Shown here: piece by piece, positions 1 through 50,660 of the stretch
How the letters are laid out: each line of letters begins with the position of its first letter
How positions within the stretch are numbered: position 1 is the stretch's first letter
NCBI GenBank assembly: GCA_016839055.1
Contig: JAEKNX010000024.1
Coordinates: 1-50,660, forward strand
From: Spirochaetales bacterium
Lineage (GTDB): Bacteria; Spirochaetota; Spirochaetia; UBA9216
Reading direction: 5' to 3'
Length of the DNA: 50,660 bases
Made by a program: the position numbers and the translations under genes
Notes under the pieces: model-generated
What the model was told of the DNA's origin: nothing
What the model saw: the letters and a program-made list of their open reading frames with translations, nothing else
The model's database searches: none

Positions 1-40
1 AAACATAAACTCTCTCCATCCCTAATTATGTAAAAGAACG

Positions 41-120
41 ATTGAAAAGTCTTCGACTTTTCAATTAAGAAGTTTTCTTTGAAAACTTCTCTTTATACAA
101 AACCCTGTAGGATTTTGTAA
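41..120. repeat. Cluster of three short perfect or near-perfect hairpins
   Basis: Three stem-loops follow one another. Positions 41-51 pair with 55-65 (11 bp, TTC loop), 68-77 with 81-90 (10 bp, TTT loop) and 96-105 with 110-119 (10 bp with one C-A mismatch, TGTA loop). A fourth, GTTTTGC/GCAAAAC, lies at 176-194. The arms are A/T-rich and the loops very short. They could be terminators for a gene left of the window, or a lineage-specific intergenic repeat. I see no ORF from 1 to 195. The pairing is visible directly; the role is unknown. Confidence 0.6.
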
Positions 121-195
121 TGGATATTCACCATTGTGAGCACCCGTTTAACATTCACAGTACGCTATAATGGACGTTTTGCTTTTGGCAAAACT

Positions 196-645
196 TCATA
201 ATGAAAGCTCAAGGCATTCATTCAGCGGAGGTACAATATACCAATTACCGTTGTTAGTGTCAAGGACTGGAACCGCTCTTTCAGCTCATCTCTTCCGAGT
301 TGCTGTTAAGCAGTTTGTCTCATCGACTGTGATAAGGAATATAATGAAATAGCCCCGCTCTGTCAACGGATTCAGCAATAATCTTTGATAAAATTCAGGA
401 AAATCGAAATAATCAGATAGTTCTTCAAAATCTATAATAATATCAATTCTATCGGTCAAAACCACTAAAGACTTCCCTGCGACAGACCGACAATATCAGT
501 TGCACTAATCCATAAAGTCCCCTTCGGGCGCATAATACGGAAGCTTCCTAAAGATATAGTAGAAATAATCGTTTCCATACCGAGCCTCACCTGGAAAATT
601 TTCATTATCACATCTTGATGAATTACTAAAAACAATTACCGCCAA
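196..645 (-). pseudogene. Decayed gene for a protein of about 150 aa, unknown function
   Basis: Read on the minus strand from a TTG at 645, preceded by AAGAGG with a 6-nt gap, one frame gives protein-like sequence to a stop at 196-198. It is broken by in-frame stops near 505, near 496 and at 286. In the middle, the +1 frame reads LWISATDIVGLSQGSL, which fits between the flanking segments better than the original frame, so two compensating indels are likely. Segments include RYGNDYFYYIFRKLPYYAP, DRIDIIIDFEELSDYFDF and VLDTNNGNWYIVPP. A GTTTTGC/GCAAAAC hairpin (176-194) just past the final stop could have been its terminator. I do not recognise the family. Confidence 0.5.
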
Positions 646-655
646 TTATCGCCTC

Positions 656-684
656 TTGACCGATAACAAAATCAAGGTTATCCT
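656..684 (+). promoter_or_regulatory. Candidate sigma-70 promoter of the ilv leader
   Basis: TTGACC (656-661), a 17-bp spacer and TATCCT (679-684). This matches the -35 consensus at 5 of 6 positions and the -10 at 4 of 6. The expected start is near 691, only about 3 nt before the leader ATG at 694, so the leader would be translated from a nearly leaderless transcript. That fits the lack of a good Shine-Dalgarno there. It is a by-eye match and untested. Confidence 0.4.
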
Positions 685-693
685 TATCGAGTA

Positions 694-909
694 ATGAATA
701 ATCCGGTTCTTCCTGCGTCAAATGCAGTCGTCAGTGTCCTAAGAGTCCTCATAGCCACTTCAGCAGTCGTAACTGCCTTAGCAGTCGTAACTGCCTTAGC
801 AGTCGTAACTGCCTTAGCAGTCGTAACTGCCTTAGCAGTCGTAACTGCCTTAGCAGTCGTCGTCGTGGCAGTCGTCAGTGGACGCTTCGCAACCGGAAAC
901 GTTGGTTAG
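694..909 (+). CDS. Val/Leu/Ala-rich leader peptide of the ilvBN attenuator
   Basis: This 71-codon ORF lies directly upstream of a strong terminator and of ilvB. It has 22 Val, 8 Leu, many Ala and only 1 Ile. The core is five copies of A-V-V-T-A-L from an 18-bp DNA repeat, followed by a run ALAVVVVAVVSG. The Escherichia coli ilvB leader peptide is likewise built of Val and Leu runs and works by ribosome stalling when those charged tRNAs run low. The same logic is inferred here. The stop (907-909) lies 22 nt before the terminator stem. There is no strong RBS; the promoter at 656-684 may give a near-leaderless start. The alternative is a fortuitous ORF through a tandem repeat, but composition, position and terminator argue against it. 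Confidence 0.65.
   Translation: MNNPVLPASNAVVSVLRVLIATSAVVTALAVVTALAVVTALAVVTALAVVTALAVVVVAVVSGRFATGNVG
763..860. repeat. 18-bp tandem repeat, five units plus a partial sixth
   Basis: Unit GCAGTCGTAACTGCCTTA occurs at 763-780, 781-798, 799-816, 817-834 and 835-852 with no differences, then a partial unit GCAGTCGT at 853-860. The period is six codons, so gain or loss of units keeps the leader frame and changes only the number of Val, Thr, Ala and Leu codons. Each unit is also self-complementary (GCAGT-CGTA-ACTGC), so the RNA could form a row of 5-bp hairpins. There are no spacers, so it is not a CRISPR. Confidence 0.95.
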
Positions 910-931
910 TATTTTATTTAATGTAAATACA

Positions 932-966
932 AGCCTGTTGACGGTTACAGTCAACAGGCTTTTTTT
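932..966 (+). terminator. Intrinsic terminator / attenuator before ilvB
   Basis: AGCCTGTTGAC (932-942) pairs perfectly with GTCAACAGGCT (950-960) across a 7-nt loop and is followed by a T tract (960-966). It sits between the leader stop (909) and the ilvB start (987), where an attenuator would be. A smaller hairpin, GTATTT/AAATAC (909-930), abuts it. A possible competing helix is GTCGTCAG (871-878) with CTGTTGAC (935-942), which has one mismatch and one G-U pair. I cannot fold the whole leader by eye. Confidence 0.85.
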
Positions 967-986
967 ATTTTAGGGGGATATAAGAA

Positions 987-2693
987 GTGAAAGACGAAAA
1001 CAGTAAAGGCAACGTTTTGACCGGGGCAGATGCAGTACTTCAAGCTCTGAAAAAAGAAAAAACCAAAATTATCTTCGGATATCCAGGTGGGGCCACACTG
1101 CCCATCTACGACAAACTGGACAAGTACGGAATCAGACACATTCTATGCAGACACGAACAGGGCGGAACCCACATGGCGGACGGCTATGCAAGGGCAACCG
1201 GTAAGGCCGGCGTATGCATGGCAACGAGCGGACCAGGCGCAACAAATCTCGTTACTGGTATTGCAACGGCATTCATGGATTCCTCTTCACTCATCGCCAT
1301 CACCGGCCAGGTACCCAGAGAGATGATCGGAAACGACGCATTTCAGGAAGTGGATATTACTGGGATTACAATTCCAATTACAAAACACAATTATCTAATC
1401 TCAGAACCCGAAGATCTTTCAGATTCCATTCATGAAGCATTCTACCTTTCAACAACCGGGCGAAAAGGTCCCGTTCTAATAGATATTCCAAAGGATGTCC
1501 TGTCTTCCGAATTAAAGGCTCCTGATAAAAACCATAAAAAACCCGTACTTGAGGGATACAATCCTACAATAAAAGGCCACAGCGGCCAGATAAAAAAAGC
1601 GGCGATTCTTCTGCGCAGCGCAAAACAGCCACTCATAATCTCAGGGGGAGGAGTCGCGGGCTCCGGAGCAGAGGACGCCCTCACTTCATTTGCCCGAAAA
1701 TACGAGATCCCGGTTGTCGCTACATTGATGGGAAAAAACGGCTTTCCTAATACCGACAGGCTCTATCTCGGGCTGATTGGTTATCACGGAACAGCCGCCG
1801 GTAACAACGCGGTCCAGAAAGCCGATGTAATATTAGCAGTAGGCACCCGCTTCGGAGACAGGACAACCGGACCGCTTGGAAACTTTGCACCGGAGGCCAG
1901 AATCATCCACATCGACATCGATCCGGCTGAAATCAGTAAAAATATTACGTCTTTCCTTCCTATAGTAGGCGATGCCTCACAGATCATCAATTCCATTAGC
2001 GGCCACCTCGACAAGGAGGGTATTACGGCCTCCAAATCCGAGAAGGAAGAATGGCTTAATTTCCTCCTTAAAATTAAAAAAGACCGGGAAAAACCTGCTG
2101 ACAGCAGCAAACTCAACATTCCGCTTATTCTCGAGAGGCTAAAGAAAATCATCCCGGACCCGATCATGACCACCGACGTTGGACGGCATCAGATATTTGC
2201 CGCCCATCACTTTCCGATTGACCGGAAAAATTCTTTTATCACCTCGGGGGGACTCGGGACAATGGGGTTTGGACTGCCCGCGGCAATAGGCGCCAAGGCC
2301 GGCTTTCCAGATGATACGGTTATTTCGATAAACGGCGACGGATCATTTTTGATGTGCTGCCAGGAACTTGTTACCGCAGTAGAAGAAAATCTTCCCATTA
2401 TTGCCATGGTAATGAAGGACCAGAGGCTGGGCATGATCAGCCAGTTGCAGAGCGCATTCTACGGCGAACGTTACAACTGCTGCGATCTGGGCAAATGTGT
2501 CGATTTCACAAAAATTGCCGAAGGAATGGGTGCTCTGGGAATCAGGGTTGAACAGCCCGATGAGATAGAGGGAGCCATAAAAAAGGCTGTGGCATCGGGC
2601 AGACCGACTGTTATAGAGTTCATCCTGCACGAACAGGGAAACACCTATCCGATGGTCACCGGCAGCAGCCTTACGGACTATATCGAAGAATAA
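987..2693 (+). CDS. ilvB: Acetolactate (acetohydroxyacid) synthase, large subunit
   Basis: This is the TPP-dependent first common enzyme of valine, leucine and isoleucine synthesis, 568 aa, about full length. It has the N-terminal TPP domain with catalytic Glu in RHEQG (about residue 57), SGPGATN, the central FAD/2-ketoacid domain and the C-terminal TPP motif GDGSF (about 450). Two active-site positions differ from the usual pattern. The usual NN before the G-M-V motif reads KD, and the usual G-M-V-x-Q-W-Q reads GMISQLQ, with Leu for the conserved Trp. In known enzymes that Trp affects 2-ketobutyrate preference and herbicide binding. The start is GTG 987, with AGGGGG 9 nt upstream. It is followed by ilvN and controlled by the leader at 694-966. 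Confidence 0.95.
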   Translation: MKDENSKGNVLTGADAVLQALKKEKTKIIFGYPGGATLPIYDKLDKYGIRHILCRHEQGGTHMADGYARATGKAGVCMATSGPGATNLVTGIATAFMDSSSLIAITGQVPREMIGNDAFQEVDITGITIPITKHNYLISEPEDLSDSIHEAFYLSTTGRKGPVLIDIPKDVLSSELKAPDKNHKKPVLEGYNPTIKGHSGQIKKAAILLRSAKQPLIISGGGVAGSGAEDALTSFARKYEIPVVATLMGKNGFPNTDRLYLGLIGYHGTAAGNNAVQKADVILAVGTRFGDRTTGPLGNFAPEARIIHIDIDPAEISKNITSFLPIVGDASQIINSISGHLDKEGITASKSEKEEWLNFLLKIKKDREKPADSSKLNIPLILERLKKIIPDPIMTTDVGRHQIFAAHHFPIDRKNSFITSGGLGTMGFGLPAAIGAKAGFPDDTVISINGDGSFLMCCQELVTAVEENLPIIAMVMKDQRLGMISQLQSAFYGERYNCCDLGKCVDFTKIAEGMGALGIRVEQPDEIEGAIKKAVASGRPTVIEFILHEQGNTYPMVTGSSLTDYIEE

Positions 2694-2715
2694 ATAAGAA
2701 ACCAAGGAGTAAATG

Positions 2716-3201
2716 ATGAACCATACAATATCCATCCTTTGTGATGATCAGCCCGGGGTAATGACCCGGATTTCAGGCTTGTTTTCCCGCCGAGGATTTA
2801 ACATAGAGAGCCTGACCGTCGGCCACACAGAAATTCCCGGAAAAAGCCGGTTTACAATTGTGGTAAAGGGAGATGACAATGTTCTCGAGCAGGTCCGAAA
2901 ACAGCTTCAGAAAGTTGTACATGTAATAAAGGTCTGGGATATAAAAAAAGCAGAAGCAGTCGAACGGGAACACGCGCTGATGAAGATAAAGGTGACTCCG
3001 GAGGTCCGCAGTGACGTACTTCAAATTATCACAGCGCTTCAGGCGAGGATAATTGACTCAAGTGGTTCTGTCTGGATTCTTGAAATAACCGGTGATACGA
3101 ATTCTGTAAACAACGCGTTCAACCTGCTTAGTGATTATAATATTATTGAATCAATAAGAACCGGGAAAATCTCCCTCAAGAGAGGGGAGCAGGTAAAATA
3201 A
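2716..3201 (+). CDS. ilvN: Acetolactate synthase, small regulatory subunit
   Basis: This 161-aa protein has an N-terminal ACT domain (ISILCDDQPGVMTRISGLFS, about residues 4-23) and the C-terminal domain typical of IlvN/IlvH. It activates the large subunit and carries feedback inhibition by valine. AAGGAG (2704-2709) favours ATG 2716 (6-nt gap) over the adjacent in-frame ATG 2713 (3-nt gap). It lies 22 nt after ilvB in the same operon. Its 3' end overlaps the end of the convergent histidine-kinase gene by 26 nt, so no terminator can lie between the two genes. Confidence 0.93.
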   Translation: MNHTISILCDDQPGVMTRISGLFSRRGFNIESLTVGHTEIPGKSRFTIVVKGDDNVLEQVRKQLQKVVHVIKVWDIKKAEAVEREHALMKIKVTPEVRSDVLQIITALQARIIDSSGSVWILEITGDTNSVNNAFNLLSDYNIIESIRTGKISLKRGEQVK

Positions 3202-3934
3202 GAGAAAAAGTGCTGCCTTCAGCCTCCGCGCTGCTGACCCGAATTTCTGCATTAAAATATTCGGCAAAGCGGCTTGAGGCAAGAAGTCCAAGACCGGTGC
3301 CGGCCTCTCCCTCGGTGCCATGTCTCTTCCAGCTAAATTCCGGCTTAAAGAGTTTGCTCTGATTTTCAGAAGAGATACCTACCCCCCTGTCAATTACCTG
3401 TATTTCATCATTCGAGCCGTTTTTAATACAGCATATGGATACAGAACTTCCCCTGGCAGAATACTTCACGGCGTTAGTTAAAAAATTTTTAAGCACAAAT
3501 TCCAGCATCCTGGAATTTGCCGACACAATCTGCTGCTCATCATAATCATGCTCTAACTCAATATCTTTATCTGTAAAAAACGTTCCCAGATTATTAAGAA
3601 TTTCCTCAAGGATCAGTTTAAGCGGAATGAGTTCAATTGTTTTTTCAAGTTTGTTCCGTTCGATCCGGCCCCACTCGAACAAATTTTCTATCAGATTATA
3701 GGTATTCTGGAGGGATTCATGGATGGTGCTTATATATTCCTGAAGATCCTCAGGAGAAAAACTGCTGACATTCTTACTGAGCATTTCGGATATCCCAAGA
3801 AGCCCGCTGAACGGACTGCGAAGATCGTGGGACGTAACAGCAAAGACCCTGTCCCGCGACAGCTTGATCTGATGATATTTTTCGATTATCTCATCTTTCG
3901 ACAAGTCCCGGATTTCACTATCACTGATACTCAT
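3176..3934 (-). CDS. Soluble sensor histidine kinase
   Basis: A 252-aa kinase core without a membrane or sensor domain. The HisKA H-box is SHDLRSPFSG (His about 36), followed by the HATPase_c N-box (NFLTNAVKYS, about 150), G1 (DRGVGIS) and G2 (GTGLGL). The roughly 25 residues before the H-box look like a short coiled linker, so the input must come from a partner protein or from an upstream gene lost in this lineage. No response regulator is adjacent. GAGG lies 8 nt before the ATG. The gene ends inside the 3' end of ilvN. Function in signalling is certain at family level; the signal is unknown. Confidence 0.85.
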   Translation of the reverse strand: MSISDSEIRDLSKDEIIEKYHQIKLSRDRVFAVTSHDLRSPFSGLLGISEMLSKNVSSFSPEDLQEYISTIHESLQNTYNLIENLFEWGRIERNKLEKTIELIPLKLILEEILNNLGTFFTDKDIELEHDYDEQQIVSANSRMLEFVLKNFLTNAVKYSARGSSVSICCIKNGSNDEIQVIDRGVGISSENQSKLFKPEFSWKRHGTEGEAGTGLGLLASSRFAEYFNAEIRVSSAEAEGSTFSLILPAPLS

Positions 3935-3996
3935 TACAATGCCTCGAATTAATTATCGTAACAAAACCGTCACAGGCCAAGCTTTTTTTTACAACA

Positions 3997-4512
3997 CTAA
4001 TGCTCTATGTCTTTCCCGATGAGCATTTTTATCGCGTGTTCTATAACCGGTTCGAGGATTTGGAGATTCTCGACCACAGCTTTCGGGCTACCCGGCAGGT
4101 TCACAATAAGACTCTTACCCCTTATCACCGATCGTCCACGGGAGAGGACCGAAAAGGGGGTTATCTCCATCCCCTTAATCCTCATCAGTTCCGAGAGGCC
4201 GGGCATCTCACGCTCCCCGACCTCAAGAGTCACCTCGGGAGTGTTATCTCTAGGGGCCGCACCGGTTCCGCCTGAAGTTATTATCAGATTTATCCCCTGG
4301 TCGGAATGTTTAATAAGTTCGGCTCTTATGTAATCCTTGTCATCGGAAACAATATCGATCCGGACGATCTCAAAACCCATTTTTTCAAGCCCCGTTGCAG
4401 CAGCTGGTCCGGATTTATCTACGCGTAGCCCCGCAGCGGCCTTATCACTAACCGTGATAACAGATGCTGTATATCCGTTATTCTTCAATTTGAATATCTC
4501 CGCTCTTTCCAC
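3997..4512 (-). CDS. mog: Molybdopterin adenylyltransferase-like protein (MogA/MoaB family)
   Basis: The 171-aa product has the MoCF-binding fold signatures VSDKAAAG near the N-terminus, [11 protein letters not shown] in the middle and [11 protein letters not shown] near the end. MogA adenylylates molybdopterin before molybdate insertion; MoaB proteins are close paralogues, so the exact activity is inferred. The reading frame starts within the last 35 nt of moaC, giving a translationally coupled moaA-moaC-mog operon. Confidence 0.85.
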
Positions 4513-4954
4513 CTGTCTTACTTACGAGTCTGATGTTTTCAATCTTCATAGTCTTCTCCGCGGCCTTGCACATATCATAAATAGTCAGGGCCGCGGTGCT
4601 GACAGCCTGAAGGGCTTCCATCTCTACTCCGGTTTTCCCTGTCGAGCGGACTTCAGCCTCAATCATTACGGTAGAGGCTTTATTGTCTAATATAAAATCT
4701 ACTGAAGCGCCGGTTATCATGATGGTATGACATAGCGGAATAAGATCTGGTACACGCCGGGCTGCCATAATTCCAGCTATTCTGGCTGTTTGAAGAACAT
4801 CACCCTTTTTATTCCTGTTTTCCATAATAAGCCGCATAGTTTCAGGCTTCATTACCACAGAGCCTCGGGCAACTGCGGTCCGGACAGTATCATCCTTGGC
4901 GCTGACATCGACCATTCTCGCCTTCCCTGATTCATCAACATGACTGAGTTTCAT
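4478..4954 (-). CDS. moaC: Cyclic pyranopterin monophosphate synthase
   Basis: MoaC turns the MoaA product into cyclic pyranopterin monophosphate. The 158-aa protein matches the family in length and motifs: [39 protein letters not shown] and YDMCKA, which carry the conserved substrate-binding and catalytic residues. The start codon lies one nucleotide after the moaA stop. The upstream gene supplies its substrate and the downstream gene acts later in the same pathway. Confidence 0.95.
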
Positions 4955-4955
4955 T

Positions 4956-5936
4956 TCAGCCTCCTATTTCGTACATAAAGCGACCTTCATGCTTTTCTGA
5001 TTTCAGATTCCCATGTGATTCGGGCTTCAAATCTACCGCATGGGAAATAAGGGCGGATAGTTCCGATTTATTATCTCCGGGATCTCTCAATACCGAAAGA
5101 AGATTAATCTCCTTATCAGAGAAAAGGCACGGCCTCATCCTTCCATCAGCCGTCAGACGAAGCCTGTTGCAGCTGCCGCAGAATGCATGGCTGACTGCTT
5201 CTATTACACCGAGGCTGCCCTTTCTTCCGGGAACCTTCCAGCATTCGGCCGGACCATTCCCCTCAAGCAGACCACCTTCCATTTTCGGAAAGCCGGACAA
5301 CAGAGTCTTCCGAATTTCATCGGAGGATAAATATCCGTCGGCAAAAGGAAAGGTACTGTCATTAACAGGCATAAACTCAATAAACCTCAGATTAAGAGCG
5401 TTCCGGAGAGCCCATTCGGCCATGGAGAGGACTTCGTTATCGTTGAATCCCCGGATTATTACTGTATTTATCTTCACAGGCGAGAGTCCGGCCGATACCG
5501 CCGCTTCTATACCTTCAAAAACCTTTTCAATCCTGCCTACCCGTGACATTCTCCGGTAGCTCTCGGGATCAAGAGTGTCGAGGCTGATATTTACCCTATT
5601 GAGCCCCGCATTGGCCAACTCTTCGGCCATATCAGGAAGCAGCAGACCATTCGTTGTCAGCGCAATGCTTTCAATACCATCGATATCGGCAATCTTGCTG
5701 ATGAGCCCGGAAAGGCCGGGCCGGACAAGCGGTTCACCGCCGGTAAGCCGCACTTTTTTTATTCCGAGCTCGGCTGCAGTTTTTACTATTTCGATTATTT
5801 CCTCATACCTTAAGACTTCCTCGTGGGAAATCCTCTTAACACCTTCTTCAGGCATACAGTAAAGACAGCGAAGATTGCATCTGTCTGTAACTGAGATACG
5901 GAGATAGTCAATTTTTCGGTTAAAAGAATCATTCAT
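4956..5936 (-). CDS. moaA: GTP 3',8-cyclase (molybdenum cofactor biosynthesis)
   Basis: A radical-SAM enzyme that begins molybdenum cofactor synthesis. Near the N-terminus is the CxxxCxxC motif (CNLRCLYC). The C-terminal second cluster is CGSCNRLRL followed by a third Cys in MRPCLF. The protein ends in the conserved double glycine (YEIGG), which is needed for activity in the family. I chose ATG 5936 ([15 protein letters not shown]), which gives the usual N-terminus. TTG 5972 and ATG 5942 are upstream alternatives, and none has a clear RBS. It is divergent from the gene at 5994 and first of the moaA-moaC-mog operon. Confidence 0.93.
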
Positions 5937-5959
5937 TGCCATTACAGTAGAGAAGAATT

Positions 5960-5994
5960 TACTTAAATTCAATAGTATGTTATATATTTAAGTA
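5960..5994. promoter_or_regulatory. Inverted repeat in the divergent moaA / 5994 promoter region
   Basis: TACTTAAAT (5960-5968) and ATTTAAGTA (5986-5994) form a 9-bp perfect dyad with a 17-bp gap, so arm centres are 26 bp apart. It spans the intergenic region and touches the ATG of the gene at 5994. It could be an operator for a dimeric regulator of the divergent pair. AT-rich sequence makes chance dyads more likely, so this is tentative. Confidence 0.3.
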
Positions 5995-6440
5995 TGGAAG
6001 AAACTAACGAAAGCAAAGAATTCTGGGCTGAAAAAGAACAGGAAACAGGTAAACAGATAATTATCAAAAGCTTTGCCCGGTTTATCGGTGAAAAAGGCCG
6101 TGAAAAGTCCGGACTCAGCGGCTTGCTCTATGCGACCGAGGATCGTGTGTATTTTGAAGATTTTGAAAAATCTTCAATGCTCGACATCTTCATGAAGAAG
6201 AAAAACAAATACGACAAGTTCACGATGAACTTCCTGCTCTCCGACACCAGTGAAATGCGAAAAGTGTCCGAATCAAGTGCGACTGCATGCATCAATGGAA
6301 CCATCGAGGAAGCAAAACCTATGGGCGCGTTTACAGGACTCTTCAGTTCATCTGCGTGGGAAGTGAAGTTCAAAACAGGTGAGTCTTATTTTTTCGAACT
6401 CTTTGAGCCCGGAGAACTGATGAAGCTGATTAATAAATAA
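5994..6440 (+). CDS. Hypothetical cytosolic protein, 148 aa
   Basis: I do not recognise a named family. The protein is soluble and highly charged at the N-terminus, then reads as alternating short strands (GLLYATEDRVYFEDF, WEVKFKTGESYFFELF). This recalls the GRAM/PH-like pattern in which a hydrophobic strand pair is followed by a C-terminal helix. That similarity is a guess. Its stop overlaps the start of the inositol-monophosphatase gene by 1 nt, so the two are translationally coupled. No clear RBS precedes the ATG. Confidence 0.7.
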   Translation: MEETNESKEFWAEKEQETGKQIIIKSFARFIGEKGREKSGLSGLLYATEDRVYFEDFEKSSMLDIFMKKKNKYDKFTMNFLLSDTSEMRKVSESSATACINGTIEEAKPMGAFTGLFSSSAWEVKFKTGESYFFELFEPGELMKLINK

Positions 6441-7234
6441 TGACTACCGACATAAAAAATATACTCAAGACTGCTGAAGAAGCCGCTATCCGTGCCGGCG
6501 AGATAATTCTTCAGTATTTTAATAACGCCAAGATCAACGAGAAGGGCGCCGGCAACCTTGTAACCGAGGCTGATCTCAAATCGGAAGAAGCAATCAGGAA
6601 AATAATCTTGAAAAGTTTTCCGAGTCATTCGATTCTCGGCGAAGAGGAAGGCGGCGAAGAAAACATGAATGCCGTCAACCTTTGGGTTATCGATCCTCTC
6701 GACGGAACCAATAACTATGCTCACGGTCTTCCGATGTTCAGCGTGTCGATTGCCTATGCTGAAAAGGGAGAAGTCATGGCCGGACTGGTCTTTAACCCTC
6801 TTTTAAAAGAAACTTTCACGGCTGTAAAGGGCGGCGGAGCATTTCTTAATGGAAAACCAATAAAGGTTTCAAACCGCAGCCTGAGTGAAGCGCTGATAGG
6901 AACCGGTTTTTATTATGATAGAGGTCCGATAATGAGAAGCACACTCGGCTCAATACAGCGACTCTTTGAAAACGGGATTCACGGAATCAGACGCTCGGGC
7001 AGCGCGGCGCTGGACTTAAGCTATGTAGCCGCTGGCCGCCTCGATGCTTATTTTGAATACAAGCTCGGAGTATGGGACTTCGCCGCGGGCATGCTCATCC
7101 TGAATGAGGCAGGAGGTGACTGCAGAGACGCATCCGGAAAACCGCTCTCTCTTTTTTCCACAACCTTCGCAGTTTGCAACGGAGTGTTTTCAGACGAGCT
7201 GATAGATTTAGTCAGATACCCACAGGAAGAATAA
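6440..7234 (+). CDS. suhB: Inositol-1-monophosphatase family phosphatase
   Basis: A Mg2+-dependent sugar/inositol phosphatase, 264 aa. Metal-binding motifs in order: EADLKSEEAI, GEEEGGEE, then WVIDPLDGTNNYAHG (first family signature) and VWDFAAGMLILNEAGG (second signature). The symbol denotes the family. The natural substrate could be inositol phosphate, fructose bisphosphate, 3'-phosphoadenosine phosphate or NADP. The start overlaps the preceding stop (TAATG). lrgA follows after 3 nt, so the gene is probably cotranscribed with lrgAB. Confidence 0.88.
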   Translation: MTTDIKNILKTAEEAAIRAGEIILQYFNNAKINEKGAGNLVTEADLKSEEAIRKIILKSFPSHSILGEEEGGEENMNAVNLWVIDPLDGTNNYAHGLPMFSVSIAYAEKGEVMAGLVFNPLLKETFTAVKGGGAFLNGKPIKVSNRSLSEALIGTGFYYDRGPIMRSTLGSIQRLFENGIHGIRRSGSAALDLSYVAAGRLDAYFEYKLGVWDFAAGMLILNEAGGDCRDASGKPLSLFSTTFAVCNGVFSDELIDLVRYPQEE

Positions 7235-7237
7235 TCA

Positions 7238-7618
7238 TTGGGAGTTCTTGGTGAATTTCTTCTAATCAGTCTTGTTACTACTGCAGGAGTGTTAATCGCG
7301 ACGATTCCCCTGTTACCCTTCCCCGGAACGGTAACAGGAATGTTGATAATGCTGATTCTTCTTCTTACAAATATTATTAAAGTGAAACAGATCAGCCGCG
7401 CCTCTGATTTCTTTTCCAGTTTCCTGCCGTTGTTTTTCATTCCGCTTATTGTGAACATCACAAGTGAACAGGAACTGCTTAGCCGGTACGGAATCAAGCT
7501 TCTAATCGTTATCATCCCGACAACAATAACAACCCTTATTGCCACAGGCCTCACGGCTAAGCTTCTCCTGTACCTCACGGAAAAAAAACGAAATAAAGCA
7601 GGTGAAGGCGATGGCTGA
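7238..7618 (+). CDS. lrgA: CidA/LrgA family membrane protein
   Basis: A 126-aa protein with four hydrophobic segments and the family motif around LPFPGTVTGMLIM. LrgA/CidA proteins are holin-like membrane proteins that act with LrgB/CidB in pyruvate uptake, overflow metabolism or control of lysis, depending on the host. The start is TTG 7238, with AGGAAG 8 nt upstream. The next gene, lrgB, overlaps its end by 8 nt, the usual arrangement. Confidence 0.88.
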   Translation: MGVLGEFLLISLVTTAGVLIATIPLLPFPGTVTGMLIMLILLLTNIIKVKQISRASDFFSSFLPLFFIPLIVNITSEQELLSRYGIKLLIVIIPTTITTLIATGLTAKLLLYLTEKKRNKAGEGDG

Positions 7619-8315
7619 TCTAATCCAGACTTTCAGCGAAACTCCGATGTTTGGCCTTGTTCTAACACTCACCGCCTATGCTGTTGGCCAAAAAATCTAT
7701 ATAAAACTGCCCGTCTCATTCTTTCATCCGGTACTTACCGCATCGGCACTCATAATTCTATTCCTCTTCTTTTTTGATATCAGCCTTGATGATTACCAGA
7801 ACGGCGGCCGCATGATCTCATTCATGCTCGGCCCGGCGACAGTATCGCTCGCACTGCCGCTTTATAAAAAAATAGATATTCTGAAGAGTCATTTTCTCAT
7901 AATTCTCACAGCTATAACGGTAGGAACAATCACATCTATTATTTCCGTGACCCTAATTTCGAAGACATTGAACCTGCCTTCCGAGCTGACGTTGTCACTT
8001 ATTCCAAAATCGGTCACGACCCCGATTGCGGTTGAAACTGCGGAAAAAATCGGCGGACTGCCGTCGATTACTGCCTTGTCGGTAATATTCACCGGAATTA
8101 CCGGCGCCGTTACCGGCCCAGCCCTGCTGAAACTGTTCAGAATAAAATCGCCGACGGCAAAGGGCCTTGCACTCGGAACAGCCTCGCATGCCATAGGCAC
8201 ATCACGAGCCCTCGAGCTCGGCCAGACGGAGGGGGCAATAAGCAGCCTCTCCATCGGGCTTGCCGGCATTATCACAGCAATTGCGGCACCAATCCTAGTG
8301 AGGATTCTCTTTTAA
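7611..8315 (+). CDS. lrgB: LrgB/CidB family membrane protein
   Basis: A 234-aa polytopic membrane protein with the LrgB signatures SLIPKSVTTPIAVETAEKIG and GTASHAIGTSRALELGQTEG. It is the expected partner of LrgA. The frame is open upstream to 7539, but ATG 7611 has a purine-rich RBS (GGTGAAGG) and gives the family N-terminus, with an 8-nt overlap with lrgA. It ends 8 nt before the convergent MFS gene. Confidence 0.9.
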   Translation: MADLIQTFSETPMFGLVLTLTAYAVGQKIYIKLPVSFFHPVLTASALIILFLFFFDISLDDYQNGGRMISFMLGPATVSLALPLYKKIDILKSHFLIILTAITVGTITSIISVTLISKTLNLPSELTLSLIPKSVTTPIAVETAEKIGGLPSITALSVIFTGITGAVTGPALLKLFRIKSPTAKGLALGTASHAIGTSRALELGQTEGAISSLSIGLAGIITAIAAPILVRILF

Positions 8316-8323
8316 GCTTACCG

Positions 8324-9640
8324 TCAGGACTGCTCAAGCTCTCTCCCCCTTTCCTCCATCAGCTCAAGCATAGCCTTGCGGTCTTTCCCTATTGAGAAAA
8401 TGACTCCGATGAACAGCAGAGCGCAAACAAACCAGAAAGTCACGGCTATATTCACCATGAATTTATAGCTGCCGCTTATAGCGAGAATTGCCCCGCCGAG
8501 AGCTGGACCTACACCTTTTCCGAGATTGTCAGTCAGATTAAAAACCGCGAAAACCGATCCCCGATGCTCAGGCCTGTTTACATTCATCAGCATTGCCTTG
8601 TTGTTGCTCGACGCGGTAGAAATGCAGAGTCCGCCAAGCAATCCCAGAGCCATGACCACAATGCTTGAGGAGAAGCCGACATTGAAAAAGATGTAACAGG
8701 GTATAGTTCCGACAGCTATCCCGAGAGTACAGAGAACAGGAAGGTAGGAAGGGTTTTTAGAAAAAAGCCTGTCGCCGAGAATTGCCCATCCGAGTCCGCC
8801 CAGGACCGCGCCGACACCGAAGAGTTCCCAGATAAGGGTGGCTTCAGCTTGACCCATGCCCTGTGTTTCCTTGAAAAAGGTGATAACCCAGAATGTAAGA
8901 ATTCCCCACGGAACCGTTCCGGGAATCCCCTGCAGAAACAGAAAAACATTTGTCCTGTTCCGAAATACAAATTTAAAATCAGCAAACTTGATCCGGTGTT
9001 TATAGGTAGCGCCGGAACTCAGCGCATCGGCAAGAGCCGCTTCTGAGGCTCCCCGCTCGGGCGCCCTGGCAACAAGCGCGAAGATAAGCACAACAGGGAA
9101 GTTAGGCACCGCAGCCAGGATGAATGCGAGTCTCCATCCGTAGGACGAGAGAAGCCCGAGCCCCGCTATAATGGGCCCAACCATGATTCCCAGAGCCCAT
9201 GCTATATCAACTATCGCCACAGCCTTCGCCCGGTGCTTATCGGTAAAATAATCAGAGACGAGCGAAAAAAGGAGGGGATAAATCCCTCCAACCCCTATTC
9301 CCGTGAGAATCCTGAGTACTACGAATCCCTCAAAGCTTGCCGTGAAAAATTTCAATCCGGTCAGCAGACAAGGAATCTCACCGATTAGAACAACGCCGAT
9401 TAGAAGCTTTTTCCGCGAAGCCTTATCGGACATGTAGCCGAAGAAAATACTCAAGGCAGCCCCTAGCAGGGTAAAGGCTGAGGCCACATAACTAATAGAT
9501 TCTTTGGGAACGTTGTATTCCGCCGCAAGCTCGGAAACAATGGCCGGAGTAATATACAAATCACATTGCAGGAAAAACGACATAAGAACCATCAGACCAA
9601 GGGTAACTTTCTCACGCATTGCCAGACTGTGTTTTATCAT
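8324..9640 (-). CDS. MFS transporter
   Basis: A 438-aa major-facilitator protein with about 12 hydrophobic segments. The inter-helix 2-3 motif is visible as GYMSDKASRKKLLIG, and the corresponding C-half loop as GGLGWAILGDRLFSK. It is closest in feel to the Spinster/sugar-phosphate-type carriers, but the substrate cannot be read from sequence. It is a single-gene unit, convergent with lrgAB. Confidence 0.85.
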   Translation of the reverse strand: MIKHSLAMREKVTLGLMVLMSFFLQCDLYITPAIVSELAAEYNVPKESISYVASAFTLLGAALSIFFGYMSDKASRKKLLIGVVLIGEIPCLLTGLKFFTASFEGFVVLRILTGIGVGGIYPLLFSLVSDYFTDKHRAKAVAIVDIAWALGIMVGPIIAGLGLLSSYGWRLAFILAAVPNFPVVLIFALVARAPERGASEAALADALSSGATYKHRIKFADFKFVFRNRTNVFLFLQGIPGTVPWGILTFWVITFFKETQGMGQAEATLIWELFGVGAVLGGLGWAILGDRLFSKNPSYLPVLCTLGIAVGTIPCYIFFNVGFSSSIVVMALGLLGGLCISTASSNNKAMLMNVNRPEHRGSVFAVFNLTDNLGKGVGPALGGAILAISGSYKFMVNIAVTFWFVCALLFIGVIFSIGKDRKAMLELMEERGRELEQS

Positions 9641-9687
9641 AATGCTTCCTCCAAGCTAATTTTATACCAGAGACCGGAATTTTACAG

Positions 9688-9720
9688 CAAAAAAAACCGC
9701 CGTCCGGAAAAAGACGGCGG
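9688..9720 (-). terminator. Intrinsic terminator of the sigma/anti-sigma/caspase operon
   Basis: CCGCCGTC (9697-9704) and GACGGCGG (9713-9720) form an 8-bp GC stem. The adjoining A tract (9689-9696) becomes a U tract on the minus strand, as expected for the end of the operon that stops at 9777. Two odd palindromes (GGGAACTGTTCCC at 9730-9742 and CGGCACTGACAGTGCCG at 9742-9758) lie between the stop codon and this terminator. Confidence 0.85.
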
Positions 9721-9776
9721 CCCAGTTTGGGGAACTGTTCCCGGCACTGACAGTGCCGTATATAATTAATGGAACA

Positions 9777-12155
9777 CTACAAGCGTATTCCAAGAAACCA
9801 TGAAGGATACATCTCCATTGTGGTGTTTGCATCAAAATCGACAACGACAGGAGCTGAATCATATGAAGCGGCCGCAGTGCTTCCGATGTCATAACTGAAA
9901 TCCGAATAACTGCCAATCAGTCTGCAGTCCAGGTTCACGCCTCCGAACAAAGAAAGAAAACCGAAAAGCTCAACTCCCCCGGAAAGCCTCAGGGCAGGAT
10001 AATAATCTGCTTTGCCGGTAAAAATACCCTGAACATTGCCCGTTAGTGAACCTTGCCCGCCCTGGTATGATTTAGCATAGAGGTCAAGGTCGACAAAGAA
10101 AGATTCAATCGCAAGTTCAAAACCCATTCCTATTCCAGCAGTGGCGGCATTATCGAAATTGTCATTCGTAACGCCGAAACTGGCAAAGGTATACACTACG
10201 GGGGTACCTAGCTGATATCCGAAGTTTAGGAAATTATTATCATCATTCCAGACTGAAAAATCATGCAGTCCGTTACCACTGATGTTAACAAGACCGATCG
10301 GGACACCGTAGAGCTCATCGCTGATATTCACGAGGCCGACCTGCAGGCCGTAAACCTTTCCTCCGAAGTTCAGAAGACCAGCCTGAATACCGCTTACACT
10401 CTCAGCCGTATTAACAATACCCGCGGCCTGTATTCCTGTCACGTCAGCGGCAACATTAAAGATACCGGCAAGCTGAATTCCGAGAACATCTCCCTCTGCT
10501 AGATTGAAAATTCCGGCTGCCTGTCCGCCAAGAACATCGCCGCCGACAGTATTAAAGATACCTGTGTACTGAACTCCTGTCAGATCCCCCCCTGCTGTGT
10601 TAAAAATTCCGGAACCCTGCAGAAAAGCAACATTTTCTCCATTATTCCAGATTCCGGAAAGCTGAAGCCCGTTTACGTCTCCATCGGAATTACAGTAGAT
10701 GCCCGCAAGCTGAAGACCGTCGACAGTTCCATCGGCAGTTGCAAACACACTTCCCACTTGAAAACCGTCAAGATCCCCCGATACTTCCGAGCCAATGATC
10801 CCAATCTGAAAGCCGTCAAAATTACGTGCATTAGCAACAATACCGAAGCTGAGCCCTTCGTCCCAGCCGGTTTCTTCAGCCCGAACTTCATCTTTCTTTG
10901 GAGCCTTCCAGCTGCCGTTCTCATCATTTTCAGCCTTAACCGCCCCTGCAGCGGCAAGGGCCCGCCGTTCTGCGCGCCGGGCTATCTCGTCAAGTTCGGC
11001 AATAGTGTCAGTCTGATCATCCTTGTCTTCTTCCGCACTCACTGTATCGGGTAGTTTAACAATTGCCCCGCCACGCGATGTTGTCGATGATTTCGGAACC
11101 GGATAAAACTCATCCCTTACAATCAAAATCTTCGATCCGCCGGTTAGCATCAAATCTGCGGACAGAAGCTGATCACCGTCATCAAGGATCATCGAATAAC
11201 GTCCCGGGCCTATCGAGACGGCAAGAGCTGTTCCTTCAACCTTCTTGAGCTCAACAATAAGCCGGCCGGCGCCGTCACGGACAAAAATACGTCCCCTGAG
11301 TCCTTCTTCAAACATCACCTGCTCAGACACAGCCCGAAGATCGGTCAGGATGAGATCTCCTGTTCCGGCAAGCTGTATATCATAACTTGGATGCTGAGGC
11401 CCGGCCATCGTATCCTCGGTCCGTGCAAGGGTTTCAGAAGATGCATATGAATAGGCCTCATTGAGAGAAACCGTTCCATCAAGGGCGGAATCAGCCGCTC
11501 CTCTGAGCGCAGTTACTAAATAGTGAGTGAAAAATGAGGCTCCCAGGTCATCCGACTCCTGAGCGGCCTCATCTTCGGAACTTGATGTCAGGAAGGCATG
11601 ACCGGAAGCCTTCACCGATGTGTCCGAAAGAAAGGGAGAGCGTCTTACTCCACCCTTCATCCGGGTGAATGCTCCCGAGGAACATGAATCGAGAATAGCA
11701 ATATTTACATCAGCTTCTACCGAATCAATAGCCTTCTTAAGATCTTCATATCGATAAATATGCTCTCCGAGCAGAAGCCCTTTTTCGTCGGAATGTCCTG
11801 AGTAATAAAAGAAAAACTCGGAACGCTTGCCTCCGCTATCGGCTTCAATCTGCCTCCGGATAGCCCTTACTGTGTCATCAACGAGGGCCGGAGACGGATC
11901 GGTGAGTATAATGCCGTCGAGGGGCATTACACCGCCTAATTGCTGCATAACTTCCGAAATAGCTCTCGCGTCAGTAACGGCATAGGACAGGGTCACGCGA
12001 TCACGTCCGCCATAGTTTGACCCTACGTATAGGGCATAACGCCTCATCACTGATTCCTGCGCAGATACGTTCACAGCGGAAAAAAGGAATAGCAATGTTA
12101 TAAAAGCTATTACACCAACCTGTATAAAAATATTCTTCATTGTTTTCGACATCAT
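9777..12155 (-). CDS. Secreted caspase-like (peptidase C14) protein with LA_2272-type repeats
   Basis: A 792-aa exported protein. A signal peptide (about 1-32) precedes a caspase p20-like domain (about 38-265) with the catalytic His in YYSGHSD (about 121) and Cys in LDSCSSG (about 158). A PEGA-like strand-rich segment (about 280-345) and a charged linker (370-430) follow. Next are about ten repeats of about 18-20 aa (about 435-627) with the pattern G-[LIF]-Q-x-[GAS]-G-[IL]-x-N, as in leptospiral LA_2272-type surface proteins. The last 160 residues alternate like outer-membrane beta strands. The start overlaps the upstream stop (ATGA). Both catalytic residues are present, so proteolysis is plausible. 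The context suggests a surface effector or sensor controlled by the sigma factor upstream. Confidence 0.85.
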   Translation of the reverse strand: MMSKTMKNIFIQVGVIAFITLLFLFSAVNVSAQESVMRRYALYVGSNYGGRDRVTLSYAVTDARAISEVMQQLGGVMPLDGIILTDPSPALVDDTVRAIRRQIEADSGGKRSEFFFYYSGHSDEKGLLLGEHIYRYEDLKKAIDSVEADVNIAILDSCSSGAFTRMKGGVRRSPFLSDTSVKASGHAFLTSSSEDEAAQESDDLGASFFTHYLVTALRGAADSALDGTVSLNEAYSYASSETLARTEDTMAGPQHPSYDIQLAGTGDLILTDLRAVSEQVMFEEGLRGRIFVRDGAGRLIVELKKVEGTALAVSIGPGRYSMILDDGDQLLSADLMLTGGSKILIVRDEFYPVPKSSTTSRGGAIVKLPDTVSAEEDKDDQTDTIAELDEIARRAERRALAAAGAVKAENDENGSWKAPKKDEVRAEETGWDEGLSFGIVANARNFDGFQIGIIGSEVSGDLDGFQVGSVFATADGTVDGLQLAGIYCNSDGDVNGLQLSGIWNNGENVAFLQGSGIFNTAGGDLTGVQYTGIFNTVGGDVLGGQAAGIFNLAEGDVLGIQLAGIFNVAADVTGIQAAGIVNTAESVSGIQAGLLNFGGKVYGLQVGLVNISDELYGVPIGLVNISGNGLHDFSVWNDDNNFLNFGYQLGTPVVYTFASFGVTNDNFDNAATAGIGMGFELAIESFFVDLDLYAKSYQGGQGSLTGNVQGIFTGKADYYPALRLSGGVELFGFLSLFGGVNLDCRLIGSYSDFSYDIGSTAAASYDSAPVVVDFDANTTMEMYPSWFLGIRL

Positions 12156-12961
12156 CTCTGTGCCCCCTTCTTCAGAAGGATAGTGGTTTGATAATAAGTA
12201 TCGGGGAGGGCAAGAAACTCCCTTCTTGAAACCCGTCCCCTCGACGCTAATTCATAGGCAGCATCAAGAACTTCATCAATATTGAAGCTGCTGCCCCCGG
12301 TTATAAAGAAAAATCGCTCAAAATCGGGCGCATCATCGAGTTCATAGGCATAGGGAAGAAGTATTGCACCAGCCTGGTCCAGTTCAGCCGCTATTCCTTC
12401 ATAAGTCGGATAATGCATTGTAAGCATTCCTCGTCCGTCAATAGAGAATATCACACCGTATTTAAAACTTCCGGCAATATACTCAATTTGAATTAAGTCG
12501 CTCTCCAGCGCTGTATCCCTGTTTCCTAGGATTTCAGCTGATTCACCTGTTCTGCGGTAAATTTTAAGTGAAGGCTTAAGACCTTTTATCCTTTCTGCAG
12601 AGATCTCTTCGGAGGCTTCAATCATCCCTCCGGTGTTCGTCGCCGGTGTATACAACGACAGACCAAACGCCAGGACAAGTGCCGCGGCCGCCGCGAAAGC
12701 TGTATATTTAATTAGCCTGAATTTCCTGATGTTTGTATTTCCCGTTTTCCCTGCATCAGAGATAGCTGAACGAGCCTGAATTTCGGCAGCTATCTTTTCA
12801 GGGGGATATTTTCCAAGTATAAGCTCGTCGGAAGCTTCGAGTTCCTGAATCCTTTCCTCGAGCGCTTCGGAATCAGGATAATTCTTTTCAAGATCCCGCC
12901 GCTCTTTTTCAGTCAGTTCTCCGAATCTGTACTTTTCGATAAATAGATCTCCGGGTTTCAT
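12152..12961 (-). CDS. Single-pass membrane protein, probable anti-sigma factor with DUF4384-like domain
   Basis: The 269-aa protein has a charged helical cytosolic part (about 1-80, with FGELTEKERRDLE), one membrane helix (about 84-104) and an exported domain. The latter has the pattern YGVIFSIDGRGMLTMHYP and FERFFFITGG, which resembles DUF4384, a domain often found with caspase-like proteins. Position directly after an ECF sigma gene (3-nt gap) and topology suggest an anti-sigma factor. No zinc HxxxCxxC motif is present. Its stop overlaps the caspase gene start. Confidence 0.7.
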   Translation of the reverse strand: MKPGDLFIEKYRFGELTEKERRDLEKNYPDSEALEERIQELEASDELILGKYPPEKIAAEIQARSAISDAGKTGNTNIRKFRLIKYTAFAAAAALVLAFGLSLYTPATNTGGMIEASEEISAERIKGLKPSLKIYRRTGESAEILGNRDTALESDLIQIEYIAGSFKYGVIFSIDGRGMLTMHYPTYEGIAAELDQAGAILLPYAYELDDAPDFERFFFITGGSSFNIDEVLDAAYELASRGRVSRREFLALPDTYYQTTILLKKGAQR

Positions 12962-12964
12962 AAG

Positions 12965-13444
12965 TTACTCCTCCTTAAGGGCCAGTCCCCGTTCTTTGAG
13001 GCCTCTCAGCCGCTTACGGACTCCGGATACGGACATTTCCATTACATTTGCCGTTTCTTTGAGGGTGTAGCCGTCAACATAATGCAGAACAGCCATAGTT
13101 TTTGTTGTGGCCTTCTCTTCTCCGAACAACTGATCCAGAAAATGTCCCGTCAGAACAAGCTCAGCATGATCATCCCAGCCGGCTATCGTTTCAAGAATTT
13201 CATTCCCGTCGTTCACAAACCGGCCCTGATTTTTCCGCAGCTCATTCAGGCAGATATTGGTGGCAATTGTATAAAGAAGACTCGAAGGCGCCCTGTCATC
13301 AAGAACCTCTGCCTTTTGCAGGACCTTCACAAATACTTCCTGCATGGCATCCAGCGCCTGCTCTTCATTTTTCAGAAGAGATCTGCACCGCCGGAGGACC
13401 ATAGGACCGTATTTGGTATAAAACTGTTCAACATTAATCTTCAA
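12965..13444 (-). CDS. ECF-type RNA polymerase sigma factor
   Basis: A 159-aa sigma-70 family protein with region 2 (MVLRRCRSLLKNEEQALDAM, about 14-33, and LLYTIATNICLNELR) and the region 4 helix-turn-helix (DGYTLKETANVMEMSVSGVR, about 124-143). There is no region 3, so it is an ECF sigma factor. The start is TTG 13444 with only a weak RBS. It is first in a three-gene operon with the anti-sigma-like protein and the caspase-like surface protein, its likely regulator and target. Its promoter sequence cannot be deduced from one copy. Confidence 0.9.
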   Translation of the reverse strand: MKINVEQFYTKYGPMVLRRCRSLLKNEEQALDAMQEVFVKVLQKAEVLDDRAPSSLLYTIATNICLNELRKNQGRFVNDGNEILETIAGWDDHAELVLTGHFLDQLFGEEKATTKTMAVLHYVDGYTLKETANVMEMSVSGVRKRLRGLKERGLALKEE

Positions 13445-13602
13445 AGATATCCGTCCCTTTCCATTGTCTATCTATTTAACAAAGCCAAGGAGTAAATGTG
13501 TTACTATTATTCTGTTTTCGTTTTCTAAAAAGATCAAGGCTTTAATACATCAGTATGAAAATTGTACAGCCACGAAAGTAAACAGTGAATCCACGGTTTA
13601 TT

Positions 13603-13645
13603 GTAATAAAAGGACTGCCCCTCTTTGCAGAACAGCCTTTATTAC
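13603..13645. terminator. Inverted repeat after parC
   Basis: GTAATAAAAGG (13603-13613) pairs with CCTTTATTAC (13636-13645), with one bulged A. It lies 32 nt beyond the parC stop, in the 232-bp gap before the sigma-factor gene. It is probably the parC terminator, although the U tract is poor. Nothing else is evident in 13445-13602 apart from the region that must hold the sigma operon promoter. Confidence 0.45.
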
Positions 13646-13676
13646 ATCAGTAAATTATTCAAAAAATCAGAACCGG

Positions 13677-15596
13677 CTATTTCTTCTTGATTTTTACAAA
13701 TTTTCCGTTCTTTACTTCTTTCGCGGAGAGTCTCACGCCTGCGGCCTTTACTCCCTTCACGAGATAATCCTTTACGGCAAAGCTTTCATTTAGCACTTTA
13801 AGCCGCGGTTTAGGCTTGTAGCTTAGTTCGACTGAAACCTCGTCTTTCAGTGTCATCTTGATTATCCTGCAGCCATCCGGAATAAGCTCATATGACTTAT
13901 CGAGGATAAACTTCTCAATGCGGCAGCGCTTGAGGTGAGCAAATCCGGTTTCATCACTTCTATACAGGATGGTGAAGACCCTATCAGCCATCTCATCCTT
14001 GTCGGCAAGACCACAGAAAAGCATGCCCTTGTCGACAAATAATTTATCAGGAGCGTTTATAATAGAATATACACCGCTCTTTCGAATAACCAGAATTCGG
14101 TCATAACTTGAAACACTGAACTGAACCTTGCCGGATTTCACCTCGTAACCGAGATAACCTGTCTCTTCATCATAACTGAGTGACAGGTTCCGCTGGGCAG
14201 CCTCCCGCACATCAATCTTATTGAAGGAAATAACTTCTGTCTTCCGCTTCTGTTCTTCGGTTACACCGGAAAGCAGTTCATCAACAAAAGAAACAGCGTA
14301 GGCGGTGATGTGCTTGAGGTGATTACGAACGTCCTTAAGCCGTTCCTGCAGCTGCCGGAGCTCATCACGTGCCTTGTTGATGTCGTAAAGAGAAATCCTT
14401 CTGATAGGAATCTTGAGCAGCCTTTCGACATCTTCCTCTGTTACATCACGTTTTATCTCCTTCATAAAAGGGGCAAAACCCGTAATAACGGTATCGATGA
14501 CGTCCTGTTTGGTCTTCATTTCCTCGATCCGCTTGTATATTCTCTCTTCGATGAAAATTCGCTCAAGAGTTCGGGCATGAATTTTATCAAGCAGAGCCTT
14601 CTGCTCGAGTTTCAGCTCATCGGTTAGAATCTCTACAATCTGCACCGCATAATACTTAATAATCTCGGTTACCGTCATTATCGTCGGCAGTCCGTCACGA
14701 ATAACAAGGAGATTCAATGAAATGGATGTTTCACAATCGGTGAAAGCAAACAGAGAATCTACGACCTCGTTTGTGTAGGCGCCCCGGGCAAGTTTAACCT
14801 CAATCTCGGCAGATTCGGTTGTATAATCCGTGATTGCAGAAACCTTTATCTTACTGCGTCTTGCAGCATTTTCAATTGAGTTCATCAGACTCTCGGTAGT
14901 TGTCCCGAATGGAATCTCTCTTATAAGAACCTTTTTCGGATCAGAGATATCGAGCTTTGCCCGAACAAGAACCTTGCCGTTTCCATCCTGATATTCGGAA
15001 ACATCTACCATTCCGCCCGTAGGAAAATCCGGATAAAGCTGAAAAGGTTCATTATTAAGACATGATTTCAAGGCCGTAAGAACTTCCTCATAATTATGAG
15101 GAAGGATTTTTGTTGACATTCCAACGGCAATTCCTTCTCCGCCATGGATTAGAATAACAGGAATCTTTGATCGAAAAACCTGCGGCTCCTTGTTTCGGCC
15201 GTCATAAGATTCGGTATATTGCGTGATCTCCGGATTATAAAGGACCTTCTTTGCAAGGGCGAGCGCCCGGCACTCAATGTACCTTCCTGCCGCAGCCGGA
15301 TCGCCTGTAAGGATGTTTCCAAAGTTACCCTGCTTATCGATGAAAAGCTCTTTATTCGCAAGCACGACGAGGGCCGAATAGATTGACGCATCCCCATGAG
15401 GATGATACTTCATACAGTGACCGACGACATTGGCTACCTTGTGAAACTTTCCGTCATCCATCTCAAAAAGCGAATGAAGTATTCGTCTCTGAACTGGTTT
15501 TAGTCCATCCTCAAGATCAGGTATAGCCCTGTCTTTTATAACATAGGATGCGTATTCAAGGAAATTATCATTAAAGATTTTCTTTGCGTATGCCAT
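13677..15596 (-). CDS. parC: DNA topoisomerase IV subunit A (short form)
   Basis: Subunit A of a type IIA topoisomerase, 639 aa, shorter than E. coli ParC (752) or GyrA (875), with only a short C-terminal region. The active-site Tyr lies in AAGRYIE (about 106). The quinolone region reads HPHGDASIYS (65-74), with Ala and Ser where GyrA has Ser83 and Asp87. The HPHGDASI form is typical of the short paralogues of this family. It overlaps parE by 1 nt. Without a second type IIA pair in view I cannot rule out a gyrase-like activity, but length and pairing favour topoisomerase IV. Confidence 0.9.
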   Translation of the reverse strand: MAYAKKIFNDNFLEYASYVIKDRAIPDLEDGLKPVQRRILHSLFEMDDGKFHKVANVVGHCMKYHPHGDASIYSALVVLANKELFIDKQGNFGNILTGDPAAAGRYIECRALALAKKVLYNPEITQYTESYDGRNKEPQVFRSKIPVILIHGGEGIAVGMSTKILPHNYEEVLTALKSCLNNEPFQLYPDFPTGGMVDVSEYQDGNGKVLVRAKLDISDPKKVLIREIPFGTTTESLMNSIENAARRSKIKVSAITDYTTESAEIEVKLARGAYTNEVVDSLFAFTDCETSISLNLLVIRDGLPTIMTVTEIIKYYAVQIVEILTDELKLEQKALLDKIHARTLERIFIEERIYKRIEEMKTKQDVIDTVITGFAPFMKEIKRDVTEEDVERLLKIPIRRISLYDINKARDELRQLQERLKDVRNHLKHITAYAVSFVDELLSGVTEEQKRKTEVISFNKIDVREAAQRNLSLSYDEETGYLGYEVKSGKVQFSVSSYDRILVIRKSGVYSIINAPDKLFVDKGMLFCGLADKDEMADRVFTILYRSDETGFAHLKRCRIEKFILDKSYELIPDGCRIIKMTLKDEVSVELSYKPKPRLKVLNESFAVKDYLVKGVKAAGVRLSAKEVKNGKFVKIKKK

Positions 15597-17401
15597 TAAA
15601 TAAGATTCTCCATAATAAAACTCCGGCGTGCCGGGGTATTCTTGCCCATGAAAAACTCGAGCGTTTCAGGAATGTCCTTCATGCTCTTGATGCTGACCTT
15701 TATAAGCCGCATATCGTCTGCTATAAACTGGCCAAACTCTTTCGGTGATATCTCACCAAGACCCTTAAACCGTGTTACTTCAGCACCGGATATTTCTGAT
15801 ATTGCTTCGTCCCTTTCGGAAATATTATAGGAGTATCTTGTAATCTTCTTGTTTCTAACCCGAAACAGTGGAGTCTCCAGAATATAGACCCTTCCGGCAG
15901 TAACAAGTTCCTCAAAATAGGTGAGAAAAAATGTCATTACAAGATTGCGGATATGAAAACCGTCATAGTCCGCATCGGTTGCTATAATAAGTCTGCCGTA
16001 ACGGAGATTATCAAAATCATTTTCGATACCGAGGGCCATCATAAGATTAAAAAGTTCCTCATTCCTGTATATAGCAGCTTTAGTCTTCCCGAAAACATTG
16101 AACGGTTTTCCCCGTAGAGAAAACACAGCCTGCCGATATACATCCCGGGAGGAAACAATTGAACCCGATGCCGACTGTCCTTCCGTGATGAAAATCATAG
16201 ACTCCTCACCCAGTTTATCTCCGAGATGGAACTTGCAGTCTTTGAGGTTCGGAATCTTGAAAGTCACCTTCTTGGCCGCTTCACGTGCTTCCTTTTTAAC
16301 TTCATTAAGCTCCTTACGAAGCTTCTCGTTATTCATTATCTTGTTTTCAAGCTTTACAGCCGCGTCCTTGTTCTTATGAAGAAAGTCGACTATTCCGGAT
16401 CTGACATCGTTCACCAGCCAGGATCTCAACTCAGTATTTCCAAGCTTGTTCTTCGTCTGACTCTCAAAAACAGGGTTCTGAAGTTTTATTGCCACAGCTC
16501 CCGCGAGCCCGTCACGGGCATCAACACCCGAGTAATTTTTCTTGTAAAACTCATTAACACCCTTAAGAAAACCTTCACGGAATGCTGCAAGGTGAGTTCC
16601 GCCGTCACTTGTATACTGACCGTTTACAAAGGAAAAATAGTTTTCCCCGTAAGTGTTGGTATGAGTGAAGGCGAATTCCAGCTTCTCGCTCTGATGATGT
16701 CCGATATCATAGATGGTTGTCTGACCAACCTCGGCATCCAGGAGGTCGAGAAGACCATTCTTCGATTCATATTTCTTCTTATTTAAATATAGCGTGAGTC
16801 CGCTGTTAAGGTATGCATAGTTCCAGATTCGCTGTTCAATAAACTCCTGATTATACTCGTATTCGCCGAAGATCTCCGGATCTGGAACGAACTCGACATA
16901 GGTCCCGTCAACCTCATCCTCTGCCTTTCCCTGACGTTTTTTCTTGAGAATTCCGCGTTCAAAAACTGCTTCAAAATACTTGCCCTCACGAAACGACACT
17001 ACCCGGAAGTGCTCTGACAGTGCATTAACTGCCTTCGTGCCGACTCCGTTCAGTCCTACCGAGAACTGAAAAACATCATCGTTATATTTCGCGCCGGTAT
17101 TAATGACTGAAACGCAATCGATAACCTTCCCAAGCGGTATTCCGCGCCCGTAATCACGTATTTTCACGCTCTTACCTTCAACTTTAACGATTATCCGATT
17201 ACCGTTGCCCATGATAAATTCATCAATACTGTTGTCGACGACTTCTTTTAATAGAATGTAGATACCATCATCGAGGTTTGATCCGTCCCCGAGACGTCCA
17301 ATGTACATTCCCGTTCTGAGTCTTATATGCTCAAGCGAGCTCAGAGTCTTTATTTTACTTTCATCGTAAGTTGAGTTCTTAGTATTATTTTCTTTTGCCA
17401 T
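15596..17401 (-). CDS. parE: DNA topoisomerase IV subunit B
   Basis: A 601-aa GHKL ATPase and TOPRIM subunit. The ATP-binding motifs are EVVDNSIDEF, RDYGRGIPLG and GLNGVGTKAVNALS. The transducer domain is followed by TOPRIM motifs ITEGQSASGS (about 402) and DADYDGFHIRN (about 477). The motif is EGQSASG rather than the more common EGDSAGG, as in the short parE paralogues. The stop/start overlaps parC by 1 nt. The promoter is at 17434-17462. Confidence 0.92.
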   Translation of the reverse strand: MAKENNTKNSTYDESKIKTLSSLEHIRLRTGMYIGRLGDGSNLDDGIYILLKEVVDNSIDEFIMGNGNRIIVKVEGKSVKIRDYGRGIPLGKVIDCVSVINTGAKYNDDVFQFSVGLNGVGTKAVNALSEHFRVVSFREGKYFEAVFERGILKKKRQGKAEDEVDGTYVEFVPDPEIFGEYEYNQEFIEQRIWNYAYLNSGLTLYLNKKKYESKNGLLDLLDAEVGQTTIYDIGHHQSEKLEFAFTHTNTYGENYFSFVNGQYTSDGGTHLAAFREGFLKGVNEFYKKNYSGVDARDGLAGAVAIKLQNPVFESQTKNKLGNTELRSWLVNDVRSGIVDFLHKNKDAAVKLENKIMNNEKLRKELNEVKKEAREAAKKVTFKIPNLKDCKFHLGDKLGEESMIFITEGQSASGSIVSSRDVYRQAVFSLRGKPFNVFGKTKAAIYRNEELFNLMMALGIENDFDNLRYGRLIIATDADYDGFHIRNLVMTFFLTYFEELVTAGRVYILETPLFRVRNKKITRYSYNISERDEAISEISGAEVTRFKGLGEISPKEFGQFIADDMRLIKVSIKSMKDIPETLEFFMGKNTPARRSFIMENLI

Positions 17402-17433
17402 TGAGATTTTTAGCTCTCCCCCAGTTTGTTACT

Positions 17434-17462
17434 ATTTTACCACTTTAGAAGCTGTGATTCAA
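17434..17462 (-). promoter_or_regulatory. Candidate promoter of parE-parC
   Basis: On the minus strand TTGAAT, a 17-bp spacer and TAAAAT lie 33 to 61 bp before the parE ATG. Both boxes match the sigma-70 consensus at five of six positions or close to it. This is the only good match in the 90-bp gap between nfo and parE. Confidence 0.5.
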
Positions 17463-17479
17463 GGAATGATTTTAAGGGA

Positions 17480-17520
17480 AAATAGCGCTTACTATATAAA
17501 CGATTTTAAAAGCGCTATTT
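17480..17520 (-). terminator. Stem-loop spanning the end of nfo
   Basis: AAATAGCGCTT (17480-17490) pairs perfectly with AAGCGCTATTT (17510-17520). The nfo stop codon (17492-17494) lies in the 19-nt loop, so the stem uses the last codons of the gene. It may be the nfo terminator, or an element protecting the 3' end. The U-rich tail on the minus strand is weak. Confidence 0.4.
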
Positions 17521-18337
17521 CCTTGTCCCAGTTCCTCCTGTCGGGAGTTTCCAGAACCATAGGGATACCGTTGGTGCGGGGATCCCGAATAATAGCCTTG
17601 AATCCTTCTATCCCTATCTGTCCGCGTCCGATATTCTCGTGACGGTCGATATGCTCACCAAGCCCCTCCACTGAATCATTCAGGTGCATCCCCTTAAGAA
17701 ATTCAAGACCAATTACACGTTCAAACTCGTCCATCGTCCGGTTCCAGCCGTCAGCTGTTGAGATGTCATAGCCCGCGGCAAAGATGTGACATGTGTCAAT
17801 GCAGACAGCAATGCGGGATTTATCCTCAACCTGCTCAATTATTGCAGAAAGCTCTTCGAAAATACCTCCGATTTTATTGGTCTGCCCTGATGTTGTCTCG
17901 AGGACGAGGACGGTATCAGAAACCCTCTTATGAGCCCGGTTTAGATTCTCGGCAATAAGCTCTATTCCTTCTTCCTTGCTTATCAGCCCGACAGTCGAGC
18001 CGGGGTGAAAGTTCAGGTATTTCAGGCCGAGCAGCTCTACGCGTTTCAGCTCATCAATAAAAACATCGAATGATCTATCCCGTTTCTCGGGATCAGGCTG
18101 AGCAAGATTAATCAGGTATGAGTTGTGGGGAAGCACCATCTCAGGCGTGTAGCCGTACTGAGTCATCCGATCTTTAAAAAGTTTAATACTTTCTTCGCTC
18201 AAAGAAGGCGATTCCCACCGTCTCTGGTTTCGGGTAAAGATTGCGAAGCCCCGGGCTTCTATCTTATCAGCATGAAGGAGAGCATTCTCAACTCCGCCGG
18301 CGGTAGAGACATGCGCTCCTATGTATTTCTCAGTCAT
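17492..18337 (-). CDS. nfo: Endonuclease IV (AP endonuclease)
   Basis: A 281-aa enzyme of base-excision repair that cleaves 5' to abasic sites (E. coli Nfo has 285 aa). Zinc-ligand motifs are visible: GAHVSTAGG at the start, LNFHPGS, VLETTSGQ, CIDTCHIFAAGYD, HLNDS and HENIGRGQIG. No upstream partner gene is in the same orientation, so it is probably a single transcription unit. A stem-loop covers its 3' end. Confidence 0.93.
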   Translation of the reverse strand: MTEKYIGAHVSTAGGVENALLHADKIEARGFAIFTRNQRRWESPSLSEESIKLFKDRMTQYGYTPEMVLPHNSYLINLAQPDPEKRDRSFDVFIDELKRVELLGLKYLNFHPGSTVGLISKEEGIELIAENLNRAHKRVSDTVLVLETTSGQTNKIGGIFEELSAIIEQVEDKSRIAVCIDTCHIFAAGYDISTADGWNRTMDEFERVIGLEFLKGMHLNDSVEGLGEHIDRHENIGRGQIGIEGFKAIIRDPRTNGIPMVLETPDRRNWDKEIALLKSFI

Positions 18338-18384
18338 GGATTAAAGATAACACATTTAATCTGTTCTTATCAGCACCTTTTCAA

Positions 18385-18486
18385 CTATGCTGACTGCTTC
18401 ATATAATTTTCCTCTTCAATCCTGCTCGGTGCATATTTCCTGAAGATATAGAGGAGAACGGTGACGATGATCACTCCGCCTGTCAC
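18385..18486 (-). pseudogene. C-terminal remnant of a membrane transporter
   Basis: A 33-codon open stretch on the minus strand reads VTGGVIIVTVLLYIFRKYAP and then a charged tail ending MKQSA. One hydrophobic segment followed by RK-rich residues is typical of the last helix of a symporter. In-frame stops lie just upstream and there is no RBS. I take it as the tail of a deleted transporter gene, family not identifiable. Confidence 0.4.
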
Positions 18487-18618
18487 AAAATTATGTCAGA
18501 TTCAGCAATTGTAAATTTAATCTCCGGAAGCCCCTGAATAATCTTTAAAATGTCTAAATATTTAAATCATTCCTCTTTGCCGCGTGTTGATAAATTCTAA
18601 TTCCCGCTTCCGGGACGT

Positions 18619-18771
18619 CAGTATTTCTGAATTTGGCTGTTTTTGTATGCCGCCGCTGGGGGCCCCGGTGCCGCCTGAGAAAAATTGAGGTCTTCCGAAC
18701 CCTAGTCTGATGGTGTCGGGGGCAGCAAGGTCCGACATTCGGAGGAATTGCTGCCAAATTCAGAACTGCTG
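18619..18771. mobile_element. 153-bp inverted-repeat element, copy A (MITE-like)
   Basis: The ends are TTCTGAATTTGGC (18625-18637) and GCCAAATTCAGAA (18753-18765), a 13-bp perfect inverted repeat framed by CAG...CTG. Inside is TGCCGCCGCTGGGGGCCCCG (18648-18667), which recurs exactly, in reverse, at 47712-47731 in copy B. Copy B is 152 bp and has ends of the same type. There is no coding capacity. Terminal repeats, equal length and non-coding interior suggest a miniature inverted-repeat transposable element or a structured RNA repeat. With the remnant at 18385, this accounts for the gene-free gap 18338-18823. Confidence 0.7.
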
Positions 18772-18823
18772 TTTCAGATTAAGCCATCTTGAAAAACGGC
18801 AGGAATTCGGTTATCATCGCTTT

Positions 18824-19099
18824 ATGGAATGGAAAGCAAGTCATATATTGGTTAAAAGCCAGAGTCAGGCAAATGATCTACATCGCAAGATTAAACAGGG
18901 CGCGAACTTTGCGGCGATAGCAAAAGATTTCTCTACGTGCCCAAGCAAGTCAAAGGGAGGCGACCTCGGATGGTTCGGCCCCGGGAAGATGGTCCCCGAG
19001 TTTGAACGGGCCTGCACAAAGATGGGCGTCGGGAGCATAAGCGGTGTAGTTCGAACCCAGTTCGGTTACCATATAATCAAACTGACGGGGAAAAAGTAG
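18824..19099 (+). CDS. ppiC: Parvulin-type peptidyl-prolyl isomerase
   Basis: A 91-aa single-domain parvulin, about the size of E. coli PpiC (93 aa). Motifs in order: ASHILVKSQ, FAAIAKDFSTCPSKSKGGDL, WFGPGKMVPEFE and TQFGYHIIKL. There is no signal peptide, so it is cytosolic. The frame is open further upstream, but that part lies in the inverted-repeat element and is not protein-like, so ATG 18824 is chosen despite a weak RBS. The element ends 53 bp upstream, so its promoter may lie in or beside the element. Confidence 0.9.
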   Translation: MEWKASHILVKSQSQANDLHRKIKQGANFAAIAKDFSTCPSKSKGGDLGWFGPGKMVPEFERACTKMGVGSISGVVRTQFGYHIIKLTGKK

Positions 19100-19108
19100 C
19101 TGCGGGGC

Positions 19109-19453
19109 CTAAACACAAATCACATCTTCTCGACTTCGAAGATATGAGACTGAGGCTCTAAGATCGGCTTCCTGATTCCGGAAAAGAAAGGACTGGCGCG
19201 GTTCTCCGTCGCTTCCCCCGAAATGATGATAATCAACAGATAGCACGACTATACCCTCAGCGGCAAACCTCAGGGCGTATTGTTCGAGGAGAAAATCTTT
19301 TGTCCCGCCGAAGCCATGACATAGGACAACGGCAGGAAAAGGAGTTAATCCGGAAACCGGCAGATAGAGCCATGAGCATCTATAGGGTCTGCCTATCCGG
19401 TTGCTGTCACCGGGAGGCTTAGAGCCCCTCGAGGGCTGACTTTGCGTCTTCAT
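19109..19453 (-). pseudogene. Truncated alpha/beta hydrolase
   Basis: 114 aa cover only the first part of an alpha/beta-hydrolase fold: LYLPVSGLTPFPAVVLCHGF (oxyanion region), then LSVDYHHFGGSDGEPRQ and a helix ending at DVICV. The sequence stops just before the nucleophile elbow (GxSxG) and lacks the Asp and His, so it cannot be catalytic. The first 20 codons are not typical of the family and overlap the ferredoxin gene, so the 5' end is damaged too. The break lies 9 bp from the end of ppiC. Confidence 0.7.
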
Positions 19454-19880
19454 TAATACCAGCGAACTTCTCCAGCAGTTTCTTTACTTTCTCGCTCTGC
19501 GGAAGCATGTAGCCCGCCTCACGGGCGCAGTCTTCAGCTGTTATACGGAAAGATCGCCTGAGCGCTTCGGCAAGCTTCTTCTTCGGGGTAGATTCAGCAT
19601 TGGTAATTATTACCTCGGCCGCCTTTTCCTGCTGATACTTGCTCTCGCAAAGCTCTAAAAGTTTTCCGGCAAGCTCGGAGTTCTTGGGAGCCGGCTCAGA
19701 ATAATTGCTCATTACCAGGAAGATGGCATGCGACGGACATGCATCCACACAAAGCCGGCAGCCGTCGAGGCAGCGCTCTGCGTCAATCTGACCTGTTTCA
19801 GTATCGGTAGCGCCAGTGGGACAGACGAAGAGACAGAGACAATCTTTTGTGCATTTTGCAGAATTTCTTGATGCGTACAT
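19419..19880 (-). CDS. 4Fe-4S dicluster ferredoxin-like protein
   Basis: A 153-aa protein whose first 60 residues carry eight cysteines in two sets (CTKDCLCLFVCP and CLDGCRLCVDACP), enough for two [4Fe-4S] clusters, with a charged helical C-terminal region. The first set has non-standard spacing. The start ATG 19880 follows a G-rich RBS; the frame is open to 19925, but there it overlaps the upstream gene. It lies 8 nt after the rubredoxin-like gene, so the pair is probably an electron-transfer unit. Confidence 0.82.
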   Translation of the reverse strand: MYASRNSAKCTKDCLCLFVCPTGATDTETGQIDAERCLDGCRLCVDACPSHAIFLVMSNYSEPAPKNSELAGKLLELCESKYQQEKAAEVIITNAESTPKKKLAEALRRSFRITAEDCAREAGYMLPQSEKVKKLLEKFAGINEDAKSALEGL

Positions 19881-19888
19881 ATTCCCCC

Positions 19889-20326
19889 CTATACCTTTGA
19901 AAATCTTGATGCCGGAGCCTTGCAAACCGGACAGATCTCAGGAACATCGGCTCCCAGAGACACGAATCCGCAGGCTTCGCAGACAAACAAAGCCTTGCCT
20001 ATAAGCAGCTCGTCACCCTTTAATAGATATCTGTCAATGAGCGATTTCTGAATTGCCGCAACCTTCTGCCCCCATACCAGGGCACGCAGGGCTCCCCGAT
20101 CCTTTACCGAATCTGCGGCTGCCTGAACCTCCGGATATTTCTCAGATAGCTCATTTGAAACTAGATCTTTGAGTCCGACAAAATCATTAACCTCTGAGCT
20201 TCCTTTGTCAAAGTCAACAGCAAGCCTGCCGAATAATTCTGCTGTTTTTGGCTTCTGTTGTTTCTCGGAAGCCTTCTGGAGATTGCTGAAAATAACGGAA
20301 AGAGAAGAGTTTGAAGGATATGCCAT
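19889..20326 (-). CDS. Rubrerythrin-like protein with C-terminal rubredoxin domain
   Basis: In this 145-aa protein, the last 45 residues form a rubredoxin-like metal site (CEACG ... CPVCKAP) of the kind that ends rubrerythrins. The N-terminal 100 residues are helical, but I do not see the paired Glu/ExxH motifs of a diiron centre, so peroxidase activity is doubtful. It may shuttle electrons to or from the ferredoxin encoded just downstream, in an oxygen-defence role common in anaerobes. The role is inferred. Confidence 0.75.
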   Translation of the reverse strand: MAYPSNSSLSVIFSNLQKASEKQQKPKTAELFGRLAVDFDKGSSEVNDFVGLKDLVSNELSEKYPEVQAAADSVKDRGALRALVWGQKVAAIQKSLIDRYLLKGDELLIGKALFVCEACGFVSLGADVPEICPVCKAPASRFSKV

Positions 20327-20399
20327 TCCTGCCTCCTGAACTTTTGAATAATGGTTGAATTAACTATACACCTGCGTTTTGATTCATTCAAACAGAAAA

Positions 20400-20612
20400 C
20401 TATAATTCTTCCTCTTCCTCAAGAACCATATCATAGAGGGTATTGTGTCTGTTAATCTGAAAACCAACGATGGAGGCAAGACCCGCGGGCAGGCTGTAGA
20501 ACAGACCGAACAGTTCAACTGTGAGCACACCGGTTGCGATCGGAGTATTCATGGTACTCGAGAAAACTCCGGCAAAGCCAGCTGCCAGAAGGGCATAGTA
20601 TTCCGGAGCCAA
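20400..20612 (-). pseudogene. C-terminal remnant of a ClC chloride channel
   Basis: About 70 aa match the end of ClC-family channels: EYYALLAAGFAGVFSSTMNT, then TPIATGVLTVELFG, a second hydrophobic stretch and an acidic tail. The first 300 or so residues, with the selectivity filter motifs, are missing. By chance or selection AAGGAGGG lies 7 nt before the TTG at 20612, so a short two-helix peptide could still be made. Confidence 0.6.
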
Positions 20613-20668
20613 CCTCAACCCTCCTTTTAGTAGATAGCTAATATATATAAATCTTTATTGATTTATTC

Positions 20669-20696
20669 TTGACTTTACTGCCTGAGGTCATAGACT
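20669..20696 (+). promoter_or_regulatory. Candidate promoter of the small gene at 20732
   Basis: TTGACT (20669-20674), a 16-bp spacer and TAGACT (20691-20696). The expected start near 20703 leaves a short leader with AAGGAG (20720-20725) before the TTG at 20732. Confidence 0.45.
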
Positions 20697-20731
20697 TAAA
20701 ATGGAAGTGATTATTTCCGAAGGAGACCGAA

Positions 20732-20935
20732 TTGACGAATACCTCTTTCCATAACAATAAAAATGAAAAAGAGCACAGACCTGCTGCGAAGAATTTTGAG
20801 TTGTGGGATCTGGAAAGAACTCCTGATGAAACAAATAAAGAACTTGAATTTTATTCCCAATGCGGAAAAGTAAAAATCCGGCTTAAACAAATTGACAGGG
20901 ATCTTGTCCCGGACGGTTTTCTTCAAGCCTTGTAG
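20732..20935 (+). CDS. Small hypothetical protein, 67 aa
   Basis: The product is soluble and charged, with Asn/Lys-rich first 20 residues and a more ordered second half (ELWDLERTPDETNKELEFYS, then KVKIRLKQIDRDLVPDGF). I recognise no family. The case for a real gene is AAGGAG 6 nt before the TTG, a promoter match at 20669-20696, and an end placed 8 bp before the convergent TIGR03545 gene. Confidence 0.6.
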   Translation: MTNTSFHNNKNEKEHRPAAKNFELWDLERTPDETNKELEFYSQCGKVKIRLKQIDRDLVPDGFLQAL

Positions 20936-20943
20936 ATAGTTTT

Positions 20944-23055
20944 TCAGAACCCCAATAATCCCCCAAGTCCCTTTTTCACTTCATCAACGGTATTTTCAAT
21001 CTGCTCCGTTGTCTCCTCTCCAAGCTGAACTTCCAGTTGTCGTCTAATCTCAGCTTCGACCTCAGCTGCCGCTGCGGTTTCTATTTCCGCTATTTTTTCT
21101 TCCGCCATAGTTCGGTATGAAGCAATCTCATCCTCATAGGATTTTACGGATTCAATATATTCCGACAGCATGGCAGTTGCCGCCTTAACATCCTGTAGCG
21201 GAACAGCTAATTCGGATTCCAGAAACTCTTTAATATATTTCACCCCTTCTCCGGCGCTCTCTTCGAGGATAGCAGAAACAGCATTGCCAAGCTGCTTATC
21301 AAGTTCCGTCTCAGCCGAAAGTTCAAGACCGCCGGCTTCATCCCACGAAAAGAGACCTGCCACCGAAAGCGGGATCACAGCCTCGATGCTCTTTCGAATT
21401 ATCCGAAAAAGGAACTCATCGGAAGCTGCTTCTGTGAGCATTATTCCATCCGCCGAAAGGTTTATTATCCCGGAAACATTCTCATCGAGAAGCTCTACCT
21501 CCGACTCAAGACTGAGGCTACCGGAAAGATTGGCTATTCCAAGACTGATAAGACTTCCCCCCAAATCAAACGGCATATCCGACAGCGATAAAGTCCCGCC
21601 CTGACGGCCAATCTCGGCGGTTCCCATGCCGGAGCCGCCGGTATCCCAGCCCAGCGCAAGCCTGGGGCCGTCATCAGCAGGTTCATTACGGTCGGTGAGG
21701 TTATACAGATCAGCCTTATAAGAAAAAGCCTCTTCCTCTCCCGAGGCATAGGCATGCTCAAGAAGGAATACAGGTTCGCCTGCAATTTCGAAAACAAGAC
21801 TCCTGCCCAGCCTTCTCGGCTGAGCGTTTTGACCCTTCCGTGCCAATAATACCGACTGAAATCTTTGGTAAAAATCAGTTCCCATCTTGAAATAATCAAG
21901 ATATCTAAGTACCGGAACACCTAACTGCTGTTCAATTATAGATGCAGCCCAATCTGCCTGCCCCTCCTCAGGAAGCGAAACAAGAGATTCGACATATTCT
22001 ATATCCTGCCCTACGGCTTCCTGAATATCTGACAGCATCATAGAGGTCTCATTGATTTTCAGCTTTGAATCATCAACAATCCTGACAATCTCAGCATAAT
22101 CACTGCCGGCACGGTCATACATACTCTGAAGCTGGGTAATCGTTGTCTGAGCACTACTTATGGACGAAAAAGAATCAGGATTTATTCCGGTAATATAGAC
22201 AGCCGTTGATTCCCATTCAGAGGCACGGCCTTCCCACTCCCCTGCAAGGGCTCCCCACTCTTCTGTCCACTGTTCAATTTTGGCTGTTGAATTTTCGATT
22301 ACAGTAAAACTTTTCAGATTTTTTTTCTGCTGCTCCATAATCTCTTCTATATTTATCTCGCCAATGAGTGTTGATATGGCACCGGCTGTTTCTGATATTA
22401 AATTCGGAGTTCCAGGGTCAGCCGCCGCGTTTTCTGGCTGTATATTTCCTACGGTCTCAGCCATGCTGCCAGGAACTGCCCCTGAAACTGTTCGCTCAGT
22501 TCCCCGTTTCATTCCGGTGAAGCCAAGCTCTTCAATACGTATCTTGCCTTTTAATAATCTTGAAACATCGATTTCACCCTTAATACTGTCAAACTCGACA
22601 AGATTCATCATCGGGTTCCGGGCATCGGCTATTGTCATATTATTTATCTGCAAAACTCCCCGAAGCAGAGAAAGATCGACACTGCCGACTTTTACTTCAG
22701 CGAGAAAAACCTGCTCCATCCGGCTTTCAATGAGGCGTTTAACCGCTACATCTTTCAGAAAGAACTGCCAGCCGATGGCTCCCAGGGCCAGGACAGTAAG
22801 AACAACCAGAAGGATGATGCTGACCCCCTTTCTGTTCGCCTTGATGACCGTCCCGAGACCTTTAAGCCTTTTAAGATTTCTACCAGATAAACCTTCAGAA
22901 GAAATACTGACTTCATCACCATTTTCTATCAACAGAGACTCAAGAAAAGCCTTGTCTTCTGGAAGGAAAATCCTTCCAATATACTTTTTTTCCCAGACTT
23001 CACGCTTTACAGGTTTACGGAATATTACCGGAAGTTTTTTTTCTTTAGATTTCAT
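20944..23055 (-). CDS. TIGR03545 family membrane-anchored protein
   Basis: A 703-aa protein with an N-terminal cytosolic part of about 77 residues, one membrane helix (about 78-100) and a long exported region. The part after the helix (RMEQVFLAEVKVGSVDLSLL, NNMTIADARNPMMNL) has the AsmA-like pattern seen at the inner membrane. Coiled-coil stretches follow, with the Gln/Glu-rich end RRQLEVQLGEETTEQIENTV. TIGR03545 proteins are found next to TIGR03546 (DUF2062) in spirochaetes and some gammaproteobacteria; the function is unknown but the pair is conserved. GGAG abuts the ATG, and a G10 tract lies just upstream. Confidence 0.8.
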   Translation of the reverse strand: MKSKEKKLPVIFRKPVKREVWEKKYIGRIFLPEDKAFLESLLIENGDEVSISSEGLSGRNLKRLKGLGTVIKANRKGVSIILLVVLTVLALGAIGWQFFLKDVAVKRLIESRMEQVFLAEVKVGSVDLSLLRGVLQINNMTIADARNPMMNLVEFDSIKGEIDVSRLLKGKIRIEELGFTGMKRGTERTVSGAVPGSMAETVGNIQPENAAADPGTPNLISETAGAISTLIGEINIEEIMEQQKKNLKSFTVIENSTAKIEQWTEEWGALAGEWEGRASEWESTAVYITGINPDSFSSISSAQTTITQLQSMYDRAGSDYAEIVRIVDDSKLKINETSMMLSDIQEAVGQDIEYVESLVSLPEEGQADWAASIIEQQLGVPVLRYLDYFKMGTDFYQRFQSVLLARKGQNAQPRRLGRSLVFEIAGEPVFLLEHAYASGEEEAFSYKADLYNLTDRNEPADDGPRLALGWDTGGSGMGTAEIGRQGGTLSLSDMPFDLGGSLISLGIANLSGSLSLESEVELLDENVSGIINLSADGIMLTEAASDEFLFRIIRKSIEAVIPLSVAGLFSWDEAGGLELSAETELDKQLGNAVSAILEESAGEGVKYIKEFLESELAVPLQDVKAATAMLSEYIESVKSYEDEIASYRTMAEEKIAEIETAAAAEVEAEIRRQLEVQLGEETTEQIENTVDEVKKGLGGLLGF

Positions 23056-23060
23056 CTCCG

Positions 23061-23070
23061 CCCCCCCCCC
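23061..23070 (-). promoter_or_regulatory. G10 homopolymer in the RBS region of the TIGR03545 gene
   Basis: On the minus strand ten consecutive G start at the last base of the upstream stop codon (TAG, 23072-23070) and run to 6 nt before the ATG at 23055. The sequence between is CGGAGATG. Change in tract length would not alter either protein but would change spacing and strength of the ribosome-binding region, and the distance from the upstream stop. Poly-G tracts are a known phase-variation device in spirochaetes; its use here is inferred. Confidence 0.6.
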
Positions 23071-23606
23071 TACTCGTACATGCCGCTAAACTGCTGAAAG
23101 GCATTCAAAAAATTACTCATAAAGGGAGCTTTCTTAATTGACATTACAATTTTTGACCGTGCTATCCCGGGTGAAATCTTTTCACGAAACAGATTAACCA
23201 GGATTTTTCCAAGAAAAAAAACAGGAAACCAGATAATTATTCCGCACACAAGACCTCCTATAACAAGTGAGTTATTTAATCCCAGGAAGAACAGTCCGGG
23301 AATCTCATCAATCTTGTGGATTAAAGATGAAACAGACGAGATATTCATAAGCTTCCATCCGAGAGGTTCCAAGAACCGGTCAAGAAAAATTACAGGCCCC
23401 TTAAACAGGGCTATAAATACTAATTCGAATCCCCAATTAAGCTTAAAGACCAGAGTAAGTATAAAAAGAGCTATCCACAGGACATTACCAGCCGGGATTA
23501 AAGCCAGAAGAAAGGCACAAGCAATTGCGGCCGCCACAGCCTGGGGTTTAGAATTGGAATTCAGCAACGCTAAAAGCCTTGCAATCGGTTTTATAAAAAA
23601 TAACAT
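23070..23606 (-). CDS. DUF2062 / TIGR03546 family membrane protein
   Basis: A 178-aa protein with three to four hydrophobic segments. It begins like DUF2062 proteins (ACAFLLALIPAGNVLWIALF) and has a second pair of helices at about 120-150. It precedes the TIGR03545 gene by 14 nt and is surely cotranscribed with it, the standard arrangement of this pair. Function is unknown. A role in envelope lipid or protein handling is a guess from the AsmA-like partner. Confidence 0.78.
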   Translation of the reverse strand: MLFFIKPIARLLALLNSNSKPQAVAAAIACAFLLALIPAGNVLWIALFILTLVFKLNWGFELVFIALFKGPVIFLDRFLEPLGWKLMNISSVSSLIHKIDEIPGLFFLGLNNSLVIGGLVCGIIIWFPVFFLGKILVNLFREKISPGIARSKIVMSIKKAPFMSNFLNAFQQFSGMYE

Positions 23607-23913
23607 TTTAGTTCTCCACGGGTAAAAGTGTCGCTTAGCTGATTATACCATGTTTCAAAGCCTAGCTGGTAACGCAAAATAAGCTACTTGATATTCTCAA
23701 AGCATTCATGTATGATTAAGGACGAATATAGTATGGTATTTTCCTTCTTCTATAGTTGAATCGTTTACTAATTGAGATGAGAGAGCAGAACTGGCCCGCC
23801 GATCCGCAACCTTTTTTTTCCAATTTCTAAGTTTATCAGCAATATATGAATTAGAATTAACCTGCTACTTTAATCTGACGACAGCCGGATCAGATTCGGT
23901 ACAAGGAGAAAAC
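23607..23913. other. Intergenic region upstream of the RRM gene, with a 5'-leader hairpin
   Basis: This 307-bp gap between divergent genes has no protein-like ORF. It holds the promoters of both neighbours. AATCTGA (23872-23878) and TCAGATT (23890-23896) form a 7-bp stem ending 7 nt before AAGGAG (23903-23908) of the RRM gene, so it could affect translation. A T8 tract lies near 23813-23820, without a convincing stem. Confidence 0.4.
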
Positions 23914-24210
23914 ATGTCGAAAAATATTTATGTAGGAAACATCAGCTACAATATTATGGAAAGGGACCTTGAGGATTTATTCTCTCAGTACGGTGAAGTA
24001 ACAAGTGTTAAGATTATCATTGACCGCATGACAAACAGATCAAAAGGTTTTGGTTTTGTTGAGATGCAGGACGATGATGCGGCAACTGCAGCAATTTCTG
24101 CTTTAAACGGCACTGAACTTTCAAACAGAGAACTTAGAGTAAACGAAGCACGCGAGAGAACTGAAAGAAACGATAGAAACGATAGACAGGGTTTTAATAA
24201 CTTCCGTTAA
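23914..24210 (+). CDS. RRM-domain RNA-binding protein
   Basis: A 98-aa protein made of one RNA-recognition motif: RNP2 IYVGNI (5-10) and RNP1 KGFGFVEM (44-51), followed by a short Arg/Asp/Asn-rich tail (ERTERNDRNDRQ). Small single-RRM proteins in bacteria are often abundant and cold-induced, acting as RNA chaperones; this is inference. AAGGAG is well placed. A hairpin in the leader and a terminator after the gene suggest its own control. Confidence 0.92.
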   Translation: MSKNIYVGNISYNIMERDLEDLFSQYGEVTSVKIIIDRMTNRSKGFGFVEMQDDDAATAAISALNGTELSNRELRVNEARERTERNDRNDRQGFNNFR

Positions 24211-24228
24211 TAAGTATCCTCGATCGAT

Positions 24229-24263
24229 AAGGCAGTTGAAGAACAACTGCCTTTACACTTTTT
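24229..24263 (+). terminator. Intrinsic terminator after the RRM gene
   Basis: AAGGCAGTTG (24229-24238) pairs perfectly with CAACTGCCTT (24244-24253) across a 5-nt loop, with a T-rich tail to 24263. It lies between the RRM gene and the small gene at 24277, whose start is only 14 nt further. The small gene may therefore be expressed only by read-through. Confidence 0.8.
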
Positions 24264-24276
24264 GAAGGAGCACTAA

Positions 24277-24489
24277 TTGGCAAAAAATTTCTATTCTTAT
24301 GAAAAACGCCAGCAGGAATTAAAAAAGAAAAAGAAGAAAGAAGAAAAATTAAAGAAAAAACAGGAAAAAAAACAGAATAAAGATAATCCAGACTACAACC
24401 CTGATCAGGATGTAGATGATCAGGATGATTCAGATCAGGATGACACCGAACAGAAAACAATAGATCAGGAAACTGGTTCTATCGAATAA
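24277..24489 (+). CDS. Small bipartite charged protein (Lys-rich then Asp-rich), 70 aa
   Basis: After a short start (AKNFYSYEKR) comes a block of Lys/Glu repeats (about 13-38), then an acidic Asp/Gln block (about 40-70, DQDVDDQDDSDQDD). It has no hydrophobic core and is probably disordered, able to bind nucleic acid through the basic half. The start is TTG 24277, with GAAGGAG 7 nt upstream. It lies just after the RRM gene across a terminator, which suggests a linked RNA-related role. No named family is recognised. Confidence 0.65.
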   Translation: MAKNFYSYEKRQQELKKKKKKEEKLKKKQEKKQNKDNPDYNPDQDVDDQDDSDQDDTEQKTIDQETGSIE

Positions 24490-24546
24490 TATTCTTTTTT
24501 ATTATGACTTGACTTCATTTTTGCCCGCTGTTTATTCCTGCATGGC

Positions 24547-24586
24547 AATTATGGAGCCATTTTTTCAATTCTGGCTCGAAATAATT
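24547..24586. terminator. Inverted repeat between convergent genes
   Basis: AATTATGGAGCCA (24547-24559) faces TGGCTCGAAATAATT (24572-24586), an imperfect stem across an AT-rich loop. It lies between the small gene ending at 24489 and the ArsR-type gene ending at 24629, and could terminate either. The U tract is not well placed. Confidence 0.4.
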
Positions 24587-24628
24587 GATAGGTTAAAAAG
24601 TTCACCCCGCCATTTCGGAAGAAAAATT

Positions 24629-25639
24629 TCAAGCCCCCCCGACAATATCCTTTTTAACCGCGTCAAGCATGGCCTCTACCTTTATCAAATCGGCCCGGTA
24701 GTAGATCCGCTTCCGCTCTCCCCGCTCATATGTTACAAGATCCAAGGCCGACAAGCGGCTAACATGATAAGAAACGGTGGCAGAGGTCAGCCCGAGCTCA
24801 GTAGCAAGCTCACGGATAAACCGCGGTTTACGGCACAGCATCTGAAGGATAGTCCGCCGGCTTTCATCGGCAAGAAGCCGGTAAACTTGATCAAGCGGCA
24901 ACCCGCCGCAGTCGATGTTGTTTCGCCGCCGGCCGTAGATAAGACTTACCGGATTTTCCATCTGAATAATATCAACTTCATCATAATAACTGATAAAAAT
25001 TTTCGGCTCAGGATCACCCTCCGAGCGGTTAATCCTACAATAGTCCATAAAAAATCTTTCCGGTTCTGCATCAAGAATCACCTGATCAGAGGCAATCTGT
25101 TTTTCCATCTCGAGTCTAACCTCCTCCTCATGAGGTTGTACCGCTATCTTGTAAAATTCCTCCATCGTCGCGACAAGTCGACTCTGCATAGATCCGGGAG
25201 AATGGACAAACTCGGCAAAAAGCTCAGGCTCTTTCTTCCGTGTTGTTCCGCCGGCCTTCTCGATTGCCTTCTTTATTTTTTCCGGATGATCTTGGATCGA
25301 CTCAAAGGGGATGCCGGTTAAATAATCTTCGTAAAGCCTCTCGGGAAGAGATTCCGACGGCAAAGCCCTCAGTTTTTCTATAAGTTCAGGTACTGAATCA
25401 ATGCCCTCGCCAATGGCCAGTTCAACCGGAAGAAACAGCAGACCAAGAAAGTTCCCGATGAGGTAGCTGATATCATTGTCGAGGATTCCAGGAAGAGCCT
25501 GTCTGCTTCTACCGTACCATTTTTCAAGTTCCGGGCTGACCGTATATCCAGAAATCCTGACGTCTGATAGCTCTTTCCAATGCGCATACTGAAGCAGCGC
25601 GCAGCAGAGTTCGACGGCGGGATTATATTCTATTTTCAC
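24629..25639 (-). CDS. ArsR-type winged-helix transcriptional regulator with long N-terminal domain
   Basis: In this 336-aa protein, the winged helix is at the C-terminus (about 255-325: SRRTILQMLCRKPRFIRELA, then TSATVSYHVSRLSALDLV and RKRIYYRA). Most ArsR proteins are about 100 aa. The 250 residues before it are helical and probably sense a ligand or partner; no metal-binding Cys cluster is seen. The start overlaps the end of the MFS gene by 17 nt, so the regulator probably controls that transporter, inferred from linkage. Confidence 0.82.
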   Translation of the reverse strand: MKIEYNPAVELCCALLQYAHWKELSDVRISGYTVSPELEKWYGRSRQALPGILDNDISYLIGNFLGLLFLPVELAIGEGIDSVPELIEKLRALPSESLPERLYEDYLTGIPFESIQDHPEKIKKAIEKAGGTTRKKEPELFAEFVHSPGSMQSRLVATMEEFYKIAVQPHEEEVRLEMEKQIASDQVILDAEPERFFMDYCRINRSEGDPEPKIFISYYDEVDIIQMENPVSLIYGRRRNNIDCGGLPLDQVYRLLADESRRTILQMLCRKPRFIRELATELGLTSATVSYHVSRLSALDLVTYERGERKRIYYRADLIKVEAMLDAVKKDIVGGA

Positions 25640-26849
25640 TTACCTTCTCCTTTATAAACAGATAAACAAAGGCTGAAGCGGCAAGAAGCCCGCCTGCAAG
25701 CCTCCAGGCGGCCGGAATACTGAGCCTTAAAGCAATCTGCCCGGCCGCAACCGATCCCATCACGCCGCCCGCCTGCAGAAAGAGCGAGTTCAGCGACAAT
25801 AGACTTGAGCGCTTACCGGATGGAATATCCCTATTAAATATGGTCATCTCGGGTGAACCGGTTATGCCGTGAAAGAAGAACAGGATAAAATAAAGCGGCA
25901 TAAAAGCCCCGAGACTAAAAACAAAGGAAAGTGCAATATAGAAGACAGCCATCAGCAGGCGAAAACAGAAAAGGAACATACCGTAATTCTGTCTGAATAA
26001 TTTCAATACTCCGGTCGACACTCCGCTTCCCGCCGCGGCGGCGAGAAAATAACCGGTCGACAGAACCCCGAGAAACCAGGTGCCGGTCTCCGGCGAAATT
26101 CCGCGAACCCTCGGCTGCCAGAGCTGTTCAAGTCCGGAGAGCCCTATTCCGAGTGCGGCGGTAGCAATCAGAATCACGAGGGTGTTCCGCTGTCTTATCC
26201 CGTATTTTACCGCGGAAGACAGTACCCGCGGGAATTGCCTGAAGCCGTCAGATAGGCGGCCGTTGAAATCTGCCCGGTTCTCCTTTATCAACACCGCGGT
26301 CAACAGCATTTGAAGACAGTACAGGGCTATTAGAATCACTATATTGCTGCGAAATGAACCGGTTATATCGGGAATAAATCCTCCGGCAAGGGTTCCTACC
26401 CCGAGGGCCGCCGGGATTACAATGCCGGCTTTAGCGAGATCTTGCTGCAGGTGCTCATCATCCCCGCCGAGTCGTTTGTGCTCATCGATAAACCAGGCAT
26501 CAATCGTACCGGATGACAGAGCCCTGCCGATTCCGACAAGAACAACAACAGCAATCAGATGAATAAAGGCCGAAGCAAACAGCAGCAGGCTGTAGCCTGC
26601 AACATAGAAAAAAACCGCTATTATATAAATTCTCTTCCGTCCCAGTGTGTCGGCAAGTCCACCGGTAGGAAGTTCAAGAAGGAGAACTGTTGTCGACATT
26701 ACCGCCATAGCTATTCCTATTTGGCCGATATCAAAACCAAAATCAAGAAAGGCCAGAATCATTACGGGAATAATAATCCCGAGAGAAAACCAGTGCAGCC
26801 CCTGATTCAGGCTGTAGTGAAAAAACAGTTCCTTATGCGTCCGGACCAT
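25623..26849 (-). CDS. MFS transporter
   Basis: A 408-aa protein with about 12 hydrophobic segments. Motif A reads GGLADTLGRKRIYI, and the substrate-dependent loops are short, as in drug-efflux type carriers. The frame is open to 26891, but GGGGG just before ATG 26849 favours this start. It is followed by, and coupled to, the ArsR-type regulator. Substrate unknown; drug or metabolite export is a family-level guess. Confidence 0.85.
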   Translation of the reverse strand: MVRTHKELFFHYSLNQGLHWFSLGIIIPVMILAFLDFGFDIGQIGIAMAVMSTTVLLLELPTGGLADTLGRKRIYIIAVFFYVAGYSLLLFASAFIHLIAVVVLVGIGRALSSGTIDAWFIDEHKRLGGDDEHLQQDLAKAGIVIPAALGVGTLAGGFIPDITGSFRSNIVILIALYCLQMLLTAVLIKENRADFNGRLSDGFRQFPRVLSSAVKYGIRQRNTLVILIATAALGIGLSGLEQLWQPRVRGISPETGTWFLGVLSTGYFLAAAAGSGVSTGVLKLFRQNYGMFLFCFRLLMAVFYIALSFVFSLGAFMPLYFILFFFHGITGSPEMTIFNRDIPSGKRSSLLSLNSLFLQAGGVMGSVAAGQIALRLSIPAAWRLAGGLLAASAFVYLFIKEKVSENRI

Positions 26850-27014
26850 ATAGCCCCCTTTATGATAGATAGATTTATGTATCATGCTCATCTACTATAT
26901 TAACAATATATTTTCATTCCGTCAATCTTTATTTAACATCATTTTTTTCACCTTAGCGCATCAGCTTAACCTTTTCCGTAGGATTAATTTCGGGATTAAT
27001 TTTCAATCTTTCGC

Positions 27015-27045
27015 TTGACCTTGCCCTTGGGTAAAAGCTTAAACT
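27015..27045 (+). promoter_or_regulatory. MerR-type promoter/operator of the ABC exporter operon
   Basis: TTGACC (27015-27020) and TAAACT (27040-27045) are separated by 19 bp, the over-long spacer typical of promoters activated by MerR-family proteins. The spacer region contains a partial dyad (ACCTT ... AAGCT). A MerR-family gene is the third gene of the operon, so autoregulation by drug sensing is the natural reading. Spacing and family logic are established; the assignment here is inferred. Confidence 0.6.
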
Positions 27046-27073
27046 CTAATTAATTCATAACAAGGAGGCAATA

Positions 27074-27814
27074 ATGCTGAATGTATTAAATCTCAGCAAA
27101 TCATACGGAAGTACCCAGGCTGTAAAAGAGCTGTCATTTGATGTTAACAAAGGGGAAATCTTCGGACTACTCGGACCGAATGGAGCGGGCAAATCTACAA
27201 CACTTGAGTGTATTCTCGGTACAAAAAAACCTGATTCAGGAAGAACAATCCTGCTGGGAAACCCGGCAGACAGTCTGCATCCATCAATCTTCGAAAATAT
27301 TGGCGTGCAATTTCAAGATTCCCACTATCCGGATCTTATCAGAGTTGGTGAACTCTATGCTATGACGGCATCTCTTTACAGAAAAGCGACACAAAACCGT
27401 GACGAACTCCTGGGGCTCTTCGGCCTGGAGGGAAAAATCAAACAACCTGTGTCAAAACTCTCGGGGGGCGAACGGCAGAAGCTTGCAGTAGCACTTGCTC
27501 TGATTAACAATCCTGAGATTGTTTTTCTCGACGAGCTCACTGCCGGACTTGATCCAAGAGCAAGAAGAGAAGTGTGGCAGTATCTTGAAAAATTACGAGA
27601 TAAAGGTCTAACAATCATACTTACTTCTCATTTCATGGATGAGGTAACCCGGCTCTGTGACCGGATTCTGATTATGCAAAACGGAGTAGCGTCTATCACG
27701 GGCTCACCGGATGAAGTAATAAAACAGTCAGGACAGAAAACTATGGAAGATGCCTATCTTTACTATACGGGAGAAAAAGGAAAATACAATGAGAACATTA
27801 TTTGTACTGTTTAA
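27074..27814 (+). CDS. ABC transporter ATP-binding protein
   Basis: A 246-aa ATPase with Walker A GPNGAGKST (about 35-43), Q-loop, signature LSGGERQKL, Walker B IVFLDELTAG and H-loop TSHFMDEV. The domain order and short C-terminus fit the DrrA/CcmA-like export group. AAGGAGG lies 6 nt before the ATG. The 3' end overlaps the permease gene by 26 nt, as expected for a two-gene exporter. Confidence 0.93.
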   Translation: MLNVLNLSKSYGSTQAVKELSFDVNKGEIFGLLGPNGAGKSTTLECILGTKKPDSGRTILLGNPADSLHPSIFENIGVQFQDSHYPDLIRVGELYAMTASLYRKATQNRDELLGLFGLEGKIKQPVSKLSGGERQKLAVALALINNPEIVFLDELTAGLDPRARREVWQYLEKLRDKGLTIILTSHFMDEVTRLCDRILIMQNGVASITGSPDEVIKQSGQKTMEDAYLYYTGEKGKYNENIICTV

Positions 27815-28532
27815 AACGGAGCTGACTCTTGCCTTGAGAGAATTTTCCGGAGTGCTGTTTGGAATGATAATGCCGCTTGGAATAATGATGCTACTAGGAA
27901 TTCTCTATAATAACAAACCAGCGTTCGAGGGTGCTGATTACACAATGATGCAGCAGGCATTTCCGGCCGTAATGACAATCGGAATCTGCGCCACAGGCCT
28001 GATGAGCATCCCGCTGACAATAGCGGGATACAGGGAGAAAAAAATACTTAAACGCTTCAAGGTCACGCCGACAAGCCCGGCAGTTTTGATAGGAGCTCAG
28101 TTTCTCAGCAATTTAGTCACAGCCCTTATATCAAGTCTGATTGTCTGCGCATCGGCGGTGTTAGTATTCGATTACTCGTTTAGAGGATCCCTTTTTCCGT
28201 TTATCACTTCCTATTTTCTGGTTCTTGCTTCAATCTATTCAATAGGAATACTGATAGCCAGCCTGTCTCCGAATATGAAAACAGCAAATATCCTCTGCAG
28301 TATTGCGTACTTTCCGATGCTTTTTCTTTCAGGGGCAACAATACCCTATGAAATAATGCCGGCAGGACTTCAGAAGGTAAGCAGCTTAATGCCGATGAGC
28401 CAGGGCATCATACTCTTAAAAGGAATCTCCCTTGACATTCCGGTATTCAGCCCTGTAAAACCGGTTATAATACTAGCGTTGACCGCGTTAATATGCACCG
28501 CGGTTTCGGTCAGAATATTCAGATGGGAATAA
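27789..28532 (+). CDS. ABC-2 type transporter permease
   Basis: A 247-aa permease with six hydrophobic segments and the ABC-2 pattern (FPAVMTIGICATGLMSIPLT, then FPMLFLSGATIPYEIMP). The frame is open to 27750, but ATG 27789 gives the usual N-terminus (MRTLFVLFKTEL). It pairs with the ATPase upstream to form a half-size exporter of drugs, peptides or lipids. Its end overlaps the MerR-type regulator gene by 10 nt. Confidence 0.9.
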   Translation: MRTLFVLFKTELTLALREFSGVLFGMIMPLGIMMLLGILYNNKPAFEGADYTMMQQAFPAVMTIGICATGLMSIPLTIAGYREKKILKRFKVTPTSPAVLIGAQFLSNLVTALISSLIVCASAVLVFDYSFRGSLFPFITSYFLVLASIYSIGILIASLSPNMKTANILCSIAYFPMLFLSGATIPYEIMPAGLQKVSSLMPMSQGIILLKGISLDIPVFSPVKPVIILALTALICTAVSVRIFRWE

Positions 28533-29356
28533 CGGAGAAAAGCTTGTATCAGATTGGATTGTTTTCAAAAATCAACCGCATCACAACCAAGACACTAAGA
28601 CATTATGACGAGATAGATCTGCTTAAACCGGAATATGTTGATTATGCTACAGGTTACAGATTCTACACAAATGATCAGCTGCCGCGGCTGCACAGGATAC
28701 TGGCATTAAGGCAGATAGGAATGAGCCTTAACGATATTAAAGACATACTCGAAAATCCGGGAAACACAGTAATGCTTCTGAAACTGAAGGAGAAAGAGCT
28801 CAGTCATCAGATTCAGGAGGAAAAACAAAAACTCAGCAGGATAAGAACCTGGCTTGAGATTCTCAAAGGAGGAAATCCGATGAATTACACTGCAATAATT
28901 AAAGAACTTCCAAATGTAATAGTGGCGTCAATGAGGGTGACTGTACCCTCGTATGATACATACTTTGATATCATTCCCAAAATGGGTGAGGAAATGACAA
29001 AACAAGGTGCGGTCTGCCAGGTAGATCCGGAATATTGTTTCAACATCTATCATGACGGTGAATTCAAAGACAAAGATATTGATATTGAAGTCTGCGAGGC
29101 CGTAATTGAGGCCCGTGAAGATTCTGAGAAAATCAAATACAAGAAAATGCCCCGTATTCCGGCGGCTCTCTGCGTACTACATAAGGGACCCTACTCAAGC
29201 CTGCGTAACGCATACACTTTTGCGTTCGGTTGGATAAAAGAAAACAACCGCGAAGTTTCGGGTCTTCCCCGTGAATCCTACATAGACGGAATATGGAACA
29301 AAGAGAATGAGGAGGATTGGCTGACCGAACTGCAAATTCCGATAAAAGAAGATTAA
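28523..29356 (+). CDS. MerR-family regulator with GyrI-like effector-binding domain
   Basis: In this 277-aa protein, the N-terminal winged helix is YQIGLFSKINRITTKTLRHY with LKPEYVDYATGYRFYT, followed by a coiled-coil dimer helix (about 75-115). The C-terminal 160 residues form a GyrI-like ligand-binding domain (PSYDTYFDIIPKMGEEM, CVLHKGPYSSL). This is the BmrR architecture of multidrug-sensing activators. It is coupled to the ABC exporter and probably activates the 19-bp-spacer promoter at 27015-27045. The start ATG 28523 is chosen over 28493, which lies inside the permease gene. Confidence 0.9.
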   Translation: MGITEKSLYQIGLFSKINRITTKTLRHYDEIDLLKPEYVDYATGYRFYTNDQLPRLHRILALRQIGMSLNDIKDILENPGNTVMLLKLKEKELSHQIQEEKQKLSRIRTWLEILKGGNPMNYTAIIKELPNVIVASMRVTVPSYDTYFDIIPKMGEEMTKQGAVCQVDPEYCFNIYHDGEFKDKDIDIEVCEAVIEAREDSEKIKYKKMPRIPAALCVLHKGPYSSLRNAYTFAFGWIKENNREVSGLPRESYIDGIWNKENEEDWLTELQIPIKED

Positions 29357-29368
29357 TCGAATAGCATT

Positions 29369-29382
29369 TTATGATATCATAA
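29369..29382. promoter_or_regulatory. 14-bp perfect palindrome before the LuxR-type gene
   Basis: TTATGATATCATAA lies 8 bp before the ATG at 29390. A palindrome of this length close to a regulator gene may be an autoregulatory operator. It overlaps the RBS region, where only a weak GGCAGG is present. Confidence 0.4.
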
Positions 29383-29389
29383 CGGCAGG

Positions 29390-30334
29390 ATGGAAAATAG
29401 CGGATACCTGACTCAATTTCTATACCTGCTCGTTTACTCAAGCTCACTTTTAAGCGCAGCTTCCGTTGTCGTATTCAGAAAAAAACTGAATACCGACAGA
29501 CCTGCCCTAAAGCTGATTCTTTTGATATCGGCCTGCACCTCTCTATTGTCCATACAGGTATTTTTCAATGCTGTAGGCCTGCTCGAAGTTCTGAATGAGG
29601 CTGAATCATCAAGAATCATCTTTATGCTGAATATGTTGATTATTGCCGGTATAGCGGGGATAGTATATTTCTCTGTCTCGGTCAGTTTCGCGCTGCGACC
29701 GGCTGAATCAAGCAAGATAGTACAAAGAATTACTGCCGTCCTTGCCGCTGCCATACTGATGATAACAATCATTTTACAGCTTCTCACCCTCTTCGCTCAC
29801 TCGCTTCCTGCCTCAGAGCTCCTGGGTATTACAATGATATCAGGCTTAGCAGGATTCTCAGGCGGAATCATATTCGCGGCTGTCAGGCTGTTTATTCCGC
29901 TTACACTCAGAAGCGATGCGAGAGGGCATTCTATGACGAGGCTTCTGCTTCTGCTTCTGTTCACCTTTCCCGCACTGTTTTTCGTTTCGGGCAGCGCTGT
30001 CGGCACAATTCTTGCGCCATCAGCATTCATTATCCTCAATGTTATCTGCCTGAGAATAATCTATACAAGAGCCGCCGGCAGTCAGACCGAGGCTGAGCTC
30101 AGAGCGATAGGATCCATACCTGCCCCCTTTGCGACCTGCCGGGAACTCGGGCTGTCAAAGCGGGAATCGGAGGTGGCCCTGCTTCTGTCTCAAGGGCGTT
30201 CATATAAAGAAATATCAGCCGAACTATACATATCGATGTCGACCACCCAGACACATGTAGGCAGAATTTACTCTAAACTTGGAATAAACAATAAAACAGA
30301 GCTCTCAAACCTGCTTAATTACCGCGAAAACTGA
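29390..30334 (+). CDS. Membrane-bound LuxR-type transcriptional regulator
   Basis: A 314-aa protein with about seven hydrophobic segments in the first 230 residues, then a GerE/LuxR helix-turn-helix at the end (LGLSKRESEVALLLSQGRSY, then EISAELYISMSTTQTHVGRI). This one-component design lets a membrane event control DNA binding directly. It may regulate the exported DUF4097 protein gene 93 bp downstream in the same orientation. RBS weak. The signal is unknown. Confidence 0.85.
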   Translation: MENSGYLTQFLYLLVYSSSLLSAASVVVFRKKLNTDRPALKLILLISACTSLLSIQVFFNAVGLLEVLNEAESSRIIFMLNMLIIAGIAGIVYFSVSVSFALRPAESSKIVQRITAVLAAAILMITIILQLLTLFAHSLPASELLGITMISGLAGFSGGIIFAAVRLFIPLTLRSDARGHSMTRLLLLLLFTFPALFFVSGSAVGTILAPSAFIILNVICLRIIYTRAAGSQTEAELRAIGSIPAPFATCRELGLSKRESEVALLLSQGRSYKEISAELYISMSTTQTHVGRIYSKLGINNKTELSNLLNYREN

Positions 30335-30426
30335 CAATTCTATTAAAATCATACAAACATACGACTGTTTTCCATCCTGCCCCTAAACTATATTTAATAA
30401 AAACCAAACGCATAAGGAGCTTCAAA

Positions 30427-31566
30427 ATGAAGAAGATGTTATTAATTATAATTGCGATACTATCAGTTTCGACCGCGGCCTCTGCCGCATCATTCAATAT
30501 TGACGAGAGAAAGGAAGAAAACCTGTCGGGAATACAAAAAATCGTATTCGAGCTGAAATCGCCTGCCTGCGCAATCTGCATCAGCACAGGCAGCCAGTCA
30601 TACAGCTTCGCCGGGAAAGGCAGATCCGAAAAGCTCTCATTAGTCCTTGAGGGTGATCTGAAATCGAACAACAAACAGGCGGTTCCGTCACTTATAACAA
30701 GGAAGAACGGCGATGTCCTTTTTGTAAGACTCTATGAAGAGAACAGTTTGTTCTTCGGGCTCATCCAGAGCGGCTCAGTTTATTTTTCAGCCGAGCTTCC
30801 CGAGTACTTTGACGGCAAAATTGAGATTCGGACATCTTCGGGTGATTCGGTGGTTACGGACATTAAATCCAAAAGTCTGCTTATTGATTCGAGCTCAGGA
30901 GATAATGACATAGTTCGGATTGAAGCAGAAAACATTGATATCAGCGCAAGCTCTGGAGACATTACAGGGGAAGAACTGTCGGCCGTCAGGGACATAAGAG
31001 TCAAAGCGTCCTCCGGAGACATAAGCCTGAATGAAGTTCTGTCAAATAATGCGGAGGTGAGAGCAAGTTCGGGCAGGATAAATATCGGAAGGCTCAGAGC
31101 CGCCGGGGACCTTATAATACACGCCAGCTCGGGCAGAATTGAAGCCGAATACCTTGAAGGCTCATCGGCCTTAATTGACGCAAATTCAGGCCGAATCACA
31201 ATAGAAGAACTGATTGCAGAAAAAGCCGGCGTAAAAGCCTCCTCAGGCGACATTACGGTGTCGGCGCTTTCTGCCGGATCAGCAGATTTCGAGGCCTCCT
31301 CCGGTGAAACAACCATACTGGCAACAGGCTTTAATGGTGATATAAATATAAAAAGCAGCTCCGGCGACGTCACCCTCTCACTTCCATCTGGTTCTGCATT
31401 TTCAGCAAACCTGAACGCTTCATCGGGTAAAATCAGAAGCGATTTCAGGCTGCTGACTGAAGTCAACGGAGACAAGAAGAACGAGATAAGAGGTGAGGCG
31501 AACGGCGGCGGGTATTCAGTACGAATAAAAGCCTCAAGCGGCGATATCACGATTAAAGAAAGATAG
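30427..31566 (+). CDS. Exported DUF4097-type beta-repeat protein
   Basis: A 379-aa protein with a signal peptide (about 1-21, cut after ASA), then a repetitive right-handed beta fold. The unit A-S-S-G-[DR]-I recurs about every 18-20 residues (ASSGDI, ASSGRI, SSSGDV) from about 135 to the end, the pattern of DUF4097 (adhesin-like) proteins. It is periplasmic or surface located; function is unknown. AAGGAG lies 7 nt before the ATG. It follows the membrane LuxR-type regulator and may be its target. Confidence 0.85.
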   Translation: MKKMLLIIIAILSVSTAASAASFNIDERKEENLSGIQKIVFELKSPACAICISTGSQSYSFAGKGRSEKLSLVLEGDLKSNNKQAVPSLITRKNGDVLFVRLYEENSLFFGLIQSGSVYFSAELPEYFDGKIEIRTSSGDSVVTDIKSKSLLIDSSSGDNDIVRIEAENIDISASSGDITGEELSAVRDIRVKASSGDISLNEVLSNNAEVRASSGRINIGRLRAAGDLIIHASSGRIEAEYLEGSSALIDANSGRITIEELIAEKAGVKASSGDITVSALSAGSADFEASSGETTILATGFNGDINIKSSSGDVTLSLPSGSAFSANLNASSGKIRSDFRLLTEVNGDKKNEIRGEANGGGYSVRIKASSGDITIKER

Positions 31567-31584
31567 CCGGCATCCGGCGGCCCT

Positions 31585-31619
31585 TAGGGGAAACCTGACT
31601 GTAAGCCGGGTTTCCCCTA
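31585..31619. terminator. Inverted repeat between convergent genes
   Basis: TAGGGGAAACC (31585-31595) pairs perfectly with GGTTTCCCCTA (31609-31619). It occupies the gap between the DUF4097 gene (ends 31566) and the methyltransferase gene (ends 31622) and could stop transcription from both sides, though no U tract follows on either strand. Confidence 0.55.
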
Positions 31620-31621
31620 CC

Positions 31622-32251
31622 TTATAAGAGAGTATAAATCTGAAAAATATCTTCTGTTTTTGTGCCGTCGGTCTCTACATAGGGAGCTGAGTTCTCTCTG
31701 AGCAGCTTAAACCCTTCCCCTTCAAGTTTCCCCCTGATAACCTCACTAGAGTAATAGTTAAAGAAGAGCTCGCTACCGCTGAAACTCGTTGTTTCATATC
31801 CGGCGGCTTTTCCAGTCATAAAACTAATATAGAGATAGCCGGGGCGGCAAAGAAAACCGGAAACACGTCTAAGAAGCAAATCCGCCTCATCATCAGTGAG
31901 ATGAACTATGAGAAATGACAGGAGAATAGCATCATAGCTGTCCTCCGGACGGTAATCAAGCACCGAAGAATACTTAAAGACAGCCGATCTGCAATGCTCT
32001 GCCGCAACTTCGAGCATCCCTTCAGAGTTGTCGACCCCCGTAACCTTATGCCCGGCGTCAGAAAGCAGACCGGCATTCACTCCGGTTCCGCACCCCATAT
32101 CAAGCACGCGGGATTCAGGCTGAAGAAGGTCAGCAAAACCGAGAACCTGCCTGCGATATTCCTCATATTTGGAGAATTTCGCGTGATATTTAGCGGCATT
32201 ATTATCATATACTTCGGTTGTCTTTTTCAACTGTGAGCTTTCCATCCGCAC
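31622..32251 (-). CDS. SAM-dependent methyltransferase
   Basis: A 209-aa class I methyltransferase with motif I VLDMGCGTGVNAGLL (about 49-63), acidic post-I VTGVDNSEG, and motif IV region YDAILLSFLIVHL. The substrate cannot be read. Its 5' end overlaps the DUF1349 gene by 25 nt, so they are coupled. Confidence 0.88.
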   Translation of the reverse strand: MRMESSQLKKTTEVYDNNAAKYHAKFSKYEEYRRQVLGFADLLQPESRVLDMGCGTGVNAGLLSDAGHKVTGVDNSEGMLEVAAEHCRSAVFKYSSVLDYRPEDSYDAILLSFLIVHLTDDEADLLLRRVSGFLCRPGYLYISFMTGKAAGYETTSFSGSELFFNYYSSEVIRGKLEGEGFKLLRENSAPYVETDGTKTEDIFQIYTLL

Positions 32252-32856
32252 TCCCGTAAATCAATTTGAGTAAATTTCGCCTTAAAAGAGGATTCTGCCG
32301 GACTGCTTGCATAGAGACCAAACCGCAGAGGGGCAACGTCTCCGATCATCGGTTCTTCTTTTCCCATCTCAACAGTAGTCTCACCAAAGGCATGCATATG
32401 AAAAATCCGCATCTGAGTATAGAAGAGTCCGTCATATGATGACTCAATCATGAAATCAGGTCCGCGGCGGTGCAGACGGTAGTACACACATCCCAGGTTT
32501 TCGATATCGGTAGTGGCCCAGTCAGAGTATCCACTATTGGTCACAACGCTCCCGAGCCTTGATATTCTTTCATTCTCATATTCGAGGCCGGCTTTCATCC
32601 AGTTTTCACTGTCGGAATAAACAAGAATACCGCATTGATCAAACATCTTTTTATACCCGAAAGAACATTTAACCGAGAAGGAAAAATTAAAATCCGCTTC
32701 ATTAAGAAGAGCGGGTGAATTATCATTGCAGAACCCATAATATGTCCGCTGCCAGAAGTCGGTATTCGGTTCAGTATCAAACTCAAGAGAATCCTCTCCA
32801 ACAGAAAAACTCCCGGGCGCATTAATCCATACAGCATTTTTAAGTTCAAACTTCAT
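32227..32856 (-). CDS. DUF1349 family protein (concanavalin A-like fold)
   Basis: A 209-aa beta-rich protein with the DUF1349 pattern: FWQRTYYGF, then FDQCGILVYSDSENWMKAGL, GCVYYRLHRRGPDFMIESS and PLRFGLYASSP. Some members have been called regulators of enolase, others resemble carbohydrate-binding jelly rolls; the true role is open. It has no signal peptide, so it is cytosolic. It lies upstream of, and overlaps, the methyltransferase gene. Confidence 0.82.
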   Translation of the reverse strand: MKFELKNAVWINAPGSFSVGEDSLEFDTEPNTDFWQRTYYGFCNDNSPALLNEADFNFSFSVKCSFGYKKMFDQCGILVYSDSENWMKAGLEYENERISRLGSVVTNSGYSDWATTDIENLGCVYYRLHRRGPDFMIESSYDGLFYTQMRIFHMHAFGETTVEMGKEEPMIGDVAPLRFGLYASSPAESSFKAKFTQIDLRECGWKAHS

Positions 32857-32985
32857 AATCTCTCCTTTTTCTTAAACAGTATTTGTATATTCTATAGCTA
32901 TATACAATACTCATAAGGTTCTACTTTTTCTCATGATTATATCAGACCTTTTTTTCCTGGACGAGACTGAATCAGCCCCAAAGGA

Positions 32986-33912
32986 TTATAGAAAATTATA
33001 GTACGATAATACCCTTAGCGCCCTGAGGGTATTCCATCGTCCCGGATTGCCGGCCTTTTCGAACTGAAGATGAACCGCCCCCGGCAGTTTTGCACTCTGA
33101 TTCCATTTTCCGCTGCTGTTCCTTTTCTTCAGAATTATATCTACGGCCGGCCGCATCCGCTCATCCCAGGGAGTTTTTGAAAAACGAAAATAATCCATAG
33201 CCCGGAGAATATCATACCGCCAACGGTAAGGATAAGTCATCCTTAAAAAATCTTTGTGAATAATTCTGCCTGTCTTATCGGACATGAACAGCCGGTGCTG
33301 AAGAATGAACTCTTTAGAGCTTTCAGCCGCGGATAGAAGCTCGAGCTTCCTGTAGGTATAGCCGTAGTGGACATACGCCGTTATCCCCTCAAGGGTGCAG
33401 ATAGTTGTATGAAGCGAACTGTGAACCGCACCGGATCTGTTGAGCCGGCAGTTAAAGCCGCCGTCACTCATCCTCTGGGACAAAATAAAATCAACTATAG
33501 ATTCAAGCGCCCTTTGATCCGCCCCGTAAGGGCAGGCATAGCAGAGGAACATTCCGTTTATGCATACATCACTCACGTTGACCGATCCCGCGGGATTTAT
33601 TCCGCCGTCCGGGCCCTTCTCATTGGATATGATCATGGTTACCGAAGAACTCATTATTTCATTATCTGATGAGACACATAGATTCTGCAAATCCTGCATC
33701 GTATAATGGGTGGAAGTCCATTTAGGCTGGTAAAATTTCAGCCCCCAGTTTCCATCAGGCCTTCTCTTTGAAAGAAGAGCCTCCCCCCAGCCTTCCGAGG
33801 AAATCCGAGTCCTGATATCCTCCCGCTCCTCACCCAGCAGGTCACGGTAGACCTGATACTGGATAGACGGGTCACCCTCAAGCAGCCAGCTTAGTAATTC
33901 ATTTTCAATCAC
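32986..33912 (-). CDS. Terpenoid-cyclase/prenyltransferase-fold protein
   Basis: A 308-aa protein of repeated helix pairs with QW-like motifs: RRPDGNWGLKFYQPKWTSTH, RMSDGGFNCR and RNSSGKWN, as in the alpha/alpha toroid of squalene cyclases and prenyltransferase subunits. I see no DxDD motif, so cyclase chemistry is unlikely. It has no signal peptide. The start overlaps the end of the 186-aa gene upstream by 8 nt. Confidence 0.75.
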   Translation of the reverse strand: MIENELLSWLLEGDPSIQYQVYRDLLGEEREDIRTRISSEGWGEALLSKRRPDGNWGLKFYQPKWTSTHYTMQDLQNLCVSSDNEIMSSSVTMIISNEKGPDGGINPAGSVNVSDVCINGMFLCYACPYGADQRALESIVDFILSQRMSDGGFNCRLNRSGAVHSSLHTTICTLEGITAYVHYGYTYRKLELLSAAESSKEFILQHRLFMSDKTGRIIHKDFLRMTYPYRWRYDILRAMDYFRFSKTPWDERMRPAVDIILKKRNSSGKWNQSAKLPGAVHLQFEKAGNPGRWNTLRALRVLSYYNFL

Positions 33913-34465
33913 AGATCAGCCTCCTCTCTATTCTGAAGAAGTCTCCAAGCAGCTGATCAATCCCGGAATGAAGGCTTTTACGTTCATCTTCAGATATAAG
34001 GCCGTCACCCACGGCAGCGCCGTAACGGGCGAAAACAATCTTTATTTTCCTGAGAATAAGATCATTATGGAGATCGGCAAAGGACATCCGGTCAAGCTTG
34101 TCATTACTGGCCAGCTCACCATTTCCCGTCCAGTGGGTTTCATAGATCTGGATATTATATTTAAACGAACTGCTGCTTCCGGCCGTTATTCTGCCGGGAT
34201 GCTCCTCGGTCAGATATCTTCGAAATAGGACAAGTCCCGCAATAACCTCTTCCATCTCAATAACAAGATTTGCCTTCTCCTGCCCCAGCAACCTGCCGTC
34301 ATTCTGCATGGACTCGGTATAGTGCGTCCTTAGATCCTTGACTTCCTCCAAGAACCTGCGAATCCAGTCCGCCAGCCTTGTAAAATCCTGCAGTCGGCGC
34401 GGCAGCATTCCTCCGCCTTCCCATCGCCCATCAGGATAGAATACAATTTTCAATTTCATCCCCAA
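33905..34465 (-). CDS. Hypothetical protein, 186 aa
   Basis: I do not recognise the family. It is soluble, with a beta-hairpin-like start (KLKIVFYPDGRWEGGG) and long amphipathic helices (about 25-85), then a second helical part ending RIERRLICD. It overlaps the cyclase-fold gene and lies 11 nt after the glycosidase-like gene, so the three probably form one transcript. Confidence 0.65.
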   Translation of the reverse strand: MGMKLKIVFYPDGRWEGGGMLPRRLQDFTRLADWIRRFLEEVKDLRTHYTESMQNDGRLLGQEKANLVIEMEEVIAGLVLFRRYLTEEHPGRITAGSSSSFKYNIQIYETHWTGNGELASNDKLDRMSFADLHNDLILRKIKIVFARYGAAVGDGLISEDERKSLHSGIDQLLGDFFRIERRLICD

Positions 34466-34476
34466 TCCATCTCTGT

Positions 34477-35427
34477 TTATTCTTCGTAATATTCAAATGC
34501 GTCTATTATATCGAGATACACGCCGTCAAAACCGGCATCAATTATTTTTTTCAGATAAGAACCGCTATTTCCGAAGATTATATCCTGCCAGCTCTTATCC
34601 CAGTATTTCACCTTATAATTTCCTTCCCAGTAAGGGTTCTCCGCGTCAATCCAGTCCGGCCGGCTGCGCGCCCATGAGTTCTTCCAGTAATAACGGTAGT
34701 CTTCCGCCTCACCAATACTCATATAACAGAGAACAAGACGTCGTCCTCCGTTTGACTTTCGGCTAAGCCTCTCAACATCATCTGGTTTAAGCGGCATACC
34801 GTCATAAAATAGATCAATAATCAGAAGATCATAGTCTGTAGCCGAGACAGCATCAATAAAAGCCTTTTGATTTGAGAAACCTTCGCTGTTTAAAAGATAC
34901 AGAAAATTCCGGGCGTCTGGAAGGTTCCGGATGTCCCTGCTGTTTACATTAAAAGGAACAGACGGATACAAAGGGATGGCATCAAGCTCCCGCCTGCCTG
35001 CGGCAAATGAGATAAATCCTGCCTGAGCGTTCTTTAAATAAGAGCTGTCAACATTACTGCCGGTCCAGCAGTAATCAGTAACCAGGACTTCAACTCCGTT
35101 TTCCTCAAACAGTCTGCAGAGGTCGAAGAGATACTGCCAGTCTCTGTCGGGCGTCTGCTGATCATCAGTGTCGTATCCAAAGAACAGATCCTCACGTCCG
35201 GTTCCATTGATGGAGGCAAGATAACTTCTCTGAACTATGCCAATCGTCTCCCCGTCGGAGGTAACCAGTTCCTGTCCATTCTGGGGAATTATAATAAAAT
35301 CTTCAATTTGAGAATCAGCATAGACGCGGAGGTCGATGATTAAATCACGCATCTCCTGCCGGTAGTCAAGGTTTTCAGAAAATAGCATAGGAGAAACAAT
35401 AAGAAAAATACATATTAGTTTATTCAT
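34477..35427 (-). CDS. Secreted TM1410/GH114-like glycoside hydrolase
   Basis: A 316-aa protein with a signal peptide (MNKLICIFLIVSPMLFS) and a TIM-barrel-like body. Family motifs are DLLIIDLFYDGMPL, RRLVLCYMSIGEAEDYR and FDGVYLDIIDAFEY. TM1410/MJ1477 proteins are related to endo-alpha-1,4-polygalactosaminidases (GH114), with acidic catalytic residues in the last motif. The frame is open to TTG 35454, but AGGA precedes ATG 35427 with proper spacing. Substrate unknown, perhaps a galactosaminogalactan-like exopolysaccharide. Confidence 0.8.
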   Translation of the reverse strand: MNKLICIFLIVSPMLFSENLDYRQEMRDLIIDLRVYADSQIEDFIIIPQNGQELVTSDGETIGIVQRSYLASINGTGREDLFFGYDTDDQQTPDRDWQYLFDLCRLFEENGVEVLVTDYCWTGSNVDSSYLKNAQAGFISFAAGRRELDAIPLYPSVPFNVNSRDIRNLPDARNFLYLLNSEGFSNQKAFIDAVSATDYDLLIIDLFYDGMPLKPDDVERLSRKSNGGRRLVLCYMSIGEAEDYRYYWKNSWARSRPDWIDAENPYWEGNYKVKYWDKSWQDIIFGNSGSYLKKIIDAGFDGVYLDIIDAFEYYEE

Positions 35428-35467
35428 ATTTATCATCCTGTTATTCAATTTCAAGGTTTATAAATTC

Positions 35468-36379
35468 TTACAATAGCTCAAACTTGATTATATATTTAGT
35501 TCCATCCTCTACCCTGACTTGATAAGTTCCTCCTATTTGGGCTACAAGTAATTCGATCAATCTCAAGCCAAAACCCTTATCCGTCTTTTTATCCGCAAGC
35601 TCAGGCATCCCTATCCCGTTATCTTCATAAATAAAGACAACTTGTCTATCTGCCAAAACTGTCTCTATCAGAATTATGCATGACGTCTGCCCCTTGAATC
35701 CATATTTTATTGTATTAGTCAGGAGTTCATTCAGAATCAATCCCAAAGGGATTATTTTATCGGTATCGATTTGAAAATCATCTAATTTTTTCTTAATTAG
35801 TATATTTTGCGTATCAGGAAATATTTCAATTATTTCATCAATTAATTGCGAAAAATATTCTCTGCTTGAGACTACATGATACTTTTCAGACTTATACAAT
35901 TTTTCATATAAGAGGCCCATACTTTCGATACGGGCGATTCCATCCTGAAAAGCTGAAGTGGCATCCGGAATATTTATTTTTGCCGCCTGAAGCGATAAGA
36001 GATTTTTAATTACATTCATATTATTCTTAAGGCGATGGTGAACTTCTTTTAATAAAATATCCTTTTCATAACTAAGAAGCTCAATTTCTTTTTTATTCTG
36101 GTTCCACTCGATGAAAATATATCTTATTCCCACAATACCTATAAGAAAAGTTAATGAAATAATCATACCAATTATTTCATTAACCAGATCAAGTGAATAA
36201 TTGTCCCCAATTATAACATGGTACAGGGGAATTACTCGCCGAATACCCATCAGTATGGTTGCAAATGCGATTAGCAACCATGATATCTTTTTACCTGTCA
36301 GCTTAATATTACTTAAAGAAACTCCTGCTGTTAGAAACTGAAATATGCATGAACAAACTAATACAACAATTGAACACAT
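35468..36379 (-). CDS. Membrane sensor histidine kinase, HisKA_2 type
   Basis: A 303-aa protein with three or four membrane helices in the first 100 residues, then the HisKA_2 box EVHHRLKNNMNVIKNLLSLQ with the phospho-His, and an HATPase_c domain (ILNELLTNTIKYGFKG, DNGIGMPE, KGFGLRLIELL). This kinase subfamily often signals without a neighbouring receiver, as here. More AT-rich than its neighbours, so possibly acquired. AGGAG precedes ATG 36379; the frame is open to 36415. Confidence 0.87.
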   Translation of the reverse strand: MCSIVVLVCSCIFQFLTAGVSLSNIKLTGKKISWLLIAFATILMGIRRVIPLYHVIIGDNYSLDLVNEIIGMIISLTFLIGIVGIRYIFIEWNQNKKEIELLSYEKDILLKEVHHRLKNNMNVIKNLLSLQAAKINIPDATSAFQDGIARIESMGLLYEKLYKSEKYHVVSSREYFSQLIDEIIEIFPDTQNILIKKKLDDFQIDTDKIIPLGLILNELLTNTIKYGFKGQTSCIILIETVLADRQVVFIYEDNGIGMPELADKKTDKGFGLRLIELLVAQIGGTYQVRVEDGTKYIIKFELL

Positions 36380-36463
36380 AAAAGCTCCTGAATTTTGTTT
36401 AAATAATATTACCATTAAAATAATAAATCTTCCTGAATTTCTTCATGCTGAGGTTGACAGATT

Positions 36464-36844
36464 TTAACTTTTATCTATTTTAACCCATTTCCTCCGCCAG
36501 GCCGGCGCCTCATAGTCCTCAGGCCAGAACTCGAGTTGCTCGGTAATCAGTCCGTCTACTATGGTATGAAAAGTGACAGCACGAGCCTTGAGCTTACCAT
36601 CCGAGATGCTGACATCCGTAACGGCCCGCCCGGCATCAGCAACAAGGTTGTTTATGATAAACGTCCACCTGCCTTCAGACGGATATTCAGAATTGATCCT
36701 GATAAAGTTCTCCTTTCCTTCGATTACTTCTGACGACTGAGGCCATCTGCAGATATAGCCCTCGGAGAAAAAACCGGCCGCCTTCTTAAAGTCATTTGTC
36801 TCCATTGCGGCCCAATAGGCCCTTACAATTTCTTCAGCTTCCAT
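36464..36844 (-). CDS. SnoaL-like / NTF2-fold protein
   Basis: A 126-aa cone-shaped NTF2-like protein: EEIVRAYWAAMETNDFKKAA at the start, then GYICRWPQS, and VTFHTIVDGLITEQLEFW near the end. Such proteins are small enzymes or ligand carriers, often of polyketide-like or unknown substrates. It is a single gene. No conserved catalytic pair can be assigned with confidence. Confidence 0.8.
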   Translation of the reverse strand: MEAEEIVRAYWAAMETNDFKKAAGFFSEGYICRWPQSSEVIEGKENFIRINSEYPSEGRWTFIINNLVADAGRAVTDVSISDGKLKARAVTFHTIVDGLITEQLEFWPEDYEAPAWRRKWVKIDKS

Positions 36845-37024
36845 AGCCTATTCCTCCTTTTGGTTCAATAACAGCAGTTTCACATTACAGATGAATGTCG
36901 TATATAAAAATTAATTCAATATCAGTTTTCAACTTAGACTTAAATACATGAGCAGCGACACCATCTTTATACCAGGCAGTCGTTGCCTCATTTAACAAGC
37001 GGAGATGGGCTCCTTTTTTTGAGA

Positions 37025-37720
37025 TTAAGTATTAAGCGCTTCTCTCACCGCAGCTTCAGCATGGATCAGGGTAGTATCGAAAACGGGAACATCAACATGT
37101 TCCTGCTTAATGAGCATGGGAATCTCAGTGCAACCAAGAACTATGCCCTCCGCCCCGCTGGCAATTAATTTTTCAATTATCTCAAGATAACGGGCTCTTG
37201 ATTCGGCGGTCAAGGCCCCCTGACAAAGTTCGTTGTAAATTATATTATGGACGGCATCCATATCCTCATCACATGGAACAACGACTTCAATCCCGTGCAA
37301 ATCATTTAGACGCCCTTTGTAAAATTCCTGCTCCATCGTAAAACGTGTTCCAAGAAGGCCGACCTTTTTCAAGTTTTGCTTTTTAATCGATACGGCGACA
37401 GCGTCAGCAATGTGAAGAAGAGGAATTCCGATGCTTGCCTCAACTTCATCAGCCATTTTGTGCATCGTGTTCGTACATATAAGGAGTAGTTCTGATCCGC
37501 CTTTCTCAAGCCTGCGCGCCGCATCTATCATAATATCAGTCAGTTTTTTCCACTCTTCTTTATGCTGAAGAACTTCAATTTCCCCAAAATCGACTGAATA
37601 CATCAGGGTCTTTGCCGAATGAAGTCCTCCGAGCTCCTCTTTTACCATTTTGTTAATCAGCCGGTAATATTCAAGCGATGATTCCCAGCTCATTCCGCCT
37701 ATCATTCCGATTGTTTTCAT
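37025..37720 (-). CDS. Aspartate/glutamate racemase family protein
   Basis: A 231-aa cofactor-independent racemase. The start is MIGGMSWESSLEYYRLIN, and the two catalytic cysteines lie in ICTNTMHK (about 83) and LGCTEIPML (about 196). It is closest to the aspartate racemase (RacD/YgeA) branch; which amino acid is used is not certain. GAGGAGGAGG lies just before the ATG. The stop of a short upstream ORF overlaps its start codon. Confidence 0.88.
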   Translation of the reverse strand: MKTIGMIGGMSWESSLEYYRLINKMVKEELGGLHSAKTLMYSVDFGEIEVLQHKEEWKKLTDIMIDAARRLEKGGSELLLICTNTMHKMADEVEASIGIPLLHIADAVAVSIKKQNLKKVGLLGTRFTMEQEFYKGRLNDLHGIEVVVPCDEDMDAVHNIIYNELCQGALTAESRARYLEIIEKLIASGAEGIVLGCTEIPMLIKQEHVDVPVFDTTLIHAEAAVREALNT

Positions 37721-37818
37721 TCTTCCTCCTCCTCATTAATCAATTTATCATACGTTGTGCGTATTTTCAGTATATAGATACTTACTCCTATCACAATTCC
37801 GGATAGAAGGAGCCTCAA
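37717..37818 (-). CDS. Possible small membrane peptide (33 aa), coupled to the racemase gene
   Basis: A short frame from TTG 37818 reads one hydrophobic helix (LLLSGIVIGVSIYIL) and a charged end (KIRTTYDKLINEEEEE). Its TGA overlaps the racemase ATG (ATGA). It lacks an RBS, so it may be a remnant of a longer membrane-protein gene; the acidic codons double as the GAGGAGGAGG RBS of the racemase gene. Low certainty. Confidence 0.3.
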   Translation of the reverse strand: MRLLLSGIVIGVSIYILKIRTTYDKLINEEEEE

Positions 37819-37862
37819 CCATAAAAACGTCGGAACTCAGGTTAAAGCGGAAGCACTATGCC

Positions 37863-37901
37863 GACAACTTCAGGCTTTGAAATGTAAAACCTGAAGTTGT
37901 C
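37863..37901. terminator. 12-bp inverted repeat after the catalase gene
   Basis: GACAACTTCAGG (37863-37874) pairs perfectly with CCTGAAGTTGTC (37890-37901). It lies 24 bp past the catalase stop. On the plus strand a T-rich run follows (37909-37916). On the minus strand, the direction of the catalase gene, no U tract follows, so it may be a weak terminator or a 3'-end stabiliser. Confidence 0.5.
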
Positions 37902-37925
37902 AGAAAATATTTTTTCAAATAGTAT

Positions 37926-39380
37926 CTATACCGCGTCTCTAACCGAAAGGCCAAGAGCACCTGCAACACCCGCTCCGTAGGTTTCATCAGCAAGGCGGCA
38001 ATTTTTGATATGACGCAGCTTTATTTCTTTTGGAGCATCACCCATAGCCCGGGCAGTATTTTCAAAGAGAACCTTCTGCTGCTCAGGGGTCATTAGACCG
38101 AAGAGAGCCTTCGTCTGAGAGTAATAGTCATCATCCTCCCGGTGATCCCATCTTGCGGCAGCTCCGTCTAAATCAAGCGGCGGCTCGGCGAAATCAGGCT
38201 GCTCCTGCCATTCTCCGTAACTGTTGGGCTCATATCCTAGGCTTGAACCATAATTACCATCGACCCTCATCTGCCCGTCACGATGAAATGTGTTAACCGG
38301 ACACCTTGCCTGGTTAACAGGAATCAGATGATGGTTCACACCTAGCCGGTAGCGCTGTGCGTCTCCGTATGAAAACAACCGGCCCTGCAGCATCTTGTCG
38401 GGGGAAAATCCTATTCCAGGCACCTTATTGGCAGGATTAAACGCCGCCTGCTCAACATCGGCAAAATAGTTCTCCGGGTTCTTGTTCAGTTCAAGCACAC
38501 CTACATCCTGCATTGGATAATCTTTATGCGGCCAAACCTTTGTAAGGTCAAAGGGGTTAAAGGAAGTTTTCCTGGCCTGCTCTTCGGTCATTACCTGAAT
38601 TTTCATGTCCCATTTCGGAAAGTCTCCGGCGGTGATACTGTTAAAAAGATCACGCTGATGGCTCTCACGATCTTTAGCGATGAGGGCTTCCGCCTCTGAA
38701 TCAGTGAGGCATTTAATTCCCTGCTGCGTCTTAAAGTGAAATTTCACCCATATACGCTCGTTCCTGTCATTAATTAGACTGTAGGTATGACTGCCGTAAC
38801 CGTTCATATGCCTGTAGGAAGACGGTATTCCTCGCTCACTCATTGTAATTGTCACCTGATGCAATGCCTCAGGCAGATTTGTCCAGAAATCCCAGTTGTT
38901 TTTTGCCGACCTCATATTCGTCTTTGGATCTCTTTTTACCGCATGGTTAAGATCAGGAAATTTCAGCGGATCCTTCAGGAAAAAGACGGGAGTGTTGTTT
39001 CCAACAAGGTCCCAGTTTCCTTCTTCGGTGTAAAATTTCATAGCAAAGCCGCGAATATCCCGCTCGGCATCAGCCGCACCTCGTTCTCCCGCTACCGTTG
39101 AAAAACGCACGAAGCATTCTGTCTTCTTTCCTACTTTGGAAAATATTTTAGCCTTCGTATACTTCGTGATGTCATGGGTAACGGTAAACGTTCCGAAAGC
39201 TCCGGATCCCTTGGCATGCATCCTTCGTTCAGGTATTACTTCCCTGTCAAAATGAGCGAGCTTCTCAAGATACCATGCATCCTGAAGCATCATCGGTCCG
39301 CGTTTACCCGCCGTCTCAACATTCTGGTTATCAGCAATAGGGGCTCCGACATTATTCGTCAATTTTTTCTTCACTGACAT
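37926..39380 (-). CDS. katA: Catalase (monofunctional haem type)
   Basis: A 484-aa small-subunit catalase. The distal His is in [14 protein letters not shown] (about 55), Asn in [10 protein letters not shown] (about 128), and the proximal haem Tyr in [14 protein letters not shown] (about 338). The full length is present and all catalytic residues are intact. AGGAGG precedes the ATG, and a TATAAT box lies at 39403-39408. The symbol denotes the family. A catalase together with the rubredoxin-like gene suggests an organism that meets oxygen. Confidence 0.95.
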
Positions 39381-39400
39381 TTCATCCTCCTATCTCTACC

Positions 39401-39410
39401 TAATTATAAA
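39401..39410 (-). promoter_or_regulatory. TATAAT box of the catalase gene, with a PerR-like half site
   Basis: On the minus strand TTTATAATTA lies 20 to 30 bp before the catalase ATG. It contains a perfect -10 (TATAAT, 39408-39403) but no good -35 at 17 bp. TTATAATTA matches one half of the PerR-box consensus. A weak -35 is typical of a regulated promoter. The regulator is a guess. Confidence 0.35.
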
Positions 39411-39524
39411 CCCACATCATGAATATTTGGATATTTTCCATATAAACATCCATTTCCGATTTAATTTTCATATAAATAGGACCATATCTGAACCATGCGG
39501 GCCTGCAACGAGACAAAAAGACAT

Positions 39525-40031
39525 CTAACTCAGCTTTTTTTCATAAAGAAAAAACTTCCCCTTCCGGAATAGAACGTCTCCGGCCTTTCGGAAACCTGTT
39601 CTCTCATACAGCCTGAGTGCTGCAGGATTAAGAGAGAAGACGTCGAGCCGGATTGCCCCATAGCCGCGTGCACGGGCTTCGTTTTCAGCAAATTCAACCA
39701 ATTTCCGGCCTATCCCCATACCTTTATACTCAGGATGAACCGACAGGCGGTGAATAATAAGCGGCTCTCCTTCTGTAAACTTCCATTCAACTTCATCATA
39801 CTGTGGCTCGACCTCTTCATTTAGGACCATATAAGCGGCCGGATGAGCATCTACAAAATAACCATAGGCTGTCTTCTTCTGGATATCCTCGGCGAGATCG
39901 GCTCTTGATGGATAGACTTCATCCCATTGATCAATTCCGTCTGATTTTAGCCTCACTATTACATCCCGAATCAGCAGAGAAAAATCATTGAGCTGATTTG
40001 ATTCAATCCGTCTTATCAAACTATCTTTCAT
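39525..40031 (-). CDS. GNAT family acetyltransferase
   Basis: A 168-aa protein with the acetyl-CoA site VHPEYKGMGIGRKLVEFAEN (about 98-117; pattern Q/RxxGxG/A) and the final motif NPAALRLYERTGFRKAG. The substrate amine is unknown. It is divergent from the deaminase-like gene at 40079, 47 bp apart. Confidence 0.88.
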   Translation of the reverse strand: MKDSLIRRIESNQLNDFSLLIRDVIVRLKSDGIDQWDEVYPSRADLAEDIQKKTAYGYFVDAHPAAYMVLNEEVEPQYDEVEWKFTEGEPLIIHRLSVHPEYKGMGIGRKLVEFAENEARARGYGAIRLDVFSLNPAALRLYERTGFRKAGDVLFRKGKFFLYEKKLS

Positions 40032-40078
40032 ACCCTATAATCTATCAGAATCTGTTATATTGTTAAAAGAGGCAGAAT

Positions 40079-41047
40079 ATGAAAAACGAAGACAGTGTAA
40101 AATTTATTACCGCTCTGGAGACCGGCGACAGAAACCTCATGAGGCAGGTCCCGAGGGCCGATGTTCATAATCACGCGGCCCTCGGCGGAGATTTCAAGAA
40201 GTGGGTAAAAAAAGAAGGGCTGGATCTGAATGAGGGTGCTCACTTCTTTCCCGATTTTACCGACTTTCAGAATCTTGTCGACAATATTTTCACCTACCCC
40301 TATAATCCACCGACGAATAAACAGCAGAGGGATCGTTTCCTGAGCCTTTTTTCAGCTACTTACGAGCTGGCAATATCCGACGGGGTCACATACATCGAAC
40401 CCGGATATGACGCGGTTATTCTCGACTACTGGGAAATGGACCTGGAGCAGATGATATCCGAGCTCAAAGCGCAGGTGGATTTGTACAGTGACAGGATAAC
40501 GATTAAGCCGGACATCGGTATTATAAGAGTCTTCAACAAGAAGGACATAGAGCGGACAATCTATCCGTGCATCGAATCAGGCTTTTTCAAGGCCCTGGAC
40601 ATCTTCGCCGATGAGCGCTTAGGTCCGCCGGAGGATTTCGAGGAAGTCTTCCACGTGGCAAAACAATCCGGAATGAAACTTAAAGGCCACGCAGGGGAAC
40701 TTCTTGACGCAGACTTCGTCCGGCGGAGCGTTGAAGTACTCGATCTTGATGAGCTCCAGCATGGAATAGCCGCGGCAAAATCACCAGAGGTGATGAGGTT
40801 CCTCGCCGACAGCCAAATCCGGCTGAATATATGCCCGTCGAGTAACATACAGCTATGCCAGAGTGAGTCATTTAAAACTCATCCAATCCGAATTCTGATG
40901 GATAACGGGGTGAAAGTAAGCGTCAATACCGACGACGCCATTATCTTCGGCCAGAAGTCGACCGATGAGTTCTTCAATCTTTATGAGACGGGACTGTACA
41001 GCGCAGAGGAACTTGACCAGGTGAGGCTTAACGGTTTTCCTTCATAA
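40079..41047 (+). CDS. Adenosine-deaminase-family protein
   Basis: A 322-aa metal-dependent deaminase fold. Zinc-site and catalytic motifs are RADVHNHAAL (HxH at the start), GHAGEL (His and catalytic Glu), DELQHGIAA and VNTDDAIIF (Asp pair). NICPSSNI is the usual substrate-loop motif. All key residues are present, but the protein ends about 15-20 residues early, right after the typical LDQVRLNGF, so the last helix is missing. The stop overlaps the convergent MBL gene by 6 nt. The substrate may be adenosine or another purine. Confidence 0.87.
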   Translation: MKNEDSVKFITALETGDRNLMRQVPRADVHNHAALGGDFKKWVKKEGLDLNEGAHFFPDFTDFQNLVDNIFTYPYNPPTNKQQRDRFLSLFSATYELAISDGVTYIEPGYDAVILDYWEMDLEQMISELKAQVDLYSDRITIKPDIGIIRVFNKKDIERTIYPCIESGFFKALDIFADERLGPPEDFEEVFHVAKQSGMKLKGHAGELLDADFVRRSVEVLDLDELQHGIAAAKSPEVMRFLADSQIRLNICPSSNIQLCQSESFKTHPIRILMDNGVKVSVNTDDAIIFGQKSTDEFFNLYETGLYSAEELDQVRLNGFPS

Positions 41048-41929
41048 GGCTTTCCAGTACATCCTGTTTTCTTTGAAGGTATACCCGGCTTTAGAATTAT
41101 TACACAAATAGGACAGGATTGATTTCAGAGTACTTCCAACCAGAACATACTGGCCAGGATTTAGGGCAATACCCCGCAGATCACAAAACTCTTTGAGAAG
41201 TTCTTCAAAGATTAACCCGCCGTCGAGCAGCCTCAGAATATCTTCTTCTGCTTCAGAGAGCACGCTAAGGTTAAGATCTGCTGTCTCTGAAATATCTTTA
41301 ACAATATTCCCATGGGATGGCACGTAATATTCAGCATCAATTCCTTTAATATTCTCTATGCTGCCGCGGAAAGCCTCAACATCATAGATAAACGGCAGGC
41401 CGTATTTTTTAAGCACGGGTTCTCCGAAGAGACTGTCAGCAAGATAGAATACGCCGTCATCAGTCAGGATTCCATATTGATTAAAAAAATGTCCTGGAAG
41501 CGGGATAAACTGCAGACCCTGAAGCTGAGTATCAGCATTAATTAGCCGGTTAACTCTGCAGGCTTTGGCTTCGAAAAACTTTGAACGCAGTTCTTTGAAC
41601 GGATAAGCTCCCCAAAGAAAAGAAGGTTCAAGAAGGGGATTCTCAGTGAAGCAGGCCTCTACTTCCGGAGCCCAGATCTCGCAGCCGGTGCTGTTCTGCA
41701 GATAGGCATTCGCGCCGATGTGATCAGCGTTTGAGTGGGTGTTTATGACTGCTTTAAGTTTCCAGCCTTTAGCCCTGAGCGCTTTCAGCAGCCGACGGCC
41801 GGCATCCTTATCGTTACCGCTGTCGATGAGGTAAACATCTGCTCCGAAGTTGACTATACCGATATTCGTCGGCCCGGCTGAGACCCAGGCTGTCTCGGAC
41901 AGGCAAAGAAAAGGATTCTCATCAGGCAT
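41042..41929 (-). CDS. Metallo-beta-lactamase-fold hydrolase
   Basis: A 295-aa protein with the MBL metal motif THSNADHIG (HxxxDH, about 61-66), later His in LPGHFFNQYG, Asp in FYLADSLFGE and His in YVPSHGNI. There is a helical C-terminal extension of about 90 residues. Metal ligands are complete, so it is likely active as a thioesterase/lactonase-type enzyme; substrate not assignable. Its 5' end overlaps the small gene upstream by 8 nt. Confidence 0.85.
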   Translation of the reverse strand: MPDENPFLCLSETAWVSAGPTNIGIVNFGADVYLIDSGNDKDAGRRLLKALRAKGWKLKAVINTHSNADHIGANAYLQNSTGCEIWAPEVEACFTENPLLEPSFLWGAYPFKELRSKFFEAKACRVNRLINADTQLQGLQFIPLPGHFFNQYGILTDDGVFYLADSLFGEPVLKKYGLPFIYDVEAFRGSIENIKGIDAEYYVPSHGNIVKDISETADLNLSVLSEAEEDILRLLDGGLIFEELLKEFCDLRGIALNPGQYVLVGSTLKSILSYLCNNSKAGYTFKENRMYWKAL

Positions 41930-42188
41930 TTTCCAGCCTCACGAAGTTATCGCGCGTATCCCCATCAATGTCGGCAAAAAGAGCCGTGCGCATTCCCCAT
42001 GGCATATCCAGAGGAGCGTGAACGGGAAGGGCTCCCCTACCCACCAGGGCTTCATTGCTTGAGTCGAGGTTCGAGACCGAGTCGCACGGAAACGCCAGCT
42101 CAAAAGCCTTCCTCGGACAGCCGAAACGCTGTGTGTTCAAGCCTTTCCCCACATCTTCTACTACTATAAGCGAACAAATGAATTTCAT
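41922..42188 (-). pseudogene. Glyoxalase/VOC-family remnant with internal deletion
   Basis: The 88-aa frame begins like a VOC protein (MKFICSLIVVEDVGK) and ends like one (LDMPWGMRTALFADIDGD), but the middle is unlike the family and the length is below the usual 115-130 aa. An internal deletion with partial loss of frame explains this best. Metal-ligand Glu and His cannot be placed. It could still be a real short gene: it overlaps the MBL gene by 8 nt and lies 1 nt after the 79-aa gene. Confidence 0.45.
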
Positions 42189-42189
42189 C

Positions 42190-42429
42190 TTAGATTCCTG
42201 ACATCATCCTGTTGATTATATTTCTGCCGAGATTTATTGCTTCCTTCCCGGCCTCTTCCTTCAGAATATAATAGATCTTGTCATCAGCAAAGTAACTTTT
42301 TTCTAAAACAGGGCTGCTGTCCTGCCTGCTTATTTTAACAGAAACAGCCCAGCGGCCGTTGGGCATCTTCATGGGAGCGGCGGTGAGGCGGTAATCCTTA
42401 TATTCTTCTGTCTGCACACCTTCTCTCAT
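42190..42429 (-). CDS. Hypothetical protein, 79 aa
   Basis: A small soluble protein with a strand-rich centre (YRLTAAPMKMPNGRWAVSVK, YFADDKIYYILKEEAG) and a final helix. No family is recognised. Its ATG overlaps the stop of the lipoprotein gene upstream (ATGA), which supports translation. Confidence 0.65.
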   Translation of the reverse strand: MREGVQTEEYKDYRLTAAPMKMPNGRWAVSVKISRQDSSPVLEKSYFADDKIYYILKEEAGKEAINLGRNIINRMMSGI

Positions 42430-43160
42430 TCGAAGCTCACGGTTATTTCCCTGACCTGTTTAAGCGCCGTGTCAAATCCGTTAAGATCAGAGAATATTCC
42501 GGCCTTCACGCCGAGCATTCCGCCCTGGCCCTCAAGCTTCAGCTTCACGGTATCCCCGGCCTGAAGCTTTCGAATATCCGCTCGGTAGATCAGTGACGGC
42601 TGACCGGCCCAGCCGTTTGCCTCTTTGGTAAAAAAAGCATTTTCATCCCCGGACTTGTTAAGCTCAGCAAAAATAACAATAGGGGCTTCTGAGGCCGTCA
42701 TAGTATCAAGAGTAAAGTCTCCCATCGGAGTCGCGGAGGTTATAGTGTCAGGGTAAGGGTTTTCTTTTGAAGGCAGAGCTTCTCCGGCAGATTCAACCCT
42801 TGAAGCCCAGTAAGGCAGACATTCCGAAAAAAAGCCGGCCCCGTCACCATTCTTGGCCGCGTGGCGAAGTTTCTTAAAATCCGCTCCGGTTACATACAGG
42901 GTCTCCACATACTCTCCATTCCCGTCCTCGAGCCAGATGGCCATCTGCGGAAGCACATTGAAGATGAAAGGTCCCGCCTGCATACGGCTGGCCCACTGCT
43001 CTCCAGCCGACACATCAATCTCAAGCCCGGTTCCGCCGGAGACGGCACGCAACACGATAGCCTGAGGTGTATTATCCAGCTTGTTCATTACGCAGCCCGA
43101 AAAGAGTAAAACGGCAGCGATGCCGGCCGTAATTAAAATGGAATAGATTCTTTTTTTCAT
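42426..43160 (-). CDS. Exported lipoprotein, 244 aa
   Basis: A type II signal peptide with lipobox LFSGC (Cys about 22) precedes an all-beta-looking body with PFIFNVLPQMAIWLEDGNGE, YVETLYVTGADF and a later PSLIYRADIRKLQAGD. The pattern resembles DUF2271-type proteins, which bind or process flavin-related lipoproteins, but the match is loose. It is first of a two-gene unit with the 79-aa gene. Anchored in a membrane by the lipid on Cys. Confidence 0.78.
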   Translation of the reverse strand: MKKRIYSILITAGIAAVLLFSGCVMNKLDNTPQAIVLRAVSGGTGLEIDVSAGEQWASRMQAGPFIFNVLPQMAIWLEDGNGEYVETLYVTGADFKKLRHAAKNGDGAGFFSECLPYWASRVESAGEALPSKENPYPDTITSATPMGDFTLDTMTASEAPIVIFAELNKSGDENAFFTKEANGWAGQPSLIYRADIRKLQAGDTVKLKLEGQGGMLGVKAGIFSDLNGFDTALKQVREITVSFE

Positions 43161-43211
43161 GAATACCCCCTTTGGTATTATAACACCGGAGGTGAGGAAA
43201 ACTGTTTCTTT

Positions 43212-43604
43212 CTAATTCATTTTATCAAGCATCTTTTCAATCTTCTGAACACGTTTTCCGGCGTCGTTAATTCTGTATTCAATCGTATTTAGAATCCAGA
43301 ATATGAAATGATTGTACTTATGCTGTGAGTGGATCATCAAGACTATTTTGATTGACACCAGCAGAACCGAGATCTCGAGTGAGATAAACTCAGGAAGCCA
43401 GTGGGTAGTGATTTCGAGAGTAAAAAGCGTAATAATCAGCCCAAGGAATACAAAATTAATTATGTTATCCCTGCGGGAATAACTATGGCCTCCGATATTT
43501 CCAATAAGCGCTTTTATCTGCTCTTTTTCCTTGTTAAATTCTTTGATTTCCTCTTCAAGCTGTTCCCGGCTTTTTTCCCATTCATCTTCTGAAAAAGCCA
43601 TCAT
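43212..43604 (-). CDS. Hypothetical membrane protein, 130 aa
   Basis: The N-terminal 45 residues are a charged coiled-coil-like helix (EEKEQ-type repeats such as EQLEEEIKEFNKEKEQIKAL). Two membrane helices follow (about 50-68 and 75-95), then an amphipathic tail. No family is recognised. The start overlaps the HAD gene stop by 4 nt. Confidence 0.68.
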   Translation of the reverse strand: MMAFSEDEWEKSREQLEEEIKEFNKEKEQIKALIGNIGGHSYSRRDNIINFVFLGLIITLFTLEITTHWLPEFISLEISVLLVSIKIVLMIHSQHKYNHFIFWILNTIEYRINDAGKRVQKIEKMLDKMN

Positions 43605-44389
43605 CTTCTCCCATGAATCAGCATATCGGCGATTTCGACAAATCCTACGCCGCCTCTGGATACAGTAACATATGCCGGCTTATGCATTAAAATATCTTCA
43701 AAATCAAGAATATTGGCTACGGCAAATGAATTCGGAAGATACTCGAACATCGGCTCATCATTCGGGGAATCGCCGCAAAACACGGCCTGCATTTTAAATT
43801 CGGAGCCGCTCAAGCCGAAATGTTCCTGCATAAACAGAACTGCCATATCGCGCTTGCTGTAATCACCGAACCAGGTATTAACATGAATTGAGCTGATCTT
43901 TGCCTGGGCTCCAAGCCCCTCGCAAATTTCCTTGATTTTAACGGCAGCCTCATAGCCGAGCCTCGGCGGATCTTCGTTGAAATCAATAGCCAGATCATAA
44001 ATTCGCGCAAACTGATCTTTGGATTTACGCACCAGAGGGAGTTCAGATTTGACGGCAACATAAACCTCATCCAGTTTCCTGATGCTCTCACCGTCGGAGA
44101 CGGAAGGGTGCGTGAAAGTTTTGAGCTGCTCGTCTTCAAAATAATAAACGAAGGCTCCGTTCTCGCCAATTACCGCTTCAACGGGCCACTGCCTTATTAT
44201 CATATCACACCAGCCGGCCGGTCTACCGGTCACGGGGATTACCTTAATGCCGAGATCCTTCAGCCGCCAAAGGGCCGTATATGCTTCTGCACTAAGCTTC
44301 CCATCGTCTGTAAGAGTGTCGTCAATATCGGTTAATAGATATTTTATATTCCCGGCAAGGCTGCACGGGAAGTTACTAAGTTTCAGCAT
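43601..44389 (-). CDS. HAD-superfamily sugar-phosphatase-like hydrolase
   Basis: A 262-aa HAD hydrolase of the Cof/SPP type: motif I LLTDIDDTLT with the nucleophile Asp, motif II VTGRP, and motif IV CGDSPNDEPMFEYLPNSFAV. The C2-type cap fits sucrose-phosphate or mannosyl-phosphoglycerate phosphatases. The frame is open to 44425, but ATG 44389 lies just after the pgsA stop (44391) and gives a normal start. Confidence 0.85.
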   Translation of the reverse strand: MLKLSNFPCSLAGNIKYLLTDIDDTLTDDGKLSAEAYTALWRLKDLGIKVIPVTGRPAGWCDMIIRQWPVEAVIGENGAFVYYFEDEQLKTFTHPSVSDGESIRKLDEVYVAVKSELPLVRKSKDQFARIYDLAIDFNEDPPRLGYEAAVKIKEICEGLGAQAKISSIHVNTWFGDYSKRDMAVLFMQEHFGLSGSEFKMQAVFCGDSPNDEPMFEYLPNSFAVANILDFEDILMHKPAYVTVSRGGVGFVEIADMLIHGRR

Positions 44390-44390
44390 A

Positions 44391-44972
44391 TCAGTCCTTT
44401 TTAAGTGCTTTACGAACCGCGACAAAATAGGTCATAAAAGAAGCTGCAGACGACAGTGCTGCAAGAATGAAAGAAACAAGAACTATAGTTTCAACGATAT
44501 CCATCCGCGCAAAATCCAGCTCAAGCCTCACAATAGCCATCATCAGCAAACCGGAAACGCCGGCTATTGTATAGGTTATTGCCTTTGCCTTCCCCCAGAT
44601 GCTTGCGGCCATTGCTGTTCCGCGGCCCATCATCATCATCCGCAGGAATGTAATCGCAAGCTCGCGGTAAATTATAATTACAAGCGTCCAGAGCGGCATG
44701 ATTCCTGTAAAAGTAAAACAGATGAAAAAAGTGACCCGGCTTATGACATCCGAGAAAGGATCAAGAATCTTTCCCAGATCAGTGACCATATTATATTTCC
44801 GGGCAATGTAGCCATCGAGAGCATCAGATAGTTCCATTACAATAAACATCGGAATAAGGACATAGACTGAGGCTGCGGCAAAGCCGCCGGTCCATACCGG
44901 TATAAAATAAAGAATGAAAAAAACTGGCGCGAGTATTATTCTGAAAACAGTGATTTTTGTTGGAAGATTCAT
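44391..44972 (-). CDS. pgsA: CDP-alcohol phosphatidyltransferase (PgsA-like)
   Basis: A 193-aa polytopic membrane enzyme with the signature DALDGYIARKYNMVTDLGKI plus LDPFSD, i.e. the D-G-x2-A-R-x8-G-x3-D-x3-D motif with all acidic residues. The size and start (NLPTKITVFRIILAPVFF) fit phosphatidylglycerophosphate synthase, which makes the precursor of phosphatidylglycerol; other CDP-alcohol enzymes cannot be excluded. First gene of a unit with the HAD phosphatase and the small membrane protein. Confidence 0.87.
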   Translation of the reverse strand: MNLPTKITVFRIILAPVFFILYFIPVWTGGFAAASVYVLIPMFIVMELSDALDGYIARKYNMVTDLGKILDPFSDVISRVTFFICFTFTGIMPLWTLVIIIYRELAITFLRMMMMGRGTAMAASIWGKAKAITYTIAGVSGLLMMAIVRLELDFARMDIVETIVLVSFILAALSSAASFMTYFVAVRKALKKD

Positions 44973-45021
44973 AACTTGAGGTTATTCAGAAAACGTATAA
45001 TTGTCAACGCAAAACAGAAGA

Positions 45022-45315
45022 CTATCCTGCATTCATTTGCGAGACTTCTTTGAACATCTCGCGATATTTTTTAACTTTAGCATAGGAATATAGAACCTTA
45101 TATCCACGTTTGATCCTGTCATTGAAGATCTCACGTAGTTTATTATCCATTTCACGTCTAGTCTGAAAAGTATAAACACGCTCACGTCCTGAGCCCTGGT
45201 CCATACCCCAGATAGCAGTAAACGAGTACTTACTGAAGAAATGAGGCTGTCTATTATGGACGGAGTAGTATCTCATGCTGCCGTCATTTTCTATTGTAAA
45301 AAAGGTTATCATCAT
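45022..45315 (-). CDS. Stand-alone WGR-like domain protein
   Basis: A 97-aa protein with the pattern of a WGR domain: RYYSVHNRQPHFFSKYSFTA, then IWGMDQGSGRERVYTF and the helix ending RIKRGYKVLY. WGR domains occur in PARPs and DNA-ligase-linked proteins and are thought to bind nucleic acid. A stand-alone copy suggests a small DNA/RNA-binding protein. AGGAAAG precedes the ATG. Confidence 0.65.
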   Translation of the reverse strand: MMITFFTIENDGSMRYYSVHNRQPHFFSKYSFTAIWGMDQGSGRERVYTFQTRREMDNKLREIFNDRIKRGYKVLYSYAKVKKYREMFKEVSQMNAG

Positions 45316-45358
45316 ACACTTTCCTATCGGATTATTTCATCTTGAGCCTGAGAAAAAT

Positions 45359-46102
45359 TCATTCAATCAGGCGGGACACAACCGGACGACCCTCATTATC
45401 AAGGCTGAGCGAATAGTCTATACTCGGATAGGGCCTGAAGGCATCAGCTTCCAAGGGCCCGTAAACAATACCCGGAAGCTTCAGAAGAACCGAAAATATG
45501 GGCCCGGGGTCGAATGCCGGCCCGGGATCCTGGCCTTCTCCTCTGAATCCGTGAAACATAAAAAGACCACGCTCTCTGATAATGAAAAAATACTCAGGAA
45601 AAACTATTTTCTCAATCACAGGCACGGCTGACCTGCCGGGAAGAACCTTAACCCGACGGCTACCAGATGAATCATCGTACTGAATCCGAATAGAGCCTTC
45701 ATTTTCTGACAATATGACTACGCGGCTCAACTCTGTTCCGGGAGAAACACAGGACCAGTCGAACAGGGAATAGTAAAGACTGATGACCATGATTATTAAA
45801 AGGAAAAAAAGTGGAATTCCAAGAACTTTCCAGTAGAGGAATGCCGCATAACCGACGACAACGGCAGCGCCGAACCACATCAAAATAGATGAAGAAGATA
45901 TTGTGTTAAAACCCGCGATAATTATTCCGCAAAGAGCCGACAGAACTGCTGCACTGAACAGAATCGATGCGAAAGTAAGGCTGCGCCTCCGGGTTGGCGC
46001 GGCAAGAAAACTAAATCCGCCGCCTAATAGAATACCCGAGAGGCTGAGCCAGAGGTAGATATTCTGCAGATCAATTCCCCCGCAGGCCATAGACCTCACC
46101 AT
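45359..46102 (-). CDS. Hypothetical membrane protein, 247 aa
   Basis: Four hydrophobic segments in the first 115 residues are followed by a beta-rich exported or cytosolic part of 130 residues (VVILSENEGSIRIQYDD, YFFIIRERGLFMFHGFRGE). No family is recognised. The frame begins 32 nt inside the M32 peptidase gene, so the true start may be slightly later. It is cotranscribed with that gene. Confidence 0.65.
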   Translation of the reverse strand: MVRSMACGGIDLQNIYLWLSLSGILLGGGFSFLAAPTRRRSLTFASILFSAAVLSALCGIIIAGFNTISSSSILMWFGAAVVVGYAAFLYWKVLGIPLFFLLIIMVISLYYSLFDWSCVSPGTELSRVVILSENEGSIRIQYDDSSGSRRVKVLPGRSAVPVIEKIVFPEYFFIIRERGLFMFHGFRGEGQDPGPAFDPGPIFSVLLKLPGIVYGPLEADAFRPYPSIDYSLSLDNEGRPVVSRLIE

Positions 46103-47594
46103 ATTTTTTTTCCAGATAATCCGTGAAATAAGATGGATTAAGGTCTTCTCCGGTTACCCGGCGGCAGAGCTCTGATGCCGGATAGATCATTCCATGCTGG
46201 TGAATATTCTCCCTGAGCCAGCCGAGAATATGCTTAAACTCTCCGGCTCGAACATCATCATCCATTCCCGGAAGAGCTATCCTCATGTTTTTTTCAAACT
46301 GAGCGGCATAGAGGTTTCCAAGCGCGTAGGTCGGAAAGTAGCCCACAAGGCCTGCTGACCAGTGAACATCCTGCAAAACGCCTTCGGCATCATCCGCCGG
46401 AACAATTCCAAGTAGATCTTTCATCCTTGCGTTCCAGGCATCGGGAAGGGATGAAACCTCAAGCTCTCCGGACAGCATTGCCTTCTCGAGCTCAAAGCGG
46501 AGGATGACATGAAGACTATAGGTTACCTCATCAGCCTCAACCCTGATGAAAGACGGATTCACTCTGTTGACAGCCTTATAAAAAGCCTCAAGGGGAATAC
46601 CATCAAGCTGCTCACTGAAAGTCTTCTGAAACTCCGGATAAAAATGTTCCCAGAACGGCATGCTCCTGCCCATCATGTTTTCCCAGAATCTGGACTGTGA
46701 TTCATGAATTCCGAGCGAGACACCGTTTGCAAGGATATTCCCCTGGATGTTCTCGCCTATTCCCAGTTCATAGAGAGCGTGTCCGCATTCGTGAATATTA
46801 CTAAAAAGCCCGCTTAAGACAAGATTCTCATCATAGCGGGTGGTTATCCTCACGTCGTTCGTACCGAGGGTAGTTGTAAACGGGTGGGCTGAAATATCGA
46901 GCCGTCCGCGGCCACCGGGATAACTCATCTTTTCAATAACTCTGCGGCCGAAGCGATCCTGAAGTTCACTTAGATAAGGCTTCTGGATAAATGAGGTATC
47001 CACCTGCTTCGCTGCCGCTATCCGGCCGGTAAGGTCGGCAAGTTTCTCGCCAAGCGGACCGAACACGCCTGCTACATCCTTTGCCGTCATATACGGCTCA
47101 TACTCATCGAGGAGGGCATCATAAGGATGGTCCTTGTAGCCGATTTTCTCAGCCTTCTCTCGAGTGAGTTCGATTATCCTTGAAAGGCTCTTCTCAAAGA
47201 GTGAAAAATCCGCATTCTTCCGAGCTGAAACCCAGTTGTTATGCGACAAACCGGTCTGCCTTGCCATCTCAGTCACAAGACTTTCGGGCAGGCGGGATGC
47301 GCGGCTGTACTTACGGTATAATTCTCTGATAAACGCCTTGTCTTCTATTTTAAAATCACCCTTTCCTTCAGGTTTATCATCATCTGCTCCCAGAGCTGAC
47401 AAGAGTCTGCCAATCTCCGGAGAAGTAAGTTTCCGGTGCATTATGCCTTCAAGCAGCGCAAGTTGATCGGAGCGCTCCTCGTTCCCGGCTTCGGGCATAT
47501 TAGTTTCCATGTCCCATGAAATTACAGCCTGAGTATGCTCGAGCAAATATAACTCGCGTGCTGCCTTTTTTAAAGCTGATAAACTCTCTTTCAT
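46071..47594 (-). CDS. Carboxypeptidase Taq family metallopeptidase (M32)
   Basis: A 507-aa peptidase, the normal length of M32 enzymes. Zinc motif HECGHALYE (HExxH, about 265), with family motifs HPFTTTLGTNDVRITTRYDE, GIHESQSRFWEN and VNPSFIRVEADEVTYSLHV. It removes C-terminal residues from peptides in the cytosol. GAGGAG is well placed before the ATG. An inverted-repeat element ends 12 bp upstream, so the promoter lies in or beyond the element. Confidence 0.92.
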   Translation of the reverse strand: MKESLSALKKAARELYLLEHTQAVISWDMETNMPEAGNEERSDQLALLEGIMHRKLTSPEIGRLLSALGADDDKPEGKGDFKIEDKAFIRELYRKYSRASRLPESLVTEMARQTGLSHNNWVSARKNADFSLFEKSLSRIIELTREKAEKIGYKDHPYDALLDEYEPYMTAKDVAGVFGPLGEKLADLTGRIAAAKQVDTSFIQKPYLSELQDRFGRRVIEKMSYPGGRGRLDISAHPFTTTLGTNDVRITTRYDENLVLSGLFSNIHECGHALYELGIGENIQGNILANGVSLGIHESQSRFWENMMGRSMPFWEHFYPEFQKTFSEQLDGIPLEAFYKAVNRVNPSFIRVEADEVTYSLHVILRFELEKAMLSGELEVSSLPDAWNARMKDLLGIVPADDAEGVLQDVHWSAGLVGYFPTYALGNLYAAQFEKNMRIALPGMDDDVRAGEFKHILGWLRENIHQHGMIYPASELCRRVTGEDLNPSYFTDYLEKKYGEVYGLRGN

Positions 47595-47606
47595 ATTTTC
47601 TCCTCA

Positions 47607-47758
47607 CAGTAATTCTTTATTCGGCTACATATTTTATAATTAGCCGGCCCTTGCCGAACCCACACTGCAATCAAAATCGGCGGCTAAGAAGCCGATATTT
47701 TAATCGCCGCGCGGGGCCCCCAGCGGCGGCACACATGGTAGCCGAATAAAGACTACTG
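47607..47758. mobile_element. 152-bp inverted-repeat element, copy B (MITE-like)
   Basis: The ends are CTTTATTCGGCTAC (47615-47628) and GTAGCCGAATAAAG (47738-47751), perfect 14-bp inverted repeats. They are framed by CAGTA (47607-47611) and TACTG (47754-47758). The internal CGGGGCCCCCAGCGGCGGCA (47712-47731) is the exact reverse complement of the core in copy A at 18648-18667. Copies differ in most other bases but keep length and layout. It fills nearly all the space between the M32 gene start and the promoter of the DUF445 gene. Confidence 0.7.
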
Positions 47759-47802
47759 TAGCTCGGACTCAGATAAAGAATTATCAATCTACAATATTGC
47801 TA

Positions 47803-47831
47803 TTGTCAATTCGACAAAGCGTATGTATATT
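47803..47831 (+). promoter_or_regulatory. Candidate promoter of the DUF445 gene
   Basis: TTGTCA (47803-47808), 17 bp and TATATT (47826-47831), each matching the sigma-70 consensus at five of six positions. TTGTC...GACAA forms a small dyad at the -35 box. The start codon at 47881 has GGAG 6 nt upstream. Confidence 0.55.
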
Positions 47832-47880
47832 CTACTGATAAATCCGCTAAAATACAAACTAAGTTTTTATTGGAGTATTA

Positions 47881-48606
47881 ATGAACAAGAGTTCAGCTAC
47901 AAATATTATTGCAGCCGTCATTATAAGTGCCGGATATCTCATAGCCTATTATCTAAATCCTGTAATTGGAGCCCATGTTAAAACCGTCGGCTTCTTTGCG
48001 CTATCAGGCGCGATAACCAACTGGCTGGCAATCTATATGCTTTTCGACAAGGTACCGGGCCTCTACGGCTCAGGCGTAATTCCCGCTCACTTTGAAGAAA
48101 TAAAAGACTGGATAAAGAGCCTCGTGATGGATCAGTTCTTCACGAAGGAAAATCTCGATCATTATTTCCTCGAGGGTCAGGAAATGCTCCTCGAATCCGT
48201 CAACTTCGATGCCGCGGTTGACCAGCTTGACTATGACCGTATCTACGATACCGTAAAAGGTGAAGTGCTTTCAAGTAAACTCGGCGGAATGCTATCAATG
48301 TTCGGCGGAGAGAGCATGTTTGAAAAATACCGTGACTCATTCAAGGTCAAAATCAAGGAGTACATCCTCGTCGAGATCAGTTCCCCCGGCTTCTTCCAGA
48401 CTATTATGGCCTCAGGCAACATCGACATAAGCCTTATAGTAATGGAGAAAGTCACCGAGATTGTTCAGACAAGACTGAATGAACTTACTCCCGTCATGGT
48501 CAAGGAAATTGTCCAGGAAATGATAAGACGCCACCTCGGCTGGCTTGTTGTCTGGGGCGGCGTATTCGGGGGCCTCATTGGTCTTGGGATGAGCTTTGTG
48601 AGCTAG
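47881..48606 (+). CDS. DUF445 family membrane protein
   Basis: A 241-aa protein with two N-terminal hydrophobic segments containing the family motif GFFALSGAITNWLAIYMLFD, a long soluble helical middle (about 60-210) and a final membrane helix (VVWGGVFGGLIGLGMSFVS). DUF445 proteins are common envelope proteins without an assigned function. It is a single gene with its own promoter. Confidence 0.85.
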   Translation: MNKSSATNIIAAVIISAGYLIAYYLNPVIGAHVKTVGFFALSGAITNWLAIYMLFDKVPGLYGSGVIPAHFEEIKDWIKSLVMDQFFTKENLDHYFLEGQEMLLESVNFDAAVDQLDYDRIYDTVKGEVLSSKLGGMLSMFGGESMFEKYRDSFKVKIKEYILVEISSPGFFQTIMASGNIDISLIVMEKVTEIVQTRLNELTPVMVKEIVQEMIRRHLGWLVVWGGVFGGLIGLGMSFVS

Positions 48607-48718
48607 GTTGTATAGACCTACGATTTGAGTTGCCTAGCGGCCCGAGTTTTCATGACAATAGGGCGGCTGCTCCAAATTGTCGGTTTTAAGTACTTTCTCT
48701 TTTTTTCTAATTATTTCT

Positions 48719-48922
48719 CTATTCTTCATTCAAGTATTCAAATACTTCTTCTATATTCTTATCAAATAACCTAGCGACCTTGAACCCCATTTCTAAAGAT
48801 GGTATATATCTTTCTTTCTCCAAAGAAATTACAGTTTGTCTGGTTACCCCCAATTTCTTAGCTAATTCCTCTTGCGTGTAACGGCTTAATACTCTTAATT
48901 CATATATTTTATTTTTTATCAT
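48719..48922 (-). CDS. XRE-type helix-turn-helix regulator
   Basis: A 67-aa protein consisting of one HTH domain: YTQEELAKKLGVTRQTVISL, then IPSLEMGFKVARLFDK. This short form is the usual partner of DUF2178 membrane proteins. It is AT-rich, unlike the surrounding chromosome. The DUF2178 gene lies 1 nt upstream on the same strand. Confidence 0.88.
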   Translation of the reverse strand: MIKNKIYELRVLSRYTQEELAKKLGVTRQTVISLEKERYIPSLEMGFKVARLFDKNIEEVFEYLNEE

Positions 48923-48923
48923 A

Positions 48924-49310
48924 TTAATTCTTTCGAGCTATTATAAGATAGGATATCGTAAAAAATGTTGTCTGTAATATACTTGTACCAATTAAAACTA
49001 AACCAATTATTCTAATCTCAGCCATTTCTGGAGAAATAACCGTTAAAATCATTCCCACCAATAAAGTTATTGCGTATGTGAATCTATATGTAACAAGGGA
49101 TGCTTTTTCTATATTCTTATTAATTCTTTCATCTGTTACTATTAATCCTTTCTTCTTAATCCTTCTATTATTAATCACAAATAATATTCCACCACCAAGA
49201 AGTCCATAGATTAGATAAAAAGATGCAGGTAAGTCTGGAAATATCTGCCCAATAATAAAACCAGAAGCAATCAAAATAACAAAACTAACCAATAAAAACT
49301 TATTATTCAT
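48924..49310 (-). CDS. DUF2178-like membrane protein
   Basis: A 128-aa protein with four hydrophobic segments, a basic loop (NNRRIKKKG) and the motif DERINKNIEKAS between helices 2 and 3, as in DUF2178 proteins. It is cotranscribed with the XRE regulator, with which such proteins typically pair, possibly controlling its activity. AT-rich; likely acquired with the island. Confidence 0.78.
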   Translation of the reverse strand: MNNKFLLVSFVILIASGFIIGQIFPDLPASFYLIYGLLGGGILFVINNRRIKKKGLIVTDERINKNIEKASLVTYRFTYAITLLVGMILTVISPEMAEIRIIGLVLIGTSILQTTFFTISYLIIARKN

Positions 49311-49424
49311 ATCCTACTCCTATACTAAATGTACAACAGTTTATACAATATGTCTAATACTTTTTACATCAAATTTTTCTTCTCAAATTCTTTACAAAGT
49401 CTCTCTGCTTCCATTATTGAATTA

Positions 49425-49760
49425 TCAAATATTTTTATTTCTAATCGTTACTTCGCAACGGACTATTACACTTGCAAGTAAAATCAATAATATCAGCGTA
49501 TTTATTATTCTTTTTATCTCTTCATCAATATTTCTAAATAGCACCATCAATAAAACACTTAAAAATATCAAAGTAATGCCTGATAGTATCATACTTTGCC
49601 CAAACACCTTGTTTACTGAATACCACAATTCACTATCATTTTGTTTTAAAATTCGTTTGTATCCTATAATATTATTCGGGGGTATTTTCCTAAAAAAGAA
49701 TGGAGCTCCTATAGCGGTTTCGATAATTCCAAAAAAGATAAAGATTGTTACATCATACAT
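49425..49760 (-). CDS. SdpI-like membrane protein
   Basis: A 111-aa protein with three hydrophobic segments and the family loop IPPNNIIGYKR ... ELWYSVNKVFG. SdpI proteins protect Bacillus subtilis from the SdpC toxin and act as signal receivers; no toxin gene is seen here. The stretch just beyond the stop reads on in another frame (IFDNSIMEAERLCKEFEKKN), so the C-terminal end may have been changed by a frameshift. AT-rich. Confidence 0.7.
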   Translation of the reverse strand: MYDVTIFIFFGIIETAIGAPFFFRKIPPNNIIGYKRILKQNDSELWYSVNKVFGQSMILSGITLIFLSVLLMVLFRNIDEEIKRIINTLILLILLASVIVRCEVTIRNKNI

Positions 49761-49800
49761 TTTTAACCCCCTACAAATAATATCACATATTTTAAAGTCT

Positions 49801-49911
49801 TCACTTTTTCATTTCCCCCAATATATTGTAAACGAAGTGCTTAGACTTTTGTAAAGCCATTTCTGAGTTACTTATAACATACACTGTATGCCAACGCGCC
49901 AGCGCCTTCCT
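49801..49911 (-). pseudogene. Remnant reading frame at the edge of the AT-rich island
   Basis: A minus-strand frame reads ARWHTVYVISNSEMALQKSK, followed by HFVYNILGEMKK and a stop. It looks like the C-terminal end of a protein. It has a stop immediately upstream and its only ATG is internal (49860). I do not recognise it. Confidence 0.3.
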
Positions 49912-49976
49912 TCATCCCCGTAATCCTCTTTTTTTCTCTGTCCTGTATGCAAACAAATATTCGGCTGAGAAAATCT

Positions 49977-50660
49977 TCAGAAAATCACGTTCCCGATTAA
50001 GTGAATAAAAATACAGCCGTAGACATCCCGTCTCCACGCGTAATAACCTGTAATAAAAATCCCAACGGGAAAGGCAGGGTATGTCCTCGAGGCCTGAAAT
50101 GTATGGTGTAGGATAAATAGAAGCCCGGCCGCGATAAATGTCCACTTCCCGAAGAAGGGCTCACTTCGCTTAAACAGGAATCCCCTGAAAAATATCTCTT
50201 CTCCAAGATGATTGGCTATCAGCAGCGTTGTAAAAGCCGGAATCAGCGCCCGCTTAGGCACGGACTCAAATGCACTCTGGATGCCGATCTTCTGCCAATG
50301 CCAATCAGGAATATGAAAGATTCGTATAGAATCAAGCAGCTTAAAACCAGGTTCCCAGACAAGGGGCTGCCAGAGGAGTTTGTAGAACAGTGCAAAGGGT
50401 ATTGTAACAAGGACTGCCAGCAGCATGTTCTTCCAGGAAAACCTGTCAAGCCCGATCTCACTGATCATTACCCTGAAGGACAGCTTTTCAACATACTTCA
50501 GGTACAGCCAGGTTATCAGAAGCATAAGCCCGCAGAGCAGGAAAGATACAATATATATCTGTACCACCCAGAGATCACCCCCCGTTGTTGATTCCCGCAT
50601 TAAATCCGGAACACTTCCCGCAAACTTTTCGTTTGGAAACTGCTTGAAAAGTAAAGAATT
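49977..50660 (-). CDS. CPBP-family (CAAX-like) intramembrane metalloprotease, partial
   Basis: The reading frame continues through the right edge of the window; at least 228 aa are visible, with about eight hydrophobic segments. Catalytic motifs: GEEIFFRGFLF (EExxxR), FILHHTF and FIHLIGN, complete for the CPBP/Abi fold. Members process prenylated proteins in eukaryotes, and in bacteria give immunity to bacteriocins or act in secretion. An internal ATG at 50600 could be a start, but the frame upstream also looks coding (FPNEKFAGSVPDL). Role unknown. Confidence 0.82.
   Translation of the reverse strand, partial: NSLLFKQFPNEKFAGSVPDLMRESTTGGDLWVVQIYIVSFLLCGLMLLITWLYLKYVEKLSFRVMISEIGLDRFSWKNMLLAVLVTIPFALFYKLLWQPLVWEPGFKLLDSIRIFHIPDWHWQKIGIQSAFESVPKRALIPAFTTLLIANHLGEEIFFRGFLFKRSEPFFGKWTFIAAGLLFILHHTFQASRTYPAFPVGIFITGYYAWRRDVYGCIFIHLIGNVIF

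Follow-up and report, generated by a model that had tools for sequence, protein, structure and literature searches.

A predicted Val/Leu-coded attenuator with an apparently leaderless leader ORF and a private in-frame tandem array upstream of ilvBN in a member of the Spirochaetia

The DNA analysed here, referred to below as the window, is one entire contig (C32, 50,660 bases) of a marine spirochaete genome of 5.0 Mb. Close to its first base lies an acetolactate synthase operon, ilvBN, which is preceded on the same strand by a promoter, a short open reading frame (ORF) and an intrinsic terminator, laid out as follows.

656-684, plus strand: sigma-70-type promoter (-35 box TTGACC at 656-661, spacer of 17 nt, -10 box TATCCT at 679-684)
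691-694, plus strand: predicted transcription start, placed by the position of the -10 box
694-909, plus strand: leader peptide ORF of 71 aa, with 22 Val, 8 Leu and 1 Ile
702-708, plus strand: segment 1, TCCGGTT, within leader codons 3-5, predicted to pair with 891-897
748-765, plus strand: diverged unit ahead of the array, encoding L I A T S A
766-855, plus strand: tandem array of five exact copies of GTCGTAACTGCCTTAGCA (VVTALA), found with TRF
856-879, plus strand: leader stretch VVVVAVVS downstream of the array, adding more control codons, with similar Val runs in congeners
891-910, plus strand: segment 2, the 5' strand of the antiterminator predicted by folding, spanning the end of the leader ORF with its stop codon
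929-946, plus strand: segment 3, the 3' strand of the predicted antiterminator, which doubles as the terminator's left arm and loop; its CGGTT is conserved in all four congeners
931-970, plus strand: intrinsic terminator, stem 931-942/950-961, loop of 7 nt, T tract to 970
987-2693, plus strand: ilvB, acetolactate synthase large subunit (TIGR00118, 701 bits, cut-off 538)
2713-3201, plus strand: ilvN, acetolactate synthase small subunit (TIGR00119, 176 bits, cut-off 57)

The promoter hexamers agree with the consensus at 9 of 12 positions. The ORF that follows has an unusual composition: across the 30 long ORFs of the window, from which both codon usage and the comparison of Val content were drawn, the maximum is 12 Val per 71-aa stretch, against 22 in the leader, which is far above chance. 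Its stop codon occupies 907-909, and 21 nt further downstream begins a terminator stem of 12 bp (six of them G-C pairs, -19.5 kcal/mol), which sits between the leader ORF and ilvB and is conserved in congeners in both structure and place. ilvB itself starts with GTG, preceded by AGGGGG. An earlier note on this DNA had described most of these elements, and the promoter-like boxes, the 71-codon ORF of the composition given above with ilvB after it, and the tandem repeat built into the ORF are all borne out. Its terminator and T tract are there as well, although the stem is not the 11-bp GC stem it reported, and the distance it gave from stop to stem (22 nt) is close to the one we count. Further upstream, in a 640-bp stretch that holds no convincing gene, the minus strand carries two promoter-like sites about 100 bp apart (235-263 and 338-366) with identical hexamers (TTGACA, 17 nt, TATATT; 11 of 12 matches). 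A weak match to TD-2 RNA lies on the minus strand at 37-114 of the window (32.8 bits versus a gathering score of 48.7).

One reading of such an ORF is that it encodes a functional small protein, whose proximity to ilvB is incidental or which acts in trans in the manner of Sinorhizobium peTrpL. The peptide is 71 aa long and strongly hydrophobic, and trans-acting leader peptides do exist, as described in PMC7298713. Comparison with congeners argues against this reading. The leaders upstream of ilvB in three of them, MKNPVAVISSAVVNILNVLVAVKTASAVVDVVVRRGSSVTG in G003, MKNPVTAITNAVLNILNLLVVVLVVVGRGCSATGKHG in G001 and MKTMLKAKTAVVENLNNLLVVVSRLCCLKAGSTG in G002, have promoter, terminator and ORF ends in common with the window's leader, down to an identical -35 hexamer and 17-nt spacing, whereas the middle of the ORF differs. 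The peptides measure 34-41 aa and keep just the start (NPV), a Val/Leu run and the end. Class-wide, too, what is conserved is geometry and codons rather than protein sequence, and we consider a function of the peptide as a protein highly improbable.

The same comparison bears on the origin of the control codons, which the earlier note had derived from the repeat. The 18-bp array is absent in G003, G001 and G002, where G003 has a single diverged unit (VKTASA) homologous to the one ahead of the array in the window. Because congeners bear Val/Leu runs without any array, the repeat is not needed for control codons to be present; the array multiplies them, and to that extent the earlier derivation stands. 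By parsimony, the ancestral leader would already have been Val/Leu-rich, with the repeat added later.

The earlier note had also proposed comparing the regions upstream of ilvB in related spirochaetes. We scanned about 105 upstream regions, obtained 50 automatic matches and, after manual inspection, removed nine of these as duplicates, doubtful or spurious, which left 41 curated leaders before acetolactate synthase genes of the class Spirochaetia. These span at least 13 families, although they share descent and are hence non-independent data points; 22 are mainly Val/Leu-coded and 19 mainly Ile-coded, control codons being swapped between Val/Leu and Ile according to the paralogue. The window's leader is the longest of the set (71 aa versus 22-44 aa in the others). 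With homologous leaders and terminators in congeners and throughout the class, the reading of this region as a Val/Leu-coded, translation-dependent attenuator of ilvBN, already put forward in the earlier note, is strongly supported by the comparison; within the open-licence literature, we found no report of attenuators in spirochaetes. Leaders are not universal in our survey: upstream of four ilvB orthologues with 60-62% identity (L060 in G171, L062 in G195, L063 in G213 and L064 in G231) we found no leader or terminator. In these four, other reading frames seem to abut ilvB, so that control may have disappeared or shifted elsewhere.

The window's genome also encodes a second acetolactate synthase operon, ilvB-ilvN-leuA (G000:C15, minus strand of the contig; L096, L119), whose third gene we take to be leuA from its sequence. 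Its leader, MNLRTTSGKSIISLPSIIILLRKRIMQGD, is Ile-coded and lacks the array. Since one leader is Val/Leu-coded and the other Ile-coded, the two operons seem to sense different amino acids. Ile leaders like MNLRTTSGKSIISLPSIIILLRKRIMQGD also precede the paralogue in G001, G002, G003 and G004, and across the genus the -35 box reads TTGACC in Val/Leu-coded ilvBN copies and TTGACA in Ile-coded paralogues (656-661 in the window; L091, L093, L095, L096, L101).

How would ribosomes enter such a leader? The leader ATG lies 9 nt past the -10 box, and there is no Shine-Dalgarno sequence. Transcription usually begins about 7 nt past the -10 box, so that ORFs opening 6-12 nt past it would have a 5' UTR of zero to a few bases. 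The window's leader ORF, with a predicted 5' UTR of about 0-3 nt, looks leaderless, a feature that the earlier note overlooked. Nor is the window alone in this. The start codon falls 6-12 nt past the -10 hexamer in 35 of the 41 leaders compared to 7.7% in shuffled sequence, keeping in mind that this fraction is somewhat favoured because several leaders had more than one ATG and the promoter was considered when picking the start. Pairing with the anti-Shine-Dalgarno sequence points in the same direction, with a median of +0.3 kcal/mol before leader ORFs versus -9.8 kcal/mol before ilvB (n=24, the ilvB starts that could be called). G030 and its near-duplicate G050 are exceptions, with a greater distance from -10 box to start and an AGGAG site. 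Many mRNAs of Leptospira interrogans are leaderless (PMC5243855), and leader peptides of this type have been reported from Streptomyces lividans (PMC8079986) as well as C. diphtheriae (PMC5784534). In the open-licence literature, we found no report of leaderless leader peptides in spirochaetes; the cases we did find belong to the Actinobacteria.

At its other end, the leader is arranged much like those of its relatives. The gap between stop and stem measures 17-26 nt in 35 of the 41 leaders, most commonly 21-23 nt, and because this is the rule the window's 21 nt are typical. The earlier note had regarded the spacing as not textbook and had placed the best competing helix (871-878 with 935-942) 30 nt before the stop. 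Neither view is supported: that helix does not pair as written, and the best competitor pairs 891-910 with 929-946, overlapping the final leader codons and the stop. Two other candidates were rejected. Shifting the earlier helix to 874-881/935-942 yields 8 bp, three of them G-U, and 891-910 with 929-946 is better; a strand of the array (840-857) forms a duplex of -14.8 kcal/mol with segment 3 in isolation, but the partition function with a stalled ribosome favours 891-910. The same antiterminator is found in G000, G003, G001 and G002, with one change from A-U to G-C in G002, and pairs AACCG or AAGCCG close to the leader end with the CGGTT of the terminator loop, extended by a neighbouring helix.

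To model this competition with the ribosome in different positions, we folded truncated transcripts running from the front edge of the ribosome to the terminator loop. Averaged over the 41 leaders, the predicted sequestration of the terminator's left arm amounts to -9.7 kcal/mol with the ribosome stalled upstream versus -2.9 kcal/mol with the ribosome at the stop, and the mean z relative to shuffled upstream sequence is -1.84 +/- 0.22 (standard error, n=41). For single leaders, antiterminator stability clearly exceeds shuffles in only some of the cases (G003 ranks 21 of 60). A ribosome positioned at the stop would cover half or more of the partner strand in 35 of the 41. The window's own leader gives -11.3 kcal/mol stalled versus -2.7 kcal/mol with the ribosome at the stop; its antiterminator is predicted to exclude the terminator and to lie under a ribosome that has reached the leader stop, which is the textbook geometry. 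Three leaders of one family (L080, L082 and L086, from G183, G140 and G207) have an unusually long gap between stop and terminator (38-45 nt) and partner strands past the stop codon, possibly another arrangement.

Folding with and without a stalled ribosome was likewise an idea of the earlier note, and the expected contrast appears in the truncated transcripts and disappears at equilibrium, where the terminator of the entire leader reaches P = 0.98 wherever the ribosome stands. Since the terminator always wins at equilibrium, the switch must work kinetically, as known attenuators do. A further helix joins segment 1 (TCCGGTT, 702-708) to the AACCGGA of segment 2 (891-897) in G000, G003 and G001 and is absent in G002. 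It is a candidate anti-antiterminator, which would bring about termination when the leader goes untranslated, and its pairing has a modelled P of about 0.5. Segments 1 and 3 would vie for one and the same stretch of segment 2, and sequestration in untranslated RNA is weaker than with a stalled ribosome (-5.7 versus about -11 kcal/mol).

With this much structure, one might instead suspect a riboswitch or another structured RNA in place of a leader-peptide attenuator. The overall fold is strong (z -4.98), though much of this strength comes from the array's own hairpins. Searched at a permissive threshold, Rfam returned weak matches only and none at gathering score; the best match touching the leader when positions 1-3500 were scanned is the trpB motif (898-971, 33.9 bits versus 59), which mainly covers the terminator. 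Conservation, moreover, coincides with ORF and terminator, and which amino acids the control codons specify, Val/Leu or Ile, varies with the paralogue. We regard a structured RNA as the explanation that is hardest to credit. The leader shares with the Leptospira ilvB (WRC-14-1) motif, a weak riboswitch candidate with 7 representatives (PMC8632094), the property of being a conserved element upstream of spirochaete ilvB; by its sequence features, it belongs with ribosome-mediated attenuators.

Sequence and comparison show which parts are present, how they are conserved and arranged, and that the array is private to this genome; where transcription starts, ribosome stalling, antitermination and any effect of the array are what we infer. 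Very probably, the leader is a ribosome-mediated transcription attenuator through which ilvBN senses charged Val-tRNA (and Leu-tRNA), and the following mechanism is a probable one. Transcription would begin at the leader ATG or no more than about 3 nt from it, and a ribosome would load on the 5'-terminal AUG. Imagine that Val and Leu are ample: the ribosome would reach the stop at 907-909 and cover segment 2 (891-910), leaving segment 3 free, so that the terminator (931-961) would form and transcription end. When Val or Leu is scarce, the ribosome would stall somewhere in codons 5-61, and the exposed segment 2 would pair with 929-946 ahead of synthesis of the terminator's right arm, allowing the polymerase to continue into ilvBN. 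In an untranslated transcript, segment 1 would rival segment 3 for segment 2. There is a counter-point: with a ribosome late in the array, segment 1 would lie behind it and might, in principle, still pair with segment 2.

What sets this leader apart is the array. TRF delimits it at 762-860 (period 18, 5.5 copies, 100% matches, score 198), and the five in-frame copies of GTCGTAACTGCCTTAGCA are identical at all bases, synonymous sites included (expected by chance: 0.02). Because its unit length is a multiple of 3, any number of copies preserves frame and stop and keeps the spacing between stop and terminator. The array contributes 10 Val and 5 Leu codons, half of each unit being control codons, and a perfect five-fold in-frame repeat has in this way doubled the length of the sensor peptide. 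It occurs once in the whole genome, which led us to reject a dispersed genomic repeat as its source, and in one of the 41 curated leaders, none of the 40 relatives having it. The array is hence best described as a species-private in-frame expansion of a unit found once, and diverged, in G003, a relationship that also escaped the earlier note. The copy number may include an assembly error; the 99 bp lie within short-read reach. Our search of the open-licence literature returned no report of tandem repeats in amino-acid leaders.

There are two main ways to account for the array, both of which accept the attenuator as such. On the first, it is a neutral product of slippage, a recent expansion of a self-complementary 18-bp unit. 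Identity of the five copies even at synonymous sites is as expected for recent expansion, and each repeat holds a perfect 5-bp hairpin (GCAGT-CGTA-ACTGC). Folding is also compatible: the array folds at -27.7 kcal/mol, more stably than 60 of 60 codon-shuffled versions (mean -18.5 kcal/mol), and because the units fold on themselves, the fold of the switch hardly varies with their number. Predicted antiterminator strength changes little between 0 and 10 units (-10.5 to -9.3 kcal/mol) and, with the native array, falls inside the range of codon-shuffled arrays, so that the array is nearly neutral for the fold; we rejected the idea that it disturbs or strengthens the antiterminator on these grounds. 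Being in frame and self-folding, an expanded array would be tolerated. That no other leader among the 41 has such an array, and that congeners have Val/Leu runs without one, fits neutrality too. What neutrality does not predict is that a unit made half of control codons should be placed exactly in the control region. Weighing these points, we see the case for neutral slippage as evenly poised.

On the second account, the array was selected to adjust gain: additional control codons would bring the response on sooner and make it steeper, and slippage could change the copy number with the frame preserved. According to Elf and Ehrenberg (PMC1183508), sensitivity is high where control codons and transcribed bases are both numerous, and we built a race model in their spirit, with RNA polymerase at 45 nt/s, translation at 15 codons/s and a head start of 15 nt. 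With Val limiting, this model places half read-through at control-codon rates of 5.5, 7.9 and 8.9 /s for 0, 5 and 8 units, respectively; the corresponding 10-90% ranges are 2.77-, 2.24- and 2.17-fold, a progressive narrowing, and five units raise basal read-through from 0.6% to 3%; these values hold for one fixed set of parameters of our own choosing, which tempers their weight as support for selection. The array's 10 Val and 5 Leu codons should, by this model, shift the response to milder limitation, and such an effect would be expected even in the absence of selection, which sits awkwardly with a strictly neutral array. That extra units let the operon respond to milder starvation is plausible, but selection for it is another matter. 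The array is known from a single genome, and a longer pure Val run would serve equally with less DNA. For a mixed control region such as VVTALA, only half of which consists of control codons, theory predicts a lower sensitivity per codon than for an uninterrupted Val run (PMC1183508). Even with unit length preserving the distance from stop to terminator, we lean towards doubting that the array was selected for gain. A function of the array is unproven, and neutral slippage about as likely.

The E. coli ilvB leader (ivbL) encodes 32 aa, has a ribosome-binding site and is not known to contain a tandem array. Like it, the window's leader is rich in Val and Leu, is predicted to form mutually exclusive antiterminator and terminator structures and precedes an acetolactate synthase operon; unlike it, the window's leader is 71 aa long, carries the array and lacks a Shine-Dalgarno sequence. 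Another such attenuator is that of ilvBNC in Corynebacterium glutamicum, for which PMC11857589 (citing Morbach et al. 2000) describes a 15-aa IlvL with three consecutive Val, a three-hairpin arrangement, a transcription start one nucleotide from the start codon and no ribosome-binding site. Both are Val-coded leaders of an ilvB attenuator, and the window's leader is predicted to have a leaderless start of this kind; the actinobacterial IlvL has no array, compared to five units in the window. The nearest known case of repeats inside a leader ORF is Streptococcus gallolyticus pil1, where 5-bp GCAGA repeats move the stop codon by frameshift and in-frame changes are without effect (PMC3894217). 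There, too, tandem repeats lie in the leader-peptide ORF just before a terminator, and their number is variable in pil1. The window's unit differs in being 18 bp long and always in frame, in coding for the sensed amino acids and in belonging to a biosynthetic operon. Being in frame, the array cannot act by frameshift as in pil1.

The attenuator itself is ordinary; the interest lies in control codons multiplied by an in-frame array private to this genome, and in an apparently leaderless architecture seen class-wide. The comparison points to Val/Leu- and Ile-coded attenuators throughout the Spirochaetia that are apparently leaderless, an architecture so far documented, within the open-licence literature we found, in Actinobacteria. 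The boldest statement would be that an in-frame minisatellite within a leaderless leader ORF sets the sensitivity of this operon, and that attenuators of this kind seem both widespread in the class and undescribed; in full, it strikes us as unlikely. If it were true, each 18-bp unit would add control codons and transcribed bases while leaving fold, frame and spacing intact. Elf and Ehrenberg's models predict that sensitivity rises with precisely these two quantities (PMC1183508), and because the array varies both in equal steps with the fold untouched, the prediction is directly testable. With units gained and lost by slippage, the starvation threshold of a biosynthetic operon could then evolve fast.
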